Part shown: positions 1 to 64,000 of the stretch, in pieces
How positions within the stretch are numbered: position 1 is the stretch's first letter
Layout: each line of letters begins with the position of its first letter
Origin: Bradyrhizobium erythrophlei
Lineage (GTDB): Bacteria; Pseudomonadota; Alphaproteobacteria; Rhizobiales; Xanthobacteraceae
Direction: 5' to 3'
DNA length: 64,000 nucleotides
Assembly (NCBI RefSeq): GCF_900142985.1
Contig: NZ_LT670849.1
Coordinates: forward strand, 7,022,501-7,086,500
Program-made: the position numbers and the translations under genes
The notes under the pieces: model-generated
Seen by the model: the letters and a program-made list of their open reading frames with translations, nothing else
Database searches by the model: none
What the model was told of the DNA's origin: nothing

Positions 1-620
1 TCCAAGACAGCAACACGCGCCTCTAGTGTTTCGAATTTTGATCGCTCGGCAATCAGATCGGCTGGTTCACCACCGTTAACGAATGCGCCCTCCCTCGCAT
101 TGATCGCGGCGCGGCCCGTCGCCATAGCCATCGATCTGGCCGAGAGCGCAACGTGGTTGGGAGGGGCTTTCAGTGGAAGAGGTGTAGAGCCGGCCACTGC
201 TGCCGTGAATTCGAGGGGGGCGCCAAAGTCGGCAACCACTTTTGTCGTCGGAACCACTCCGGGGTTAAACGGCGGCGGTTGTCGCAGCGGTTGCGGTACA
301 TCCCACCATTGCGAAAGGTACGTTGCGGGATCAACTGTGCGCAGCGGGAGCGGCGTGCTTGAGACTTGGGTCACAGCACCATCGGTCATAGACCGAAGCG
401 ACGGATTTCCATTGAGAATGGTATGAGAGCTGACCACCGGCGGTAGCTCATCCGACTTGGTGGTGCCGGCTGCCTCATCGAGCTGAAATTGCTCCGGCGG
501 AGACGTTGGAGGCTGAACGATTGGACGTGAATCCAACACACCAACGCTCGGTCCCGCTGGGGCGAGCGGAGTTGGGATTATTGGCGGATTAGGCGAACTC
601 GGATCATCGATAGAAGACAT
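1..620 (-). CDS. Proline-rich hypothetical protein, cut by the left edge
   Basis: An open frame runs without a stop from an ATG at 618-620 off the left edge, giving 206 codons in the window. A GAGGGA ribosome site lies about 7 nt before the ATG. The first 60 residues are rich in Pro and Ser (for example PNPPIIPTPLAP), and the frame later becomes Ala-rich with an EARVAVL-type stretch that may begin a coiled coil. No signal peptide, transmembrane segment or known domain is visible. The C-terminus is missing, so the fold and function cannot be judged. The unbroken frame and good ribosome site support a real gene. Confidence 0.6.
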   Translation of the reverse strand, partial: MSSIDDPSSPNPPIIPTPLAPAGPSVGVLDSRPIVQPPTSPPEQFQLDEAAGTTKSDELPPVVSSHTILNGNPSLRSMTDGAVTQVSSTPLPLRTVDPATYLSQWWDVPQPLRQPPPFNPGVVPTTKVVADFGAPLEFTAAVAGSTPLPLKAPPNHVALSARSMAMATGRAAINAREGAFVNGGEPADLIAERSKFETLEARVAVL

Positions 621-854
621 CGCTCTGTCCCTCGCATGACAACACGCACTTGGGTGACTATGAGCGCGTTTTCCAGAGCCTCTCGCCAGGAACGCACAGG
701 TATTTATCTTATATCGGATTCGCTGAATGTTCTTATCGGTCGGTACAACCGTACACGCGGGTGATTTCGTGAACATGCGGTGGCGCGGTACTGCTTTCCG
801 CCCAACATCTAGGGCGATTGCACAACGCCGCGCGCCGCGCTCAAATGCCACCCC

Positions 855-1266
855 ATGGCCCGCAAATCTCACCACATGCCGCTATCCGGCGGCGACCGAA
901 AGGCGCTGACGAAAGAACTCGGCAAGAGCCGGGCCATGACGCGCATCTTTTGCCGAGCGGTCGGCGGAGAAGCGACGCGAGGGCGAGGCTCTGATTCGCG
1001 AGGCAGACAGCTTTGCCTGCCAGTCCTGGAATGAACGCATGTGGAGCGACGGCGGTCCTATCGATCCCAGCCAGACCGTCGATCAGGCCATTAACGGGTC
1101 CTACCCATGGCTTGAGATCGAATGCTCGCGATGCAAGGCCCGGCGGGATGTCGATCTAGCCGCCCTGCCCCACGTTTCGACTACGTTCGTTCATGACCTC
1201 GCGTCCCGGCTGGTTTGTCAGAAGTGCAGGAAGGCCGGCAAACGTCCGGCTGCGATTTTGCAGTGA
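855..1266 (+). pseudogene. Frameshifted small CxxC (zinc-ribbon-like) hypothetical gene
   Basis: Two adjacent frames join into one plausible protein if a single T is removed from the run of four T at 948-951. Frame one starts at ATG 855 (MARKSHHMPLSGG) and reads to TRIF. The other frame continues as AERSAEKRREGEALIREAD and ends at 1266. The joined product is about 136 residues. Its C-terminal half has two CxxC pairs (CSRC and CQKC) about 35 residues apart, as in a short zinc ribbon. The downstream part has an in-frame ATG at 1039, so a 75-residue product remains possible. This is either a true +1 frameshift or a sequencing error. The function is unknown. Confidence 0.5.
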
Positions 1267-1278
1267 GGCGCCCTTACT

Positions 1279-1506
1279 TCATCGGCTGGAGTGCATGGCT
1301 TGCTCAACTTCGTCGGCGAGCCGATTGAGATGCTCATGCAATCTGCCGAACATTTCACGTTTGGTCTCATCTGTAGCTTGGTCGCGGATTGACGCGGCCT
1401 CAATGGCATCCCTTCGAAGCTTTTCAATTGAGGCTTGACAGTCTTGCACCGCCGTCCACCTAGATTTTAGGCCACCCACCCAGGCGGCCTTACTGCGATT
1501 CCTCAA
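1279..1506 (-). CDS. Small helical hypothetical protein (TTG start)
   Basis: This 75-residue frame begins with TTG at 1504-1506; no in-frame ATG precedes it. The sequence is charged and looks helical (SIEKLRRDAIEAAS, EMFGRLHEHLNRLADEVEQAM), so a short coiled coil is likely. The start overlaps the end of the upstream gene by 17 nt, which suggests translational coupling. No domain is recognised. The residue composition resembles a real protein more than a shadow frame, but the weak start lowers certainty. Confidence 0.45.
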   Translation of the reverse strand: MRNRSKAAWVGGLKSRWTAVQDCQASIEKLRRDAIEAASIRDQATDETKREMFGRLHEHLNRLADEVEQAMHSSR

Positions 1507-1696
1507 CAGTATGAGTGCTTAGCCACGCCTTGTTTTTATAAAGCCTGCGCAGTGAATTGGCTGTTTGGCGGCGGTCATTCCGCTTTGGGCCACGCGGTAA
1601 TGACCGGGCGAACAGGAGCATCTGGCGGCGCAGGTCGATAAGCTCCTGAATGGTGTAAAGGCCCGATGAGGCGATCTTTCGGTTGGCTTGGGGCAT
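1490..1696 (-). CDS. Small basic hypothetical protein
   Basis: A 68-residue protein starts at ATG 1694-1696, preceded by a GGGGGGAG ribosome site. The frame stays open upstream to 1963, but that part is Arg/Ser-rich noise, so the internal ATG is preferred. The protein begins MPQANRKIASSGLYT, continues with a helix-like segment (IQELIDLRRQMLLFARSLPRG), and is strongly basic. No domain or metal motif is seen. It lies among other short genes of the accessory patch and overlaps the next small gene by 17 nt. Confidence 0.45.
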   Translation of the reverse strand: MPQANRKIASSGLYTIQELIDLRRQMLLFARSLPRGPKRNDRRQTANSLRRLYKNKAWLSTHTVEESQ

Positions 1697-1779
1697 GATG
1701 CTCCCCCCGAATTGAGATACAGCCATCATGCGCGTCGCATCACCGATGAGATGGTCAATTTTGCTCACTTCACAAAAAT

Positions 1780-2046
1780 TTAACAAATAGGACCGCTCAG
1801 GCCGCCTTGCTTTGTCAACTCGCGGACTTCGCTGGGTTTGAGATTTAGAATTGCCTCTTGTTCTGGCGTCAAGCTTTCGGCCGCGACTGTGGCCGTCCAG
1901 CCTACTGGTACAGCGCAGAGTACCAGAGTTACTGCTTGGTCTGGTTTGGCTGCGGCGACCCAAAGCTGCCTTTTCGGAAGGCCCCTTATGGAGCTATCCG
2001 TCGAGACTTCAACCAAAGTGGTTTGGTTTCCGTACGACTGGGCCAT
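1780..2046 (-). CDS. Small hypothetical protein
   Basis: This frame gives 88 residues from the ATG at 2044-2046, or 107 from an upstream ATG at 2103. A central hydrophobic stretch (AVTLVLCAVPVGWTATVA) is followed by a polar tail (SLTPEQEAILNLKPSEVRELTK). The hydrophobic stretch could be one membrane segment or a buried strand. No good ribosome site decides the start. The protein is unrecognised, and plus-strand frames across the same bases look like noise. The call is tentative. Confidence 0.35.
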   Translation of the reverse strand: MAQSYGNQTTLVEVSTDSSIRGLPKRQLWVAAAKPDQAVTLVLCAVPVGWTATVAAESLTPEQEAILNLKPSEVRELTKQGGLSGPIC

Positions 2047-2069
2047 CAGGCGCCTATAAGGAGCCGACG

Positions 2070-2291
2070 CTAAACCGGCGCTCGCAGACCGGAGGCCATC
2101 CATTTCGTTGACGCGGTCGCAGTTTCTAATTTGTAGACGTGATCACAGTTGATGCCCTGAAAGGTGCGTACCTCGAATCCGATCTGCGAAGGCTTGATTT
2201 GTGTGAGGACCAACCGTTCCAGGCATTTCGGACAGGGATGGGATTGAGTTGCTGTGCGGCTGTGGTCGAACAAGACTGCTAATGAGGGCAT
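2070..2291 (-). CDS. Small CxxC protein of a Bradyrhizobium-type family
   Basis: A 73-residue protein starts at ATG 2289-2291 behind an AAGGGA ribosome site. It reads MPSLAVLFDHSRT, then a CPKC pair, then a conserved-looking core (LTQIKPSQIGFEVRTFQGINCDH) with a third Cys. From memory, short proteins of this pattern (CPKC, then RTF and xCDH) are common in Bradyrhizobium genomes and have no known function. The usual second CxxC is replaced here by a lone Cys followed by DH, so metal binding may use His or Asp. A longer frame to 2336 exists but its start has no ribosome site. Confidence 0.6.
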   Translation of the reverse strand: MPSLAVLFDHSRTATQSHPCPKCLERLVLTQIKPSQIGFEVRTFQGINCDHVYKLETATASTKWMASGLRAPV

Positions 2292-2453
2292 GATGTAGTC
2301 CCTTACATCAGGCGGGAGCACAACACTCTCGGTCACCGATAGATGCCGTTACTGGGGCGGTGATCGAGACACCTTGCGGCAGAATGAACCTCCGCCACTG
2401 GTCAATATTGCTCACTTCATAAATAATTCACGAATGGGGCAACTGAGGCGGCA

Positions 2454-2636
2454 TTACCCCTTATCCTCGGACCAAGTTTGCTCCCCGCACCCGCACTTGA
2501 ACCTGCGAACGGTGCGGCCGTTTCGTGGATTGAGCATTTTCAGAATGAGCTTCGGCTTCTCGCCACAAAGGCTGCACCTTTGGACCGGGTTGGGATCAAA
2601 GCTGGAAAAGACTTCGTTTTTGAAGTCGTTATTCAT
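2454..2636 (-). CDS. Small zinc-ribbon-like hypothetical protein
   Basis: The preferred start at ATG 2634-2636 gives 60 residues; a longer frame to 2693 is open. Four cysteines lie in two pairs, CSLC and CGCG, separated by 28 residues that include a basic stretch (NPRNGRTVRRFKC). This spacing fits a minimal zinc ribbon. It is the third short Cys-pair protein within 2 kb, which suggests a local cluster of such genes. No function is assigned. Confidence 0.5.
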   Translation of the reverse strand: MNNDFKNEVFSSFDPNPVQRCSLCGEKPKLILKMLNPRNGRTVRRFKCGCGEQTWSEDKG

Positions 2637-2831
2637 CGGATCACTCGCCGTTGAGGGCGAGCTTCTAAGTTGCAAAGTGAACATTCGTTCCAAATTACCT
2701 TACCAGCCCTGCATTTGGGCATGGAACAACGGTCAGATGTTCCGCACCGTTTGCAGCGCCCCTTCTGCGGCTTGCACAAATGTTCTCCTTTTGTTCTAAT
2801 TGCTGATCACCTTGCCATTCAGGCCAGCACC

Positions 2832-3221
2832 ATGACCAACGACCACCCCGCATCCTGGCGAATGCCAACCCGTGAACAGATGGAGAAGCTGGCATCTCAG
2901 CGCCCTCTCACAACGCCAGAGCCGGCACCTGACGAGTCGCCGGCTGGTTGGTGGGATGCGGTCCTCTCCGACCCGCGCGCCGCTGGCAAGCCTTGGTTGC
3001 CAATCCAGCAGCGTCGGCTGTCCGAGATCGCCCGGCACCTGCTTCGCGTGGAGTGCCGGCGCTGCTTGCGCATCGTCGAAATTCAGAAGGTCGATGCTCT
3101 CCGGCTCTATGGCCCGCACGCTGTATGGAAAGACGTAGGCGTGCGCCTGTTGGACAATACTTGCCAGTACCGCACCGGGCGGCACGAGGAAGATGGTTGC
3201 TGGCCGGGTTGGGATAGCTGA
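2832..3221 (+). CDS. Hypothetical protein with CxxC pair
   Basis: This 129-residue protein starts at ATG 2832 (MTNDHPASWRMPTREQ). An open extension to 2670 looks non-coding. The middle reads SPAGWWDAVLSDPRAAGKPW and the C-terminal part carries ECRRCLRIVEIQKVDALRLYG, with a CxxC, a later Cys and a HEEDGCWPGW tail. The WD and CxxC pattern resembles short Bradyrhizobium proteins, but the name and function are unknown. It ends 6 nt before a tRNA-like fragment. Confidence 0.5.
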   Translation: MTNDHPASWRMPTREQMEKLASQRPLTTPEPAPDESPAGWWDAVLSDPRAAGKPWLPIQQRRLSEIARHLLRVECRRCLRIVEIQKVDALRLYGPHAVWKDVGVRLLDNTCQYRTGRHEEDGCWPGWDS

Positions 3222-3227
3222 GAGGCG

Positions 3228-3267
3228 TGGTTGGCAGTGACGGGTTCGAACCGCCGACATCCTGCGT
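3228..3267 (-). other. tRNA-like 3' fragment (possible attachment-site remnant)
   Basis: Read on the minus strand, this segment looks like the last 40 nt of a tRNA: a five-base arm, a TTCGAAC loop, a near-complementary arm with one A-C mismatch, a seven-base acceptor half (ACTGCCA), a discriminator A and an encoded CCA at 3228-3230. The anticodon arm and the 5' half do not form. A 3' tRNA piece next to an accessory patch is what integration into a tRNA gene leaves behind. The parent tRNA is not in this window. Confidence 0.4.
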
Positions 3268-3270
3268 TTA

Positions 3271-3335
3271 CGTTAGTCACTCTATCGAGAAGCCCTAGAA
3301 ACACGTAATAGGCTTTAAGCGCCGTTAGTCACTCT
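3271..3335. repeat. 13-bp direct repeat beside the tRNA-like fragment
   Basis: The sequence CGTTAGTCACTCT occurs at 3271-3283 and again at 3323-3335, in the same orientation, 52 bp apart. It adjoins the tRNA-like fragment and lies between the accessory patch and the Liv operon. It could be part of an old integration junction or a local duplication. Confidence 0.45.
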
Positions 3336-3386
3336 AACTGATTGACCTTCTTGGGTTGTAGCTCTCCTGCTGGGATCGCCATGCCG

Positions 3387-4622
3387 TCAGGCCGCTCCCC
3401 CGACAGTTCCCAGGATCACGTCTTTTCCGTCACGAATGACCTGGTGCAGAAACGGGCGGCCAATCAGTTCACCGCGTTCATCGAATTTGATGTCCTGGCC
3501 GGCGCCGGTGAAATCGACCGCCTCACCCTTACGCACGAGGGCAAGCGCCTCGACGCCGGTCGCCACCTTCGTGCCGGGTCCGTTGGTGATTTGGATGACC
3601 TGCTTGGCGAAGTCGACCGGATTCGCCGACTTGGCCTTCTCGATCGAAGCGGCAAGAACGTTGATGGCATCGAACTGAAGCGCGGCGAATGGAAACACCG
3701 TGCCTTCGGGCGCGCCCATCGCCTTGACGAACGCCTTGTACTCCGGCCGATCCAGCGGACTGATCGGTTGGACATGTTCAATTCCCTCGGCGACTTCCTT
3801 GCCGACATTCTTGATGAAGGGGCTGCTGCCATCGATACCCGCCGCGGCCGCGATCGTCAGCGAGACCACCTTGCCCTTGTAGCCGCCGCGATAGATCTCC
3901 TTGGCAATCGATGTGAACTGATTGACGTAGCCGGGCACGAAGACGGCCTCGGGCCCGGCGGCATAGACCTTTTCGATTTCCGCTCGGTAAGATGGCTGAT
4001 CGGGCTTGAACTCAACGTTTGAAATGACCTTCGCACCACCCTTCTCGATGGTCTCGACGAAAGACGGGATCATGGCGGCGACAAACGGGTTTTGTAGCTG
4101 AAGCAGGCCTATTTTCTTGTATCGACCTTTCAGGATGGCGAGCGCGGCCGGTTCACCCCAACTCGACGCACGCGCCTGAAAACGCCAGACGAGGCCTTTG
4201 GTGTCGCCTTCCGTCACTTCGTCGGCAGACCCGAGCGCTGTCAGCACGACGTTCTTTTCCAGCGTCAGCGGGCGAACGGCCAGAATCGGTGCCGAGCCCC
4301 AAACCGCCGTGATGGCCACGACCTTGTCGATATCGAGCAGCTTCCGCGCGGCCTTGACCGCGGCGGTCGCATTGGTCTCGTCGTCCTCGACGAACAGCTC
4401 GATCTTGCGGCCGCCCAGCACGCCTCCAGCAGCGTTGATCTGGTCTGCCGCAAGCTTTGAAGCCTTGACGATGTCGGCGCCATAGGGGCCACCGCCGCCG
4501 GTGAGCGGCGCCAGCACACCGATGCGGACCGGTTCGCTCGTCTGTGCAAACGCAAGGCGGCTTGCGAACGGTAGACCACTGATACCTGCCAGCAGCGAAC
4601 GGCGCGAAATAACGGAAATCAT
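3387..4622 (-). CDS. Branched-chain amino acid-type ABC substrate-binding protein
   Basis: This 411-residue protein is a periplasmic binding protein of the Leu/Ile/Val family (Peripla_BP_6). It has a signal sequence with an SRRSLLAG start and an AFA cleavage region near residue 26, then the typical IGVLAPLTGGGGPYG opening and a VELFVEDDETN-like segment. It delivers its ligand to the LivHMGF complex encoded just upstream in the same operon; it is the last gene, 17 nt after the CMD-like gene. The ligand cannot be read from sequence, and this family also binds amides, ureas and aromatic acids. Confidence 0.88.
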   Translation of the reverse strand: MISVISRRSLLAGISGLPFASRLAFAQTSEPVRIGVLAPLTGGGGPYGADIVKASKLAADQINAAGGVLGGRKIELFVEDDETNATAAVKAARKLLDIDKVVAITAVWGSAPILAVRPLTLEKNVVLTALGSADEVTEGDTKGLVWRFQARASSWGEPAALAILKGRYKKIGLLQLQNPFVAAMIPSFVETIEKGGAKVISNVEFKPDQPSYRAEIEKVYAAGPEAVFVPGYVNQFTSIAKEIYRGGYKGKVVSLTIAAAAGIDGSSPFIKNVGKEVAEGIEHVQPISPLDRPEYKAFVKAMGAPEGTVFPFAALQFDAINVLAASIEKAKSANPVDFAKQVIQITNGPGTKVATGVEALALVRKGEAVDFTGAGQDIKFDERGELIGRPFLHQVIRDGKDVILGTVGGAA

Positions 4623-4639
4623 CGTCTGTCCTCTTTGTA

Positions 4640-5191
4640 CTATTCGGCCGCGTCGCGAACGACCACGCCCTGCTCGATGTCAAACTGCAATATGTCGTTG
4701 AAGCGATTGAACGCGCCGCAAAGCGCAGTTCGCCAGGTCAGTTCCACGATTTGCGCTTCCGAAAAATGCTCGCGCAGCCGCACGAAGATCTCGTCGCGGG
4801 TCCTGTTCCAGTTATTGGTGACGGCGATGGCGTATTCGACGACGAGTTTGTCGTCGTCGGTCAGTTCGGGATGGTCCTTGTAGTCGAGGAGCCGTTCCGC
4901 GCCCTCTTCGGAAACGCCCTGTATCGCGAGCTTTGGCGCGTGGTGCGAAACGCAATAGGTGCATTTGTTCAGAAGCGACACCGTGACCAGCGCCAGCTCC
5001 AGATAGCGCTTCGACAAAACAGCTTCATCTGAAAGATCGACCAGCATCGACCAGATGTGCTTGAAGATCGGCGGCCGATGCGCCATGACGCCCGCCTGAT
5101 TTTCGAACGCGCCATAGGTCGTCATCTTGTCCCATAGCGGCTGAAGTTCTGCAGGCAAGTCCTCTCTGGTTTTGACACTGACGCGGGACAC
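4640..5191 (-). CDS. Carboxymuconolactone decarboxylase / AhpD-like protein
   Basis: This 183-residue protein has the helical CMD/AhpD fold signature. The CxxC pair (C77, C80) sits in NKCTYCVSHHAP with His just after it, as in AhpD-type peroxidase partners. It could reduce peroxides through a thiol cycle or act on a small carbon substrate. It sits inside the Liv operon, 15 nt after livM and 17 nt before the binding-protein gene, so it is probably made with the importer and may help use or detoxify the imported compound. The exact substrate is unknown. Confidence 0.8.
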   Translation of the reverse strand: MSRVSVKTREDLPAELQPLWDKMTTYGAFENQAGVMAHRPPIFKHIWSMLVDLSDEAVLSKRYLELALVTVSLLNKCTYCVSHHAPKLAIQGVSEEGAERLLDYKDHPELTDDDKLVVEYAIAVTNNWNRTRDEIFVRLREHFSEAQIVELTWRTALCGAFNRFNDILQFDIEQGVVVRDAAE

Positions 5192-5206
5192 GAGTTTCTC
5201 CTTGAA

Positions 5207-6127
5207 TTACGAATTCACATCGGGACGCGGCGATTGACCGATCGAGAGCCGGTATTCCGATGCGATGCCTTGGGGACGGAAAATCAATATTGCAACGAGG
5301 CCTGCCCCGATCAAGGCAAGACGTAGAGACGCCGACTGCTGCGCCGAAAGGACCGGCACGAAATCCTTCAGGAATCTCGTCCCCTCCAGGAGGACCATCA
5401 CTGTGCAAGCGCCGAGCAGAAGGCCGCGATTGGAACCCCTTCCACCGACAATCACCGCCATGAACGCGTAGACGGTCACGAAGCCGGCAAACTCGGTCGG
5501 ATCGATGTAGGTGAAGTAATATGCATGAAGTGCGCCCGCGAGGCCGATGACGGCTCCGCCGATCGCAAACGCCTGCACCCGTAGCGCGAGCACATTCTTT
5601 CCAAGCGTCGCGGCAACAACATCATCCTCCCGGACGGCGCGAAGCGCCCGGCCGAACGGTGAACGGATGATCCGGTCCAGCAGAAGATAGCTAACTGTTA
5701 CGAGCGCCAGACACAGCAGCAGGAAAAACAACTCGTAGCGTTCACCGCCGACGAGGCCGATCAAAGGTCGCGGAATATCACGAATGCCATTGGTGCCTCC
5801 CGTCAGCCACGTTTCATTCGTGAGCACGAGCCGAACGAGCTCGGCAAAAGCCAGCGTGGTGATCGCAAGATAATCCTCGCGCAGCTTGAGCGTCGCCAGC
5901 GATACCAGCGCCGAAAGCGCCGCCGTCACCGCGATGGCCGCGACCGTCGCCGTCAGCCCGTCGACGCCCCCCTTCGACAAGATGGCGGCGGTATAGGCGC
6001 CGACCCCATAGAAGCCGGCGAGCCCAAAATTAAGCATTCCCGCCTGGCCCCACTGCATATTGAGCGCGAAGCCAAGCAGCACGGCGAGAGACACGAAGGT
6101 CAGGATCGCGATGAAATAGCCGATCAT
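5207..6127 (-). CDS. livM: LivM-type ABC permease
   Basis: This 306-residue polytopic membrane protein has the LivM pattern: about eight hydrophobic segments, NMQWGQAGMLNFG near the start, and the EAA-like cytoplasmic loop (SPFGRALRAVREDD) that docks the ATPases. It pairs with LivH to form the channel. Its ATG overlaps the livH stop by 4 nt, which points to translational coupling. Its length is normal for the family. The transported compound is set by the binding protein and is not known. Confidence 0.88.
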   Translation of the reverse strand: MIGYFIAILTFVSLAVLLGFALNMQWGQAGMLNFGLAGFYGVGAYTAAILSKGGVDGLTATVAAIAVTAALSALVSLATLKLREDYLAITTLAFAELVRLVLTNETWLTGGTNGIRDIPRPLIGLVGGERYELFFLLLCLALVTVSYLLLDRIIRSPFGRALRAVREDDVVAATLGKNVLALRVQAFAIGGAVIGLAGALHAYYFTYIDPTEFAGFVTVYAFMAVIVGGRGSNRGLLLGACTVMVLLEGTRFLKDFVPVLSAQQSASLRLALIGAGLVAILIFRPQGIASEYRLSIGQSPRPDVNS

Positions 6128-6984
6128 CGGCGGATCCTCGCGACGCCAAAGAGCCCTTGCGGACGCAGCAGGAGCACCAGCACGAGCACCACGAAGCTGA
6201 CGCCCTGGCGATAGGTCGTGGATATGGCCAGAGCCGAGGTTTCCTCCACCAGGCCAATGATCAGCGCGCCAGCGACCGCGCCAAATGGGTTCCCGATGCC
6301 GCCGATCACGGCGGCTGCAAAAACCGACACGAGATAGTTCATGCCAATCGTTGGATCGACGACCCCATCCAGCGCAATCATGACCCCGGCGAGCGCCGTC
6401 AGCACGCCCGAGATCGCCCAGGTCCAGTCAACGGTGCGATTGCGGCGGATGCCTCGCACCTCCGCCAAGTCGGGATCATCGGAAATGGCCCGCATCGCGC
6501 GGCCGAGCCGCGTGGCTCTCAGGATGAAAGCGACGACCGCCATCGCCGAGAGTGCTACGATGGCAATTGTCAGCTGTTCATGGTTCAGCCGCAGACCGTT
6601 CCACAGCAGGGGGCGCGCCACTGGAACGTCCAACGTTCGGACGTCCGCGCCATAGAAGAAGCGAAGGACGTTCTCCAGCACGAAGGCGACGCCCATCGAC
6701 GCCACCAGCAGCGTGACGTGGTCGGCATTTCGAACCCGCCGATACACGCCGTGCTGGATGACGATGGCCAAGAGCGCCAGAACGATCGCGGCTACCGGCG
6801 CCGCGATCGCGATGGGCGCGCCGAAGGAAGCGTTCGCGATATAAGCGAGATAGGCCCCGGTCGTGATCATCGCGCCGATCGAGAAGTTGGCGAAGTTCAG
6901 GATCCCGTAGGTCAGCGACAGGGCGATCGCCGGAAGCGCGATCAAAAGCCCCGAGACGAGCCCGTTAAGCAGCGCTTGCATCAT
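6124..6984 (-). CDS. livH: LivH-type ABC permease
   Basis: This 286-residue membrane protein is the LivH partner of the first Liv system. The start (ALLNGLVSGLLIALPAIALSLTYGILNFANFSIG) is characteristic of LivH, and the cytoplasmic loop TRLGRAMRAISDD is the ATPase-contact site. Its start lies 20 nt inside the end of livF, and its stop overlaps livM. The order G-F-H-M is typical of dense alphaproteobacterial Liv operons. Confidence 0.88.
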   Translation of the reverse strand: MMQALLNGLVSGLLIALPAIALSLTYGILNFANFSIGAMITTGAYLAYIANASFGAPIAIAAPVAAIVLALLAIVIQHGVYRRVRNADHVTLLVASMGVAFVLENVLRFFYGADVRTLDVPVARPLLWNGLRLNHEQLTIAIVALSAMAVVAFILRATRLGRAMRAISDDPDLAEVRGIRRNRTVDWTWAISGVLTALAGVMIALDGVVDPTIGMNYLVSVFAAAVIGGIGNPFGAVAGALIIGLVEETSALAISTTYRQGVSFVVLVLVLLLRPQGLFGVARIRR

Positions 6985-7756
6985 CTGTCATCCTGCGATG
7001 ATCCGCCTTCGTCGACGCGGCCTTGGCGCCGCCCAGAAACAGCTCCCTGACAAGCGGGTCGGACAGGAACGCGTCGGAAACCCATCTGCCCTTGATCTCG
7101 CCGGCAACCAGCAAGATGGCATCGTGGGTAATCCGCATGGCCTCGATCAGATTCTGCTCGATCATCGCGACGGTCACGCCGGACCGGTTCACCGCGGCCA
7201 CAGCGTCCAGCATGGTCGTGACATAGCGGGGTGAAAGCCCTGCCGACGGCTCATCCAGCAAGAGCGTCGTTGGCCCGGGAGCCAGGGCACACCCCATCGC
7301 GAGCATCTGGCGCTGGCCGCCGCTTAGCGTACCGGCGACGTGTTTTAATCGTCCGGACAAATCAGGAAAAAGATCGATGATCCGGTCACGCGCGGCAGTG
7401 TATTCGCTCGTGGACGCCTTCCGACGAATGAATTCGAATCCAATGCGCAAGTTTTCGTCGACCGTCAGATTTCGGAAAACATTGCGTTCCTGCGGAACGT
7501 AGCCGAGCCCGGCCAACGCCCGCTGCGGCGGCGGCAACCGTGTCACGTCGCGGCCATCGATCAATATCTGGCCCACGCGCGGACGCAGCAGGCCTGCGAG
7601 CGTCTTCATCAATGTCGACTTGCCGGCGCCGTTGGGACCCGCAATAGTCGTAATGCGGCCTCTGGCTGCGGCAAGCGTCACGGACCTGATAATATCGGAC
7701 GCGTTGTAGCCGGCCGATACGGCGCGCAGTTCGAGCGGATCAGGCAACGCCGTCAT
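6965..7756 (-). CDS. livF: LivF-type ABC ATPase
   Basis: This 263-residue nucleotide-binding subunit has Walker A GPNGAGKST at residues 40-48, the signature LSGGQRQ at 144-150, and Walker B LLLDEP at 165-170. The sequence GYVPQERNVFRNLTV is typical of LivF. The C-terminus extends about 25 residues past the usual end (GGAKAASTKADHRR) because the frame runs into livH. It couples ATP hydrolysis to import together with LivG. Its ATG overlaps the livG stop by 4 nt. Confidence 0.9.
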   Translation of the reverse strand: MTALPDPLELRAVSAGYNASDIIRSVTLAAARGRITTIAGPNGAGKSTLMKTLAGLLRPRVGQILIDGRDVTRLPPPQRALAGLGYVPQERNVFRNLTVDENLRIGFEFIRRKASTSEYTAARDRIIDLFPDLSGRLKHVAGTLSGGQRQMLAMGCALAPGPTTLLLDEPSAGLSPRYVTTMLDAVAAVNRSGVTVAMIEQNLIEAMRITHDAILLVAGEIKGRWVSDAFLSDPLVRELFLGGAKAASTKADHRRMTDDASAA

Positions 7757-8628
7757 GTCTTCAGCCCAAGATAGGCTTCAACCACGCGCGCATCACTGAC
7801 GACTTCCGCGAACGGCCCTTCGGTCAGAACCTTTCCAGCCGCCATCACGTAGACATGGTCACACAGCGCCGCGACGACATCGAGATCGTGTTCGACGATC
7901 AGAAAATTCACGCCCTCGCCCGCGAGCCTGCGGATCGTCGCGACGAGCACCTCTTCCATCGCCGGCGCGACACCCGCCGCAGGTTCATCCAGCAGGATGA
8001 GCCTTGGCTTGAGCATCAACGCGCGGCTCAGTTCGAGCAGTTTCTTTTGCCCGCCGGAAAGATTGGCGGCCGGCTCGTCGGCGAGCCGCCACATATTGAC
8101 TCTTTGCAACGCTGAACGGGCGACCTCGATCGCCGCCTCTTCCTCGCGCCGGATCCTTCCCGGTCGCGCGAATACGCTGATCAGGCCCTCGCCGGTTTGC
8201 GAAGCGCGGGCAAGCAGCAGGTTCTCAAGGACCGTGAGTTGGCCCAACTCACGCGATATCTGAAACGTCCTTACCAGACCTCGTGCTGCAAGGCGGTGTT
8301 GCGGCAGAGAGCCAATTTCATCGCCAAGGAATTGAATTCGTCCAGCCGTCGCCCGCTCGACGCCCGAGATGACATTCAGCAGCGTCGTCTTGCCGGCACC
8401 GTTAGGCCCAATGAGGCCGGTGATCCGCCCCTCGATCAGGCCGAGGTCGACTCCCGAAACGGCCTCGAGGCCGCCATAGGCCTTGCGGACTCCCTGTACC
8501 TGGAGGAGCGGCGCGTCCTGTCCGTTGGTCACAACGGCAGCCGGCGATGCGGCGGACTGGAATTGCGGGGGATCCGACACAATGCGAAATTCAACGCTGT
8601 CTTGGAGGGTGATGGCGGATGAATTCAT
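7753..8628 (-). CDS. livG: LivG-type ABC ATPase with long N-terminal extension
   Basis: The second ATPase of the first Liv system is 291 residues. It has Walker A GPNGAGKTT at about 74-82, the signature LSGGQKK, Walker B LLDEPAAG and the LivG-specific RTFQISRELGQLTV segment. The first 40 residues (AITLQDSVEFRIVSDPP and on) are extra compared with ordinary LivG. The ATG at 8628 has no clear ribosome site, so the true start may be an internal GTG near residue 32. It is the first gene of the operon; about 195 nt upstream are free of genes and should hold the promoter. Confidence 0.88.
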   Translation of the reverse strand: MNSSAITLQDSVEFRIVSDPPQFQSAASPAAVVTNGQDAPLLQVQGVRKAYGGLEAVSGVDLGLIEGRITGLIGPNGAGKTTLLNVISGVERATAGRIQFLGDEIGSLPQHRLAARGLVRTFQISRELGQLTVLENLLLARASQTGEGLISVFARPGRIRREEEAAIEVARSALQRVNMWRLADEPAANLSGGQKKLLELSRALMLKPRLILLDEPAAGVAPAMEEVLVATIRRLAGEGVNFLIVEHDLDVVAALCDHVYVMAAGKVLTEGPFAEVVSDARVVEAYLGLKT

Positions 8629-8823
8629 TAGCGGTACTTTGCAAGCTTCAGGCCACGCGCGAGGCGGCCGAGCACCGGATGATGCGGTAGGAGCGCTACA
8701 TTAGTTTGCCCTGCAACATATTGGTCAACCTTGAAAAAATAAGAAAATCGTTCTTCTTGGTGATCGACTGGTAGATCAAATGACCTAAGACCGCTCCGGC
8801 TGCGACACCGGCGTTTCGTGAAT

Positions 8824-10164
8824 TCAGGTGTGGAGGTGGCCGCGCAGCGTGGCGGCGGTGTAGTCCTTCCGGAACACACCGAGCCGTTGCAGTTCCGGGA
8901 CCACACCGTCGGCAAACTCGGCAAAGGAATCCGGCAGGAACGCCGGGGATACGACAAAACCGTCCGCATCGCCCGAGGTAAAGATATCGGCAAGTTCATC
9001 GGCGATTTGCCCGGCGGTGCCGCAGAGTTGCGGCACCAGCACGCTCTCGCCGTACTTGCGGCCGATCTCGCGCAAGCTCAGCGAGTTGTCCTTGGCGATC
9101 CGGGACGCCATTGCAATCAGGCTCTGCGTGCCGCTGCTCTGCAATTGCTCGACCGGCGCGTCGAGATCGAGCATTGAGAGATCCACGTTGGAATGTGCCG
9201 CGAGCGTCGATAGCCCGACCATTGGATCAACGAGCGAGTTGGCAAGATCGCGCTTCTCTTGCGCCTCCTCCCGTGTGCGGCCGACAAAAGGCATGATCGC
9301 CGTCAACGACTTGCAGCTGCCGGCCGGCCGCTTGAGCCGCTCCGTCTCTTCGCGAACTCCCAGCGTCGAACGCTTCATGTGTTCGCGGGTCGGCGAGATG
9401 TTGAAAATGACCTCCGCCCATTTCACCGCGAAAGCACGTCCGCGGTCAGACGCACCCGCCTGGATAATGACCGGCCGTCCCTGCGGCCCCGCGGGAATAT
9501 TGAGTGGCCCGCGCGATTTGAAATAAGCGCCGTCGTGATTGACGTAATGAACCTTCGCCGGATCGGCATAGATGCCTTTGCCGCGATCGAGGCGAAGCGC
9601 CCCCTCTTCCCAGCTGTCCCACAGCTTGAAAATCAGCTCCATGAATTCCTCGGCACGATCGTAGCGCTGATCATGGCTGAGATGACTTTCGACACCGAAA
9701 TTCATGGCCTCGCCGTCATTCATTGAGGTCACGACATTCCAGGCGGCGCGACCGTTCGATAAATGATCGATCGTCCGAAATTCCCGCGCCAGATGATAGG
9801 GCTGGTCGTAGGTGGTGGAACGCGTCGCACCAAGGCCGATATGCCGCGTCGTCGCCGCCAGCGCACCGAGAATCGGCACCGGATCCATGCGCGTGGAATC
9901 CTGATCGCCATGGCGTATTCCGACTTCCTTGTCGTTGCCATATCGGTCGGCGATCGCTAGGCGATCCGCGAAAAAGATGAGATCGAACTTCCCCTGCTCG
10001 AGCTTGCGCGCAACCTCGACGTAATACTCCGTCGTCAGGAAAGGCACCTCGTGGGAGGGATTTCGCCAGAGCGCGTGGCTATGCGCCACGGGGCCTGCAA
10101 TCAGGAAGCCGGCGAGATTCATGTGACGGGACGACAATGGCGCGCTCCCCAAGGGCGGTTTCAT
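8824..10164 (-). CDS. LLM-class flavin-dependent monooxygenase (NtaA/SnaA/DszA type)
   Basis: This 446-residue protein belongs to the bacterial luciferase-like family. It has LIFFADRLAIADRYG near the N-terminus, the GATRSTTYDQPYHLAREF segment, HLSNGRAAWNVVTSMNDGEAMNFG and PVIIQAGASDRGRAFA, all typical of the NtaA/SnaA/DszA subgroup. These enzymes use FMNH2 from a separate reductase to oxidise chelators, sulfur compounds or heterocycles. No reductase gene lies beside it. It stands alone between a Bug-type binding protein and the Liv operon, so a link to the latter is only inferred from strand and distance. Confidence 0.85.
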   Translation of the reverse strand: MKPPLGSAPLSSRHMNLAGFLIAGPVAHSHALWRNPSHEVPFLTTEYYVEVARKLEQGKFDLIFFADRLAIADRYGNDKEVGIRHGDQDSTRMDPVPILGALAATTRHIGLGATRSTTYDQPYHLAREFRTIDHLSNGRAAWNVVTSMNDGEAMNFGVESHLSHDQRYDRAEEFMELIFKLWDSWEEGALRLDRGKGIYADPAKVHYVNHDGAYFKSRGPLNIPAGPQGRPVIIQAGASDRGRAFAVKWAEVIFNISPTREHMKRSTLGVREETERLKRPAGSCKSLTAIMPFVGRTREEAQEKRDLANSLVDPMVGLSTLAAHSNVDLSMLDLDAPVEQLQSSGTQSLIAMASRIAKDNSLSLREIGRKYGESVLVPQLCGTAGQIADELADIFTSGDADGFVVSPAFLPDSFAEFADGVVPELQRLGVFRKDYTAATLRGHLHT

Positions 10165-10386
10165 GCAGGCCGATATGAGGGAGAAATTCCAGCCGAGGCA
10201 ACCTCAGAACGTTCCTTTAATGGCAAAACCACGAAAACCATCTTCTCGGTTCAAGGCTCACGAGAGAAATAATGACTATCTCAACGCGAGAACCCGCAAT
10301 TTTGCCTACAAAACTCGCACCACCGGCGCGCATCTTATGCGTGGTCTCGCGCAACAAGACCGTAAGGCAGGTAATAGCCGCCACTG

Positions 10387-11361
10387 TCATTCGGCCTGGA
10401 TATTTGCGTCCTTGATGATCCGCTCGTATTTCGTCATCTCTTCTCCGATATAATTCGCGAAATAATCCGGGGTCGAGCCGATTGGCTCAAAGCCGAGCAG
10501 CGCAAACTGTTCCTTGACGTCCGGACGCTCCGCGATCTTGGTGACTTCGGTCTGGATCTTCGTCACGAGATCCGCCGGCAGTCCCTTCGGCGCCCAAATC
10601 CCGTACCAGGAGGCAAAATCGAGAGCCTTCATGCCGGATTCGGCGACGGTCGGAATTTCGGGTGCGATGGCGATGCGCTTCAGGCTCGTGATAGCGAGCG
10701 CCTTGATATTTCCGGCCTTCGCCAACGGCAACGAAGACACCATGGGGTCGGCAATTAGCTGCACCGTGCCACTCATCAGATCAGTCAGTGCGGGCCCCCC
10801 ACCCTTGTAAGCGACAACCAGGGTCTTGACGCCGGCATCGCGCTTGAGCAATTCGATCGCCAGATGGCCGGCCGAACCGAAACTCGAGGTCGCGAACGTA
10901 TATTTTTCCGGATTCTTGCGTACCAGATCGAAGAACTCCCCGAGTGTCTTCGCGGGTACCGTCGGCGTTGTGCTGACGAGAAGCGGTCCAGAGGCAACGA
11001 GCGTGATCGGCGTAAAATCCGCAACGACATCATAGGGCACCGTCTTGTGCAGAAACGGCGTCACCACGTGGATCGAAGCTGTCAGCATCAAGGTGTAACC
11101 GTCGGGATTGGCCCTGGCCACGTAGCTTGCGCCGACGATGCCGCCGACGCCACCGGCGCGATTTTCGACGATGAAGCTTTGGCCCAACGATTCCGTCAGC
11201 TTCTGCGCGACGATACGCGCCACGCCATCGACAGAGCCACCGGCGGGATACGGTACGACAATCGTGACCGTACGGTTTGGATAGCTCTCCGCGATGGCCG
11301 ACGCCGATCCGAATCCGAAAAAAACGACGCACAGCGCCACCAGGACACGCAAACACTTCAT
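10387..11361 (-). CDS. Bug/TctC-family tripartite tricarboxylate transporter binding protein
   Basis: This 324-residue protein has a signal peptide (FFGFGSASAIAE) and the Bug-family hallmarks YPNRTVTIVVPYPAGGSVDGVAR, VENRAGGVGGIVGA and the NPDGYTLML segment. Such proteins capture carboxylates or other small molecules for TctAB permeases. No TctA or TctB is nearby, so this is one of the orphan Bug proteins common in beta- and alphaproteobacteria. It follows the SDR gene by 25 nt and is probably co-transcribed with it. Confidence 0.88.
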   Translation of the reverse strand: MKCLRVLVALCVVFFGFGSASAIAESYPNRTVTIVVPYPAGGSVDGVARIVAQKLTESLGQSFIVENRAGGVGGIVGASYVARANPDGYTLMLTASIHVVTPFLHKTVPYDVVADFTPITLVASGPLLVSTTPTVPAKTLGEFFDLVRKNPEKYTFATSSFGSAGHLAIELLKRDAGVKTLVVAYKGGGPALTDLMSGTVQLIADPMVSSLPLAKAGNIKALAITSLKRIAIAPEIPTVAESGMKALDFASWYGIWAPKGLPADLVTKIQTEVTKIAERPDVKEQFALLGFEPIGSTPDYFANYIGEEMTKYERIIKDANIQAE

Positions 11362-11386
11362 TGAAGGATCCTCATCCGCTCTCGCA

Positions 11387-12166
11387 TTAGAAGGTCCCTG
11401 GATAGCTTCCCCCGTCGATTAGAAGATTTTGGCCGGTGATGTAACCAGCATGTGCAGAACAAAGAAACGCGAAATATGCCCCGAACTCGGCCGGGTGGCC
11501 AAAGCGCTTGGCCGGATTGGCGGCCGCACGTTCGTGCCAGATTTCGTCGAATGACTTGCCGCCCGGTTCAAGCATCCCCCTGATATGCCGGACCTGTGCA
11601 TCGCTATCAAAAATGCCAGGTAGCAGGTTGTTGATGGTGACGTTTCGCGCCACCGTCTGCCGTGACAGTCCGGCGACAAAGCCGACCAGGCCCGTGCGTG
11701 CGCCGTTCGACAGACCAAGTTCTACTTGCGGATTTTTCACGCTGCGCGAGACAATGTTGACGATCCGGCCAAAACCCCGCGCCATCATGCCGTCGACCGT
11801 TAGCCGCATCATTTCGATCGGGCTCAGCATCATGGCATCGAGCGCAGCGATCCAGTCCTCGCGTGTCCAGTGCCGGAAATCGCCTGGAAGCGGACCATCG
11901 GCATTGTTGAGCAGAATATCCGGCTCCGGACAGGCCGCAAGCGCATCAGCCCGGCCTTTCGCGGTGGTGATATCGCCCAACACAGGCGTCGCATTGACGC
12001 CGGTCGCCGCGCGAACTTCTGCGCAAGTATTTTCCAAAACTTCGCGGGTTCGCGCGATAATCGTAACGTCGACGCCCTCTCTGGCGAGAGCCATCGCACA
12101 CGCTTTACCCAGACCACGGCTGGCGCCGCTCAGAAGAGCTTTCCGGCCGCGGATGTCGAGGTCCAT
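11387..12166 (-). CDS. Short-chain dehydrogenase family protein lacking the usual Tyr/Lys pair
   Basis: This 259-residue protein has the Rossmann opening SGASRGLG (residues 13-20) and NNAD near 87-90. It has the SDR end GQNLLIDGGSYPG. At the active site the Ser is present (S140 in IVSRS), but the position of the catalytic Tyr is Ser (S153) and that of the Lys is Arg (R157), in LGLSNGAR. An SDR subgroup with LSNxxR here exists, so this is probably a family trait and not damage, but the chemistry may differ. It is upstream of, and likely co-transcribed with, the Bug protein. Confidence 0.8.
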   Translation of the reverse strand: MDLDIRGRKALLSGASRGLGKACAMALAREGVDVTIIARTREVLENTCAEVRAATGVNATPVLGDITTAKGRADALAACPEPDILLNNADGPLPGDFRHWTREDWIAALDAMMLSPIEMMRLTVDGMMARGFGRIVNIVSRSVKNPQVELGLSNGARTGLVGFVAGLSRQTVARNVTINNLLPGIFDSDAQVRHIRGMLEPGGKSFDEIWHERAAANPAKRFGHPAEFGAYFAFLCSAHAGYITGQNLLIDGGSYPGTF

Positions 12167-12284
12167 ATCTCTCGCTTTTCAGCACGCGGTACAGGCCGCA
12201 ATTGCCGATTACGATTGAGCTTGTAGCCGCATCACTTGTCAAGACCACGGTCTTGACCGATGCGTGCGAGCTATAGCGGTTCGA

Positions 12285-14579
12285 CTATCTATCCGCGCAG
12301 AACGCCGGCGGCGTCCACGCATTGACCGGTGGCAGCGGACCGCTCCAGCGTTCGATATCCACGAGAGCACTGAGGGCGCTCGGGCCCTGGGTCAGCCGGG
12401 ACGTGCCAATATCGAGCGTCAGCACATTCGGATTGCCATGCCGTTCGAGATCGTCTGGCGCGTTGGCCGGGTCATACCATGCGCCAGTCGCCATCATCAC
12501 GACGTGCGACGAGAGTGCGGCATCGACATGCGCGGCGGCAAGACAGGCCCCGCGATCGTTGAATACACGAACCACATCGCCTGTTTTGATGTTGCGCTGT
12601 TCGGCATCCCTCGGATGGATTCGGATCTGCTCGCGACCATGCACTTTATGGCCACGCGACACGGATGCCGGGTCCATCTGGCTATGCAACCGGTCCCCGG
12701 GCTGGTGCGTGACCAGATGCAGCGGCCAGCGCGCCGCCGACGCTCCGCCGAGCCACTCCGCTGGCGCAAGCCATGCTGGGTGCGGCGGGCAGTCCGCATA
12801 GCCGAAGCCGGCGATCGTCTCGGAGGCGATCTCGATCCTGCCCGACGGGGTCCCTAATCGATGACGCACTGGGTCGCGCCGAAACTCGTCAAACAGGACG
12901 AAGTCGTCGGCAGGTAGCGGCAAGTCGGCAAAGCCTTCGGCCCAGAATGAATCGAAGTCCGGCAGCGCCACGTTCTTTTCGGCGCCTGCCGAGCGCATGC
13001 GGTGATAGATCGAGCGGCACCAGGCCATCTCGTCACGGCCCTCGGTGAAAGCTTCCTCATAGCCGCAACGAGAAGCGAGATCGCGAAAGATATCGAAATC
13101 GTTGCGGGATTGGCCGACGGGCGCGATCGCGCGATGCATCGCGAACACGAAGGGATCGCGCGACGATCCACCGACATCGTTGCGTTCCAGCGACGTCGTT
13201 GCAGGCAGTACGATATCGGCATGCCGTGCGGTCGGTGTCCACCAACTATCATGGACGATAATTGTTTCCGGCCTCTGCCAAGCCCGGCGCAGACGATTAA
13301 GATCCTGATGATGATGGAACGGATTGCCGCCGGCCCAGTACACCAGCCGGATATCCGGATAAGCCGCCGTGCGACCATTGAACTCGTAGGAGCCGCCGGG
13401 ATCCAGCAGCATGTCCGCAACACGCGCGACCGGGATAGCGCTGTTTGCCGGATTGCGGGGAGTAGAGATTTCGGGACCGGGCAAATCCATCCGCGGGACA
13501 CCAACACCGTTGAGCGAACCGTGGCCGAAAGCAAATCCACCACCCGGCAAACCGATGCCGCCGAGCATCGCCGCGAGCGCGATCGCAGCCCAATAAGGCT
13601 GTTCGCCGTGATGCGCCCGCTGCAGCGACCAGCTACAGGTAATCAGGCTGCGCGTTCCGGAGGCGCGCCGCGCGAGATCGCGGATTGTTCCAGCATCGAT
13701 GTTGCAAATAGCGGCGGCCCAGTCCGCGCTCTTTGGCGTTCCGTCGTTATCGCCCATGAGATAGCGGCGTAGCACATCAAATCCGGTGCAGTAGCGATCG
13801 AGAAACGCTGTATGGTGGCGGCCTTCGACGACAAGCGTATGAGCCATTGCGAGCATGAGCGCCGTATCGGTATTTGGACGAATCGAAAGCCACTGAGCGC
13901 CAAGAAAGGCGGGTGCGTCGGAACGGGTCGGACTGACGACGACGAATTCGACCCCCGCCGCCTTGGCCCGATCGAGCCACGCCTTGAGAACGTGCGAACC
14001 AGTGCCTCCTGACGTGACCTGGCTGTTTTCAAGGCGTAGCCCGCCAAATGCGAGGACCAGCCGGGTATGTTTGACGACTGAATTCCAGTCAGTCACCCGG
14101 CCCGTCACCGGCTGATACGTGCCGATGACATGAGGCAGCAGAAACTGGGCCGCGCCCCAGCTATAGTTTCCGACCTGATCGACACAACCGCCGCCCTGAA
14201 ACAGAAAGCGGCGAACCAGCGTGCGGGCATGATGCACCCTGCCCGCAGACGACCAGCCGTAAGAGCCGCCGAAAATGGCGGTGTCGCCAAAGGCACCGCG
14301 CACCCGCGTCAATTCACCAGCAACAAGATCGAGAGCCTCGTCCCAGTCCACCTCCCGAAAACGATCCGCCCCGCTGCGCGGCCGTCCCTCTCGCCAGCCT
14401 TCGCGGATCGCCGGGCGGGAAATTCTCAAGGGAGAGTGAACCATCTCAGGGATGGCGGCGAGCATGGGAGACGGCGCAGCGTCGCGCGCGAAAGGCTCAC
14501 ACTTGATGACGCGCCCGTTCTCCACCAGGGCGCTGAATGCGCCCCAATGAGCCAACGAGGGGTATCGGGTGATCGTCAT
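12285..14579 (-). CDS. Molybdopterin oxidoreductase, DMSO/TMAO/biotin-sulfoxide reductase family
   Basis: This 764-residue enzyme binds a bis-MGD molybdenum cofactor. It lacks the N-terminal iron-sulfur Cys motif, as in BisC/TorA/DorA. The Mo-ligand Ser lies in GGSYGWSSAG, followed by the VDQVGNYSWGAAQ and YWAGGNPFHHHQDLNRL segments typical of the group. No Tat signal is present, so it is probably cytoplasmic like BisC. It may reduce S- or N-oxides such as methionine or biotin sulfoxide. ATG 14579 is preferred over a GTG five codons upstream because GGAACACC sits at ribosome-site distance. Confidence 0.85.
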   Translation of the reverse strand: MTITRYPSLAHWGAFSALVENGRVIKCEPFARDAAPSPMLAAIPEMVHSPLRISRPAIREGWREGRPRSGADRFREVDWDEALDLVAGELTRVRGAFGDTAIFGGSYGWSSAGRVHHARTLVRRFLFQGGGCVDQVGNYSWGAAQFLLPHVIGTYQPVTGRVTDWNSVVKHTRLVLAFGGLRLENSQVTSGGTGSHVLKAWLDRAKAAGVEFVVVSPTRSDAPAFLGAQWLSIRPNTDTALMLAMAHTLVVEGRHHTAFLDRYCTGFDVLRRYLMGDNDGTPKSADWAAAICNIDAGTIRDLARRASGTRSLITCSWSLQRAHHGEQPYWAAIALAAMLGGIGLPGGGFAFGHGSLNGVGVPRMDLPGPEISTPRNPANSAIPVARVADMLLDPGGSYEFNGRTAAYPDIRLVYWAGGNPFHHHQDLNRLRRAWQRPETIIVHDSWWTPTARHADIVLPATTSLERNDVGGSSRDPFVFAMHRAIAPVGQSRNDFDIFRDLASRCGYEEAFTEGRDEMAWCRSIYHRMRSAGAEKNVALPDFDSFWAEGFADLPLPADDFVLFDEFRRDPVRHRLGTPSGRIEIASETIAGFGYADCPPHPAWLAPAEWLGGASAARWPLHLVTHQPGDRLHSQMDPASVSRGHKVHGREQIRIHPRDAEQRNIKTGDVVRVFNDRGACLAAAHVDAALSSHVVMMATGAWYDPANAPDDLERHGNPNVLTLDIGTSRLTQGPSALSALVDIERWSGPLPPVNAWTPPAFCADR

Positions 14580-14831
14580 CGGTCGGTGTTCCACGATAGC
14601 GAATTAGGTTGGTGCCGGAAATACCCTGGCTGCGCCAGGCCGGCTATTCTGAACGTTCGACAACAACCATTTCGTTCCCCTTAAAATCTGTTTTTCTGGT
14701 CTGGCGTTCCGGCCTGTTGAGCACAAGCTGTTAGCCAACAGCGCGCGGCCCGACACTTCAATCGCCATGGCTTCCATCACTGATGGGTCCGCCGGTTGCG
14801 TGCTCACTCAACTCAAACAGGGAGTAGCGCA

Positions 14832-15032
14832 ATGGCAGAACGACGTCGCGCGAAACAAACATTGTCCCTGAAAGATCGCCTCGCGGTGTTCGCGCATGAA
14901 GCCCGTAGCAAGGCCTCGCAGCTTGGCCCGGGTCGCGAGAGGGACGATCTGCTGAAGAGGGCCCGGCAGGCGGATACTGCCGCACACCTCGACGATTGGG
15001 CCAATTCGCCGGGATTACGGCCGCCCGAATAG
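14832..15032 (+). CDS. Small basic hypothetical protein
   Basis: A 66-residue protein starts at ATG 14832 with GGAG about 7 nt upstream. It reads MAERRRAKQTLSLKDRL and then a helical, charged body (HEARSKASQLGPGRERDDLLKRARQADTA). Short proteins of this style are widespread in Bradyrhizobium; the function is unknown. An in-frame ATG at 14796 would add 12 residues but lacks a ribosome site. It precedes another very short gene by 47 nt and may share its transcript. Confidence 0.65.
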   Translation: MAERRRAKQTLSLKDRLAVFAHEARSKASQLGPGRERDDLLKRARQADTAAHLDDWANSPGLRPPE

Positions 15033-15079
15033 GCCGACCTGACCGCCAAACGAATTTTGCATATATAAAGGAGGATCTG

Positions 15080-15175
15080 ATGCCAAAACCGATTGCAATT
15101 GCCTTCTGGTCGATGGTGGCCGCATGCGTGTTTTCGTTCGGCATGGCCGCTTTTGTCGCACACTTCGCCACCTGA
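15080..15175 (+). CDS. 31-residue single-span membrane peptide
   Basis: A short frame starts at ATG 15080 behind an excellent ribosome site (AAAGGAGG, 6 nt away). It encodes 31 residues that are almost one membrane helix: MPKPIAIAFWSMVAACVFS followed by FGMAAFVAHFAT. The strong ribosome site and clean hydrophobic pattern argue for translation. It follows the small basic gene at 14832-15032. The role is unknown; peptides of this size often sit in membrane complexes. Confidence 0.6.
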   Translation: MPKPIAIAFWSMVAACVFSFGMAAFVAHFAT

Positions 15176-15244
15176 GCGCGGGGAACGACCGTCGTTCGCC
15201 GGTGTTATCCCGGCGTATTAGTCCCCCCTGATACACCCCACAAT

Positions 15245-15273
15245 GGCCCCGGCGTTCCCCCCACGCTGGGGCC
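15245..15273. terminator. GC-rich hairpin, probable terminator
   Basis: An 11-bp stem (GGCCCCGGCGT against ACGCTGGGGCC, with one G-T pair) closes a short C-rich loop downstream of the two small plus-strand genes. The tail is only moderately T-rich (AGTTCCTTGTC), so termination efficiency is uncertain. Confidence 0.45.
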
Positions 15274-15429
15274 AGTTCCTTGTCGGAACTCGCATCGATC
15301 TCGGATTTCGTTGCCTTGCCTGCAGCGGAAACAAGCCGGAAAATAGCCGCTCGCCTGCCACGAACTTGCCCAGCGACTCGGTGACGCAGTTAGTCGCTGC
15401 CCTGGGGAGGATCACAGCGTGAGCGTTCT

Positions 15430-15591
15430 ATGTACAAAGCGTCGAAAACTTACCTCGCGGCAAGCGTCAGCGCATTGGCCCTTGCAACCCTGCTGATGAT
15501 AGTCGTGATAGCGGCCTGGAGCGTCGCGCCAGAAGTTGTGGCCGACACCTCCGGGATCAAGCTGGAATTGAAGAAGTCGCTGCCCCCTTGA
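15430..15591 (+). CDS. 53-residue membrane-anchored hypothetical protein
   Basis: This frame (ATG 15430) encodes MYKASKTYLAASVSALALA, then a hydrophobic run (TLLMIVVIAAWSVAP), and ends in a polar tail (VADTSGIKLELKKSLPP). It looks like a single-span membrane protein or uncleaved lipoprotein-like anchor with a short periplasmic tail. The ribosome site is weak: a GGGGAGG lies more than 20 nt upstream. Unknown family; real on composition. Confidence 0.5.
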   Translation: MYKASKTYLAASVSALALATLLMIVVIAAWSVAPEVVADTSGIKLELKKSLPP

Positions 15592-15598
15592 GGCTGCC

Positions 15599-15835
15599 TC
15601 AACGAGAGCGTGACGACCGGTTTCGCGAGGACCGCGAATTGATCAGTCGCGCCTTGCTCACGTCTCGGTCTCGCTCTTGTTGATACGCCGCCTGTCCGTC
15701 GGATGCTGGTTTGCGCAGCAACGAGTCCCTGAACGCCGTGTCGAGCTGCATCGCGTCTTGCGCCGATGCGGGTACCGGCCCCAGCAAAAGGACGGTCGCG
15801 AAAAGCTGTAGCGCGAAAGGCAAGCGCACGGTCAT
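15599..15835 (-). CDS. Secreted small hypothetical protein
   Basis: The 78-residue product from ATG 15833-15835 has a clear signal peptide (MTVRLPFALQLFATVLLLG and PVPASAQ, cleavage after ASA). The mature part is short and polar (DAMQLDTAFRDSLLRKPASD) with a basic Ser/Arg tail. A GGAG ribosome site lies just upstream of this ATG, whereas the ATG five codons earlier has none. The gene ends 8 nt from the convergent membrane-peptide gene. Function unknown. Confidence 0.6.
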   Translation of the reverse strand: MTVRLPFALQLFATVLLLGPVPASAQDAMQLDTAFRDSLLRKPASDGQAAYQQERDRDVSKARLINSRSSRNRSSRSR

Positions 15836-16034
15836 TGCTCCGAAGATCATTTCGGGGAATCAGGCCATCCATGCATTGGACGCTCTCGGGCCGATCGCCG
15901 TTACGGCGCCCCCGCGAGATAGACCGGTGGTGCGTCATCGGGCCACACGGACGCGTGCGCAGCGGCGGGCTTTCAGGAAACGCGGCAGGCCCACCCTGCT
16001 CGGGCGAGCCTGCCGGCAGGCGAGACGCCCGAAG

Positions 16035-16262
16035 TTACTTGTCCTTCTTCATCATGCCGTCATCTTTCTTCATGCCGTCCTTGGACATCGTGTCCTTTTT
16101 CATCATGCCGTCATCTTTCTTCATGCCGTCCTTGGACATCGTGTCCTTCTTCATGCCGTCGTCCTTCTTCATGTCGTCCGCGGCGAAGGCGGGGGCAAGC
16201 GCCAGGCTGAGCGACAGCGCCGCAGCGGAAAGTCCAAGCGCAATACGGGTGTTGATGGTCAT
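16035..16262 (-). CDS. MXKDX pentapeptide-repeat secreted protein
   Basis: This 75-residue protein has a signal peptide (MTINTRIALGLSAAALSLS with AFAAD cleavage) followed only by Met-Lys-Asp pentapeptides (MKKDD, GMKKD, TMSKD and so on). It matches the MXKDX repeat family of small periplasmic proteins; the role is not known, though Met- and Asp-rich repeats could bind metal. An AAGGAA ribosome site precedes the ATG. The open frame continues upstream to 16508 but only as noise. Confidence 0.8.
   Translation of the reverse strand: MTINTRIALGLSAAALSLSLALAPAFAADDMKKDDGMKKDTMSKDGMKKDDGMMKKDTMSKDGMKKDDGMMKKDK
16050..16151. repeat. 51-bp tandem duplication inside the MXKDX gene
   Basis: A 51-bp unit at 16050-16100 is repeated next to itself at 16101-16151 with few or no changes. 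It encodes 17 residues, so copy-number change would alter the protein in frame by 17 residues per step. Confidence 0.7.
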
Positions 16263-16605
16263 AGTGGGATTCCTTCTTGGAAGACCTGGAAAACGGTTAA
16301 TCGGCGACATAGGCCGCCATTGTAACGACGCTGCCGTACCGGCCTTCGTTACGCGGCATTGAAAAAAGTTTTGCGCTGTGACACGCATTCGGGCGTGGCG
16401 TCGGCTGTTTCTTTCGTAAAATTTGAAATAAGCAGACGGCCCCAGCAATTTTGCCACAGTTTGCAGCGCACCAATATGCACGCCTGCTCTTCTCATACTT
16501 TTCGACAAGATTCGCCGGGAAAGAGACGAGTTAGGATGCCCTACGCCTCAGCTCCGTCCGAAAGATTCCGAGAAATCGCCCCAGCACCGCCCAGGGAGGG
16601 TTAAC
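16263..16605. other. Intergenic region before the TRAP operon, no gene seen
   Basis: These 343 bp separate the divergent MXKDX gene and dctP. Frames here are short and look random. The AT-rich stretch around 16410-16450 would suit a promoter, and a GGGAGGG ribosome site lies just before the dctP ATG. Nothing else is recognisable. Confidence 0.5.
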
Positions 16606-17628
16606 ATGTACACGCGTCGCCACATCCTTGCATCCACGCTTGCAGCGCCTGCCGTCCTGCGCTTCGGGATCGGCACGGCACACGCCGCCACGACCTTGAA
16701 GATTTCGCATCAGTTTCCGGGCGGCTCCATCGACAGTGGCGACTTCCGCGACCGGCTTTGCCGCAAATTTGGTGCCGAACTGGCTAAGCGGACTGGTGGC
16801 GAGATTACCGCCGAGGTCTATCCGAATTCCTCGCTGATAAAGACCAACGCGCAGTTCTCCGCTATGCGCAAGGGCGCGCTCGACATCAGCCTTTACCCCT
16901 TGCCCTATGCCGGCGGCGAACTGCCGGAGACCAATATCGCGCTGATGCCGGGCCTGGTCTCAACCTATGACCAGGGCATGAACTGGAAGAAGAACGCGGT
17001 CGGCAAGGCGCTTTCGGATTTCCTCGCCGACAAGGGCATCATCATCCTGAGTTGGGTCTGGCAGGCCGGCGGTGTAGCCAGCCGTTCGCGGGCGATCGTG
17101 GCGCCGGAAGACGCCAAGGGCCTCAAGGTCCGCGGTGGCTCGCGCGAGATGGACATGGTGTTGCAGACGGCGGGCGCCGCGGTGCTATCGGTGCCCTCGA
17201 ACGAACTCTACGCCGCGATGCAGACCGGCGCCTGCGACGCCGGCATCACATCCTCCACCAGCCTGATTTCGTTCCGGCTCGAAGAGGTCGCGAAATCACT
17301 GACCTCGGGCGCGAAGGCTTCCTACTGGTTCATGCTTGAGCCGCTCTTGATGTCGAAGTCGATTTTCGATGGCCTGCCGAAAAACCATCAGGATACTATC
17401 GTGGCGCTGGGCCAGGAGATGGAAGTCTTCGGCCGCAATGGCGCGCAGGAGGACGATACGGAGGTGGCCAAGGTCTACGCCAAGGCCGGAGCCAAGGTCA
17501 GCGAGCTCGACGCCGCCACGGTGAACAAGTGGCGCGACATTGCCCGCGACACCGCGTGGAAGGACTACGGCGCCAAGACCGCGACCGCCGCCAAGCTGCT
17601 GAAACTCGCTTCCGACGTCTCAGCATGA
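16606..17628 (+). CDS. dctP: TRAP transporter substrate-binding protein DctP
   Basis: This 340-residue protein has a signal sequence and the TRAP-type periplasmic binding signature: LKISHQFPGGS at the mature N-terminus, GAELAKRTGGEITAEVYPNSSL, and RGGSREMDMVLQTAGA, which includes the Arg that contacts the ligand carboxylate. It captures an organic acid for the DctQM permease encoded right behind. Its TGA overlaps the dctQ ATG. The ligand cannot be told from sequence. Confidence 0.9.
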   Translation: MYTRRHILASTLAAPAVLRFGIGTAHAATTLKISHQFPGGSIDSGDFRDRLCRKFGAELAKRTGGEITAEVYPNSSLIKTNAQFSAMRKGALDISLYPLPYAGGELPETNIALMPGLVSTYDQGMNWKKNAVGKALSDFLADKGIIILSWVWQAGGVASRSRAIVAPEDAKGLKVRGGSREMDMVLQTAGAAVLSVPSNELYAAMQTGACDAGITSSTSLISFRLEEVAKSLTSGAKASYWFMLEPLLMSKSIFDGLPKNHQDTIVALGQEMEVFGRNGAQEDDTEVAKVYAKAGAKVSELDAATVNKWRDIARDTAWKDYGAKTATAAKLLKLASDVSA

Positions 17629-18179
17629 TGCACGGTCCGCTACCGGATCGAACCAGTCCGATCGCCGCCGCGACCAGCGCTCCGCTGGTTGCGGCGCTCG
17701 AATATGCGCTCGCCTTGTGCAACCGCATCATTCTCGTTCTCGCCTCTCTTGCGCTGATCGGGGCCTGCGGCGTCCTCAGCTACAGCGTGCTTGGGCGCGC
17801 GCTGTTTCAATCTCCGAATTACTGGCAGGACGAGGCCGCCGTCTTCCTTTTGGTGGGCGCCACCTTCATGACCTCGGCCTGGGTCCAGCACCAGCGCGGC
17901 CATATCGGCATCGAGGCCTTTGTCGGGCTGATGTCGCCATTCGCCAACCGCATCCGGCTGTGGCTGGTCGATCTCGCAAGCCTGGCTTTCTGCGCGTTCT
18001 TTGCCTGGAAGTCGTGGACGCTGACCTATGAGGCCTGGGACGATGGTCAGGTTTCGAATTCGATGTGGTCGCCGCCGCTCGACATTCCCTATGGTCTGAT
18101 GGCCCTCGGCATGACGCTTCTGTGCGTGCAAATCCTGTTGCAGCTCATCGCACCGATTGCGGGAGCCGCCCGCCGATGA
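17625..18179 (+). CDS. dctQ: TRAP transporter small permease DctQ
   Basis: This 184-residue membrane protein has four predicted helices and the DctQ pattern: LSYSVLGRALF, YWQDEAAVFLLVGATFMTSAWVQ and a GHIGIEAF segment. It forms the small membrane subunit with DctM. ATG 17625 overlaps the dctP stop in an ATGA arrangement, and its own stop overlaps dctM the same way, so the three genes form one coupled operon. Confidence 0.88.
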   Translation: MMHGPLPDRTSPIAAATSAPLVAALEYALALCNRIILVLASLALIGACGVLSYSVLGRALFQSPNYWQDEAAVFLLVGATFMTSAWVQHQRGHIGIEAFVGLMSPFANRIRLWLVDLASLAFCAFFAWKSWTLTYEAWDDGQVSNSMWSPPLDIPYGLMALGMTLLCVQILLQLIAPIAGAARR

Positions 18180-19534
18180 CGGTTTTCGGAATTGGTATTT
18201 CCTACGGCCTCGCGACGCTGTTTGCGATGTTTTCCGGCATGCCGATCGCTTTCGCGCTCGGCGCCGTGGCGCTGGTGTTCATGGGTATCTACATGCCCGC
18301 CGCCTCGCTCGATACCGTAACGCAGAACGTGTACGAGGAAATGGCTTCGATTACGCTGTTGTCGATCCCGCTGTTCATCCTCAAGGGCGCTGCGATCGGC
18401 AAGTCCCGCGCGGGTCAAGACCTCTATTCGGCGCTCCATGCCTGGCTGCATCGCGTCCCCGGTGGCCTCGGCGTCGCCAACGTATTTGCCTGCGCCTTGT
18501 TCGCTGCCATGGCCGGCTCCTCGCCCGCGACCTGTTCGGCGATCGGCTCGGCCGGCATTCCCGAAATGCGCAAGCGCGGTTATTCCGGCGGCTTCGCGGC
18601 CGGAATCATCGCCGCCGGCGGCACGCTCGGGATTCTGCTGCCGCCCTCGATCACCATGATCCTGTTTGCGGTCGCTTCGGAAAAATCGCTCGGGCGGCTG
18701 TTCCTGGCCGGTATCGGGCCCGGCCTGCTCCTGGTGAGCCTGTTCGGCGTCTATGCGGTGATGCGCTTCCGCAAGGAATACGCTGCTGCCAGCGCAGCCT
18801 ACGACAAGAGCGGCGTGGAATCTGCAATCCTGGTCCATGACGAATTCACCATGGCAGAACGCTTCAGCTCATTGCCGCGCGTTCTGCCGTTTGTGCTGCT
18901 GCTGACCGGCGTGATGATCGCGCTTTACGGCGGCTATGCCACGCCGTCGGAAACCGCCGGCCTCGGCGGCCTGCTCGCGCTGGGGCTGATCGCCGTCATC
19001 TATAGCGTGTGGCGGCCTTCGGATCTCGCGCCGATCCTGACCTCGACGATCCGCGAATCCACCATGCTGATGATGATCATCGGCATGTCGTTGCTCTATT
19101 CCTACGTGATGAGCTATCTTCACATCTCGCAGTCGGCGGCCGAATCCATCGTCGCGATGCATCTGCCGCGTTGGGAGTTGCTGTTGGCGATCCTGGTCAT
19201 GGTCGTCGTACTCGGCTTCTTCCTGCCGCCGGTGTCGATCATCCTGATGACGGCGCCGATCATCCTGCCACCGCTTCGTGCCGCCAATTTCGACATCATC
19301 TGGTTCGGCATCATCATGACCATCGTGATGGAGATGGGGCTCATTCACCCGCCGGTCGGGCTGAATATTTTCGTCATCCGCAACGTTGCACCCGACATTC
19401 CGCTGCGCGACGTCATTTTCGGCACGCTGCCTTTCGTGCTATTGATGATGCTGGCGGTCCTGATCCTGTGCTTCGTGCCGGGAATCTCGACCTGGCTGCC
19501 CGATCTTGTGATGGGGCCGGACGGAAGCAAGTGA
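18176..19534 (+). CDS. dctM: TRAP transporter large permease DctM
   Basis: This 452-residue protein with about 12 membrane segments is the ion-coupled channel of the TRAP system. Typical segments include FSGMPIAFALG, SIPLFILKGAAIGKS, AAMAGSSPATCSAIGS, GGTLGILLPPSI and MGLIHPPVGLNIFV. Start ATG 18176 overlaps the dctQ stop. The operon ends here; an unrelated convergent gene stops 14 nt downstream. Confidence 0.92.
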   Translation: MTVFGIGISYGLATLFAMFSGMPIAFALGAVALVFMGIYMPAASLDTVTQNVYEEMASITLLSIPLFILKGAAIGKSRAGQDLYSALHAWLHRVPGGLGVANVFACALFAAMAGSSPATCSAIGSAGIPEMRKRGYSGGFAAGIIAAGGTLGILLPPSITMILFAVASEKSLGRLFLAGIGPGLLLVSLFGVYAVMRFRKEYAAASAAYDKSGVESAILVHDEFTMAERFSSLPRVLPFVLLLTGVMIALYGGYATPSETAGLGGLLALGLIAVIYSVWRPSDLAPILTSTIRESTMLMMIIGMSLLYSYVMSYLHISQSAAESIVAMHLPRWELLLAILVMVVVLGFFLPPVSIILMTAPIILPPLRAANFDIIWFGIIMTIVMEMGLIHPPVGLNIFVIRNVAPDIPLRDVIFGTLPFVLLMMLAVLILCFVPGISTWLPDLVMGPDGSK

Positions 19535-19548
19535 CGACGATCTGAGCC

Positions 19549-19920
19549 TTACCCGACTTGCCAGGTCGCCGCGTCGTATCGCGCACCATTGTTGACGAAG
19601 AAGTACGCGATAGCCTTGTAGCATTGCTCCAAGCTGATGCACAGCGATAGGGGATACTCGTCGATCTGTCCGTTCGAGAGCTTGTACGTGCAGGTCCCCT
19701 GCCCGCCCTGACTACCCTTCGTCACCAGACCCCGGTCGCCGCAAAAGTGAAGGTACATGAGCCAACCATGCTCTCCGTTGCGGAGCATGCACATCGATGG
19801 GCCAGCCTCGGCCCAGATCCAAAATTCGAACTGCGCTTCGCGATCAAGGCAATCAAGAGCGCTATTGAGCTCTTCTACCGAGCCGATCGACAAGTTAGCC
19901 CCATTGAATGTGATTTTCAT
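19549..19920 (-). CDS. Imm1-family-like immunity protein (orphan)
   Basis: This 123-residue protein starts at ATG 19918-19920 (MKITFNGANLSIGSVEELNS). Its pattern resembles the Imm1 family: an acidic helix-rich start, FWIWAEAGPSMCMLRNGEHGW, a YKLSNGQIDEYP strand and a C-terminal AIAYFFVNNGARYDAATW segment. Imm1 proteins neutralise toxins of polymorphic or contact-dependent systems. No toxin gene is beside it; it lies between dctM and the HMG-CoA lyase gene, on the opposite strand to the TRAP operon. The start is weakly supported. Confidence 0.6.
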   Translation of the reverse strand: MKITFNGANLSIGSVEELNSALDCLDREAQFEFWIWAEAGPSMCMLRNGEHGWLMYLHFCGDRGLVTKGSQGGQGTCTYKLSNGQIDEYPLSLCISLEQCYKAIAYFFVNNGARYDAATWQVG

Positions 19921-19948
19921 CGAACACCAACGAAAATCGGTCCTAGCC

Positions 19949-20854
19949 CTATCGGCCGCGCTTCCTCGCATTCAGCGCAGCCGCGACCCGGCTTAGCGGC
20001 GGCCGGCCAATTAACTTGCTGATCTCGTTGGTCGCTTCCACCAGCTTCGCCATATCGACGCCGGTAGCGATACCCATGCCTTCCAGCATGTAGACGACGT
20101 CCTCGGTCGCAACGTTGCCGGTGGCGCCCGGCGCATAGGGGCACCCGCCAAGACCGCCGGCCGCGGAATCGATCACGCGCGCACCCTCTTCCATCCCGGC
20201 GTAAAGATTGGCGAGCGCCTGGCCGTAGGTGTCGTGAAAGTGCATCGCGAGGCTCGCCATCGGCACATGGCCAGCTACGGCACGCAGCAGTTCGCGCGCC
20301 TTCATCGGCGTACCGACGCCGATGGTGTCGCCGAGCGAAATCTCATAGCAGCCGAGATCCCAGAGGATTTTTGCGACGTCGATCACCGCCTGCGGCTTGA
20401 TCTCGCCGTCATAGGGACAGCCGAGAACGCAGGAGACATAGCCGCGCACCTCGATGCCGTCCGACTTCGCGCGCGCCACGACCGGCTTGAAGCGCTCGAT
20501 CGATTCGGCAACCGAGCAATTGATATTGGCGCGTGAAAAGCCTTCGGAGGCCGAAGCGAACACCGCAATGACCTTGGCGCTAGCGGCGCGCGCGGCCTCA
20601 TAACCCTTCTCGTTGGGCACCAACACGTGAAATTCGCCATCGGTGCGGGAACTGAAGCGCCGCAGCACCTCGTCCGAGCCGACCATTTGCGGAATCGCCT
20701 TCGGCGAAACGAAGGCCCCGATCTCGACCGTGTGAAGGCCCGCGGCAAGCAGCGCCTCGATAAAGGCGACGCGCTCTTCCACGCCGACCGGCGTCTTCTC
20801 GTTCTGAAGGCCGTCACGCGGGCCGACTTCGACGATGCGCACCTGCTCGCTCAT
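19949..20854 (-). CDS. Hydroxymethylglutaryl-CoA lyase
   Basis: This 301-residue TIM-barrel enzyme cleaves HMG-CoA to acetoacetate and acetyl-CoA in the last step of leucine breakdown. The active-site opening VEVGPRDGLQNEK, the GCPYDG and SLGDTIGVGTP segments, the metal-binding HFHDTYGQALAN and the C-terminal GGLGGCPYAPGATGN loop with the active-site Cys are all visible. Its ATG overlaps the stop of the carboxylase alpha gene by 4 nt, so the three leucine genes are coupled. Confidence 0.93.
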   Translation of the reverse strand: MSEQVRIVEVGPRDGLQNEKTPVGVEERVAFIEALLAAGLHTVEIGAFVSPKAIPQMVGSDEVLRRFSSRTDGEFHVLVPNEKGYEAARAASAKVIAVFASASEGFSRANINCSVAESIERFKPVVARAKSDGIEVRGYVSCVLGCPYDGEIKPQAVIDVAKILWDLGCYEISLGDTIGVGTPMKARELLRAVAGHVPMASLAMHFHDTYGQALANLYAGMEEGARVIDSAAGGLGGCPYAPGATGNVATEDVVYMLEGMGIATGVDMAKLVEATNEISKLIGRPPLSRVAAALNARKRGR

Positions 20855-22866
20855 GGCCGTTCACCCGCCGGCTCGATCTCGGCCAGTTCGACGCCCTCTC
20901 CGACGATATCGCCGACCTTGCACTTGATCGCTTTCAGAACGCCCGCAAACGGCGCGCGCAACGTCTGCTCCATCTTCATGACTTCCAGCGTCAGGATTGG
21001 CGCGCCCTTCTCGAGTTTCGCGCCGACCTCCGCCAGGATCGCCACGACCGTTCCCGGCAACGGCGCCACGATCCGGTCCTCGCCGACCTGTTCCTCGTCG
21101 TCACCGCCAAATGGATCGACCCAATGTAGCTCAAACCGACCGTTGCGTGTTCGAACGTAGAGTTCGTGACCCTCCACGATCGCCTGAACGTGGGATTTGA
21201 TCCCGTCCAGCGTGACATCGATCCCCCGAGTCAGGCCGGGCGCGACAGCAAAGCCGATCTCGCGACCGCCAACCGAGAGCGTCACGGGCCCCTTGCCGTA
21301 GTGCAAACCGACCTTTTGCTCGCCTCCCTGGCCTTGCCGGAACGTAAACACCCGCTGACGGCGGCCAACCGGCATCCAGCCAGCCGCTCCCCAGGGAGAT
21401 CTTGCAACACCACCGGCGGCTGTGGCTTCCTGTTGAAGGACCGCGGCAACGGCCGCCGCGAATTCGAGATCGCCCGGCGGTTTCGGGGCGGCCGTGAGAT
21501 GATCGAGTTCTCGCTCGATAAAGCCGGTATCGATTACGTTGGCGCGCACCGCGGGATGGCCGACCAGCGCGGTCAAGAACGGGATGTTGGTGACGACACC
21601 CCGCACGTCGGATTCGGAAAGCGCATGCGTAAGCCGGTCGATCGCGCCATCACGCGTCGGCGCCCACGCGATCAACTTGGCCAGCATGGCATCGTAATGC
21701 GGCGAGACGGTATCGCCCGCGCGATAGCCGGCATCGATCCGCAAGCCCGCGGCTTGTTCGGGGATGTTCCAGCTCCGGATCGTGCCGACCGACGGCATGA
21801 AATTCTTGCCCGGATTTTCCGCATAAACCCGCGCCTCGATAGCGTGGCCGTGAAGCGTGATTTGATCTTGGGTCATCGGCAGCTTTTCGCCCGAGGCGAT
21901 CAGCAACTGCCATTCGACCAGGTCGACACCCGTGATCAGTTCGGTCACGGGATGTTCGACTTGCAGCCGCGTGTTCATTTCGATGAAGAACACGTCCTTG
22001 CCGTCGGAGACAAACTCGATCGTGCCCGCGCCGACATAACTGACGGCGCCTGCCGCCTTGCGTGCGGCCGCGCAGACCGCATCACGCTGGGCTGCGTTCA
22101 GCGTCGGCGACGGCGCCTCCTCGATCACCTTCTGGTGCCGGCGCTGAAGCGTACATTCGCGCTCGAACAGCGACAGCAGATTACCGTGGCTGTCACCAAT
22201 CACCTGGACCTCGATGTGGCGCGGATTCTGGACCAGTTTTTCGATCAACAGGCGGTCGTCGCCGAAGGCTGCCTTGGCCTCCCGCTTGGCGCTTTCGACC
22301 GATGCCGGGAGTTCATCGGCCTTGCGCACGATGCGCATCCCGCGCCCGCCGCCGCCGGCCGATGCCTTCACCAGAACCGGGAAGCCAATTTTTGCCGCCG
22401 CCTTGGCGAGCGTCGCATCGTCCTGCGCCTCGCCGTGATAGCCGGGTACCAGCGGCACGCCGGCTTTTTCCATCAGCAGCTTTGAACCCGACTTCGAGCC
22501 CATTGCCTGCATCATCTCGGCAGTGGGTCCGACAAAAATCAACCCGGCATCGAGGCACGCCTTGGCGAAATCGGCATTCTCCGACAGAAACCCATAGCCG
22601 GGATGGATGGCTTCCGCGCCGCTTCGGCGCGCGGCTTCAATTACCCGCTCGATGTTGAGATAGCTGTCGCGCGCCCGCGACGGCCCGAGCAGCACCGCTT
22701 CGTCCGCCATCGCGACATGCAACGCACCACGGTCGGCTTCCGAATAGACAGCGACGGTGCGCAGACCCATTGCCTTGGCGGTGCGGATCACGCGCACCGC
22801 AATCTCGCCGCGATTGGCGATCAGAAGCGTATGAAATCGCCGGTAAAGCTTCGACCGGTCCATCAT
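20851..22866 (-). CDS. Methylcrotonyl-CoA carboxylase alpha (biotin) subunit
   Basis: The 671-residue protein combines a biotin carboxylase (FHTLLIANRGEIAVRVIRTAK; ATP-grasp loop KASAGGGGRGMR; EMNTRLQVEHPVTE) with a C-terminal biotin carrier. The biotinylated Lys lies at about residue 631 in EVMKMEQ. The gene starts at ATG 22864-22866, overlapping the beta-subunit stop. With the beta subunit and HMG-CoA lyase next to it, leucine catabolism is the likely role. Acetyl/propionyl-CoA carboxylase alpha chains look similar, so context decides the call. Confidence 0.9.
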   Translation of the reverse strand: MMDRSKLYRRFHTLLIANRGEIAVRVIRTAKAMGLRTVAVYSEADRGALHVAMADEAVLLGPSRARDSYLNIERVIEAARRSGAEAIHPGYGFLSENADFAKACLDAGLIFVGPTAEMMQAMGSKSGSKLLMEKAGVPLVPGYHGEAQDDATLAKAAAKIGFPVLVKASAGGGGRGMRIVRKADELPASVESAKREAKAAFGDDRLLIEKLVQNPRHIEVQVIGDSHGNLLSLFERECTLQRRHQKVIEEAPSPTLNAAQRDAVCAAARKAAGAVSYVGAGTIEFVSDGKDVFFIEMNTRLQVEHPVTELITGVDLVEWQLLIASGEKLPMTQDQITLHGHAIEARVYAENPGKNFMPSVGTIRSWNIPEQAAGLRIDAGYRAGDTVSPHYDAMLAKLIAWAPTRDGAIDRLTHALSESDVRGVVTNIPFLTALVGHPAVRANVIDTGFIERELDHLTAAPKPPGDLEFAAAVAAVLQQEATAAGGVARSPWGAAGWMPVGRRQRVFTFRQGQGGEQKVGLHYGKGPVTLSVGGREIGFAVAPGLTRGIDVTLDGIKSHVQAIVEGHELYVRTRNGRFELHWVDPFGGDDEEQVGEDRIVAPLPGTVVAILAEVGAKLEKGAPILTLEVMKMEQTLRAPFAGVLKAIKCKVGDIVGEGVELAEIEPAGERP

Positions 22867-24470
22867 CACATCCTGAACAGGCCGAACTTCGTCGGCTCGA
22901 TCGGCGCGTTGGTCGAGGCTGAAAGGCCGAGCCCCAGCACCAGCCTGGTATCGGCGGGATCGATCACGCCGTCGTCCCAAAGGCGCGCGGTCGCGTAATA
23001 CGGGCTACCCTGCTTCTCATATTGCGCGCGGATCGGCGCCTGAAATTTCGCCTCTTCCTCCGCCGACCAGCTCTCGCCCTTGGCCTCGATATTGTCGCGC
23101 CGGACCTGGCTCAGGACCATTGAGGCCTGCTCGCCGCCCATGACCGAGATGCGCGCATTGGGCCACATCCAGAGGAAGCGCGGGCTATAGGCGCGGCCGC
23201 ACATGCCGTAATTTCCTGCGCCATAAGAACCGCCGATGACAACGGTGAATTTCGGAACGCCCGCTGTAGCAACCGCCGTCACCAGCTTGGCGCCGTCACG
23301 CGCGATGCCGCCAGCCTCGTACTTCTTGCCGACCATGAATCCTGTGATGTTTTGCAGGAACACCAGCGGAATGTTTCGCTGGCAACACAGCTCGATGAAG
23401 TGCGCGCCCTTCAGCGAACTCTCGCTAAAGAGGATGCCGTTATTGGCGATGATGCCGACCGGATAACCCCAGATATGCGCGAAGCCGCAAACCAATGTCT
23501 GGCCATAGAGCTTCTTGAACTCGTCGAATTCTGAACCATCGACCAGCCTGGCAATGATGTCGCGCACGTCGAATGGCTTGCGGCCGTCGGCGGAGACCAC
23601 GCCGTAAATCTCCTCTGCCGCAAACAGCGGCTCGCGCGCCTCACGCATGTTGAGTTGCGCCCTCGCCGGCGGCTTCAGTGTGGCGACGATCCGACGCGCG
23701 ATCCCGATCGCATGTGAGTCGTTCTGGGCGTAGTGATCGGTCACACCCGATTGGCGCGAATGAACATCCGCACCGCCGAGTTCTTCCGCCGTCACGACCT
23801 CGCCGGTGGCGGCCTTCACCAGTGGCGGGCCGCCGAGGAAAATCGTGCCTTGGTTGCGCACGATGATGCTCTCATCCGACATCGCCGGAACGTAGGCGCC
23901 GCCGGCCGTGCACGAACCCATCACGATCGCGATCTGCGGAATACCGAGCGACGACATTTGCGCCTGGTTGTAGAAGATGCGGCCGAAATGCCGTTCGTCG
24001 GGAAAAATCTCGTCCTGCTGCGGCAGAAACGCGCCACCGGAATCGACCATGTAGACGCAGGGAAGATTGTTCTGCCGGGCGACATCCTGCGCCCGCAGGT
24101 GCTTCTTCACGGTCATTGGATAGTAGGTGCCGCCCTTGATGGTGGCATCGTTGGCGACAACGACACATTCGCGCCCCGAGATCCGCCCCACCCCCGTGAC
24201 GATGCTCGCCGAATGCACGTCACCGCCGTAGAGATCGTGGGCCGCCAGCGGCGACAGTTCGAGAAAGGCCGTGCCGGGATCGATCAGGAGATCGACGCGC
24301 TCACGTGCCAGCATCTTGCCGCGGGCCGTGTGGCGCTTTCGCGCAGCCTCACCGCCGCCACCGGCCACAGAAGCGAGCTTGTCGCGAAGCTCGGCGACCA
24401 GCGTCCGCATCACCTCGGTATTGCGAGCAAAGTCGGATGAGGCGGGATCGATACTGGAATGGAGCGGCAT
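22866..24470 (-). CDS. Methylcrotonyl-CoA carboxylase beta (carboxyltransferase) subunit
   Basis: This 534-residue carboxyltransferase has [63 protein letters not shown] and the Gly-rich oxyanion segments ([16 protein letters not shown]) typical of MccB. It moves the carboxyl group from biotin to 3-methylcrotonyl-CoA. It is first in a three-gene minus-strand operon. An isovaleryl-CoA dehydrogenase gene, often adjacent in relatives, is not present here; 218 non-coding nt precede this gene. Confidence 0.92.
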
Positions 24471-24688
24471 GGCTTTCGGTCAAGTGAGGGCGCCGCGATC
24501 TGCGCCGCAGGAGCCTGACATCGTGTCATCGTGCTGGCGGCTTGTGCAACCAGCAAAACGGCCTATTCGCACGATTTACCAGAAATTATCGCCAAATCAG
24601 GTAGTTAACATGCCACATTGATGCGCTTGTTGATGCGCGGCGATGGCAGGGCCGCGCCTCTCTGTTTTTGCCTGCCGATCCGATGTCT

Positions 24689-24994
24689 CTAGTGAGTCCA
24701 AGGCTCGCCGCGGCGGAACGCAAAATTGTCCGCGTAGGCCACCTGCCGATGCATCGACTCCTTCGGTTCGAGCACCTGGTACGGGATGCCCTCGCGCTCG
24801 CAGTAGGCCACCGCCTCTTCCTTGGTCTCAAAGCGCAGCGTGACCTGCTGCTTCATATCGCCCGAGCTGGTCCAGCCCATCAAAGGCTCGACGACACGCG
24901 GCTGCTCCGGCTCGTAGTCGAGCTGCCAATCCCTGGTCTTGGCCTTGCCGGATTGCATCGCATTTTTGGCGGGCTTAAAAATGTGGGCGGTCAT
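24689..24994 (-). CDS. Complex I NDUFS4-like accessory subunit (ETC complex I family)
   Basis: This 101-residue protein is the alphaproteobacterial homologue of mitochondrial NDUFS4, an accessory subunit of respiratory complex I. It has IFKPAKNAMQSGKAKTRDWQLDYEP, the PLMGWTSSGDM segment and the FRRGEPWTH C-terminus; TxxW and GWTSSxD are family hallmarks. The protein stands alone, away from the nuo operon, as usual. The start at 24994 is preferred over a longer frame to 25030 because the family begins MTAxIF. Confidence 0.9.
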   Translation of the reverse strand: MTAHIFKPAKNAMQSGKAKTRDWQLDYEPEQPRVVEPLMGWTSSGDMKQQVTLRFETKEEAVAYCEREGIPYQVLEPKESMHRQVAYADNFAFRRGEPWTH

Positions 24995-25180
24995 TGACGG
25001 TCGGACCCTTTCGCGAAGTAGATTGAGCAATCGGAACAGCCGGGAGTCGCTGATTCTCCGGCCTTTGATGTAAAGATCTGCCGGAATGGTATATTCATTA
25101 TGTCGTCCGGTGACAATCTAGCCGCGCTATAGATCGATTTCCCGCCACCCCTTTGAACCGATGCACCGAAGACGGCACCC

Positions 25181-26332
25181 ATGAAAATCAACGCCACCTT
25201 GCCGGAAAAAGGACGCGACCTTCGTCTCGATCTGTTCCGCGGAGTCGCCAACTGGGCGATTTTTCTCGATCACATTCCGGACAATGTCGTGAATTGGGTC
25301 ACGACGCGGAATTACGGCTTCAGCGATGCCGCCGACCTCTTCGTCTTCATTTCGGGTTACACGGCTTCGTTCGTCTACGCACGGATGATGCTGGAGCGCG
25401 GCTTTATCGTCGGCGCCACCCGTTTGACCAAGCGGGTCTGGCAGCTCTACGTCGCCCACATCATTTTGTTCGTCATCTACATCGCCGCGATCAGCTATCT
25501 GGCGCTGCGCTTCGGCGATTCCGAGATCATCAATGAGTTCAACGTCGCGGGCCTTGTCGACCAGGCGACCGAGACGCTGCGCCAGGGGTTGATCCTCAAG
25601 TTCAAGCCGGTGAATCTGGACGTGCTGCCGCTCTACATCGTCCTGATGGGATTCTTTCCGCCGGTTCTCTGGATGATGTTGAGGCAGCCGAACCTGACGA
25701 TGATCGCCTCGATCGTGCTGTGGCTGGTCGCCCGCCATTTCAGCTGGAATTTTCAGGCCTATCCCGCCGGGACATGGTACTTCAATCCGTATTGCTGGCA
25801 GGTGCTTTTCGTGTTCGGCTCGTGGTGCGCACTCGGCGGGACCAGGACCGAACGAGCGCGCTGGCTGATCAATTCCAGCATCGCGCTCTATCTGTGCATC
25901 GCCTATTTGCTGTTTGCACTCGTGATGACCATGGCCGGAAAATTTCCAGACTTTGGCGCGGTGCTTCCTGACTGGCTCTATTCCGCTTTCAACCCCAACG
26001 ACAAGACTAACCTCGCGCCCTACCGCTTCGTGCATTTCATCGTCATCGTTGTCCTCGTGGTCCGCTTTCTGCCCAAGGATTGGCCCGGGCTGGAGTGGAA
26101 GGTATTTGATCCGGTGATCGTGTGCGGACAACAATCGCTCGCGGTATTCTGCGTCGGGGTCTTCCTGTCCTTTGTCGGACATTTCGAGCTGATGATGAGT
26201 TCGGGGTCGTTCTTCGCGCAGCTCTTCGTCAGCGTGACCGGCATCGCGATCATGACGGTGGTCGCCTATTACATCTCCTGGTCGAAACGGCAGGACAAGC
26301 CGATCAAGGCGCCGGCGCCGAAACCGGCCTGA
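25181..26332 (+). CDS. opgC: OpgC-type acyltransferase (osmoregulated periplasmic glucan modification)
   Basis: This 383-residue membrane protein of the OpgC/acyltransferase 3 group opens with RDLRLDLFRGVANWAIFLDHIP and SDAADLFVFISGYTASFVYARM. It has about ten membrane segments. OpgC proteins add succinyl or related groups to cyclic or linear periplasmic glucans, which helps osmotic adaptation and, in rhizobia, host contact. No glucan synthase gene is nearby. The name follows family resemblance and the donor is unknown. Confidence 0.82.
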   Translation: MKINATLPEKGRDLRLDLFRGVANWAIFLDHIPDNVVNWVTTRNYGFSDAADLFVFISGYTASFVYARMMLERGFIVGATRLTKRVWQLYVAHIILFVIYIAAISYLALRFGDSEIINEFNVAGLVDQATETLRQGLILKFKPVNLDVLPLYIVLMGFFPPVLWMMLRQPNLTMIASIVLWLVARHFSWNFQAYPAGTWYFNPYCWQVLFVFGSWCALGGTRTERARWLINSSIALYLCIAYLLFALVMTMAGKFPDFGAVLPDWLYSAFNPNDKTNLAPYRFVHFIVIVVLVVRFLPKDWPGLEWKVFDPVIVCGQQSLAVFCVGVFLSFVGHFELMMSSGSFFAQLFVSVTGIAIMTVVAYYISWSKRQDKPIKAPAPKPA

Positions 26333-26351
26333 TGGCTGGTCGCCCCGCGCC

Positions 26352-27203
26352 CTACTTTTTCGCAGGCGACTTCGGCGCGACCAGCTGGCCGCGCGAAGAA
26401 AATTCCTGCCATTCCGTGGTCCAGCCGACCTGTTGCTTGTGGCTTCGTTTGCCCTGAAGGGCAAATGTCGCGCCTTGCGGATCGCTGCAATAGGCGATCC
26501 TTACCCCGCCGGGTAACTCCGCGTCGTTGTATCCAGCCCGGCCGCCTGCCGCGCTCACACGCTCGACCGCGGCATCGATGTCCTCAACGTTAACGTAGAA
26601 CAGCCAGAACGGAGGCGTTGGGTCGCTGTTCTTGAGTGCGCCGGCGACGATTTGTCCGCCCGCCGAGAAAGTCAGATAGGCGTTGGCGAAACGATCCTCG
26701 GTGTCGTCTCGCTGCCAGGCTAAAACCTCGCGGTAGAAAGTGCTTTGCTTCTGCAAATCGGTTGCGAAAAGCTCGTTCCAGCCGAAGCGGCCTGGCTTTG
26801 CTGAATCCTCCGGTTGTTGCACTGCGACCTGCGGCTGACCAATCACCGCAAACAAAGCGCCTTCTGAGTCAGTGACAACCGAAATGCGGCCGATATTACT
26901 GTCGGTGGGCGGCACGTAGACCGCACCGCCGAGCCGCCTGATTTGATCGGCCGCGGCATCGACGTGCTTTACGCCGACATAGCCCATCCATCTTGGCCGC
27001 GCGCCCATTTTCAGGCCCTCCGGCGGCAGCTCCAGCAGACCTGCCGTGGCGTGATCACCGGCCTTGAACAGCGTGTAGGGCACCCGCGACGTCGACGAGG
27101 GCAGCGCACTCCAGCCGACCACATCGCGGTAGAATTTAGTAGCCGCGGCCATATCGGTGGTGAGCAGCTCGTACCAGGTGAAATATGCAGGATCGATGTT
27201 CAA
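26352..27203 (-). CDS. Two-domain VOC (glyoxalase-like) protein, TTG start
   Basis: This 283-residue protein holds two vicinal-oxygen-chelate domains, about residues 8-125 and 140-260. Each begins with a FTWYELLTTD- or FGWNELFATD-type segment and a FYRDVVGW- or FYREVLAW-type helix. Such tandem VOC proteins resemble a CFP-30/27 kDa antigen type and have no fixed reaction. The start is TTG at 27201-27203, behind a perfect AAGGAG ribosome site 8 nt away; there is no usable ATG. It converges with opgC. Confidence 0.8.
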   Translation of the reverse strand: MNIDPAYFTWYELLTTDMAAATKFYRDVVGWSALPSSTSRVPYTLFKAGDHATAGLLELPPEGLKMGARPRWMGYVGVKHVDAAADQIRRLGGAVYVPPTDSNIGRISVVTDSEGALFAVIGQPQVAVQQPEDSAKPGRFGWNELFATDLQKQSTFYREVLAWQRDDTEDRFANAYLTFSAGGQIVAGALKNSDPTPPFWLFYVNVEDIDAAVERVSAAGGRAGYNDAELPGGVRIAYCSDPQGATFALQGKRSHKQQVGWTTEWQEFSSRGQLVAPKSPAKK

Positions 27204-27562
27204 ATCGGCGTCTCCTTCGCTCCTGCAAAAACCATAACAGTTCAGCCCTACCGGCCCCTCGACGTCGATGCAAGATCAGGGATGACCAACGTCCGATTGT
27301 GGACATAACGCAGCGAGGAGGCGCTGATGTTGCTCTGCACGCAGCTCGGGTTTTCTGAAAGCCGGAGAAGGTTTTTCCAACATTGCAGATGATGAACGAA
27401 GCCTGAATAAACAGCCATTCAAGCACGGTTCATAAACGTGAAATCTTTGCAAGAACAGGGACTCTGAGGTTCTCGTGAACCTTCCTCAGCTTGCGGGCGA
27501 CCAACCCATGCAGTAAAGTTATTCTACTCGAACCGCTAGCGAGAAAATGGAGGATTTGAATA
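27204..27562. other. Intergenic region before the RiPP precursor gene
   Basis: These 359 bp separate the divergent VOC and precursor genes. A sigma70-like pair (TTGCGG at 27491-27496, 17 nt, TAAAGT at 27514-27519) lies about 45 nt before the precursor ATG and could be its promoter, but matches are partial. A 21-codon frame at 27327-27392 has a GAGGAGG ribosome site and no further support. No other gene is visible. Confidence 0.4.
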
Positions 27563-27955
27563 ATGGCAACGAAGAAGCGTGTTAAGGCCGCTTTGCCCGC
27601 GCTGGGCGCAGCTGGCTTGACGTTTTCGATGGTGGGCGGTGCGTCGGCGGCAGCAGTGCCCGCCAACGATGCGACGCAAGCAACAAACTATTCTCCCAAT
27701 CAACAGATCACGCTCGGCGAAGAAGAAATCGCCGATGTGAGCCTCGCCACGTTCTACGTCTTCGACAAGGAAAGCACTGCTGCCGCAAAGGACGGTAACA
27801 TTCAGCTCGCGCGCGGCTGCGGATGCGGTCGTGGTTGCGGTGGTCGTGGTTGCGGTGGTCGTGGTTGCGGTCGTGGATGCCGTGGATGCGGCGGCTGCGG
27901 CGGCTGCGGCGGCGGCTGGTGTCTCTCCTGGGGCGGTTGCCGGCCCTGGTGCTAA
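27563..27955 (+). CDS. LAP/TOMM RiPP precursor peptide with signal-like leader and Cys/Gly/Arg core
   Basis: This 130-residue peptide is the likely substrate of the modifying enzymes encoded next. Residues 1-29 look like a Sec signal (KKRVK, then LPALGAAGLTFSMVGG, then ASA). Residues 47-71 form an acidic leader segment (ITLGEEEIADVSLATFYVFD) that probably binds the partner enzyme. From residue 85 the core has 12 Cys and many Gly/Arg (GCGCGRGCGGRGC...) and ends WCLSWGGCRPWC. YcaO/SagB enzymes would turn such Cys into thiazoles. A GGAGGA ribosome site precedes the ATG. The precursor call rests on core composition and neighbours, and maturation is inferred. Confidence 0.85.
   Translation: MATKKRVKAALPALGAAGLTFSMVGGASAAAVPANDATQATNYSPNQQITLGEEEIADVSLATFYVFDKESTAAAKDGNIQLARGCGCGRGCGGRGCGGRGCGRGCRGCGGCGGCGGGWCLSWGGCRPWC
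27839..27868. repeat. Tandem 15-bp repeat in the precursor core
   Basis: Two perfect copies of GGTGGTCGTGGTTGC lie side by side and encode the pentapeptide GGRGC twice. Shorter 9-bp copies (GGCGGCTGC) follow near 27889-27906. In-frame slippage here would change the number of modifiable Cys in the core. Confidence 0.75.
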
Positions 27956-27995
27956 CCGAGGTCACTCTCGTCGCGTGATCAACGCGAATAATCGT

Positions 27996-28023
27996 GGCCG
28001 GGTTCGACAATGTCGACCCGGCC
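27996..28023 (+). terminator. Strong hairpin after the precursor gene (attenuator candidate)
   Basis: GGCCGGGTTCGAC (27996-28008) pairs with GTCGACCCGGCC (28012-28023) across a 3-nt loop, with one bulged T. It lies 41 nt after the precursor stop and 175 nt before the cyclodehydratase gene. The tail (TATTCATGTGT) is only partly T-rich. Such a hairpin could let most transcripts stop after the precursor, making more peptide than enzyme. Confidence 0.55.
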
Positions 28024-28198
28024 TATTCATGTGTACGTCAGGTGAGCGTCGCCGCGCCCGTGCTCGCTCACAAATGACGATGACGCCGAATTCCCGCCTC
28101 GCTAAAAGACCTCCTGACGCCGGCTGGATCAAGGGATGCTCCCGATCCGCGAGAAACTCCGCAGGCCGGCCTGGCAGGCAAGCTCCGTGTGCTGATTC

Positions 28199-30490
28199 AT
28201 GAAAGCCAAACGCAAGACCGTTCCATCCAAGCCAAAGCGCAAGGCCGCTTCCAGCCGCCGCGCCGCGAAAGACATCGCGCAGTTCGCTCCCAATTTCACG
28301 GTCTACGTACTACCGCCCGATCAGGTTTGCTTCTATTCCGAAGACCGCAAATTCTTCCTGCATGGTGAGCTTTATTGCGAGCTGGCCACGGCGATCGGCA
28401 AGGGTGGAAAAAGCCTGCAACAGCTTGCGGTCGAGTTCGGAAAACGTTTTCCGCCCGAGAAGGTCGAAGAAGCCCTCAAGCGCCTGATCGAACGCCGCTA
28501 TATCGTCGAAGCTTCTCCCACATCGAACACGGTTCAGGCCGCCTATTGGGCGAGCCTTGGCCTGCCGCCGGGCATGGCCGAACAGAACCTCGCCAACTGC
28601 CGCGTGCGCGTCGAGGCCGTCGACGTTCAGGGCGCCAAGGAATTCACCAAGGCACTTGCCGAATTGGGAGTCCATGTCGTTATCGGCCGCGGCGCGGCCG
28701 ACCTGACGATCACACTCGCCAACGATTATCTCGAACCAAGACTTGCCGAACTGAACAAGCAGCATGTGTCGGACGGCACGCCATGGCTGCTGGCTCAGCC
28801 GTCCGGCGCCTTTCCCCTGGTCGGACCGGCCTTCAATCCGGGCAAGGGTCCGTGCTGGACATGTTTGTTCGACCGCATGATCCGAAATCGCGAGATCAAG
28901 GGATTCCTCGACCGCACCGACGCACAAGCTGTCGCCTCGTCGCCGCTGATGCACAGTCCGCTCGGTCAGGGTGCGATTCCGTTCGCTGCGCTCGAAGTCG
29001 CCAAGGCGATCGCCAGCGGTTTTCGCACCGACCTGAACAACCACATCATCAGTCACGATTTGCTGGGTTCGACTACGGTCAAACACTACGTCGCGCATCG
29101 CCCGCAGTGCCCGACCTGCGGCAACAAGAAGCTGCGGGATCCGCGACGCCGGCCGACCCCGATCGAACTTGGCGCCGGGCTCAAGCTGACGATGACCAGT
29201 GGCGGATTCCGCTCGGTGTCGCCGCGCGCGACGGTAGCGCGCTTTCGCAAGCATGTCAGTCCGCTGACCGGCGTCGTCAAAAAACTGGAGCGGATCGAGG
29301 CCGACCTTCCTCTGAATACGAATTTTTTTGCGAACCACAACTTCTCCGGACCGGCGATGAATGTCGACATGCTCAGGGAGGGACTCGCCGGCGGAAGCTT
29401 CGGCAAGGGTTCGACCGCCGAGCAGGCGGAGGCCAGCGCGCTGATGGAGGCGATCGAACGCTATTCCGGTATTTTCCAGAGCGACGAAGTCCGGATCAGC
29501 AAACGCTTCACCGATTTTGAAGCCGGGGAAGCCCTTAATCCCGAAGATGTGCTGCTCTTCAGCGACGCGCAATATCGATCGCCCGAGGCAGAGCCTGACG
29601 ACTCTCATCCTGTCCCTGACCGCTTTGACCCGTCGGCTAAGATGGAGTGGTCACCCGCCTGGTCGCTGCGCGACCAGCGTTTCCGCTATCTGCCGACTAG
29701 CATGCTGTACTTTTTCTACGGTGGCGGTCCGGGGCACTACGCCGCGGATTCTAACGGCTGCGCCGCCGGCAACACCCTTCAGGAGGCGATCGTCCAGGGC
29801 TTCCTCGAGCTCGTGGAGCGCGATGCCTATGCTATCTGGTGGTACAACCGCTCGCCGCGCGAGGAACTGGACCTCAGCCAGTTCGACGATTCCTACGTTC
29901 AGGACTTGCGAAGCCAGTTGAACGACCGCGGCCGCAAGCTTTGGGTGCTCGATATCACCAGCGATCTCGGCGTCCCGACCTACGTCGCGATGGTGCACTG
30001 GATGCAGGACGGGCACGAAAACATCGAGTTCGGCTCCGGCGCGCATTTCGACAGCCGTATCGCATTGTTGCGTACCTTGACTGAACTCAACCAGTTTCTT
30101 TCGATTGGGCTGATGAACGGTGGGACAGGCGAAAAGCCGAGCCTCGACAACGTCACGCCGCTGGAGTTGAAAAATTATCCGTTCCTGGTGCCAAACGGTC
30201 GTCCTGCCGCGCCGATCATCAAGGGTTCTAAATTCGGGCTTCTCGACGACACCCGCAAACAGGTCGATGCTTGTGTCGAGATCGCCCGGCGCGCGGGCCT
30301 CGATTTTCTCGTCCTCGACCAGACGAGGCCGGACGTCGAAACATCCGTCGTACGTGTGATCGTTCCCGGCTTACGACACTTCTATCGCCGCTTTGGGCCG
30401 GGGCGCCTCTATGATGTTCCCGTCAAGCTCGGCCTGCGCGACACGCCGATAACGGAAAGTGAACTGACGCAATACCTGCCTCACAGCTAG
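28199..30490 (+). CDS. Fused leader-binding/YcaO TOMM cyclodehydratase
   Basis: This 763-residue protein joins an E1-like/RRE partner domain (about 25-330) to a YcaO domain (about 350-763). The first part has two CxxC pairs, CWTC near 220 and CPTCGNKK near 304, as in the zinc site of SagC-like partners. The YcaO ATP site is seen as ALMEAIERYSG (about 414-424), NGCAAGNTLQEAIVQGFLELVERDA and WWYNRS. Such fusions use ATP to cyclise Cys/Ser/Thr of a bound precursor into azolines. The C-terminus (LRDTPITESELTQYLPHS) lacks the PxPxP end of classical members. The gene precedes sagB by 15 nt. Confidence 0.92.
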   Translation: MKAKRKTVPSKPKRKAASSRRAAKDIAQFAPNFTVYVLPPDQVCFYSEDRKFFLHGELYCELATAIGKGGKSLQQLAVEFGKRFPPEKVEEALKRLIERRYIVEASPTSNTVQAAYWASLGLPPGMAEQNLANCRVRVEAVDVQGAKEFTKALAELGVHVVIGRGAADLTITLANDYLEPRLAELNKQHVSDGTPWLLAQPSGAFPLVGPAFNPGKGPCWTCLFDRMIRNREIKGFLDRTDAQAVASSPLMHSPLGQGAIPFAALEVAKAIASGFRTDLNNHIISHDLLGSTTVKHYVAHRPQCPTCGNKKLRDPRRRPTPIELGAGLKLTMTSGGFRSVSPRATVARFRKHVSPLTGVVKKLERIEADLPLNTNFFANHNFSGPAMNVDMLREGLAGGSFGKGSTAEQAEASALMEAIERYSGIFQSDEVRISKRFTDFEAGEALNPEDVLLFSDAQYRSPEAEPDDSHPVPDRFDPSAKMEWSPAWSLRDQRFRYLPTSMLYFFYGGGPGHYAADSNGCAAGNTLQEAIVQGFLELVERDAYAIWWYNRSPREELDLSQFDDSYVQDLRSQLNDRGRKLWVLDITSDLGVPTYVAMVHWMQDGHENIEFGSGAHFDSRIALLRTLTELNQFLSIGLMNGGTGEKPSLDNVTPLELKNYPFLVPNGRPAAPIIKGSKFGLLDDTRKQVDACVEIARRAGLDFLVLDQTRPDVETSVVRVIVPGLRHFYRRFGPGRLYDVPVKLGLRDTPITESELTQYLPHS

Positions 30491-30505
30491 CGGGACGCAT
30501 TCGCC

Positions 30506-31990
30506 TTGGCCACGCCGAAGAAAAAAGCCAGCGGCCGCAAGACGGCGACGCCGGTCCTCACCGCCCACGTGGTTAAACACGTCGTGCTAGAGGCACAGGC
30601 GGACGGCAACGTCGTTGTGCGTTTTGAAGGGTATACGCAAGGTCTGGGCAAGTTCGCGCCGGCTATTTCGAAGCGTATCGCCGAGCTCCGTACCGGGCTG
30701 CCGCTGGCTTCGATTGCGAGCAGCCGCGCCGCCGACACGGAGATCAACCTCCTGGTCCGGCGATTGGCACGAAGCGGTCTTCTGGAATACCGCCTCGGAC
30801 CAGCGCGCTGCGGTCAGGCCAGCGTCGTGATCGAGCCGCAGATTGCAGATTACCGGCCGCAAATCTCGAAAGTCGCCAACACCGATACGATCGCGCTGTC
30901 GCGATTTGCCTATCTGCGACGGCGCGGCAAGGAGATGGTGCTGGAATCGCCGCGAGCCAGCGCCCTGTTCAGGATTGCCGATCCGAAAATAGCTGCGGCG
31001 CTTGCCGCACTCTCGCAACCGCAGAAGATCGGCCAGTATCGAAAGGAACGCGACTTTCCGGGGCTGGAGGTTTTGGGACTGCTTGTAGACTGCCAGATCC
31101 TGTTCAAGCTGAAGGCCGCCGATATCGATGGCGCACGCCCATCGGAAGGCGATCCGAACCTCGTGCTGTGGGATTTTCACGATCTTCTGTTTCACACCCG
31201 CAGCACCGAGGGACGTCAGGCCAATCCGTTGGGAGGCCTCTACACTTATTCCCGTCTCATGACGCCGCTGCCCGCCGTGCGGCCGCCATGGCCGGGACAG
31301 GCGATCGAACTGAATAGCCCGGGCTCGCCGCCGCCCTCTCCCTTTGCAGCGCTGCTCAACGCCCGACAATCTGTGCGCGACTTTGACGACGAGCATCCTA
31401 TCACCTTGGCCGAACTGGGAGCTTTTCTGCAGTCCGCTGGGCGGGTTCGCGGCAAGTGGACGGCGCCCGCCGATATAGAAGACGGGCAAGGCCCGGACGT
31501 TTCGTACGCTTCCCGCCCCTATCCTTCGGCGGGCGCAGCCTATGAGTTGGAGCTCTATCTTGCGGTCCACAAATGCGAGGGACTATCTCGCGGATTCTAC
31601 CACTACGACGCGGATCGACATGCATTGACGCCGATCGAAGCCCGCCCAGCCGACCTTGAGGCGCAGCTTTACGACGCGGAATTTGCCATTGGCGCCTCAA
31701 ACGCACCGCAAGTCTTGATCGTCATTGCGGCGCGGTTCGGCCGCGTCACCTGGAAATACAGTTCGGTCGCCTATTCGCTGATCCTCAAGGACGTCGGCGT
31801 GCTGACGCAAACCCTCTATCTGGCGGCGACGGACCTCGGCCTCGGCGGCTGCGCGATCGGCACCAACAATATCGACCGGTTCGCGCGGATGACCGGATTG
31901 GACTTCGCCATCGAAGGGCCCGTTGGTCAATTTGCCCTCGGCCGCGCCGCCGGGCGGCGCCCGGATGGCGATTCATTCGAGCCAAAGTAG
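30506..31990 (+). CDS. SagB-type FMN dehydrogenase (azoline oxidation), TTG start
   Basis: This 494-residue protein ends in a nitroreductase-like FMN domain (about 250-490): SPFAALLNARQSVRDFDDEHPITLAELGAFLQSAGRV, RPYPSAGAAYELELYLAVH and LGLGGCAIGTNNIDRFARMTG. It would oxidise azolines to azoles on the precursor. The N-terminal half (about 20-230) has the winged/partner-like region seen in long SagB proteins. The start is TTG at 30506, 15 nt after the cyclodehydratase stop; the next ATG is far inside. Confidence 0.9.
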   Translation: MATPKKKASGRKTATPVLTAHVVKHVVLEAQADGNVVVRFEGYTQGLGKFAPAISKRIAELRTGLPLASIASSRAADTEINLLVRRLARSGLLEYRLGPARCGQASVVIEPQIADYRPQISKVANTDTIALSRFAYLRRRGKEMVLESPRASALFRIADPKIAAALAALSQPQKIGQYRKERDFPGLEVLGLLVDCQILFKLKAADIDGARPSEGDPNLVLWDFHDLLFHTRSTEGRQANPLGGLYTYSRLMTPLPAVRPPWPGQAIELNSPGSPPPSPFAALLNARQSVRDFDDEHPITLAELGAFLQSAGRVRGKWTAPADIEDGQGPDVSYASRPYPSAGAAYELELYLAVHKCEGLSRGFYHYDADRHALTPIEARPADLEAQLYDAEFAIGASNAPQVLIVIAARFGRVTWKYSSVAYSLILKDVGVLTQTLYLAATDLGLGGCAIGTNNIDRFARMTGLDFAIEGPVGQFALGRAAGRRPDGDSFEPK

Positions 31991-32072
31991 ATATCCGGAA
32001 ATTGAGGTCTGCGCCTCGTCAGCCCTTGCAGTTCCGGTTACGCGTGACGAAAATGCCCTGAAATAACGGACG

Positions 32073-32101
32073 GACGGGCGCGGACAACAACCGCGCCCGT
32101 C
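32073..32101. terminator. 11-bp GC hairpin between the RiPP cluster and the ABC operon
   Basis: GACGGGCGCGG and CCGCGCCCGTC pair perfectly around ACAACAA, about 83 nt after the sagB stop. There is no T-run on either side, so it may be a weak terminator or a processing/stability hairpin. It marks the likely end of the RiPP transcript. Confidence 0.45.
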
Positions 32102-32144
32102 ACAAAGATAAGGCCGCCATAGACGGCCAGCAGGGAGGCGCGCC

Positions 32145-33137
32145 ATGATGAGGATGCGACGAGGCCTGACGTTTGGCGCGGCCTTTGCCGCCCTCGTTTT
32201 CGCAAGTAATGTCCGGGCAGAGCAGATCGTCGTCAGCAATTATGGCGTCGCCGCCAACGGCATGCCGTATGCGGTCGCCATGGAGAAAGGATTCTTCAAG
32301 GAGGAAGGCGCCGACGTCACCGGCATTCTCTCGTCCAATGGCGGCGGCACCACGATCCGCAACCTGCTAGGTGGCAATTTGAGCTATGGCGAGGTCGACC
32401 TCGCCGGTACAGTGACGGCGATCGAGCAAGGCAACGACCTTCATATCATCAGCGACAACGTGCTGACCGTCGGCGAATTCGTCTGGGCGGTGAAACCGAA
32501 ATCGCCGATCAAGGCGCTTGCGGACTTCAAGGGCCACAAGATCGGCTACACCAATCCACGCTCGACCAGCCAAGCGCTCAATGTGCTGCTCATGCAGACC
32601 ATTGGTCTCACCCAGGCCGACGTGACCCCGACCAAGGTCGGCGGCTTTGGCGAACAGGTCGTCGCCCTCGATATCGGCGCCATCGACGTTGCAACGCTTG
32701 CCGATCCAGTCTGGTCGAAGAACAGCGCCAAGCTACGCATCGTCGTTCGCGCGACCGACACGCTGCCTCCGCTATGCAACGTGATCGGGGTTGCGACCGG
32801 CAAAGCCATTGCCGAACACGGTGACTTCCTGCGCGCGGTGTTGCGGGCCCGGCGCAAGGCTGTCGAATTCATGTATTCCCATCCCGACGAGGCCGGTGAC
32901 ATCGTCGCCAAGGTCTACGACCTCGACCCGACCATCGCACGCCAGGCCGTGCACAACCTCACCGCCATGGCACCCGGCACCACCATTCCATATTGGGGAA
33001 CCGGTCGCTTCGACATCAAGGGGATGGACGGCATGATCGCGGCCCAGCGCAGTGTCGGCGCCTATTCGGGTGCACCGAATTGGGAAAAGATGATCGACCG
33101 CAGTTTCCTCGCCGACGATCTGAGGAAAGACTACTAG
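32145..33137 (+). CDS. NitT/TauT-type ABC substrate-binding protein
   Basis: This 330-residue protein has a signal peptide (FAALVFASNVRAE) and the NMT1/SsuA-like binding fold: VSNYGVAANGMPYAVAMEKGFFKEEGADV, GHKIGYTNPRSTSQALN and an IGAIDVATLADPVWSK segment. It probably feeds the ATPase and permeases encoded at 33300-35600. The ligand is unknown; sulfonates, taurine, nitrate and thiamine precursors are all handled by this family. The stop TAG (33135-33137) lies inside the CTAG end of a hairpin cassette. Confidence 0.87.
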   Translation: MMRMRRGLTFGAAFAALVFASNVRAEQIVVSNYGVAANGMPYAVAMEKGFFKEEGADVTGILSSNGGGTTIRNLLGGNLSYGEVDLAGTVTAIEQGNDLHIISDNVLTVGEFVWAVKPKSPIKALADFKGHKIGYTNPRSTSQALNVLLMQTIGLTQADVTPTKVGGFGEQVVALDIGAIDVATLADPVWSKNSAKLRIVVRATDTLPPLCNVIGVATGKAIAEHGDFLRAVLRARRKAVEFMYSHPDEAGDIVAKVYDLDPTIARQAVHNLTAMAPGTTIPYWGTGRFDIKGMDGMIAAQRSVGAYSGAPNWEKMIDRSFLADDLRKDY

Positions 33138-33300
33138 TGCGGCAAATTTGAAGTTCCTATCGGGATCGCGGCAATTACGTCATAGGAACTTCAAATTTAC
33201 GGCCGCACTAGAATCAGTAAGTTGCTAGAGCTCCTTTGATTCTGAAGTTCGCATCAGAGGTCGCCGCAATCGCTTGCGAACTTCAGAATCGGAGCTCTAG
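33134..33300 (-). repeat. Paired CTAG-bounded hairpin cassette, copy 1
   Basis: The first hairpin (33134-33211) has arms of 27 and 30 nt; CTAGTGCGGC and an inner AAATTTGAAGTTCCTAT pair with one 3-nt bulge. The second hairpin (33225-33300) begins CTAGAGCTCC with an inner GATTCTGAAGTTCGCA, also with one 3-nt bulge. The spacer is AATCAGTAAGTTG. Read on the minus strand, the order (GATTCT-type hairpin, spacer, ATTTGA-type hairpin) matches the two other copies in this window. It begins in the stop codon of the binding-protein gene and its last G starts the ATPase GTG. Confidence 0.85.
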
Positions 33301-34103
33301 TGGCCGATCCGCATCCGATCCACGTCGCGTTGCGTGACGTCACCAAGACCTTCCAATCCAAGCTCGGGTCGATCGATGCGCTCGGTCCTGTCGACCTCGA
33401 ACTTCGTCAGGGTGAGTTCTTTGCCGTGGTAGGCCCATCGGGCTGCGGCAAGTCAACCCTGCTCGACATCATGGCCGCGCTTGCCCCGCCTTCCAGTGGC
33501 ACGGTGATCTTCGAAAATCGGCCGATCGGGGCCAGCGTCCCCGATGGCATCGGCGTCGTGTTTCAGGAGAATGCCTGCTTTCCCTGGCTCAATGTGGCCG
33601 ACAACATCACGTTCGGCCTTCGCCGGCAGCCGATCGAGCAGACGGAGATCGAACGGCGATTGCAATACGCGCTGCAACTGATGGGCCTGAACGATTTCGC
33701 GCGCGCATTTCCGGCTCAATTGTCCGGCGGCATGCGCCAGCGCGTTTGCATCGCGCGGACGCTGGTGATGCAGCCGCGCCTGATCCTGCTCGATGAACCC
33801 TTCGGCGCATTGGATCAACAGACCCGGCTCTTGATGGGGGATGAACTACTCCGCATCTGGCGGGCGACCAATGCAACGGTTCTATTGATCACCCACGCGC
33901 TGGATGAAGCGGCCATGCTGGCGGACCGTGTCGCCGTGATGTCGGCGCGGCCAGGCCGGATCATGGAAGTCATTGAAACCGGTTGGGCGCGCGACCGCGA
34001 CAGCCGAATCGTATCTGCCCCCGAATTCGGCGCGATCACCGGCCGCTTGTGGGCTCTGTTGCGCACGCAATCGCTGCAGGCGCTGCGGCCGGATCCGGCC
34101 TGA
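33300..34103 (+). CDS. NitT/TauT-type ABC ATPase (SsuB/TauB-like), GTG start in a repeat
   Basis: The 267-residue ATPase has Walker A GPSGCGKST at about residues 45-53, the family segment VFQENACFPWLNVADNI, signature LSGGMRQR and Walker B LILLDEPFGALD. The only suitable start is GTG 33300, whose G is the last base of the hairpin cassette, so no ordinary ribosome site precedes it. Residues before VALRDVTKTF are few, so the frame is complete. It energises the two permeases behind it; its stop and the next ATG are 1 nt apart. Confidence 0.9.
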   Translation: MADPHPIHVALRDVTKTFQSKLGSIDALGPVDLELRQGEFFAVVGPSGCGKSTLLDIMAALAPPSSGTVIFENRPIGASVPDGIGVVFQENACFPWLNVADNITFGLRRQPIEQTEIERRLQYALQLMGLNDFARAFPAQLSGGMRQRVCIARTLVMQPRLILLDEPFGALDQQTRLLMGDELLRIWRATNATVLLITHALDEAAMLADRVAVMSARPGRIMEVIETGWARDRDSRIVSAPEFGAITGRLWALLRTQSLQALRPDPA

Positions 34104-34104
34104 C

Positions 34105-34854
34105 ATGCGCATTCTCTTCTACAGGTGTCTCGCGATCACGCTGCCCATGGCATCGCTCGAAATACTTTGCCGAAGCCATGTTATTCCGCCGCTGACCTTG
34201 CCGGCCCCAAGCCTGATCGCGCTGGGTCTATGGGGAGTTCTTACGCACGGGACTTTCAACGCGGCGATCGTCAAGACGCTGACCAATGTCGGCCTCGCAA
34301 TCGCGCTGGCGGTAACGGTCGGAACCATCGCCGGCGCTGCGCTTCATCGCGCCGGCACGCTACGCACGCTGCTGGAGCCCCTGTTCTCCACCTACTACGC
34401 CATTCCGATCTATGCGTTCTACCCGCTGTTTATCGTGGTGTTCGGCCTCGGTGACGCGCCGCAGGTGACCATCGGCTTCATGCTGGCAGTGGTATCGATG
34501 ATCGTCAGCACGTTGGCCGGGCTCGACAGCGTTCCTCCCGTGCTCGGCAAGACCGCCCGCGTCTTGCAGCTCGGGCCAATCGCAACCGTCCGCAGCGTCA
34601 CGCTGCCCTACGCCGCGCCTTATTTATTCACCGGCGTCAAACTGGCGATCGCCTATGCCTTTATCGGCGTCATCGGTGCCGAGTTCATCATGTCCAACAC
34701 CGGCCTCGGCTACGAGATCCGCTTCGCCTACGACAACCTCGACAACAACGTCATGTATCCGCTGATCTTGTTGATCCTTCTGATCGCCGTTGTCGTCAAC
34801 ATGAGCCTGGACCATTGGGAGCGCGTCTTGCGGTCGCGCCGGGAGCGCGCCTGA
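34105..34854 (+). CDS. ABC transporter permease (SsuC/TauC-like), first copy
   Basis: This 249-residue membrane protein has about six segments and a cytoplasmic loop (TARVLQLGPIATVRSVTLPYAAPYLFTG) typical of NitT/TauT permeases. ATG 34105 follows the ATPase stop at once. Its stop overlaps the ATG of a second, related permease, so the two probably form a heterodimeric channel. Confidence 0.87.
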   Translation: MRILFYRCLAITLPMASLEILCRSHVIPPLTLPAPSLIALGLWGVLTHGTFNAAIVKTLTNVGLAIALAVTVGTIAGAALHRAGTLRTLLEPLFSTYYAIPIYAFYPLFIVVFGLGDAPQVTIGFMLAVVSMIVSTLAGLDSVPPVLGKTARVLQLGPIATVRSVTLPYAAPYLFTGVKLAIAYAFIGVIGAEFIMSNTGLGYEIRFAYDNLDNNVMYPLILLILLIAVVVNMSLDHWERVLRSRRERA

Positions 34855-35600
34855 TGCGCCGCGCCATCGCTCGCTATCCATCCTTGTCTCTGGTCGTGGC
34901 GCTGCTCATCCTCTGGCAGATCGTCTTCTGGCTGGTTGGCCGCAATGCGCTATTGCCGCCTGTCGAAACCGGCCTGTACCTCGCCAGGCTGCTCCAGACC
35001 ACCCGCTTCTGGGGTCATATCGCGGAAACCGGCATAGCCTTCATCATCGCGCTCTCGATAGCCATCGTGGCAGGGCTCGCAATCGGCCTGATACTCGGGA
35101 TGAATCGGACGGCCGCCGAAGTGTTCGAACCGTTTCTGCTGGCGGGCAATTCCATACCCAAAATCGCGCTATACCCGATCGTGCTGTTGATTTTCGGCAT
35201 CGGCATGCCGTCCAAGATCGCGTTTGGCGCCATTCATGGCGTGGTGCCGATCGCGATCTTCACGCTCACCGCGTGCGGGAACGTCCCGCCGATCCTCATC
35301 CGCACAGCAAACGCGATGCGGCTGACGCGCTGGGATACCGTCCGCTCGGTGCTGTTACCAGCCGCTTTGCCGGACATCTTCTCCGGGATTCGCATCGGCT
35401 TTTCGCTGACCCTGATCGGCACCATTCTCGGTGAAATGTTCGGCTCCCAGCGTGGCCTCGGCTATCTCCTGATGACAGCCATCGGCTTGCAAAATATCGA
35501 GGTCATCATGTCCGTCACGCTGCTGCTGGTGTTGGTCGCCGCAACGGTAAATACGCTATTGCTGATACAGGACCGCCGGCTGCGCGATCCGGCTGGCTAA
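34854..35600 (+). CDS. ABC transporter permease (SsuC/TauC-like), second copy
   Basis: This 248-residue permease has the same fold as its neighbour. Visible features are ETGIAFIIALSIAIVAGLAIG, the loop NAMRLTRWDTVRSVLLPAALPDIFSGIRIGFS and GTILGEMFGSQRGLGYLL. ATG 34854 overlaps the previous stop as TGATG. Two different permease genes side by side are less usual in this family than one. The operon ends here; 72 nt precede the MFS gene. Confidence 0.87.
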   Translation: MRRAIARYPSLSLVVALLILWQIVFWLVGRNALLPPVETGLYLARLLQTTRFWGHIAETGIAFIIALSIAIVAGLAIGLILGMNRTAAEVFEPFLLAGNSIPKIALYPIVLLIFGIGMPSKIAFGAIHGVVPIAIFTLTACGNVPPILIRTANAMRLTRWDTVRSVLLPAALPDIFSGIRIGFSLTLIGTILGEMFGSQRGLGYLLMTAIGLQNIEVIMSVTLLLVLVAATVNTLLLIQDRRLRDPAG

Positions 35601-35672
35601 GGTCCTCGGGACCGGCTAACACGGGCCGCAAAGGTCCTACGATCCGACTAGAAGAAACGCCGGGAGGTAAAC

Positions 35673-37013
35673 ATGAGCAGCACGACAGCGTCGGCGGTCG
35701 ACGCCAAGAGGTCTCGCGTCAGGCTCTTGATCGTGACCATGCTGTTCCTGGTGACGACCGTGAACTATGCGGATCGCGCCACGCTTTCGATCGCGGGCAC
35801 GGCGCTCTCAAAGGAATTGAACCTCGATCCCGTCGCCATGGGCTATATCTTCTCGGCCTTCGGCTGGTCCTACGTGGCGGCCCAGGTCCCCGGCGGTTGG
35901 CTCCTCGATCGTTTCGGCTCGAAGTGGGTCTATGCCTTCAGCATCCTGATCTGGTCGTTGTTCACGCTGATGCAGGGACTGGTCGGGTTCCTTACCGGCG
36001 CTACCGCAGTCACGGTACTGTTTCTGCTGCGGCTCCTGGTCGGGCTTGCCGAGGCCCCGTCCTTCCCCGCCAACGCGCGTATCGTGGCGGCGTGGTTTCC
36101 CGGCAACGAGCGCGGCACCGCGTCTGCATTCTTCAATTCCGGCCAATATTTCGCAACCGTGATCTTTGCGCCGCTGATGGGTTGGATCGCGCATGATTTC
36201 GGCTGGCGTTATGTCTTTTACGTCATGGGTTCACTCGGCATTCTCGTCGGATTCGTCTGGATCAAGACGATGTATGGACCGAAGGATCACCCCGGCGTCA
36301 ACGAAGCTGAACTCGACTACATCCGGCAAGGCGGCGCGCTCGTTGAGCTTGACGCGCCAAAAGACGAACGCGTGCCCGACAGCGGACCGAAATGGAGTTA
36401 TATCAGTCAGCTTCTGTGCAATCGCATGATGCTGGGTGTCTATATCGGTCAGTTCTGCATCAACACGCTGACTTATTTCTTCCTGACCTGGTTTCCGGTC
36501 TATCTGGTCAAGGAACGCGGGCTGAACATCCTGCAAGCCGGTTTCGTCGCCACCCTGCCCGCGCTGTGCGGCTTTATCGGCGGCGTGCTTGGCGGCGTCA
36601 TCTCTGACGCCATCCTGCACAAGACCAATTCGCTGACGCTGGCCCGCAAGATTCCGATCGTCGGCGGCATGCTGCTGTCGATGACGATCATCGCCTGCAA
36701 CTACGTCGACGGACAGGCGCTTGTGATCGGATTCATGGCGCTCGCCTTCTTCGGAAAAGGTATCGGCGCGCTGGGCTGGGCCGTCGTTTCCGATACCTCG
36801 CCGAAAGAAGCCGGTGGCGTTTCCGGCGGCCTGTTCAACACCTTCGGCAACCTGTCGAGCATTACGACCCCGATCATCATCGGCTATATCCTGGCGGCAA
36901 CCGGCTCTTTTGCCGGCGCGCTGGTTTTCGTCGGCGCCAATGCCCTGGTGGCGGCCTTCGCCTATCTCGTGATCGTCGGCAAGATCGAACGCGTGAAGCT
37001 GCGGACGGCGTGA
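35673..37013 (+). CDS. MFS transporter, glucarate/galactarate-type (GudP-like)
   Basis: This 446-residue twelve-helix transporter has NYADRATLSIAGTALSKELNL, the MFS loop AAQVPGGWLLDRFGSKWVY and VGLAEAPSFPANARIVAAWFP. The pattern matches the anion:cation symporter family that imports glucarate and galactarate. A GGGAGG ribosome site precedes the ATG. The next gene encodes a galactarate-dehydratase-like enzyme, which supports aldarate uptake. Confidence 0.87.
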   Translation: MSSTTASAVDAKRSRVRLLIVTMLFLVTTVNYADRATLSIAGTALSKELNLDPVAMGYIFSAFGWSYVAAQVPGGWLLDRFGSKWVYAFSILIWSLFTLMQGLVGFLTGATAVTVLFLLRLLVGLAEAPSFPANARIVAAWFPGNERGTASAFFNSGQYFATVIFAPLMGWIAHDFGWRYVFYVMGSLGILVGFVWIKTMYGPKDHPGVNEAELDYIRQGGALVELDAPKDERVPDSGPKWSYISQLLCNRMMLGVYIGQFCINTLTYFFLTWFPVYLVKERGLNILQAGFVATLPALCGFIGGVLGGVISDAILHKTNSLTLARKIPIVGGMLLSMTIIACNYVDGQALVIGFMALAFFGKGIGALGWAVVSDTSPKEAGGVSGGLFNTFGNLSSITTPIIIGYILAATGSFAGALVFVGANALVAAFAYLVIVGKIERVKLRTA

Positions 37014-37081
37014 AAACGGGATAAAACGGCGTCTGCACACCACCTATGGTACCGGCCAAATTGGCCCGGCAGGAGTTGACG

Positions 37082-38623
37082 ATGGGCAAGAGAGAACTCG
37101 TTACCGAACAGCCCCGTTACATCAAGCTCAACGAGCGCGACAACGTCGCAATCGTCGTCAACGATTTTGGCCTTCCGGCCGGCTCCCGTTTTGCCTGCGG
37201 CCTCGAGCTTCGCGTCTTTGTCCCGCAAGGGCACAAGACCGCGCTGGTCGATATCGCGGAAGGCGCGCCTATCCTGCGCTATGGCGAAGTCATCGGCTAT
37301 GCCGTTTCTCCCATCCTTGCCGGCGAATGGGTCGACGAAGCGCGCATTCACATGCCCGACGCGCCCGCGCTCGATAAACTCGAAATCTCGACCGCCGTGC
37401 CTGAGCCGTTGCCGCCGCTCGAAGGCTACACCTTCGAAGGTTATCGCAACCCGGACGGCTCGGTCGGCACCAAGAACATTCTCGGCATCTCGACCTCGGT
37501 CCAGTGCGTCAAGGGAACGCTGGAATATGCCGTCAAGCGCATCCGTGCCGAACTGCTGCCGAAATACGCGAACGTCGATGACGTCATCCCGGTGACCCAC
37601 GCCTATGGCTGCGGGGTTGCGATCTCGGCGCCCGACGCCGTGGTACCGATCCGGACATTGCAAAACATCGCGCTGAACCCGAATTTCGGCGGCGAGGTGA
37701 TGGTCGTCGGCCTCGGCTGCGAAAAGCTCGCGCCAGAGCGGCTGGTCCCCGAAGGCCTCGGCGATGCCATCGTGCGGATGCAGGACGAAGCCTTCGACAG
37801 TTTTGGCGCGATCGTCGAGCGCATCGTGACCATGGCCGAGGCACGATTGGCCGTGCTGAACCAGCGCCGCCGCGAGACCTGCCCGGCGTCAGACCTCGTC
37901 ATCGGCTTGCAATGCGGCGGCAGCGACGCTTTCTCAGGCGTCACCGCCAATCCGGCCGTCGGCTTCGCCGCCGATCTGCTGGTGCGTGCGGGCGCAACCG
38001 TGATGTTCTCCGAAGTCACGGAGGTGCGTGACGCTATCCAGTTGCTCACGCGCCGCGCCGTGAACAAAGACGTGGGCCAGGCGCTGATCCGCGAGATGGC
38101 CTGGTACGACGACTATCTGGCCCGCGGCGGCGCCGATCGCAGCGCCAATACCACCCCCGGCAACAAGAAGGGTGGGCTCGCCAATATCGTCGAAAAATCA
38201 CTCGGCTCGATCGTCAAATCAGGTTCAAGCCCGATCGCGGGCGTGCTCGCACCGGGCGAGAAGGCGCGCCAGAAGGGCATGTTGTTTGCGGCCACACCGG
38301 CGTCCGATTTCATCTGCGGCACGCTCCAGCTCGCCTCCGGCATGACCTTGCAGGTTTTCACGACCGGCCGCGGCACACCCTACGGGCTTGCGGCAGCGCC
38401 CGTCATCAAGGTCGCAACCCGCAGCGAACTGGCGCGGCGCTGGAAAGACCTGATCGATTTCGATGCCGGCCGCATTGCCACCGGCGAGATGACGATCGAA
38501 GAGACCGGCTGGGAGCTGTTCCGCCTCATCCTCGATGTCGCCAGCGGCCGCACCAAGGTCTGGTCGGACCATTGGGGCATCCACAACGATCTCACGCTGT
38601 TCAATCCCGCACCGGTGACCTGA
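37082..38623 (+). CDS. garD: Galactarate dehydratase (UxaA/GarD family)
   Basis: This 513-residue enzyme has an N-terminal SAF-like domain (about 15-90) and the larger UxaA/GarD catalytic part, with [47 protein letters not shown] and [14 protein letters not shown] segments. It dehydrates galactarate (or altronate in relatives) to a keto-deoxy sugar acid. The AGGAG site supports ATG 37082 over an upstream ATG. With the GudP-like transporter it forms a two-gene aldarate unit. Exact sugar acid is inferred. Confidence 0.87.
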
Positions 38624-38633
38624 CGCGGCCCGC

Positions 38634-39584
38634 TCAAGACGGCCGCGTGCCACCTTTTTCGTTGATCAACAGCAGCGATTCATAGGCCATGTAAGCGGCG
38701 AGATGCGCCGACATGCCTTGAACATCGTGTGGCGGGCTCACCGTATTGATATCGACCGCGACAATGTCGAGCCCTTCCAGCCCGCGCAGCAGTTGCAGAC
38801 CCTCGCGGGCGGTAAAGCCACCCCAGGTCGGCGTGCAGACGCCCGGCGCCACGGACGGGTCGAAAGAATCCATGTCCCACGACAGATAGACCGGACGCCC
38901 CTTCATGGCGGCGTGTAGCTCGGCCAGCACATCCGCCTCCCCCCGGCGCATGTAGTCGCGCATGGTGATGACATTATAGCCGAGGCTCTTGGTGTGGGCC
39001 GCAACGCCCTCACGATAGGTCGGGCCACGGATTCCCACATGGTACGATGCGCCCGCCGACACCCGCTGCTCCAGCGCCACATGACTGAACTGACTGGCGG
39101 CGTCGTAGGGGTGGTCGGGATTGACCGGATGACAATCGGTATGGCTGTCGACGTGAAGCACACAAAGGTTCGGCCATTTGCGCGAGGCGGCGCGGACCAG
39201 CGGCACGGAGATCGATCCGTCGCCGCCGAACCCCACCACCGTCGCGCCGTCAGACGCAATGCGCCAGGCGGCCTCTTCTATCCGATCGAACGCCACCTCG
39301 ATACGACTCGGCGTAACCTCGACATCACCACAATCGACGAGCTTCAGCGCAGCACGAATGTCGTAGTCGGCACGTTCAGACTCAAAAGCGCGCACCAGAC
39401 GCGACTGTTCGCGGATCGAGCGCGGCCCGTCACGCGAGCCGATGCGGAACGCATGTGTCCCGCAATCAAAGGGCACGCCAAGGATCGCGGCTTTCGAACC
39501 CTTGGCGGAGGAAGCCCAGGGCACGCCCATGAAGCCCACACCGGTGCGATAAAGATCCACTGTTGAGAGTTCCGAAGCTTTCAT
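38634..39584 (-). CDS. Arginase/agmatinase-family ureohydrolase with changed metal motif
   Basis: This 316-residue protein has the ureohydrolase fold and most Mn-ligand motifs: HVDSHTD (D146, H148, D150) and SWDMDSFDP (D237, D239). The first motif, normally GGDHS, reads GGDGS at residues 120-124, so one metal-binding His is missing. It may hold one metal or act on another guanidino or amidino compound, or be less active. ATG 39584 follows a GGAAAG site; GTG 39605 is an alternative that would overlap the M20 gene stop. The next genes upstream are an M20 peptidase and an amino-acid importer. Confidence 0.82.
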   Translation of the reverse strand: MKASELSTVDLYRTGVGFMGVPWASSAKGSKAAILGVPFDCGTHAFRIGSRDGPRSIREQSRLVRAFESERADYDIRAALKLVDCGDVEVTPSRIEVAFDRIEEAAWRIASDGATVVGFGGDGSISVPLVRAASRKWPNLCVLHVDSHTDCHPVNPDHPYDAASQFSHVALEQRVSAGASYHVGIRGPTYREGVAAHTKSLGYNVITMRDYMRRGEADVLAELHAAMKGRPVYLSWDMDSFDPSVAPGVCTPTWGGFTAREGLQLLRGLEGLDIVAVDINTVSPPHDVQGMSAHLAAYMAYESLLLINEKGGTRPS

Positions 39585-39601
39585 TGTTCGTCTTTCCGAA
39601 T

Positions 39602-40846
39602 TCACGCTTCGCTCAAAAATCCGAAAGCCGCGAGCGTGTGGACTTTCGCAACCGCGATCAACTCCTCGACGAGGATGTATTCGTCCGGCGCGCCCATGTT
39701 GAAGGGCGTGCAGCCGAACACGACGCTCGGCACGCCGAACATCCGATAGAGCCGCGCATCGGAGGCGCCAACGCGCATATTGGAAACCGGCGCCTTGCCG
39801 AACACCTTTGTGGCCGCCGCAACCGTGCGCTGGACAATTTCATGGTCCGGTGGCGTGAAGGTCGGCGGATAGGCACGGATGATGCGCCAGGTTACGCCCT
39901 CGCAAACATCGAGCTCGCGATGCAGGGCCGCCTCTATTGTTTCCAAGTTCACCCCGACCGGAAGCCGGATGTCGGCAGCGGCGCGCGCCTGAGCCGGCAC
40001 AAGATTGGGCGATATTCCGCCTTCGATCGTGCCGATATTGACCGTCACCCGCTGAAGCGTCTCGGCCTCGCCCTCGCCTGACAGGGGTTCCGAGACCGTC
40101 TTCGCCGCGGCGACGGCGGACGAAACCGACGCTGGTGCCTCGACCGGAAGGTCCTCCAGCCGTTTCAGGCCGTCCAGGGCACGGCGGAGGCGGTCGATGG
40201 CGTTGTGCCCCTTGTGGACATGCGCGCCATGGGCCGGCTGCCCTACGGCTTCGAGTTCGACCCAGCACAGCCCTTTCTCACCGAAGCGCACAACCATGGG
40301 CGAACCGACGTCGCCGCAAAGCATGGCATCGCCCTTGGCTTCAGGAACATTCTCAAGAAGCCAGCGCGAACCCAGTGAACCCATGTTCTCCTCGTCGCCG
40401 GCCAGCGTCACCACCAGTTCGCCACGCCAGCGATCACGCAACCGAGCCAAAATTCGCACAGCCGTGAGCGTCGCCGCAATGCCTGCCTTCATGTCGGAAA
40501 CGCCGCGGCCATAAATCCGCCCGTCCTTTAACGTCCCGCCCAACGGCGGCACCGTCCATTGCCCCTCGCCGACCGGAAACGTATCGAGATGGCCGTTGAA
40601 GACGAGCCTGCGTCCGGGCCCCGCACCCGGAATGACCGCCACCAGATTGACGATGCCAGGCGCGGTCTCGTAGCGCGCGATGCGAATGCCCTCGATCGTT
40701 TGCAAAAGGCCCGCCGCCATTTCCGCAACCGCCGTCACGTCGCCGGGCGGGTTGGGCGATGCGACTGCGACCAGCTTTTGCGTGGTCTCGATCAGAAACG
40801 CGCGTTGCGCCTCGACTTCGGCTTCAAGCGCAGCGGACAAGGGCAT
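39602..40846 (-). CDS. M20-family metallopeptidase (ArgE/DapE/CPG2-like)
   Basis: This 414-residue hydrolase has the zinc-site order of M20: FNGHLDTFPVG, YGRGVSDMKAGIA, AGDEENMGSLGS, and a late segment with GAPDEYI. It would remove an N-acyl group or a terminal residue from an amino acid or peptide. It lies 7 nt after the permease gene of an amino-acid ABC system and 17 nt before the ureohydrolase gene. An upstream TTG at 40867 overlaps the permease gene and has its own GGGAA site, so the start is uncertain. Confidence 0.85.
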   Translation of the reverse strand: MPLSAALEAEVEAQRAFLIETTQKLVAVASPNPPGDVTAVAEMAAGLLQTIEGIRIARYETAPGIVNLVAVIPGAGPGRRLVFNGHLDTFPVGEGQWTVPPLGGTLKDGRIYGRGVSDMKAGIAATLTAVRILARLRDRWRGELVVTLAGDEENMGSLGSRWLLENVPEAKGDAMLCGDVGSPMVVRFGEKGLCWVELEAVGQPAHGAHVHKGHNAIDRLRRALDGLKRLEDLPVEAPASVSSAVAAAKTVSEPLSGEGEAETLQRVTVNIGTIEGGISPNLVPAQARAAADIRLPVGVNLETIEAALHRELDVCEGVTWRIIRAYPPTFTPPDHEIVQRTVAAATKVFGKAPVSNMRVGASDARLYRMFGVPSVVFGCTPFNMGAPDEYILVEELIAVAKVHTLAAFGFLSEA

Positions 40847-40853
40847 GGTGTCA

Positions 40854-41519
40854 TCAGCGACGGGCAAGGCGGGATTCCCAGATACGGATCGCCATCGCGA
40901 GCGGCCAACAGATGAAGAAATAGACCACCGCGATGAAGGTGAAGATTTCCAGCGGCCTGAACGTGGACGAGGATAATTCCATACCTCGCCGGGTGATCTC
41001 GCTGACCGAGATCACTGCACCAAGCGAGGAAAACTTGATGAGCTGGACGAAATTCGAAGCCAGCGGCGGCAACGTCATGCGGATGGCCTGCGGCAGTACG
41101 ATCCGCATGAAGCTCTGCGCCGGCGTCAGGCCGAGTACCTGCGCCGCCTCTCGATGGCCCTTGGGGACAGCCTGGATGCCGGCCCGATATACCTCGGAGA
41201 TGAAGGCCGCCATATAGAGCGAAAGCCCGATCACGATGCCGGCCAGTGCGGAGACGCGGATGCTGAAGACGATGGGCAGCACGTAGTACACCCACAACAG
41301 CTGCACCAGGATCGGCGTATTGCGGATGATTTCGCCGAGCGCAAGGCTGAAACCACGCAGCACGGCGAACTTCGAGAGATCGAACAGCGCCAGGATCAGG
41401 CCGCCGACGAGCGCAAACACCAGCGATATTGCCGAGATGAACAACGTCATCTGGAACCCCGACATCAGGAAGTCGAGATTGTTCCAAATGACGTCCCATC
41501 GGAATGAATAGGTGACCAC
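40854..41519 (-). CDS. Polar amino-acid ABC permease (HisM/GlnP-like), GTG start
   Basis: This 221-residue permease shows the amino-acid family loop (GIQAVPKGHREAAQVLGLTPAQSFMRIVLPQAI) and about five membrane segments. The GTG start (41517-41519) follows a GTGAGG site. It is the only permease gene in the cluster, so the channel is probably a homodimer. It lies 16 nt after the binding-protein gene. Confidence 0.88.
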   Translation of the reverse strand: MVTYSFRWDVIWNNLDFLMSGFQMTLFISAISLVFALVGGLILALFDLSKFAVLRGFSLALGEIIRNTPILVQLLWVYYVLPIVFSIRVSALAGIVIGLSLYMAAFISEVYRAGIQAVPKGHREAAQVLGLTPAQSFMRIVLPQAIRMTLPPLASNFVQLIKFSSLGAVISVSEITRRGMELSSSTFRPLEIFTFIAVVYFFICWPLAMAIRIWESRLARR

Positions 41520-41535
41520 AGCGCCTCACCAGCCG

Positions 41536-42351
41536 TTAGGGCGCGACAATCGGCCCGAGCTTGTTCTTCTCGGCATATTTCTTCAGGCGGCCGTCGAGCT
41601 TGATGGTGTCGATGAACAGGTTGATGAAGTTGAGCCAGACCTGATCGCCCTGCGGCACGGCATAGGCGTAAGGGGTCACGGCAAGCTTCTCCGGCGGCTC
41701 GATGCTCTTGGCCCAATCGAACTCGTCCGTCACTTTCACCGCAGTCGGGAAGTCCGTCATGATGACATCGACGCGGCCGGCCACCAGTTCGCCTTCGCGC
41801 GTATTCGGCGGTGCGACCGATATCAATTCGGCTTTCTTCAGGTAGCCCTTCATGAAAGGCTCGATGTAGCTGCCAAGCGTCACGGCTGCCTTGATGCCGG
41901 GCTTGTCGACGTCCTCCCAGCTCTTGATCGGCCCATCCTTGCGGGTCACGGCGTAGACATTGGTGATGAGATACGGTTTTGAGAACTCCACCGCCTGCGC
42001 ACGCTGGAGCGAGGCACCAAGCGCAAACATCCCGATATCGCACTTGTTGGCCTGAAGATCGGCGATGAAGGTACCAAAACTGCTTTCGACGATCTCGAGC
42101 TGCGCACCCAGATCCTTGGCGAGTTCCTTGGCGAGATCAGCATCGATGCCTTCGATCACGCCGGTCTTCGGATTGCGGAAGGAGATCGAGTAGTACAACG
42201 GGAACTGGCAGACGCGGAGCTTCTTGGATCTAGTAATCTCGTTCAGCCGGGAATTCACTTCAGCGGCGCCCGCTGGCGCGGATGCAAATAGGATGGCGGC
42301 GAAGCCAAAGACGGCCGCGTGAAGCAAGAATGGGCGCAGATTGAGTTTCAT
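41536..42351 (-). CDS. Amino-acid ABC substrate-binding protein (SBP_bac_3)
   Basis: This 271-residue protein has a signal peptide (FGFAAILFASAPAGAAE) and the family-3 fold: KKLRVCQFPLYYSISFRNPKTG, DADLAKELAKDLGAQLEIVES and RVDVIMTDFPTA. The canonical ligand Arg and Asp regions are present. It feeds the permease and ATPase next to it. The adjoining ureohydrolase and M20 genes suggest an N-acyl or guanidino amino acid, but the ligand is not readable. Confidence 0.88.
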   Translation of the reverse strand: MKLNLRPFLLHAAVFGFAAILFASAPAGAAEVNSRLNEITRSKKLRVCQFPLYYSISFRNPKTGVIEGIDADLAKELAKDLGAQLEIVESSFGTFIADLQANKCDIGMFALGASLQRAQAVEFSKPYLITNVYAVTRKDGPIKSWEDVDKPGIKAAVTLGSYIEPFMKGYLKKAELISVAPPNTREGELVAGRVDVIMTDFPTAVKVTDEFDWAKSIEPPEKLAVTPYAYAVPQGDQVWLNFINLFIDTIKLDGRLKKYAEKNKLGPIVAP

Positions 42352-42390
42352 CCTGATGTCCTCTCGCTGGCGTTGGTCCTGATCGCTGAA

Positions 42391-43146
42391 CTAATTCTGG
42401 AGCTGGGAGATAAATCGCTTCGCGCGCTCACTCGACGGCGCGGTAAAAAACGTCTTAGGTGCCGCTTCCTCGACGATTTCGCCCGCATCCATAAACACGA
42501 CACGCGTGCCGACCTGGCGCGCGAAACCCATTTCGTGGGTGACGACGAGCATGGTCATGCCCTCGCCCGCCAGTTGGCGCATCACCATCAGGACTTCCTG
42601 ACGCAACTCCGGATCGAGCGCGGAGGTCGGCTCGTCGAACAACAACACCTTGGGCGACATCGCGAGCGCCCGCGCGATCGCAACGCGCTGCTGCTGTCCG
42701 CCGGACAACCGGTTCGGGTAGACGTCGCGCTTGTCGGAAAGCCCCACCTTGGCAAGCAACGCCTCAGCCTTCTGGATGGCTTCAGAGCGCGCCGTGCCTT
42801 TCACCCGTAATGGCGCCTCGATCACGTTGCCGAGCACCGTCATGTGCGGCCACAGATTGAAATGCTGGAACACCATGCCGATGTCCGGCCGCACCTCGCG
42901 CGCGGCGCGGCGCTGTTCCGAACTATCGCGCGCGGAAGCGATGGTGACGCCGTTCATTGTCACCGCCCCAGCCGAAGGCTGCTCGAGAAGCGCGAGACAG
43001 CGCAGCAAGGTAGTCTTGCCCGAACCGGACGGGCCGATGACGCAAACCACATCCTTGGCCGCAACAGCCAGGCTGACATGCCGGAGCACTTCGGTCAGGC
43101 CGAAGCTCTTGGACACCCCGTCCGCGGCAATCAACGGCACAGCCAA
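42391..43146 (-). CDS. Amino-acid ABC ATPase (GlnQ/HisP-like)
   Basis: This 251-residue ATPase has Walker A GPSGSGKTT, MVFQHFNLWPHMTVLGNVIEAP, signature LSGGQQQR and Walker B LLFDEPTSALD. It belongs with the amino-acid family. It is first in a five-gene minus-strand operon (ATPase, binding protein, permease, M20 peptidase, ureohydrolase). The 112 bp before it separate it from a divergent LysR gene. Confidence 0.9.
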   Translation of the reverse strand: MAVPLIAADGVSKSFGLTEVLRHVSLAVAAKDVVCVIGPSGSGKTTLLRCLALLEQPSAGAVTMNGVTIASARDSSEQRRAAREVRPDIGMVFQHFNLWPHMTVLGNVIEAPLRVKGTARSEAIQKAEALLAKVGLSDKRDVYPNRLSGGQQQRVAIARALAMSPKVLLFDEPTSALDPELRQEVLMVMRQLAGEGMTMLVVTHEMGFARQVGTRVVFMDAGEIVEEAAPKTFFTAPSSERAKRFISQLQN

Positions 43147-43258
43147 GCACCCTCCATTGCGGCACCACTACAAAAAATACTGATGCTACTTTTTGCCAAA
43201 CCCCATAATGTCACTTAAGCTAAAGCAACTACAGCCGAAATAGCAATAACCAAATTTT
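43147..43258. promoter_or_regulatory. Divergent promoter region of the amino-acid ABC operon and LysR
   Basis: The 112 bp between the two divergent starts are AT-rich (AATACTGATGCTAC and CTTAAGCTAAAG) compared with the flanks. A LysR regulator normally binds such a region to control itself and the neighbouring operon. No clear inverted repeat was identified, so the operator is not pinned down. Confidence 0.4.
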
Positions 43259-44167
43259 ATGCAGATTGACCCTCGTCTCCTCGAAGCGTTCCGCAGCGTT
43301 CTGGATAGCGGCTCCATCACGCAGGCTGCGGCATCGCTTGGCCTGACCCAGCCGGCCGTAAGCGCGCAGATCGCACGCCTGGAGTCGGATGTCGGCTTCG
43401 CGCTCTTTGTGCGTTCGGGCAACCGCGTGCGGCCTACGGCGGAAGCGATGGCGTTCCGCGAAGAGGTCGAGCAGACGCTGACGAAAATCAGCGATCTCAG
43501 CCGCGTAGCCGAGCAAATCCGCGCTGGCGAAGTCGGTTCTTTGACCATCGCGAGCCACCCAATGGCCGGGGTAACGTTGTTGCCTCCCGTCGTGTCGGCG
43601 TTCGCGAGAGAGCGACCGAACATCAAGGTCGAGCTGTTCGTTCGCAATTCCGACATGGTGCGCGGGATGTTTCCGTCACGCAGCTACGACATCGGAATCG
43701 CGGAGTTACCCGTCGACCCCTCCGGGCTGACGATCACGCGATACCGGATCGGCTGCGTAGCGATCATGCCCAAAAATGACCCGCTCGCTGCTTACGACAT
43801 CATCACGCCAGAACTGATGTCAGGTCGGCCATTTGTCAGCATGTCGCGGCTATGGACGGCCTATCATCTGGTCGAAAAGGTATTTTCGGACGCGCACGCC
43901 CATCTGAACGTCGTTGCGAGTTCCGAACTCTTTGCTGCCATCTGCGCGATGGTCGCAAGCGGGCTCGGCGTTTCCATCGTCGATCGCGCCTCCGCACTTC
44001 AGTTCGGCGCCGCGGGACTCGAGATCCGCCCGTTCCAGCCGGCGGTTCTCTATGACATCGCGGTGTTCCATAGCGCCGATCCGAACCTCTCGACGATCGC
44101 GCGCGGCTTCCTGGATGCGTTCGACGCCCACATGCGCACCTTCCTCGCACCATCAGGAGAAAGCTGA
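43259..44167 (+). CDS. LysR-family transcriptional regulator
   Basis: This 302-residue regulator has the LysR winged helix-turn-helix (LLEAFRSVLDSGSITQAAASLGLTQPAVSAQIARLE) and a C-terminal effector-binding domain. It is divergent from the amino-acid ABC operon and likely controls it. Its stop overlaps the ATG of the M28 peptidase gene, so the peptidase is translated with the regulator and may belong to the same response. Confidence 0.9.
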   Translation: MQIDPRLLEAFRSVLDSGSITQAAASLGLTQPAVSAQIARLESDVGFALFVRSGNRVRPTAEAMAFREEVEQTLTKISDLSRVAEQIRAGEVGSLTIASHPMAGVTLLPPVVSAFARERPNIKVELFVRNSDMVRGMFPSRSYDIGIAELPVDPSGLTITRYRIGCVAIMPKNDPLAAYDIITPELMSGRPFVSMSRLWTAYHLVEKVFSDAHAHLNVVASSELFAAICAMVASGLGVSIVDRASALQFGAAGLEIRPFQPAVLYDIAVFHSADPNLSTIARGFLDAFDAHMRTFLAPSGES

Positions 44168-45444
44168 TGCGCCTGCCACCGGACCTACCCGGAACAATAG
44201 CCACCGACCCTCTACTCCCGGAAGAGTTCGCCGCGATTTGTGATTTCGGTGGACGCCTCGCCGGGACCGAAAGCGAACGTCGAGCGATGGCCTATGTCGC
44301 TGATCGTGGCAGCCTCGCAAGCAGCGCGCCTTGCGTAAAAGTCCCGGTCAGCTATGGCGGCTGGCGGGCACGGAAGGCCGAGTTACGCCTGTCGGACGGA
44401 ACATCCGTTCCCTGTCACCCGCTGGTCCGCTCGATGCCGACGCCGGCGGATGGTCTCACGGCCGAGGTGATCGATCTTGGCCGAGGCACGCCGGAGGAGT
44501 TCGAAGCCCATCGTCTGGAGATCGCCGGCCGCATCGTGCTGGTGCGTCATGAGCTGATGTTCGTTGCCGGCACCATCCACCGCCGCCGCAAATACAACAT
44601 GGCGCTTGAGGCAGGCGCTCTTGGCTTTTTGATCGCAGGCCCCATGGCGGGCGAGTTAGTCGCGGGCTCTTCCGGCCGCAACGAAGGCGATGCCGGCATT
44701 CCTGCCGCCGGTATCACGCCTGAAACCGTCTCGCTACTGGCTCGAACGGCCGCGGGATGGCCGCGCGTGAAACTCGTCGTCGCTGCAGAAGAATATCCGG
44801 CGCAAACCTCGACGCTGCTGTTCGACTTACCCGGCCAAACCGGCGAGGTGGTCGTCCTCAGCGCCCATGTCGACGGCCACGACGTCAACGAAAGCGCCAT
44901 GGACAATGCCTCGGGCGTTGCAACCGCGCTTGCGGTGATCCGCGCCGTCGCACCGCATGTACACAGCTGGCGGCGCGGCGTGCGATTGGCGTTCTTCAGC
45001 GCCGAGGAATGGGCGCTCACAGGTTCAGCGCGGTATGTCGCCGGTCTGTCCGACGACGAGCGAAAGCGTATCGCGCTCAACATCAATCTCGATACGGTAG
45101 CGGGCGGCAAGCGCCTGACCGCGCTGACCAGCGGTTTTGCCGGCGTCGAATCTTTCCTGCTGCATGCCACCGAAGCCAACGGACAGAAACTGCGTTGCGT
45201 GCGTCCGCTGCAAACCAATTCCGACCATGCGAACTTTGCGCTGGCCGGCATCCCCGCCTTTCGGCTGGTGGCGGGCTATGACGATCCCGATGCGAATGTC
45301 CGGTTCGTTCTGACGCCCGGCGACCGCAGGGACAAGGTCGCGTTGACTGAACTTGTCGCCGCCGCACAGCTCACGGCAGGCCTTCTGGCAGCCGCATGCA
45401 ACGCCTCCTTTCCCGAAGCCGCGCAATGGCGACGTCAGGCATAA
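44167..45444 (+). CDS. M28-family peptidase with PA-like insert
   Basis: This 425-residue protein has the zinc residues of M28: AHVDGHD...MDNASGVA (His and Asp), SAEEWALTGS (two Glu), LNINLDTVAG and NSDHANF (His). A region around residues 95-200 resembles the PA insertion. It lacks an obvious signal peptide, so it may act in the cytoplasm on small peptides or acyl amino acids. It overlaps the LysR stop by 1 nt and continues the theme of amide hydrolysis in this cluster. Confidence 0.83.
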   Translation: MRLPPDLPGTIATDPLLPEEFAAICDFGGRLAGTESERRAMAYVADRGSLASSAPCVKVPVSYGGWRARKAELRLSDGTSVPCHPLVRSMPTPADGLTAEVIDLGRGTPEEFEAHRLEIAGRIVLVRHELMFVAGTIHRRRKYNMALEAGALGFLIAGPMAGELVAGSSGRNEGDAGIPAAGITPETVSLLARTAAGWPRVKLVVAAEEYPAQTSTLLFDLPGQTGEVVVLSAHVDGHDVNESAMDNASGVATALAVIRAVAPHVHSWRRGVRLAFFSAEEWALTGSARYVAGLSDDERKRIALNINLDTVAGGKRLTALTSGFAGVESFLLHATEANGQKLRCVRPLQTNSDHANFALAGIPAFRLVAGYDDPDANVRFVLTPGDRRDKVALTELVAAAQLTAGLLAAACNASFPEAAQWRRQA

Positions 45445-45459
45445 AGGTCGTCCCGTTCG

Positions 45460-46206
45460 CTACATGACGGTTTTGTCAACGGCCTTGAAAATGAGCTGGC
45501 TCAGGTTCCACGCCAGTCTTTGCGTCGACCAATCGCTGTCGTGAAGACGGTCGGTGTCGGTTGGATCAACCATTGTGTCGAAGGAAACGTCCTCGAGTTC
45601 ATGCCATGCCTTCATGAACTCAAAGCGCCTAAACAGGTCAACCTTCATTCCCGACGCGACGTCAGCGATAGCCGACACCATCGCTTCCGTCTGCTTGAGG
45701 GTCGCCGGCGTCAACACTGCCGGAACGTACTGCAGATCCATCAGAATAATGTCGATACTGCCCGCGTTGCGAACCTGTTCGATGCCGTCGCGGAGCGCAT
45801 TGATCGTCTGTTCAAGCGTGGGCGGATTGTCCTTGGGCTCCTGCCAGACGGAATTGGTGCCGATCTGCCAGACCACGAGTTGAGGGTTTTCCGCGATCAC
45901 GTCGTCCTGCATCCGGTCGCGTTCCTTCGGAGCCTCCTGGCCTCCGAGGCCGCGATTGATGACATCGATCATGCGCTTTTGGTCTTTCGGATCCTTCAGA
46001 TCCTTGTGCCGCTCGAAATATTCCTGCCGTAGCGCTGCTTCCAGCCGATAGGGGAAGGCGACGATGCCGCCCTCGCCTTCCATGGTCGACGACCCCAGCG
46101 CGACGATCTTGACCGCGGCGGTGCCGGCAAGGCGTCTTGCGAAGTTAGGCAGGCCGTATTGGAGTGCGGCCGGCTGAGCAGGAATTTGCCGAGGCGAGCT
46201 GTTCAT
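45460..46206 (-). CDS. SGNH/GDSL-type hydrolase
   Basis: This 248-residue protein has the block I Ser in VALGSSTMEGEGG, a Gly/Asn block (WQIGTNSVW) and a late TMVDPTDTDRLHDSDW region carrying the Asp and His expected of SGNH hydrolases. It would cleave an ester or acyl bond on a lipid, carbohydrate or peptide. No signal peptide is obvious. It converges with the M28 gene. It lies downstream of the catabolic SDR by 119 nt and may be separate. Confidence 0.75.
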   Translation of the reverse strand: MNSSPRQIPAQPAALQYGLPNFARRLAGTAAVKIVALGSSTMEGEGGIVAFPYRLEAALRQEYFERHKDLKDPKDQKRMIDVINRGLGGQEAPKERDRMQDDVIAENPQLVVWQIGTNSVWQEPKDNPPTLEQTINALRDGIEQVRNAGSIDIILMDLQYVPAVLTPATLKQTEAMVSAIADVASGMKVDLFRRFEFMKAWHELEDVSFDTMVDPTDTDRLHDSDWSTQRLAWNLSQLIFKAVDKTVM

Positions 46207-46325
46207 CGGGGTCTCATTCCGCAGAGCGTATCGGGAGAGATCGCGGGCGATCGAAAGCGAAGGGTCAGGCAGGGTTACTTTCCATTACACTACAGAGGGC
46301 AACTTATCTACCTCTGGTAGAGCCT

Positions 46326-47114
46326 TCAGACTGCCGACCATCCGCCGTCAATCGGGACCACCGTGCCGGTGATGTCGCGGCCAGCCGGGCTGCACAGAAA
46401 GGCGACCATCGCGCCGACGTCCTCGGGGCGAACAAAACGGCCGCTCGGCTGGCGCTCTTTCATATATTGCCGGGTCGCCTCCTCCCGCGAGATGCCGTGC
46501 GAGGATGCCATCGCATCGATCCGGCCCATGATTGCGGGCGTCGGCAGCGTGCCGGGGCCAACCGCATTGCAGGTAATGCCGGTGCCGACGGTCTCCATCG
46601 CCACCGCACGGGTCAGGCCGATAATGCCGGTTTTGGTCGTTACGTAGTCGACCCGATTAAGCGCGCCGCGCTGGCCGTAGTGCGAGGTCAGGTTGATGAT
46701 GCGGCCGAAGTCTTTCGCCCGCATCGCTGGCAACACCGTTCGAATGATACGAAACGGCGCCGTCAGGTTGACGGCCAGCGACCGCTGCCAGTCGGCGTCC
46801 GAAAATTGCTCGACCGGCGCAAAATGCCTGACCACAGCGTTATTGACGACAACGTCCGGATCGCCGGCCGCCTCACGCGCAAACGTCGTCAACCGCTCGA
46901 CGCCCGCGAGTTCGGACAAGTCCGCCTGGCAATACGCCACCTTGCCGCCGTGGCGGCCTTGCAGCGCAGCTCGCGCTGGCTCGACCTGTTCCGGCTCGTC
47001 AATGCCGTGCAGCACGATATCGTGGCCAGCCGCCGCAAGACTCTCGGCGATGGCATAGCCGAGGCCGCCGCTAGACCCGGTGATGAGTGCCGAACAGCGC
47101 GGTGGGGCCGGCAT
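46326..47114 (-). CDS. Short-chain dehydrogenase (3-hydroxybutyrate dehydrogenase-like)
   Basis: This 262-residue SDR has TGSSGGLG at the NAD site, NNAVVRHF and a complete active site, LTSHYGQ with YVTTK. The end (ITGTVVPIDGGW) is typical. It resembles 3-hydroxybutyrate dehydrogenases and similar hydroxyacid oxidisers. ATG 47114 follows GGGAAATGAG. It is the last gene of the long operon that starts with the second Liv system. Confidence 0.85.
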   Translation of the reverse strand: MPAPPRCSALITGSSGGLGYAIAESLAAAGHDIVLHGIDEPEQVEPARAALQGRHGGKVAYCQADLSELAGVERLTTFAREAAGDPDVVVNNAVVRHFAPVEQFSDADWQRSLAVNLTAPFRIIRTVLPAMRAKDFGRIINLTSHYGQRGALNRVDYVTTKTGIIGLTRAVAMETVGTGITCNAVGPGTLPTPAIMGRIDAMASSHGISREEATRQYMKERQPSGRFVRPEDVGAMVAFLCSPAGRDITGTVVPIDGGWSAV

Positions 47115-47121
47115 CAAATGC

Positions 47122-47586
47122 TCATTTCCCAGGCGGATAGGCGGCGATCATGTCGAGTTCGATGCGGGCGCCGGGTGTCGAGAGCTGATTGATGCAGATC
47201 GTCGTGCTCGCCGGCGTCCATGATCCGAAATATTCCTTCATCACGGCCACCATGCCGTCCTGGTCGCGAATATCCGTCAGGTATTTTGTCACTTTGACCA
47301 CGTCGGTCCAGGTCAGGCCCTCGTGCTCCAGAATCGTCTTGATGGTCTCCATGGCTCGCCGGGTCTGATCCTCGATCCGGTTCGGATGATCATGCTCGGC
47401 AATCACATGCGGATGCTTGTGATAGAGCGGCGACGGTGTCGCGCCGGAGATAAACAACAGTCCGCAGGGGCTTTCGACCCGCATCGCCGGCGCATAGGGC
47501 ATATCGACCCGCCGTTCCGGCTCGGTCTGGATTTCCTGGATGTTGGGATTGCTGGGCGACGCCTGATAGGCGGGTTTTTTGTTCAT
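47122..47586 (-). CDS. RidA-family imine/enamine deaminase
   Basis: This 154-residue protein has RidA features: FISGATPSPLYH, IEDQTRRAMETIKTILEHEGLTWTDVVKVTKYLTDI and IELDMIAAYP at the end. RidA proteins hydrolyse reactive imines and enamines; one branch deaminates 2-aminomuconate in aminophenol pathways. It lies in an operon with an ACMSD-like amidohydrolase, which fits the aminomuconate idea, but the family is broad. Confidence 0.85.
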   Translation of the reverse strand: MNKKPAYQASPSNPNIQEIQTEPERRVDMPYAPAMRVESPCGLLFISGATPSPLYHKHPHVIAEHDHPNRIEDQTRRAMETIKTILEHEGLTWTDVVKVTKYLTDIRDQDGMVAVMKEYFGSWTPASTTICINQLSTPGARIELDMIAAYPPGK

Positions 47587-47601
47587 GAGAGCTCCATCAC
47601 A

Positions 47602-48162
47602 TCAAACGGCCGTCGCCGGCGGCACGGCGCCCGATTTCGCAACGCGCGGACGCGGCCGGCCGCCATCCGCAAGCGCCACGATCACCACGATCTCGTCGGG
47701 CCGCGGCGCATTGGGAACCATCACGCCGAGCGTGTCAATTTGATCGAACGACCAGACATCGTCCTTATGGCCGAGAGGCACATCGATCGCCGAGCCGACG
47801 GCGCCGATCTTCACGTTCGACGGGATAATCGCTTGTCCGCCGCCGATCGCGTCCCGCATCGGCTTGCCCATGCGGGGATGCAGGATCGCAGCCGCATGCT
47901 CGATATCGCCAGACGTGCCCACGATGGCCGCTTTGCCGTAGGAGATGGCCGGCCCCGGCAGCAGCGCCTTGGCTTCCTTGACCAGGAGCTCGCCGAGTTC
48001 GGCGCCAAAGCCGATGAGCTCGGAAAGATCGTCCTGCGCCTCGCCAGCAAACGGATTCGCGATGACCGCGCAGGCCGCAACCCGCGTCACCGGCTTCAGA
48101 GCTGGCAGGCCGCCTTCGGCGAACACAACGTCCTTGCAAGTCCAAACGCGCTTGATTTCCAT
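47602..48162 (-). CDS. AA_synth-family protein (amino acid synthesis family)
   Basis: This 186-residue protein matches the small AA_synth family: VTRVAACAVIANPFAG, a DLSELIGFGAELGELLV helix, AISYGKAAIVGTSGDIEHAAAILH and GAVGSAIDVPLGHKD. Its reaction is not established. It lies 1 nt after the amidohydrolase gene and 15 nt before the ridA-like gene, in the second Liv operon, so it probably acts in breakdown of the imported compound. Confidence 0.82.
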   Translation of the reverse strand: MEIKRVWTCKDVVFAEGGLPALKPVTRVAACAVIANPFAGEAQDDLSELIGFGAELGELLVKEAKALLPGPAISYGKAAIVGTSGDIEHAAAILHPRMGKPMRDAIGGGQAIIPSNVKIGAVGSAIDVPLGHKDDVWSFDQIDTLGVMVPNAPRPDEIVVIVALADGGRPRPRVAKSGAVPPATAV

Positions 48163-48163
48163 C

Positions 48164-49141
48164 TCACCCTCCGAACAACCGCTCGAAATTGCTTTCGAGC
48201 ACAAGTTTTGCCTGCATCGCCGGCAGCGCGCTTTGCACAAACGTCACCGGGTGCGGCTCGCCGAGCGGGAACGGCGCGTCACTTCCGAGCAGGATCTGTT
48301 CAACCGGTATCACGTCGGCGACGTATCGCAACATCGCGGGTTCGAAGCAGATGGAATCGACATAGAGCTGGCGCAGATAATCGCCGACCGGTTTGGTCAG
48401 CGTGCGCTTGAGCTGCGGATTGGTATCGACTTCGCGCTGCATGCGGGCGCGCAGCGCCGGGCTGAACGCACCGCCATGGGCGCAAACCAGCTTAAGCGTG
48501 GGCCAACGGTCGAGAAAGCCCGAACAGATCATCTTCAGGATGTTGATGGTGCTGTCAAACAGATAACCCGCGACGATCGTGAGCTCATAGTCGCTGGTCC
48601 TGTCTTTCCCTAACGGATCAGCCGGATGCACGAACAGGGGAACATCGAGATCGATGGCGGCCTGAACGATTGGCTCGAAGCTGGCATCGTTCAGATAGAG
48701 GCCGCGGACGTTGGAGGCGATATGTCCCCCGATAAAGCGATGATCGCGGACACAGCGGCGCAATTCTTTCGCCGCCGCTTCGGGATCCTGCATCGGCAAC
48801 AACGCCCAGCCGCCAAATCGCTTCCGATCCGGCGCAATCGCCGCCGCCAATCCGTCGTTGAAGACGGTGGCGGCTTCCACGGCGAGCGAGGCTTCGAGAT
48901 GATAGTCGATAAAGGGCGTCGCCTGCGACAGCATGGCGCGCTCGACGCCGTCACGATGCATCCGCTCGAGCTGCTTTTCCATCTGGAAGAAGGTTGTGTT
49001 CAGGCCGAAATGCATGCCGCGAATATCGAGGTCGACCGCGTCGCCTTGCTGCCGCTTCGTGACAATCGCAAATTCCGGACGCGAGCGCGCGAACTTGAAG
49101 AACTGCTCCGGAACGTAATGGCAGTGAATATCGGTGATCAT
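48164..49141 (-). CDS. ACMSD-like amidohydrolase / decarboxylase
   Basis: This 325-residue TIM-barrel metal enzyme has the order expected for ACMSD-type members: DIHCHYVP (HxH), VPLFVHPADP, VCAHGGAF and LLGSDAPFPLGEPHP. Members decarboxylate or hydrolyse amino-carboxymuconate-like compounds. Its ATG lies 2 nt from a hairpin cassette, so any ribosome site must come from the cassette; GGACC about 8 nt upstream is the only weak match. It continues the Liv operon. Confidence 0.86.
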   Translation of the reverse strand: MITDIHCHYVPEQFFKFARSRPEFAIVTKRQQGDAVDLDIRGMHFGLNTTFFQMEKQLERMHRDGVERAMLSQATPFIDYHLEASLAVEAATVFNDGLAAAIAPDRKRFGGWALLPMQDPEAAAKELRRCVRDHRFIGGHIASNVRGLYLNDASFEPIVQAAIDLDVPLFVHPADPLGKDRTSDYELTIVAGYLFDSTINILKMICSGFLDRWPTLKLVCAHGGAFSPALRARMQREVDTNPQLKRTLTKPVGDYLRQLYVDSICFEPAMLRYVADVIPVEQILLGSDAPFPLGEPHPVTFVQSALPAMQAKLVLESNFERLFGG

Positions 49142-49143
49142 GA

Positions 49144-49314
49144 CTAGTGGTCCGATTCTAACATTCGCATCCCTTCTCAGCGGTCCCTTTTGCGAATGTT
49201 AGAATCAAAAAGGACCACTAGCGAAATATATGTTTCTAGTGGAGTTTGGGATTTGACATTCGCTTTCGGAGTTCGCGGCTTGGGGGGCAGCGAATGTCAA
49301 ATCCACTCCACTAG
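49144..49314 (+). repeat. Paired CTAG-bounded hairpin cassette, copy 2
   Basis: The first hairpin (49144-49221) starts CTAGTGGTCCGATTCTAACA and its other arm ends GGACCACTAG, with a 5-nt A-rich bulge. The second (49236-49314) starts CTAGTGGAGT with inner GATTTGACATTCGC and ends CCACTCCACTAG, with a 3-nt bulge. The spacer at 49222-49235 is CGAAATATATGTTT. The cassette fills the gap between the livF stop, whose TAG lies within its last CTAG, and the amidohydrolase ATG. Confidence 0.88.
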
Positions 49315-50015
49315 AGTCCCAAATAGGCCGTTTTCAGCCGCTCGTCGTTGAGCAGTGCGGGGCCTTCGCCTTCCATGACGATCCGCCCGTTTTCGAGCAC
49401 GTAGGCGCGGTCCGCCGTCCGCAGCACGTGGTGGACATTTTGCTCGACGATCAGAATGGTGAGACCCTTCCGGCGCAGGTCGGCGATCAGGTCGAACAGA
49501 AGCTTGACGTAGATCGGCGCAAGCCCTTCGGTCGGCTCATCCAGTAACAGCACCTGCGGCCGCGCCATCAGCGCCCGGCCGATCGCGAGCATCTGTTGTT
49601 CGCCGCCGCTCATCGAGCCCGCGACCTGGCTGCGCCGCTCCGACAACGTCGGCAGCAAAGCGAAGACCTCGTCGAGCGATTGCGAAATCACCGCGCGCGC
49701 CGCCGGCGCATAGGCCCCGACTTCGAGATTTTCGAGCACCGTCATGAATGGAAACAGCCGCCGCCGTTCCGGTACCAGCACCAGACCCCTGGATGGACGC
49801 TCCCAAGGGGCCAGGTCCTGGATGGGCGCGCCATCCAGCAGCACCTCGCCGCGGCATTCGGCCCGCAGGCCTGCCAGCGAGAACATCAGCGAGCTCTTGC
49901 CGGCGGCGTTAGCCCCGACAAGGCCGACAATCTCGCCGGCGCCCACGGCGATGTTGACGCCGTGCAACACCTGCATGGCCCCATAGAATGCGTCGAGGTT
50001 TTTGACCTCAAGCAA
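49311..50015 (-). CDS. livF: LivF-type ABC ATPase (second Liv system), TTG start
   Basis: This 234-residue ATPase has Walker A GANAAGKSS (GPNGAGKST in most, so two changes), signature MSGGEQQM and Walker B LLLDEPTEGLAP; GLVLVPERRRLFPFMTVLENL marks LivF. The start is TTG 50013-50015 behind GAGGAG, with 8 nt overlap to livG. The stop TAG lies in the hairpin cassette. It is the fifth gene of the Liv operon. Confidence 0.9.
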   Translation of the reverse strand: MLEVKNLDAFYGAMQVLHGVNIAVGAGEIVGLVGANAAGKSSLMFSLAGLRAECRGEVLLDGAPIQDLAPWERPSRGLVLVPERRRLFPFMTVLENLEVGAYAPAARAVISQSLDEVFALLPTLSERRSQVAGSMSGGEQQMLAIGRALMARPQVLLLDEPTEGLAPIYVKLLFDLIADLRRKGLTILIVEQNVHHVLRTADRAYVLENGRIVMEGEGPALLNDERLKTAYLGL

Positions 50016-50736
50016 GCTGCATCTCCTCGCCGAGATAGGCCTTGACCACCAGAGGATCGCGGGCGACGACGGCCGGAGCGCCTTCTGCGATCACGTGACC
50101 GCGATTGATCACGACCATCCGCGTCGCTGTTTTCATGATCGCGTAGAGCACGTGCTCGACCCAGATCACCGTGACGCCGCGTGCCGGCAGCCCAGCAACG
50201 ATCTCCGTCATCGCGCCGACCTCCGTCGGCGTCAGTCCCGCCATGATTTCGTCAAACAACACGAGCTTCGGCCGCATCGCCAGCGCACGGGCAACCTCCA
50301 GCCGCTTCAGCAAGCCAACCGTCAGCTCGCTGGCGGGCCGATCGCGATACGGCGCAAGCCCAAGATCGGTCAGCGTGGCGTCGGCGAGGTCCCGCGCCGC
50401 CGTCACCGACCGCTCGCGCAGGAACGCGCTGATCATCACGTTTTCGATGACGGACAATTGCCGATAGGGTTTTGGGATCTGAAAGGTGCGGGCGACGCCG
50501 GCGCGAGCCATCTCATGGGATTTCCACCCCGTCACGTCCGCTCCATCAAGCCTGATCTGTCCCCCCGACGGCCGCATCACCCCCGCGACCAGATTGAACA
50601 GCGTGCTCTTGCCAGCACCATTCGGCCCGATCAGCCCGAGCAACTCGCCCGGCTGCACTTTGAATGAGACGTTATCGACGGCGCGGGTGGCCCCGAACGT
50701 CCGGCTGACGTCTTGCACCTCGAGGAGCGTGCTCAT
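50008..50736 (-). CDS. livG: LivG-type ABC ATPase (second Liv system)
   Basis: This 242-residue ATPase has Walker A GPNGAGKST, VARTFQIPKPYRQLSVIENVMISA, a signature region reading ELTVGLLKRLEVARAL in place of the usual LSGGQ, and the LivG end VVKAYLGEEM. The altered signature is seen in some Liv ATPases but is worth noting. It overlaps livM by 4 nt and livF by 8 nt. Confidence 0.88.
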   Translation of the reverse strand: MSTLLEVQDVSRTFGATRAVDNVSFKVQPGELLGLIGPNGAGKSTLFNLVAGVMRPSGGQIRLDGADVTGWKSHEMARAGVARTFQIPKPYRQLSVIENVMISAFLRERSVTAARDLADATLTDLGLAPYRDRPASELTVGLLKRLEVARALAMRPKLVLFDEIMAGLTPTEVGAMTEIVAGLPARGVTVIWVEHVLYAIMKTATRMVVINRGHVIAEGAPAVVARDPLVVKAYLGEEMQLA

Positions 50737-51746
50737 GGCTGCGGCCCTCGCGACTTGAGCTTATCGAGTGCGCCTGCAATGCCCGACGGAAAATACAGCA
50801 TCACGACGATCAGGCCGACGCTGTAGATCACAAGATGCAAACCGGCCGCGGCGTTGCCGAGATTGGCGCGCAGAAGTTCCGACAGGGGCGTGATCAGAAA
50901 CGAGCCGAAGATCGGACCGATGGCGGTCCCGAGGCCACCGACCGCAGGCAACAACGCAAACTGGAACGACAGTTCGGGGGAGATCACGTAAGTCGGATCG
51001 AGGTAGAGAAAATACTGCGCGAACAGCGTGCCCCCTGCTCCCGTCAACGCCGCGCTCAGCGCCATCGCCGCAGATCGGACCATCAACGGATTGATGCCAG
51101 CCGCCGCGGCAGCCTCGTCATTGTCACGGACCGCAAACAGATAGAATCCGAAGCGTGACGCCTCCAGCCAGCGCGTGATCACGTAAGCTGCCAACAGATA
51201 AACCAGCATCAGGGCCTCGTAGGCTGCCTTGGAGCCCAGCACCATATTGGCCAGATCGGGCACCGGCGGGATCGACAGGCCTTCGGCACCGCCGGTGACC
51301 GACGACCAGTTCAGGGCGATGATCCGCACCACTTCGGCGAAGGCGAGCGAGGACAGGATGAAAAACGGCCCCTTGAGCCGCGCGCAGATCAAGGACAGAA
51401 CCGCGCCGGCGACAGCTGCGGCAATCGCGCCGGCGAAAATACCAAGCCACGGCGTGACGTTGTAGTTCAGGAACAAAAACGTCGAGGTGTATGCGCCGAT
51501 GCCGAAAAACGCGGCGTGTCCAAACGAGATCAATCCGGCGCAACCGCCCGCAATGTTCCAGGCGAGCGCCAGGCCCGCAAAGAGAAACGAGAGCACGACG
51601 ACGTCCTGTAACGTCGGCGCGATACCCAGGGCTACCCAGGCGATGCAGCTGACAAGCAGGATGATTTCAGACCAGGAGATGCGCCCGCGCTGCGGCAGTG
51701 CAGAAATCTGCTTTAGGACGCCTCGCCTTGCTGTCGCTACCGTCAT
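50733..51746 (-). CDS. livM: LivM-type ABC permease (second Liv system)
   Basis: This 337-residue membrane protein has LAWNIAGGCAGLISFGHAAFFGIGAYTS, FILSSLAFAEVVRIIALNWSSVTGGAEGL and the contact loop GFYLFAVRDNDEAAAAAGIN, all typical of LivM. About 30 residues precede the first membrane helix. It sits 6 nt after livH and overlaps livG by 4 nt. Confidence 0.9.
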   Translation of the reverse strand: MTVATARRGVLKQISALPQRGRISWSEIILLVSCIAWVALGIAPTLQDVVVLSFLFAGLALAWNIAGGCAGLISFGHAAFFGIGAYTSTFLFLNYNVTPWLGIFAGAIAAAVAGAVLSLICARLKGPFFILSSLAFAEVVRIIALNWSSVTGGAEGLSIPPVPDLANMVLGSKAAYEALMLVYLLAAYVITRWLEASRFGFYLFAVRDNDEAAAAAGINPLMVRSAAMALSAALTGAGGTLFAQYFLYLDPTYVISPELSFQFALLPAVGGLGTAIGPIFGSFLITPLSELLRANLGNAAAGLHLVIYSVGLIVVMLYFPSGIAGALDKLKSRGPQP

Positions 51747-51752
51747 CCGGCG

Positions 51753-52637
51753 CTACTCGTTCATTCCAAGTGTCGCCGCGCCCTTCTGGCCGAACAGTCC
51801 GTTAGGCCGGAAGATCATGACCAGCAGGAACAGCAGAAAGAAGAACAGCTGCCCGAAGGCTGGCGCGACATAATAGGAACTGACGGATTGCACCACGCCG
51901 ACGCAAAAACCACCAAGCAACGCGCCCTCGATGCTGCCCATACCGCCGAGCACCACGATCACGAAAGCGATCAGAACGAAGTTGAGCCCAACCGTCGGGA
52001 ACACCGAGAACAGCGGCAGCATCACGCAAGCAGCTAGCCCGACCAGCGCGGAACCGGCGGCAAAAGTAATCAGAAAGATTTTGGGAACCGCGATCCCCAT
52101 TAGCTTGGCGGCTTCGCCATCCTGCACCGTGGCGCGGATCGCCTTGCCGAGGAAGGTGCGCTTGATCACCCATTGCAGGATGACGGTGCACAGAAGTGTA
52201 ACGATAAAGCCGAGCAGAAGCTCGCCCTTGATGTAGATGCCGCCGATCGAGATCGAGCGCGCGAAGATCGGTGGCACATCGCGAAGGTCCGCGGTCATGG
52301 CCATCAAGGCAATGTTCTGAAGAAAGATCGACAGCCCCATGGTGGCGAACACCACCACCAGATGCGGCTTCGCCAGCGCCGAACCGATGACAAGCCGATA
52401 GACCAGCGCGCCGAACAGAAACATCGCGGGCACGACCGCAATCGCCGCGAAATAGGGATTGAGGCCCAAAAGCCGGCTGAACGCCCAGGCGCCGTACATG
52501 GCGATCATCAGGAATTCGCCATGCGCGAAGTTGACCACCCGCAGGACACCAAAGATCAGCGTCAGCCCGATGCTCATCAACGCATAGACACTGCCGATCA
52601 AAAGGCCGGAGATCACAAGCTGGCCGATCGTGTTCAC
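51753..52637 (-). CDS. livH: LivH-type ABC permease (second Liv system), GTG start
   Basis: This 294-residue permease opens with QLVISGLLIGSVYALMSIGLTLIFGVLRVVNFAHGEFLM, the LivH signature, and has the docking loop RTFLGKAIRATVQDGEAAKLMGI. The GTG start is at 52635-52637. It follows the binding-protein gene by 49 nt and precedes livM by 6 nt. Confidence 0.9.
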   Translation of the reverse strand: MNTIGQLVISGLLIGSVYALMSIGLTLIFGVLRVVNFAHGEFLMIAMYGAWAFSRLLGLNPYFAAIAVVPAMFLFGALVYRLVIGSALAKPHLVVVFATMGLSIFLQNIALMAMTADLRDVPPIFARSISIGGIYIKGELLLGFIVTLLCTVILQWVIKRTFLGKAIRATVQDGEAAKLMGIAVPKIFLITFAAGSALVGLAACVMLPLFSVFPTVGLNFVLIAFVIVVLGGMGSIEGALLGGFCVGVVQSVSSYYVAPAFGQLFFFLLFLLVMIFRPNGLFGQKGAATLGMNE

Positions 52638-52686
52638 GCGCGTCTTTCGCCGAGCGGGTGAGCTACCTCAGCGGCGGGATACGAAA

Positions 52687-53958
52687 TCAACGCTTGCTCC
52701 AGTCCGGCAACGGCACCATCGCCGGCGGTTGGGTTGCCAGTTCCGGCGGATAGACTTCTTCGTTGCCGGCTTTGGTCCACTGCCAGACGCCGATCGAGGC
52801 GCGCAGATTCTGGCCGGCGTCCTTGGGATCGTCCGCCCAGTCGAAATTGGTGAACTTGACGCCGCTGCCGTTGACAAGCGATCCCTCGGGCAGATCGAGC
52901 TTCAGCGCGACCTCGCGTAACTCGTCCGGCTCGAAGGTCTTGGCCTTCGGCAACACCTCGGTGAACAGGGCCCAGACTGCAGAGAACCCGGCCGCCGCGT
53001 GCCCGGCCGGCGGTCGCTTCAGCTTGGCCTCATAGCGCTTGTAGAATTCTTCCGCGACCTTCTTTGTCTCCGGGGTCAGCACCGCGGCATTCACCTTCGG
53101 CGGAAAATCGGCGACGCAAATGCCGACGACGGCATCACCAATCGAATCCCGCAAGTCGGGCGACGAGTACCCGGCGCTGACGCCGATGAAGGCTGCGACG
53201 TTGAAATCGAGCTCCTTGGCCTTGCGCTGGAACAGGATCGCATCGTTAGGGAACGAGATCGCAATCACGATATCGGGCGCGACGTCCTTCAGCTTCTGCA
53301 CGATCGGCGTCATGTCAGTCGCGGTCTGGTCGTAACCTTCGTCGTAGGCAAGCTTGACACCCTTGCTCTGCGTATAGGCGCGGATGCCGTCGCCGACCGA
53401 TTTTCCAAACGCGCGATTTTCCCACAGCAGCGCGATCTTCAGCGCATCAACCGGCTTGTTCAGCCGCTTGGCGAGGTCGTTGAGGATGAAGTCGACAGCC
53501 GCCTGGCCGTATTTGCGTGCGGGCGCGCCGACCTGGAACGTGTGTTTGAAGCCGCGGCGGGTAATGACTTCGGCAGCGCCAGTGGTTTCCCAGTGGAAAA
53601 CGCCGTGACGCTCGGCGGCCTGGCTCACGGCGATCGCGATCGGCGATGCGAACGAGCCGGTCGTGATCTTGATGCCGTCCTTGGTAATCAGCCGCTCGGT
53701 TTCGCTGATCGCCGCGTTCGGCGTGTTGGCGTCGCCCTGGAGGTATTCGATCTTGCGGCCCTGGACGCCGCCGCGCTCGTTGATCATGTCGCGGGCGATC
53801 TGCATGGCCTCCCAGTTCTCAAGGCCGTTTTTGGCGAGCGGGCCCGTCAACGGCAGCAGAACACCGATCCGGATGTTCTCTTGCGCCTTCACAGGCAATG
53901 GCGACGCCGCCAGCAGCAGAGACGCCAGGATAATGCCGATACGCTCGATGCCCCTCAT
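52687..53958 (-). CDS. Liv-type substrate-binding protein (second Liv system)
   Basis: This 423-residue periplasmic protein has a signal peptide (IILASLLLAASPLPVKAQE) and IRIGVLLPLTGPLAKNGLENWEAMQ, then REIEYLQGDANT-like and GVFHWETTGAAEVITRRG segments. ATG 53958 with a GGAG site is preferred over a longer frame to 54021. It is the first gene of an operon running through livHMGF to the SDR at 46326. The downstream enzymes suggest an amino-aromatic or amino-acid-like ligand. Confidence 0.88.
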   Translation of the reverse strand: MRGIERIGIILASLLLAASPLPVKAQENIRIGVLLPLTGPLAKNGLENWEAMQIARDMINERGGVQGRKIEYLQGDANTPNAAISETERLITKDGIKITTGSFASPIAIAVSQAAERHGVFHWETTGAAEVITRRGFKHTFQVGAPARKYGQAAVDFILNDLAKRLNKPVDALKIALLWENRAFGKSVGDGIRAYTQSKGVKLAYDEGYDQTATDMTPIVQKLKDVAPDIVIAISFPNDAILFQRKAKELDFNVAAFIGVSAGYSSPDLRDSIGDAVVGICVADFPPKVNAAVLTPETKKVAEEFYKRYEAKLKRPPAGHAAAGFSAVWALFTEVLPKAKTFEPDELREVALKLDLPEGSLVNGSGVKFTNFDWADDPKDAGQNLRASIGVWQWTKAGNEEVYPPELATQPPAMVPLPDWSKR

Positions 53959-54034
53959 GATCAGCTCCGCTTCGCGCCATTGCGAATACAAAAGCCTAAC
54001 AACGCGACTTGCATGCAGCAATCGAATTTTTGCG

Positions 54035-54058
54035 ATATGATCTATTCAAAGATCGTAT
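54035..54058. promoter_or_regulatory. Imperfect inverted repeat, candidate LysR operator
   Basis: ATATGATC and GATCGTAT, separated by 8 nt, form an inverted repeat with 7 of 8 positions matching. It lies 25 nt before the LysR gene and 76 nt before the divergent binding-protein gene, the place where a LysR protein would bind. Confidence 0.5.
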
Positions 54059-54083
54059 ACGTTGTCGCAGTTAGGCGCGCGTC

Positions 54084-54995
54084 ATGGACCAGCGGAAAAT
54101 CAGATATTTCTTCTCGGTGATCGAACACGGCAATCTTTCGAGCGCCGCGCAATCGTTGCGTGTGTCGCAGCCGACCTTGAGCCGGCAAATCCAGGCCATC
54201 GAGCACGAATTCCAGACGCCGCTGTTCGTGCGCGGCGGCCGCGGCATGCTCCTCACCGAAGCCGGCCGGCAACTTCATGAAGGCTTGCAGAGCATCGAGC
54301 GCCAGTTGCGCCTACTCAAGACCGACGTTGCCGCCGTGTCAGTCGAACCTTCAGGCGAAGTTGCTTTCGGCATTCCGCCCTCCCCGCGTGGATTGATCGC
54401 GGTGCCGTTGGTCAAGCAGTATCACCGCTCCTATGCACGCATCGCCATCCGCCTCGTCGAAGAGACCAGCGGCCAGTTGCGCGATCTCGTCGCGAACGGT
54501 GTCCTCGACCTTGCGATCACCAATACGACCGAGCCGTCGCACGGGACGGTCTCACAGATTCTCGGCCGCGAGCGCCTGGTGCTGGTGGGTCCGACCGACG
54601 CAAAACTCTCGATGCGCAAGGACACGCATATCGGGAAGCTCGGCGACCTGCCGCTGATCCTGACCATGCGTCCGAACAGCTTGCGCCTGATGGTGGAAGA
54701 CCGGCTCGGGGTGCACGGGCTGACCGCCAATGTGCGCGTCGAAGCCAACACGCTTCCCCTGACGACCGACCTCGTGATCGCCGGCCTCGGCTACACCGTA
54801 CTGCCGATGTGCGGCGTGGGCGATTTGTTGAAGCAGGGACGCGTATCCGCAAGTCCGGTCTCGGACCTGTTCGTCACCTGGCTGGTGGCGCGACCCAAAT
54901 CGCGACCGCTCGGCGTGGCGGCCGAACGCTTTCACGACATTCTTTGCGAGTTCAGCCGCAAGTTGATTGCCAAAGGCGTCTGGCAGGAAGTCTGA
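54084..54995 (+). CDS. LysR-family transcriptional regulator (CbbR/GltC-like type)
   Basis: This 303-residue LysR protein has the DNA-binding region IRYFFSVIEHGNLSSAAQSLRVSQPTLSRQIQAIEHEF and an effector domain with VEETSGQLRDLVANGVLDLAITN. It diverges from the second Liv operon and probably controls it. The effector is unknown. It converges on the SMP-30-like gene, 9 nt away. Confidence 0.9.
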   Translation: MDQRKIRYFFSVIEHGNLSSAAQSLRVSQPTLSRQIQAIEHEFQTPLFVRGGRGMLLTEAGRQLHEGLQSIERQLRLLKTDVAAVSVEPSGEVAFGIPPSPRGLIAVPLVKQYHRSYARIAIRLVEETSGQLRDLVANGVLDLAITNTTEPSHGTVSQILGRERLVLVGPTDAKLSMRKDTHIGKLGDLPLILTMRPNSLRLMVEDRLGVHGLTANVRVEANTLPLTTDLVIAGLGYTVLPMCGVGDLLKQGRVSASPVSDLFVTWLVARPKSRPLGVAAERFHDILCEFSRKLIAKGVWQEV

Positions 54996-55004
54996 CGGCC
55001 GCGG

Positions 55005-55925
55005 TCAGAGGTGCGAGAACATCGGCTTGCCCGGTACATCCAGTTGCGCCTTCAGGATCGAACCGCTGCCGGATTCCGTGATGAACAATGTTTTGTTGTC
55101 TGCGCCGCCGAACGCCATGTTCGTCGTATGAGGTTCGGCGCAGCTCCGGATGCGATAGACCGGCTCGCCGAGCGCATCGACTGCCCACACCGCGGCCATG
55201 CCGACATGCGCTATGAACAACCGTCCCTCGGCGTCGAGCGCCAGACCGTCCGGCCCGCCCCAACCGCCTGAAAGCTGGATGTAGACTCCGACCTTGGCGA
55301 CGCCGCCGTCGGGATTGAGCGGCACGCGCCAGACGCAATTGCCGCGTGTCACCGCCAGATAGATCATGTTCTCGGCAAGGTTCATGACCAGGCCGTTCGG
55401 GCTTGGCACGTTGTCGAGCAGACATTCGAGCTTGCCGCTTGCGGTCAGACGAAACAGCCGGCCGGTTGGATCGTGCAGACCGGTGAGGCCTTGGTCGGTG
55501 AAATAGAGATCGCCATTGGCGGCGAAGAACAGGTCGTTGCAGCCCTTGAAGGGCGCAAGGTTGGCGCGCAGCAGATGCGGCTTCACCTTGCCGTTGACGG
55601 GATCCATTTCCATGATCCCGTTTTTGTAGTCGGCAATGAAGATACGGCCGTCGCGGTGGAATTTCAGTCCGTTCGGCCAACCGTCATACTCGGCGGCGAC
55701 ATGAAACTGACCATCCGATGCAATCTTGTAAATTCGGCCGTTCGGAAGATCGACGCACCACAGATTGCCATCGCGGTCGAAGGATGGTCCTTCGAGCAGC
55801 GAGCGCGCGGGGCTGCCCTTCGGCTGGTAGCGTGCCCATTCGTTGTTCGGGTCGGCTTTGCGAAATTCGTCGGGCAGGCGCGCGAACACGCTGGTGGCGA
55901 GGTCCTTGGGAGGATGGAAAAACAA
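55005..55925 (-). CDS. SMP-30/gluconolactonase-like beta-propeller protein, TTG start
   Basis: This 306-residue beta-propeller has the repeats of the SMP-30/gluconolactonase family: LLEGPSFDRDGNLWCVDLPNGRIYKI, WPNGLKFHRDGRIFIADYKNGIM, GCNDLFFAANGDLYFTDQG, SPNGLVMN and GGPDGLALDAEGRLFIAHVG. Metal ligands Glu, Asn and Asp are in place. It would open a sugar or other lactone. Start TTG 55925 follows AAGGGGGA, 13 nt after the MFS stop; no ATG fits. Pairing with the transporter suggests a lactone or sugar acid substrate. Confidence 0.82.
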   Translation of the reverse strand: MFFHPPKDLATSVFARLPDEFRKADPNNEWARYQPKGSPARSLLEGPSFDRDGNLWCVDLPNGRIYKIASDGQFHVAAEYDGWPNGLKFHRDGRIFIADYKNGIMEMDPVNGKVKPHLLRANLAPFKGCNDLFFAANGDLYFTDQGLTGLHDPTGRLFRLTASGKLECLLDNVPSPNGLVMNLAENMIYLAVTRGNCVWRVPLNPDGGVAKVGVYIQLSGGWGGPDGLALDAEGRLFIAHVGMAAVWAVDALGEPVYRIRSCAEPHTTNMAFGGADNKTLFITESGSGSILKAQLDVPGKPMFSHL

Positions 55926-55938
55926 GATCGTATCCCCC

Positions 55939-57231
55939 TTACGCGGTACGGACCGACAGGGTAGCGTCGCTCTCGCTGGGGCCGATCGGTGTCCGCACCA
56001 CCAGGAAAACCGTGAGCGCACCAAACGCGAGTAGCGCGCCGGCAACGACGAACGCCATATTGAAGCTGCCGGTCGATTGCACGACATAGCCCGTGACGAT
56101 TGGCGCCAGAATGCCGAAGATGTTGCCGCCGAGAATGAGCAGACCGGTGGCCCGGCCGGAATCCGCTGGCGTCCGCAGCAGGTCCCCGATCATCGCGATG
56201 TTGAGCGCAACCGCCGACGCCACGCCGCCAAGCGCCAGCGTGATCAGCACCAGGATCAGATAGACATTCTCGACCAGCGGCGTCAGCAGGATCACCGAGC
56301 CCATCAGCAGCAACAGCGCGCCCAATCGCCTGCGGCCGCCGGCGCGGGCGCTTTCCTCGGTCAAGAGGCTGTCGCTCAGCTTGCCGAGCAGCACCGTAAG
56401 GACCACCGCCCCGAGGAACGGCAGCGACATCAGCGCACCGCTCTTGAGCAGCGACATGCCGCGCTCGGTCTGAAGATAGTTCGGCAGCCAGGTCAGGAAG
56501 AAATACTGCGTATAGACGGCGCAGCCCTGGGTCACCATCAGGCCCAGCATCGACGACGAACTCAACAGCCCGCGCAGGCCGATCGAATGCCCGTCGGGTG
56601 CTGTATTCTTCGCACTGCCGTTACGCTCGCGCAGGATAAAAGCTCGCTCTTCATCGGTAAGCCAGCTCACCTCTTCCGGCTTGCGGAACCAGATCATCCA
56701 GGCGAGCAGCCAGACGAAGCCGATGGCGGCGCAGATCAGAAACGTGGTGCGCCAGCCGACCGCGCTGACGAGCCAGGCCAGGACGAGCCCGCCGATCGCC
56801 GGCCCGAAATAGGCGCCACCGTTGAAGATGGCCGCGAACAGCGCGCGCTCCTTCAGCGGAATCCATTCACGGATGACGCGGCCTGAGGCCGGATAGGTCG
56901 TGGACTCACCGACGCCCATCAGCACGCGCGTCCCGATCAGCATGCCGAAGCCGGTTGCCAATCCCGTCAAGGCGGTCGCGATCGACCAAAGACCGATCCC
57001 CGCAGCGTTGACCGTGCGGGTCCCGAGTTTGTCGACAATCATGCCCATCGGAACCAGGCAGACGACGTAAAGCCAAAGGAAGGAAGAAAAGAGATAGCCG
57101 AGCTGGACCTTGTCGATACCGAACTCTTGCGCGATGGGCGTACTGGAGACCGACAGCACGATGCGGTCGACGTAGTTGATCGTCGCCAGCAGGAACATGA
57201 AAACGAAGATCCAGTAGCGACGATGCCCCAT
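55939..57231 (-). CDS. MFS transporter (anion:cation symporter type)
   Basis: This 430-residue MFS protein has ATINYVDRIVLSVSSTPIAQEFGI, CLVPMGMIVDKLGTRTVNAAG and VGESTTYPASGRVIREWIPLKERALF, as in ACS-family transporters for organic anions. ATG 57231 has a GGGGGGAGAAT site. Its gene is followed by the SMP-30-like gene, so the pair may import and open a lactone or acid. Confidence 0.86.
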   Translation of the reverse strand: MGHRRYWIFVFMFLLATINYVDRIVLSVSSTPIAQEFGIDKVQLGYLFSSFLWLYVVCLVPMGMIVDKLGTRTVNAAGIGLWSIATALTGLATGFGMLIGTRVLMGVGESTTYPASGRVIREWIPLKERALFAAIFNGGAYFGPAIGGLVLAWLVSAVGWRTTFLICAAIGFVWLLAWMIWFRKPEEVSWLTDEERAFILRERNGSAKNTAPDGHSIGLRGLLSSSSMLGLMVTQGCAVYTQYFFLTWLPNYLQTERGMSLLKSGALMSLPFLGAVVLTVLLGKLSDSLLTEESARAGGRRRLGALLLLMGSVILLTPLVENVYLILVLITLALGGVASAVALNIAMIGDLLRTPADSGRATGLLILGGNIFGILAPIVTGYVVQSTGSFNMAFVVAGALLAFGALTVFLVVRTPIGPSESDATLSVRTA

Positions 57232-57633
57232 ATTCTCCCCCCAATTTTTCGCGCCTACTGCCGAGGCGCTCGATTTCTTGTTGATCAAGCAGTACGTCAC
57301 GGCCCGCAGGCAGGCAAGCTGCGCGACAGTAAACTGATACTCTCGGGCATGATCAGGCCACAGCGCTGGACTGCGCCGTTCTTCGGCAAAGCAACAACGA
57401 GAGCGAGAACCGGATCGCTGTTGCGATCTTTGGAGTAGATCGGGCCTATCCGACGGGAAGCACCAGCCGATCTGGCGCAAGCTCACGGCATGCGGATACG
57501 TGTTGGCCGACCGCTACCCCGGTCCGTTTCAAGCGGTGGCGATTTTGAAGCGTCACCCGTTGAAAATACGTTCTGGCCAAGGGTCCAGCTTTGCTGGCGC
57601 CGTGATAAAACGGCCACGGCCAAACCGAAGCAA
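57232..57633. other. Intergenic region, no gene seen
   Basis: These 402 bp lie upstream of the MFS gene and downstream of the small membrane-protein gene. Frames are short and do not look like proteins. The promoter of the MFS/SMP-30 pair should be here, but no convincing motif was found. Confidence 0.45.
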
Positions 57634-57786
57634 TCAGAAGAAGCCGGGACTGAGATCAAGGCCATAGGTCGCAAACAGCAGAGAAACGAACAGGCAGGCG
57701 CCACAAAACATCGCGACCAGCTTCAGCACACTGGTCTCGGTTTCGGTATGCGAAGCGCGGTAAAAAGCCTGAACCAGTGCAGTCAT
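57634..57786 (-). CDS. 50-residue single-span membrane protein
   Basis: This short frame starts at ATG 57784-57786 with a perfect GGAGGT site and encodes MTALVQAFYRASHTETETSV, then a hydrophobic helix (MFCGACLFVSLLFATYGLD) and ends SPGFF. It looks like a small inner-membrane protein. I recall near-identical short proteins in Bradyrhizobium, but no function is known. It stands alone between two long non-coding stretches. Confidence 0.7.
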   Translation of the reverse strand: MTALVQAFYRASHTETETSVLKLVAMFCGACLFVSLLFATYGLDLSPGFF

Positions 57787-58056
57787 GACGACCTCCAAAA
57801 TCCGCCTCGGCTGAGGCAGGTTGCAGTGTCGCAGGGCGGTATTTCCGGCGGTTTTCGCGCCTCAGGGAAAATGGTTTCGGGATTGTTTCGTCCGGCGCCC
57901 GGCGGAACAATCAGCGGCGGGCCGGTAACGCCCCGGATCAAATCGCCAGGCGTGCGTGATAAGGCCGCGAGACGGCACCTACCGGGCGGTTGAAGCGTTG
58001 ATGAGCAGCGCGCGACGCCACGGTTCCGCGCCCGTCCGAGACGATGGAGCGGCCAG

Positions 58057-58326
58057 ATGTCGAGAAATGAAAGAGTCATTCGATTGGCTGCACTGGCGCT
58101 TGGCCTAGCGCTTACGCACAGCGGGGCGTTTGCGGCTGAACCGTCGAAGAATGCGTATCCCGGGGCATTCGACCGACCTCCCGTCAACGAGGAGCCCGCG
58201 CTGACAAAGGACGAACAATCGAAGCTCAAGGACGATCTGACCAAAGCACGCGATCGCCAAAACTCTCAAGTGAAAACCAAGGAAGCCACGCCGGCGCTCA
58301 AAACGAAAAGCCCTAGCGGCAAATAA
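58057..58326 (+). CDS. Secreted hypothetical protein
   Basis: This 89-residue protein has a signal peptide (MSRNERVIRLAALALGLAL, cleavage near AFAAE) and a charged mature part with NEEPALTKDEQSKLKDDLTKARDRQNSQVK, rich in Lys, Asp and Glu and probably helical. A GGAG site precedes the ATG. It has no recognised domain. It is one of several short exported proteins at this end of the window. Confidence 0.7.
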   Translation: MSRNERVIRLAALALGLALTHSGAFAAEPSKNAYPGAFDRPPVNEEPALTKDEQSKLKDDLTKARDRQNSQVKTKEATPALKTKSPSGK

Positions 58327-58457
58327 CTGGCGACGGAACCCGCGCTAACCGGGAATTAATCTCATAAGCCCATAATCCAGAAGAGTTCAGTGTGTAACGC
58401 GTAAGGAGCCGTCGTGTGGACGATCCCGCGGCGGCTTCATTTTTTTAAGAGGTTGCA

Positions 58458-59093
58458 GTGACCAGTACATCGGAATCCCAGAGCCAAACCCAGCAGCTCA
58501 AGTCCGCAACCCGCAGCACGTCATCCGCCCGAAAGTCGATCCTGGCACTGTCGGTGTTCGCTGTAGGCCTGAATGCCGCGGCGGCCGTCTATACGAAGTC
58601 GCCCGCCGACTTTGCCCTGCCTGATGTCAGCAGGTTAGCTGCACTGATTCCGTTGCCGCAAGAGAAGGCTGTCACTCCAGTTCCGGAGCCGGTTGTGGCC
58701 GCGTTGAAGGACGTTCAGTCAGTTCAGCAGCAACACGCTGCCTCGCTGCAAGAGAGCAACGCGCTATCGCAACAAAACGCGGCCCTGCTTGAGCAGGACT
58801 CCACCCTGCTCGTGTCTCTGAGACAGAGCCTGTCGGAAGAGCAGTCGGATGTGAAGAAGATATCGGGTCAACTTTCGACGCTGATAGCGAAAGTCGACTC
58901 TCTGCAAAACGCAATTGCACCGGAGTTCACCTCTTCCATTCCGAAAGGACGCGCTCGCAACCGTCTATCGGGCCTGGCACGCAAGAGGGTCGCCAAGCCA
59001 CTAAAGCCGGCTGGACCAATTTCGGTTGGAGGCGCTCCGCTGACCGCAGCGCCCGCGCAAGTCTGGACCCCCGCGCAGAGCCCGGAAGGCTAA
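58458..59093 (+). CDS. Membrane-anchored coiled-coil hypothetical protein, GTG start
   Basis: This 211-residue protein starts at GTG 58458 with AGAGG upstream. A hydrophobic segment near residues 26-45 (ILALSVFAVGLNAAAAVYT) anchors it; residues about 85-155 form a Gln/Ser/Glu-rich coiled coil (QQQHAASLQESNALSQQ, LRQSLSEEQSDVKKISGQL). The C-terminus is basic and Pro/Ala-rich. It could be a cell-envelope spacer or scaffold, but no family is recognised. Confidence 0.65.
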   Translation: MTSTSESQSQTQQLKSATRSTSSARKSILALSVFAVGLNAAAAVYTKSPADFALPDVSRLAALIPLPQEKAVTPVPEPVVAALKDVQSVQQQHAASLQESNALSQQNAALLEQDSTLLVSLRQSLSEEQSDVKKISGQLSTLIAKVDSLQNAIAPEFTSSIPKGRARNRLSGLARKRVAKPLKPAGPISVGGAPLTAAPAQVWTPAQSPEG

Positions 59094-59131
59094 AGCTGTA
59101 GGGAAGAACACCGGGCGCCGATCGAAATGAT

Positions 59132-59208
59132 TGGTCGGGGCAGCTGGATTCGAACCAACGACCTGCAGTACCCAAAACTGCCGCGCTACCAGGCTGCGCT
59201 ATACCCCG
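59132..59208 (-). tRNA. tRNA-Pro (TGG anticodon)
   Basis: On the minus strand this 77-nt segment, including the encoded CCA at 59132-59134, folds as a tRNA. The acceptor CGGGGTA pairs with TGCCCCG (one T-G pair), the D arm is present, and the anticodon stem GCAGT/ACTGC holds the loop TTTGGGT, giving anticodon TGG. The T arm has GGTTCGAATCC. The 5' end at 59208 lies 3 nt from a hairpin cassette. Confidence 0.95.
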
Positions 59209-59211
59209 ATC

Positions 59212-59377
59212 CTAGTGGTCCGATTCTAACATTTGCATCCCGGTCTGGCTGGCACTTTTGCAAATGTTAGAATCAAAGGACCACTAGCAAATATAGGTTT
59301 CTAGTGGAGTTTTGGATTTGACATTCGCATTGCGCATTCCGGGCAACTGGCTCCGAATGTCAAATCCACTCCACTAG
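59212..59377 (+). repeat. Paired CTAG-bounded hairpin cassette, copy 3
   Basis: This copy closely resembles copy 2. The first hairpin (59212-59287) starts CTAGTGGTCCGATTCTAACA; the second (59301-59377) starts CTAGTGGAGTTTTGGATTTG. The spacer at 59288-59300 is CAAATATAGGTTT. The loops differ from copy 2 while the arms agree, as expected of a structural element. It sits just upstream of the tRNA-Pro 5' end; downstream to 59525 no gene is seen. Confidence 0.88.
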
Positions 59378-59525
59378 GGAAGACCTCGTCGATACACGCT
59401 TAAGGACCCGCCAGCAAGGCGGAAGGGCGGTGGAAATAGCCATTGGCCTTCTCCAGGAAATGGCAATCAGAACAACGCCCTAAAGCCTTGATCAAAGGCT
59501 GAACGAAGCTGTGCGGTTGCGCGAT

Positions 59526-60026
59526 CTACTTGCCATTGAATAGCGGATGGCCCACCCGATCGCCCGGGGCAATTCCGTATTTCTGCGCCGTGCCGGCGAT
59601 CACTTCGAGCACCCCTTTCGCCAGCCCCCGCGACGGGATGATCTTGGTCGACATGGGTTCGGTATTTTCCGCGATACGAAGAATCCGGCCGTCGGCCCGG
59701 ATGAAAATCATGTCGAGCGAGATGTAGGTATTCTTCATCCACATCGACACTTCCTGTTCGGGCGTGAAGTCGAACAGCATGCCTTTGCCCTCGGGGAGTT
59801 CCTTCCGGTACATCAGCCCCGTGGTCTTCTCTTCTTCGGTCGTCGCCATCTCGACCGAAAACACGTGCACGCCGGTCTTGGTCACGATCTCGAGCGGCTG
59901 GATCGAGGCTGCATGTGCGGCTTCGCCTGCGAACGTCCAGAGCGCGGATATAAAGGCAAACGCCACCCAGAACCGGAATTGCGGCCCGCAGCCCCAGACC
60001 GCCTGACCAGACTTCGTCGACACCAT
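59526..60026 (-). CDS. DUF192-family exported protein
   Basis: This 166-residue protein has a signal peptide (FWVAFAFISALWTFAGEAAHA) and the DUF192 body: VFSVEMATTEEEKTTGLMYRKELPEGKGMLFDF, MWMKNTYISLDMIFIRADGRI and GVLEVIAGTAQKYGI. The function is not established. The start at 60026 with a GTGAGG site is preferred over an upstream ATG at 60059 that lacks one. Confidence 0.85.
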   Translation of the reverse strand: MVSTKSGQAVWGCGPQFRFWVAFAFISALWTFAGEAAHAASIQPLEIVTKTGVHVFSVEMATTEEEKTTGLMYRKELPEGKGMLFDFTPEQEVSMWMKNTYISLDMIFIRADGRILRIAENTEPMSTKIIPSRGLAKGVLEVIAGTAQKYGIAPGDRVGHPLFNGK

Positions 60027-60217
60027 CCGCCTCACCACGCCTCGTTGATCGCCCGCCATCCGGGACCGAAACGGCGCGGTTTTAGCATTCGCGGTGTCCC
60101 GCGGCAGTCACATTTACGATTTTACCAGACCTTGCCGCTGCTCCTGGGATGCCAGGTCAGCCGCGAGAGCACACGGAATCGCCACAAGCCGCGGCAGATT
60201 GCTGCAAGATGGCAGGC

Positions 60218-60883
60218 TTAGTGCGAGGAAAGTCCGGGCGAGCCGGTTTCGGGCTGGATCTCGGCCGCCATCATCCCCTTGGAACCAGGCCCGAAACGGA
60301 CCAGCACATACTGGCCTGGCCGAAGCTCGGTCATGCCATAACGCCGAAGCGTTTCCATGTGGACGAAGATATCCGGCGTACCCTCCCCGCAAGTCAGGAA
60401 TCCGAAGCCGCGAAGCCGGTTGAACCACTTCACCTGCGCTCGCTCCAGACCGCTGGTCGGCGTGACGCTGACGTGAGTCCGGGGCGGCAACATCTGGGCG
60501 GGGTGGATCGCGGTCGATTCATCCATCGAGACGATGCGGAACGCCTGATAACCTTTGGCGCGCTGCACGCATTCGCAAACCACGCGCGCGCCCTCATAGG
60601 CGGTCTGGTAGCCGTCGCGGCGGAGGACCGTGACGTGCAGCAGCACATCCGGCCAGCCATTGTCAGGAACAATGAAGCCGTAGCCCTTTGATGCGTCGAA
60701 CCATTTGATGACGCCGGTGATTTCGACGAGATTGGCCGCGGCATCGCCCAGCCCCTGCATCGCATCAAGCGCTGGATCTCTCGGACCGGCGGCCGAAAAT
60801 CCAGAACCGAGCCTTCCCGGTGTAGTCGCCGCCCCTGGCGATTGCCCACCGAGCTTCTTGGACTCAAATCCGTCCGACCCCAT
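60218..60883 (-). CDS. Double cold-shock-domain protein
   Basis: This 221-residue protein has two cold-shock domains: ITGVIKWFDASKGYGFIVPDNG (about residues 55-115) and AQVKWFNRLRGFGFLTCGEGTPDIFVHMETL (about 150-215). The RNP1-like KGYGFI and RGFGFL cores are present. It binds single-stranded nucleic acid, possibly as an RNA chaperone. ATG 60883 is preferred; an open GTG at 61000 would add 39 residues. An rnpB-like string at its 3' end is coding. Confidence 0.88.
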   Translation of the reverse strand: MGSDGFESKKLGGQSPGAATTPGRLGSGFSAAGPRDPALDAMQGLGDAAANLVEITGVIKWFDASKGYGFIVPDNGWPDVLLHVTVLRRDGYQTAYEGARVVCECVQRAKGYQAFRIVSMDESTAIHPAQMLPPRTHVSVTPTSGLERAQVKWFNRLRGFGFLTCGEGTPDIFVHMETLRRYGMTELRPGQYVLVRFGPGSKGMMAAEIQPETGSPGLSSH

Positions 60884-61080
60884 GACCCCGGACCCCACAC
60901 TGATCAACGTCCCGCCGACTATTGCAGCGGCGATCCTCTCGCGTCTGTCTCTGCAATGTTCAGGAAGACGACCGCGAATCTCTCGAATCAAAGATAACAC
61001 TCCCGGTCGCGGCGCATAGATAAAAAACGATTCTTCCGGAACCTATGAACAGGCTTGCGTGGCGGCGAATCAATTGGGCA

Positions 61081-61842
61081 TCAGTTGCCCACAAACGGAC
61101 CGAGCGTGTCGCCGATATCATGCCGAATGACGAGATCGGCGATATCGTCCTGCTCGGTCGGTTCGTTATTGATAATAACGAGTTGCGCGCCCGAGCGTTT
61201 CGCCATCAACGGAAAACCTGCGGCCGGCCAGACGACCAGCGAGGAACCGATGGCAATGAACAGATCACACTGCGCCGCGAGTTCCGTCGCACGGCGCATG
61301 GCCTCTTCGGGCATCGCCTGACCGAAGGATATCGTGGCCGTCTTTACCGGCTCGTGGCACGTCGCACAGTCCGGCGCATGACCCGATGCCTCAAAACGCT
61401 GCCTTACCCAGCCAAGATCGTAGGTCAGGCCGCATCCGATGCAGCGCGCATAGGTCGTATTGCCGTGCAGCTCGACCACGTGATCATCTGCGAAGCCTGA
61501 CGCTTGATGTAAATTGTCAATATTCTGAGTGACGATCGCCGGTATTTTGCCCGCACGATAGAGCGCCGCCAGCGCGCGATGACCGCGGCCGGGAGCCGCA
61601 GCCTTGAACGTCGCGTCTATGGCAAAGCGCCGCCGCCACGACTCATCGCGCGCCTCGCGGCTTGCGATGAATTCATCGAAGGGGATCGGCCGATTACGGC
61701 TCCATAGTCCGCCCGGCGACCGGAAATCCGGAATCCCGCACTCCGTCGAGATCCCGGCGCCGGTAAACGGCACGATGACGGAGGCTCTAGCGATCATCTC
61801 GCCGAGTTGCTCCACACCGTTACTGATATCCGAAGCAATCAC
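61081..61842 (-). CDS. Sirtuin (NAD-dependent protein deacylase)
   Basis: This 253-residue sirtuin has the NAD site FTGAGISTECGIPDFRSPGGLW, TQNIDNLHQASG with the catalytic His in ELHGN, and a zinc knuckle (CIGC ... CATC). SFGQAMPEEAMRRA and IGSSLVVWPAAGFP complete the fold. It removes acyl groups from proteins, for example acetyl-CoA synthetases. The start is GTG at 61840-61842 with a weak ribosome site. Confidence 0.92.
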   Translation of the reverse strand: MIASDISNGVEQLGEMIARASVIVPFTGAGISTECGIPDFRSPGGLWSRNRPIPFDEFIASREARDESWRRRFAIDATFKAAAPGRGHRALAALYRAGKIPAIVTQNIDNLHQASGFADDHVVELHGNTTYARCIGCGLTYDLGWVRQRFEASGHAPDCATCHEPVKTATISFGQAMPEEAMRRATELAAQCDLFIAIGSSLVVWPAAGFPLMAKRSGAQLVIINNEPTEQDDIADLVIRHDIGDTLGPFVGN

Positions 61843-62106
61843 TGCCAGCAGCCCAAGGGTTTGTCCGTATCGAATACAATACGGAGGCAGCTCTGGCTAT
61901 TTCGAACTAGTGTGGCGGTTCAGAAGTCCGCATCATTGCTGCCGTCGTCTTGTCATGTGCGCGCTCTCGCTACCGGCAACGATCGCGCGTCACAAGAAGC
62001 CGCACCCCTTATCCACAATCACAATCTTGCAGCGGCTTTATCCCATTCGCGCCTCAATTGCGGACGCCAATGATGACGGGACGCGAATCAAGTTCAAGGG
62101 ATGGGC

Positions 62107-62292
62107 ATGAGCGAACGATACGATCGGCTCGCGCGCGAGCGTGAAGAAATCGCAGCACGCGTGGCGAATTTCAAAGCCACTCAGGAGAAATTCAAACGCG
62201 AGCGCGAGGAATATTTTACGACCACGCTGGACAACGCGCGCCATGGAGAGCCGTCAAAACGCGCCCTTGAATTCGCCCACGCCTGGCCGTGA
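62107..62292 (+). CDS. Small charged hypothetical protein
   Basis: This 61-residue protein starts at ATG 62107 (MSERYDRLAREREEIAARVA) behind AAGGGATGGGC. It is helical and highly charged (KATQEKFKREREEYFTTTLDNARHG) and probably forms a coiled coil. No family name is known. A strong terminator follows at 62346-62375. The frame also offers ATG 62101. Confidence 0.65.
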   Translation: MSERYDRLAREREEIAARVANFKATQEKFKREREEYFTTTLDNARHGEPSKRALEFAHAWP

Positions 62293-62345
62293 CGCGCGCA
62301 GGATCGTCGGTTGTCGACCGAAACCGCGAACAAAAACGTGGACAG

Positions 62346-62375
62346 AAAAAGCCCGGAGATCGCTCCGGGCTTTTC
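62346..62375. terminator. Bidirectional intrinsic terminator
   Basis: GCCCGGAG and CTCCGGGC pair around ATCG, flanked by A5 on the left and TTTT on the right. It lies between two convergent genes ending at 62292 and 62395, so it can stop both. Confidence 0.85.
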
Positions 62376-62394
62376 CTTTATTTATCAGGTCAGG

Positions 62395-62697
62395 TTACCA
62401 ATCGTAACGGTGGTAATACCGGTGGCGCCAGTATGGTCCACCGTAAGGCCCGCCGTAATAAGCGTAACCTGGTCCGTAAGCGGGTCCGTAATACGGATCG
62501 TATCCATAGTAGCCGTAGCCTGGACCGTAATAGCCGTAGGCACCGTAGGCGCCGGCCGCGATCGCACCGGCCGCCAGACCAAAGGCGAGGCCAGGTCCAA
62601 TACCGCGGAAACCACGCGCCTCAGCCGGCGCTGTCGCCGTGACGGTGGTCGCGCCAATTGCTGCGACCGTCGCCAATACCACGAGTGTTTTTTTCAT
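62395..62697 (-). CDS. Exported Gly/Tyr-rich small protein
   Basis: This 100-residue protein has a signal peptide (MKKTLVVLATVAAIGATTV, cleavage around APAEA) and then a Gly/Ala segment followed by Tyr/Gly/Pro repeats (GYYGPGYGYYGYDPYYGPAYG) and ends YHRYDW. A GGAGGA site supports ATG 62697. Such tails suggest an envelope or matrix role; no function is established. Confidence 0.75.
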   Translation of the reverse strand: MKKTLVVLATVAAIGATTVTATAPAEARGFRGIGPGLAFGLAAGAIAAGAYGAYGYYGPGYGYYGYDPYYGPAYGPGYAYYGGPYGGPYWRHRYYHRYDW

Positions 62698-62797
62698 GCG
62701 CGTTCCTCCATTCGCACTCATGTATCAACGCAGGTCGGTTGTGATGGTTGCTTTGGAACCGCTGATCAAATTTGAGCCTTGCGGGAACCAAAAGAAA

Positions 62798-62822
62798 AGA
62801 GCGGCCCGGTCAGGCCGCTCTT
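62798..62822 (-). terminator. Intrinsic terminator of the BA14K-like gene
   Basis: AGAGCGGCC and GGCCGCTCT pair around a short loop. On the minus strand TCTTTTCTTTTGG follows, a good T-rich tail, 25 nt past the stop of the gene at 62847. Confidence 0.7.
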
Positions 62823-62846
62823 CTCTGGTTCAGCACAGCAAACGCC

Positions 62847-63485
62847 TTACGGGCAGGGGTGCCGCAAGCCATCGAAGCCAAGATACGTCCCGCTCGCCGG
62901 ATCCCAGGAACGGTAACGCTGCGCGCAATATGACGCGTCGCCGCCAACGGCCACGGGGCCCTCGACCGGCACCGCCTGATCGAAGGTGACGAGCGGAATG
63001 CCGGCGTCGTACGTCGCGCCGGTATCATAGGCGTAGCTGTCGCCGTAATAGCCGGAGTCATAAGCGTAGTTGTCGCCATAGTATGGGTCATAGCCGCCCG
63101 CCGCGATCGCAGCGCCGGTAGCTACACCTACGGCCGCCGCGCCGACGGCAAAGCCGGCATCGCGCCGGAAGCCACGGTCGCGATCACCGCGGAATTCACC
63201 GCGCTGCGCGAACTGCGGATTGCCGCGATTGAACTGCGCCGCGTTACCGCGAGCAGCAAAGTTCGCATTACCGCTGGCAGCAACATTTGCGCGGCCAACA
63301 TTGGCCTGAGCGCCCATGTTGGGCTGCATGCGCGGGCCACCCATCCGTGCGCCACCCACGTTTCCACCTGCCGCGTGCGCACCACCGCCCGGCCGGCCGC
63401 CATGGGCTTCTTGCGCCAATACCGGGGTTGCGATCGCGAGTGAAAGCGAAAGAGCCGAAGCTCCCAAAACACCTAACCTGGTCAT
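62847..63485 (-). CDS. BA14K-like exported protein with low-complexity middle
   Basis: This 212-residue protein has a signal peptide (ASALSLSLAIATPVLAQ), a Gly/Asn/Ala-rich region (GGNVGGARMGGPRMQPNMGA), a Tyr/Asp repeat (DPYYGDNYAYDSGYYGD) and the BA14K-type end YCAQRYRSWDPASGTYLGFDG with a terminal CP. BA14K proteins are envelope proteins first seen as Brucella antigens. It forms a pair with the Gly/Tyr-rich gene downstream but is probably a separate transcript. Confidence 0.82.
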   Translation of the reverse strand: MTRLGVLGASALSLSLAIATPVLAQEAHGGRPGGGAHAAGGNVGGARMGGPRMQPNMGAQANVGRANVAASGNANFAARGNAAQFNRGNPQFAQRGEFRGDRDRGFRRDAGFAVGAAAVGVATGAAIAAGGYDPYYGDNYAYDSGYYGDSYAYDTGATYDAGIPLVTFDQAVPVEGPVAVGGDASYCAQRYRSWDPASGTYLGFDGLRHPCP

Positions 63486-63576
63486 ACCGTCTCTCCTGGA
63501 CTGTGAAGAGAAGGAAACAGCGTGGCGGGGTGATCGTTCCGGTGCATCGCAAAATGCCGCACTTATCGGACCAGCA

Positions 63577-63699
63577 TCAGATGCTGGCGAGAACGATGGC
63601 TCCGATCAGGCCGCTCAGAAAAACGGCGCGACGAAACGGCGTGTTGAGAATGATCTCACCGCCGCGGGCCTTTTCAGCCGGATATGGCTTTTGATCCAT
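63577..63699 (-). CDS. 40-residue membrane peptide
   Basis: A short frame from ATG 63697-63699 with an AAGGAG site encodes MDQKPYPAEKARGGEIILNT, then PFRRAVFLSGLIGAIVLASI. The form (basic amphipathic start, one C-terminal membrane helix) occurs widely in alphaproteobacteria, often mislabelled as a permease. No function is known. Confidence 0.65.
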   Translation of the reverse strand: MDQKPYPAEKARGGEIILNTPFRRAVFLSGLIGAIVLASI

Positions 63700-63815
63700 C
63701 CTGCGGCTCCTTCGGGAGTCAAGATTTGAACGCCGCATTGGTTCCGAAAGGCGCGGCTGCCTGCTATTGAAGTTCCCGAGAACCGAAGTAACGGTCCATC
63801 CTGGGAGAACAGAAC

Positions 63816-64000
63816 ATGCGTTACCTTCACACCATGCTGCGCGTCCGCAATCTCGATACCGCGCTGAAATTCTATCGCGACGCGCTCGGATTGAAGGAAG
63901 TTCGCCGCGTCGACAACGACAAAGCCAAATTCACCCTGGTATTCCTCTGCGCGCCCGAGGATGAAGGAATCCTGGCGGCGTCGAAGGGGCGCGGGGCGCC
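63816..64000 (+). CDS. gloA: Glyoxalase I-like protein (lactoylglutathione lyase), cut by the right edge
   Basis: The frame starts at ATG 63816 with a GGGAG site and reads MRYLHTMLRVRNLDTALKFY, then RDALGLKEVRRVDNDKAKFTLVFLCAPEDEG, typical of lactoylglutathione lyase (GloA), which detoxifies methylglyoxal. It runs off the right edge after about 61 residues, so the later metal ligands are not seen. Confidence 0.82.
   Translation, partial: MRYLHTMLRVRNLDTALKFYRDALGLKEVRRVDNDKAKFTLVFLCAPEDEGILAASKGRGA

Follow-up and report, generated by a model that had tools for sequence, protein, structure and literature searches.

A four-gene LAP/TOMM-type unit with a nearly Cys-only precursor core and a linked VOC gene in Bradyrhizobium and other Hyphomicrobiales

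Introduction

What might a soil bacterium make from a peptide whose tail is composed largely of Gly, Arg and Cys, and how would the product leave the cell? The question is raised by a locus of Bradyrhizobium erythrophlei that lies in what we call the window, the whole stretch of 64,000 nucleotides analysed here (G000:C1:7022501-7086500, inside a single 7.5 Mb contig). The closest named relatives of the locus are found in Bradyrhizobium, with a YcaO identity of 84%. An earlier note had described three genes at this locus as a minimal azole-peptide pathway. The core of that description stands: the enzymes and the precursor give good support to a minimal LAP/TOMM pathway whose peptide core is nearly Cys-only, but a fourth conserved gene, encoding a VOC protein, had been overlooked. 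Beyond the first reading we also find a signal-like N-terminus on the precursor, precursor genes in trans, an upstream palindrome, and kinship of the enzymes with LynD/TruD and CyaGox. At the level of genes the finding of a four-gene unit with precursors in trans is solid, and is more than was first described. What we propose for the chemistry, the Sec route, the role of the VOC protein and the biological use of the product is read from sequence, and our certainty drops in that order.

Results

The modification enzymes are closest to those of cyanobactin pathways

The precursor, ycaO and sagB genes form one operon on the plus strand, occupying positions 27563-31990 as first proposed. The second gene (28199..30490) encodes a 763-residue protein in which a leader-binding domain and a YcaO cyclodehydratase are fused (a C-D fusion). 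It scores 140.6 bits against TIGR03882 (cut-off 36.9) and 240.6 against TIGR03604 (cut-off 219.25), matches PF02624, and aligns with LynD (4v1t, E 5e-153) over residues 26-757, a stretch that takes in the N-domain as well as both pairs of CxxC and the motifs of YcaO. LynD binds its leader via the N-domain, and its substrate residue is Cys. The locus thus contains the YcaO with a leader-binding partner domain that is expected of a LAP/TOMM cluster. The third gene (30506..31990, TTG start) encodes the SagB/ThcOx-type azoline oxidase, 494 residues long, which scores 176.5 against TIGR03605 (cut-off 78.4), matches PF00881 and carries the Pfam ThcOx N-domain (PF22767); it aligns with the SagB-type dehydrogenase 8pz5 and with CyaGox 5lq4 (E 1.3e-64), its WKY motif falling on that of 8pz5.

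Microcin B17 and trifolitoxin had been named as comparisons, but the enzymes lead to another group. A fused C-D protein with CxxC pairs and YcaO motifs is shared with LynD/TruD, and a SagB-type oxidase with a ThcOx N-domain is shared with ThcOx/CyaGox; by homology the enzymes are nearest to these cyanobactin proteins and not to those of microcin B17. The likeness has limits. No PatA/PatG-type (subtilisin) protease was found among 16 window proteins scanned between 16606 and 38623, which are selected open reading frames of that stretch, or among 20 representatives of recurrent flanking gene groups, and the Bradyrhizobium cluster differs from cyanobactins in its single long Gly/Arg/Cys core, its signal-like N-terminus and its VOC partner.

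Besides the cluster, the 16 scanned proteins include a TRAP transporter, a biotin-dependent carboxylase, NDUS4, OpgC, an ABC transporter with an NMT1/SsuA-like binding protein, an MFS protein and a sugar-acid dehydratase. The sole Rfam match in the window is a tRNA gene on the minus strand (59135-59208). A polybasic tail common to precursor, YcaO and SagB was considered as a family trait and dropped, as it is strong in the window and weak in many YcaO proteins from outside Bradyrhizobium. One draft genome (G596, locus L152, 8535-10695) has its ycaO split over two overlapping frames, through assembly error or decay.

The precursor has an invariant acidic motif and a nearly Cys-only core

The precursor gene (27563..27955, plus strand) encodes 130 residues, which include GCGCGRGCGGRGC and end in WCLSWGGCRPWC. 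Counted from G85, the tail has the 46 residues and 12 Cys first reported; our own choice of core start, R84, gives 47 residues (84-130, 27812..27952) with 12 Cys and 1 Ser. An adjacent precursor with a leader and a Cys/Ser/Thr-rich core, the other hallmark of a LAP/TOMM cluster, is therefore present. Searches of Pfam and NCBIfam gave no above-cut-off match for the window precursor. A weak NCBIfam match to NF053514 (BLB8/JUQZ-1), at E 0.04 and below cut-off, was rejected as due to chance; the JUQZ-1 paper concerns a Brevibacillus bacteriocin. An AlphaFold2 model of the precursor was uninformative (mean pLDDT 49).

From the fetched loci we extracted 89 precursor open reading frames, rows that are not independent because some genomes sit in two collections (e.g. 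L009/L039), and aligned 48 diverse ones (alignment A1), leaving out the broken L002. Four zones emerge: the N-terminus is basic and hydrophobic, the linker that follows is variable, an acidic motif comes next, and a Gly/Arg/Cys tail closes the peptide. In the window the motif reads ITLGEEEIADVSLATFYVFDKE (residues 49-70, 27707..27772); its consensus is ITLGEEEIADVSLATFHLFDKEN, with E54, E55, D58, L61, T63 and F64 invariant in 48/48, and it is the probable recognition site for the RRE-like domain of the cyclodehydratase. The tail ends in CCxSWGxCRxC or a near variant. A strict form of this pattern is passed by 84 of 90 rows. Of the six that fail, two are the window copy, which appears twice in the count, one is the broken L002, and the others are L012, L019 and L087, which vary slightly.

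With L002 excluded, the cores are 28% Cys, each tail has 11-21 Cys and 0-3 Ser plus Thr, and 926 of 1379 Cys are preceded by Gly. Since Ser and Thr are nearly absent, any rings that form would lie almost wholly on Cys. The proposal that this core is unlike the Ser/Cys-mixed one of microcin B17 is borne out by these counts and by the fusion of the cyclodehydratase, which takes the place of separate C and D proteins. Phazolicin and microcin B17 are both azole peptides of Gram-negative bacteria, and the same two features, a core nearly free of Ser and Thr and a fused cyclodehydratase, set the Bradyrhizobium cluster apart from them, a distinction drawn at the level of composition and architecture.

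A Gly-Cys repeat core is shared with heterocycloanthracin/sonorensin (TIGR03601). Eight of the 48 relatives match this model weakly (best E 6e-4); the window precursor shows no match to it at E<=0.01, TIGR03601 is not reached above its cut-off, and none of the 48 has a Pfam match at E<=0.01. According to the available part of PMC4603692, precursors of the heterocycloanthracin group may be encoded at a distance from their enzymes, a further likeness, and the heterocycloanthracin pathway requires an F protein and a truncated cyclodehydratase. The cyclodehydratase of the Bradyrhizobium cluster, in contrast, retains its N-terminal domain.

Between the precursor and ycaO lies a GC-rich hairpin (27996..28023, plus strand) that may be a 3' end or a stabiliser. 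It is part of the fold of 27956-28198, whose z of -2.57 is a figure for that whole stretch computed on the window sequence alone. A terminator scan found none, and a sigma-70 scan of 27100-28300 returned a single weak site on the reverse strand.

The gene order is conserved within one bacterial order

A YcaO protein scan of genome contigs gave 59 loci, of which 55 have the order precursor-ycaO-sagB, more than would be expected by chance. The other four are incomplete because their records end inside or too near the operon: L052 and L095 are without the precursor, and L087 and L090 without sagB. The earlier note had asked whether the cluster might be degenerate in all relatives; precursor and enzyme frames are instead open in most relatives with complete records.

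Precursor relatives occur in 57 of 391 genomes of the family (E<=1e-13); five further listed genomes gave matches at E 3.9e-4 to 8.7e-4, which we discounted as probably due to chance. Searches with alignment A1 at E<=1e-5, scoring at most ten candidates per genome in samples that overlap, found relatives in 7/397 genomes of the order (five of the genus, plus G596 and G620 outside the family), in 1/385 of the class, which is the window's own genome, and in 4/398 of the phylum (three of the genus plus G620). All four genes are also present on plasmid pHY1 of Methylovirgula sp. HY1 (Beijerinckiaceae; L178), where the precursor is not a gene in the PLSDB table. On pHY1 the unit has a multicopper oxidase gene on one side and a cbb3 oxidase operon on the other. 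Within these samples the family is thus seen only in the window's order, with some horizontal movement. A plasmid of Thalassospira marina, pCSC3H3 (L180), carries a different cluster, with LanM, a thiocillin-family RiPP, a fused YcaO that is 38% identical, a P450 and an S53 peptidase.

In a literature search we recognised no publication, among the matches listed, as describing the four-gene family, and earlier notice is possible. The main text of the TOMM survey PMC4603692, as far as it was available, does not contain 'rhizobi'; the accessible portion of PMC8120280 treats TfuA-type YcaO clusters in Bradyrhizobium with other precursors; and that of PMC10708946 counts 47 RiPP-like clusters in 44 Bradyrhizobium genomes, giving no detail in that portion.

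A VOC gene is inherited with the cluster

Divergent from the operon, on the minus strand, lies a gene (26352..27203) for a 283-residue protein with two VOC domains (glyoxalase/bleomycin-resistance fold), arranged like those of Rv0577. Across 57 precursor-bearing loci the VOC gene is the divergent neighbour in 55 and lies downstream of sagB in L084; the record of L048 ends 170 bp upstream of the precursor, where the VOC gene is not assessable. Among the 391 family genomes a VOC match (E<=1e-45) occurs in 66 and includes all 57 with the precursor, and within the genus both searches pick out an identical set of 41 genomes. VOC genes without a precursor are found in 9 of the other 334 genomes; these are 39-42% alike, and the stretches fetched around them contain neither precursor nor ycaO nor sagB.

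Could the VOC gene be a bystander kept by synteny? Within the genus all records showing the gene have the single arrangement, as simple synteny would predict. Outside the genus a second arrangement appears. Of 15 such clusters, partly on the same contigs as loci of the YcaO scan, 10 have the VOC gene convergent and 3' of sagB (in L111 at a distance of 1.2 kb) and 4 have it divergent upstream, L119 being not assessable at a contig end; L152 of G596, outside the family, likewise has it convergent 3' of sagB. The outer neighbours differ too: an OpgC gene at least 83% alike lies beyond the VOC gene in 20 of 57 loci and a 39% relative in L056, some records ending earlier. Genus genomes that do not have the cluster give no VOC match at E<=1e-45, and on the Methylovirgula plasmid, in another family, the gene adjoins the cluster once more. 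We consider the bystander reading very improbable.

VOC sequences also vary together with those of the cluster. In an unrooted tree a split with support 0.995 divides the 48 cluster VOCs from 10 unlinked homologues. Over 66 loci the identities of VOC and YcaO are correlated, with a Mantel r of 0.93 where the best of 999 permutations reached 0.23. Compared with SagB, VOC has the lower identity in 268/276, 543/595 and 325/358 pairs of the three lower bands of YcaO identity, and in only 43/97 pairs of the top band, all of these being pairs that are not independent. One cluster departs from the rule. L151, in G620 outside the family, has no VOC gene nearby, and its genome gives only a weak partial match (E 3e-11); this counts against our best explanation.

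Whether the VOC protein acts on the peptide or binds it is a separate matter. One reading gives it a tailoring role, such as that of AbxF in an antibiotic pathway. Trp occupies positions 10, 72, 142 and 200 in 48/48 cluster VOCs, which we take from glyoxalase motifs to be the usual metal-ligand sites, and in both arrangements the gene is on the strand opposite to the enzymes; both observations speak against tailoring, which we hold to be unlikely, though well above the bystander reading. The window protein has N in place of H at 143, which, like the degenerate palindrome described below, counts against our best explanation. The Trp-lined pocket had seemed specific to the cluster, and an argument for thiazole binding built on it was dropped because all 10 unlinked homologues have the same Trp.

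Further precursors lie in trans, some behind the same palindrome

The window's own genome holds two further precursors, and other genomes have up to five precursor matches. One of the two (L126, G000:C1:5814873-5815319, plus strand) is an intact precursor of 149 residues with 11 Cys, and the 18 kb fetched around it contain no enzyme gene; the other (L125, G000:C1:6893202-6893510, minus strand) keeps its leader, has its Cys-rich tail out of frame, and is probably decaying. The stretches around 15 lone precursors gave no match to ycaO, sagB or voc, and none of the genes beside these precursors is common to more than two of the stretches. On a conjugative plasmid of Bradyrhizobium sp. Ash2021 (L179) a precursor annotated as a hypothetical protein lies between IS transposase genes, with no enzyme gene in the annotation of the 8 kb fetched; this is a possible route of spread.

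An inverted repeat, TTCAT-N-AA-N-ATGAA, occurs 124-176 bp 5' of the precursor ATG in 56/56 divergent intergenic regions (55 loci and the window). The 16-mer, GTTCATCAAGATGAAC, was picked after viewing these same regions, in which its best match is 11-16/16 as against an average of 9.1 and a maximum of 13 in base-shuffled regions; the window copy (27428..27443, plus strand) is degenerate, at 12/16. Among the 15 lone precursors the palindrome is exact before three (L132, L137, L138) and has one mismatch before two (L128, L129), and the other ten have fewer than 11 of 12 positions. It also stands before a second precursor of G105 (L147), whereas most clusters outside the genus lack it in front of their precursors. 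In 16 chosen genomes, 11 with and 5 without the cluster, the exact sequence occurs 23 times. Fourteen of these sites precede intact precursors, one precedes a remnant, and the remaining 8 are in other places, 2 of them in genomes that have no cluster; a backward control pattern gives 1 site in all 16. The palindrome is therefore enriched at precursors and not exclusive to them. Its presence before operons and some lone precursors suggests a common regulator. At L175 (G381) it is followed by roughly the first 20 precursor residues and then by unrelated sequence, a precursor remnant.

The precursor N-terminus resembles a Sec signal

Residues 1-31 of the window precursor (27563..27655) resemble a signal peptide, with a basic n-region, an uncharged stretch and an A-x-A. 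By hand-made criteria that include an uncharged stretch of 15-30 residues, 87 of 89 precursors have all three features; applied as a trial to nine proteins of the window, the criteria singled out one, the solute-binding protein at 32145. In alignment A1, residues G15, A17, G18, L19, S22, G25, A27 and A29 are conserved. This exceeds what a signal peptide needs, and the segment may therefore be a recognition or membrane element. The L151 precursor has a Cys (AGAGC) at the A-x-A position of the others, which is compatible with, and no proof of, a lipoprotein-type signal.

The alternative is that the N-terminus is an ordinary long leader, and that some other exporter and protease handle the peptide. 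When the flanks of the 59 loci and the window (60 records) are compared, voc, precursor, ycaO and sagB are the only genes that recur across the whole set, and the shared unit has no exporter or protease. Of the 20 representatives of other recurrent flank groups put to Pfam, 9 had no match and may be spurious frames. The remainder include a binding-protein-dependent peptide-type ABC permease, convergent and 3' of sagB in 11/60 records, these belonging to one Bradyrhizobium lineage (e.g. L091:11753-12901). In many of the same records it is accompanied by a family-5 solute-binding protein of a peptide-type ABC system (8/60) and an oligopeptide-type ATPase group (7 records, merged by the clustering with the ABC ATPase of the window itself), an association that may reflect linked function or plain synteny. 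A trypsin/PDZ protease, which is not a subtilisin, lies near the operon in 5/60. Since such genes recur in single lineages, another export route is possible, and unlinked proteases occur in other RiPP systems. Against this, the ABC and protease genes are missing from the flanks of other lineages, a solute-binding protein suggests import, and the signal-like features are shared by 87 of the 89 precursors, the Cys of L151 being compatible with a signal of another type. We put the ordinary-leader reading below even chances while taking it seriously, and lean towards export of the precursor by Sec.

Such export would be uncommon. The available part of PMC12452194 calls it highly unusual for a bacterial RiPP precursor to carry a Sec signal peptide, and gives bufferins, Cys-rich precursors with an N-terminal Sec-type signal, as the only case in which use of Sec has been demonstrated experimentally. 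The layout of a signal-like N-terminus and a Cys-rich tail is the same here, and on this pattern a Cys- or thiazole-rich peptide exported by Sec might stay in the envelope and bind a metal such as copper, with the VOC protein as tailoring enzyme or chaperone; the place of the pHY1 cluster beside the two oxidase loci fits such a role. The enzymes differ, however: bufferins are modified by MNIO/DUF2063 proteins, whereas this operon has YcaO and SagB and no MNIO gene, and the shared unit has no DUF2063 gene either. Copper-type neighbours were seen in one locus, a minority of the other flanks having been annotated gene by gene, and the variation of copy number and core length between genomes looks more like that of an antagonistic peptide. 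Because only the Methylovirgula locus suggests copper, we keep the copper link as a rival, and a rather improbable one.

Discussion

The reading that we favour, and think probable, is that voc, precursor, ycaO and sagB define a new LAP/TOMM subfamily that makes a polythiazole peptide, exports it by Sec and binds it with the VOC protein. Its hosts are Bradyrhizobium and other Hyphomicrobiales. By analogy with LynD, the fused heterocyclase would bind the invariant acidic motif through its winged-helix, RRE-like N-domain. The YcaO domain would then use ATP to form thiazolines in the Gly-Cys-rich tail by cyclodehydration, and these would be oxidised to thiazoles by the flavoenzyme of the SagB/ThcOx type, as expected from homology; the product is accordingly predicted to be a polyazole. 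If the N-terminus is a Sec-type signal, the modified peptide would leave the cytoplasm without a dedicated exporter, and signal peptidase would trim the first ~30 residues. The co-inherited VOC protein may bind the thiazole peptide, most likely for self-protection or as a carrier before export, and one enzyme set probably also serves the scattered precursor genes elsewhere in the genome. Least certain is the use of the product, which would most likely act on competing soil bacteria.

A signal-like precursor start and a VOC partner are both unusual for natural products of this class. A stronger statement can be framed, which we offer tentatively and regard as unlikely in its entirety: that this is the first YcaO/azole family exported by Sec in place of a dedicated ABC exporter, with a VOC protein as its dedicated thiazole-binding immunity or carrier protein, and with several precursors, some sharing an operator, fed to one enzyme set in trans. 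A YcaO family with a bufferin-like layout would join two separate RiPP logics, and the tight linkage of the VOC gene offers a testable candidate for a thiazole-binding partner. In a sample of 391 genomes the family is present in 41 from a single genus, which comprises soil bacteria and symbionts of legumes, and relatives of this genus include producers of azole peptides, among them phazolicin, which the available part of PMC10128002 describes as active between rhizobia.
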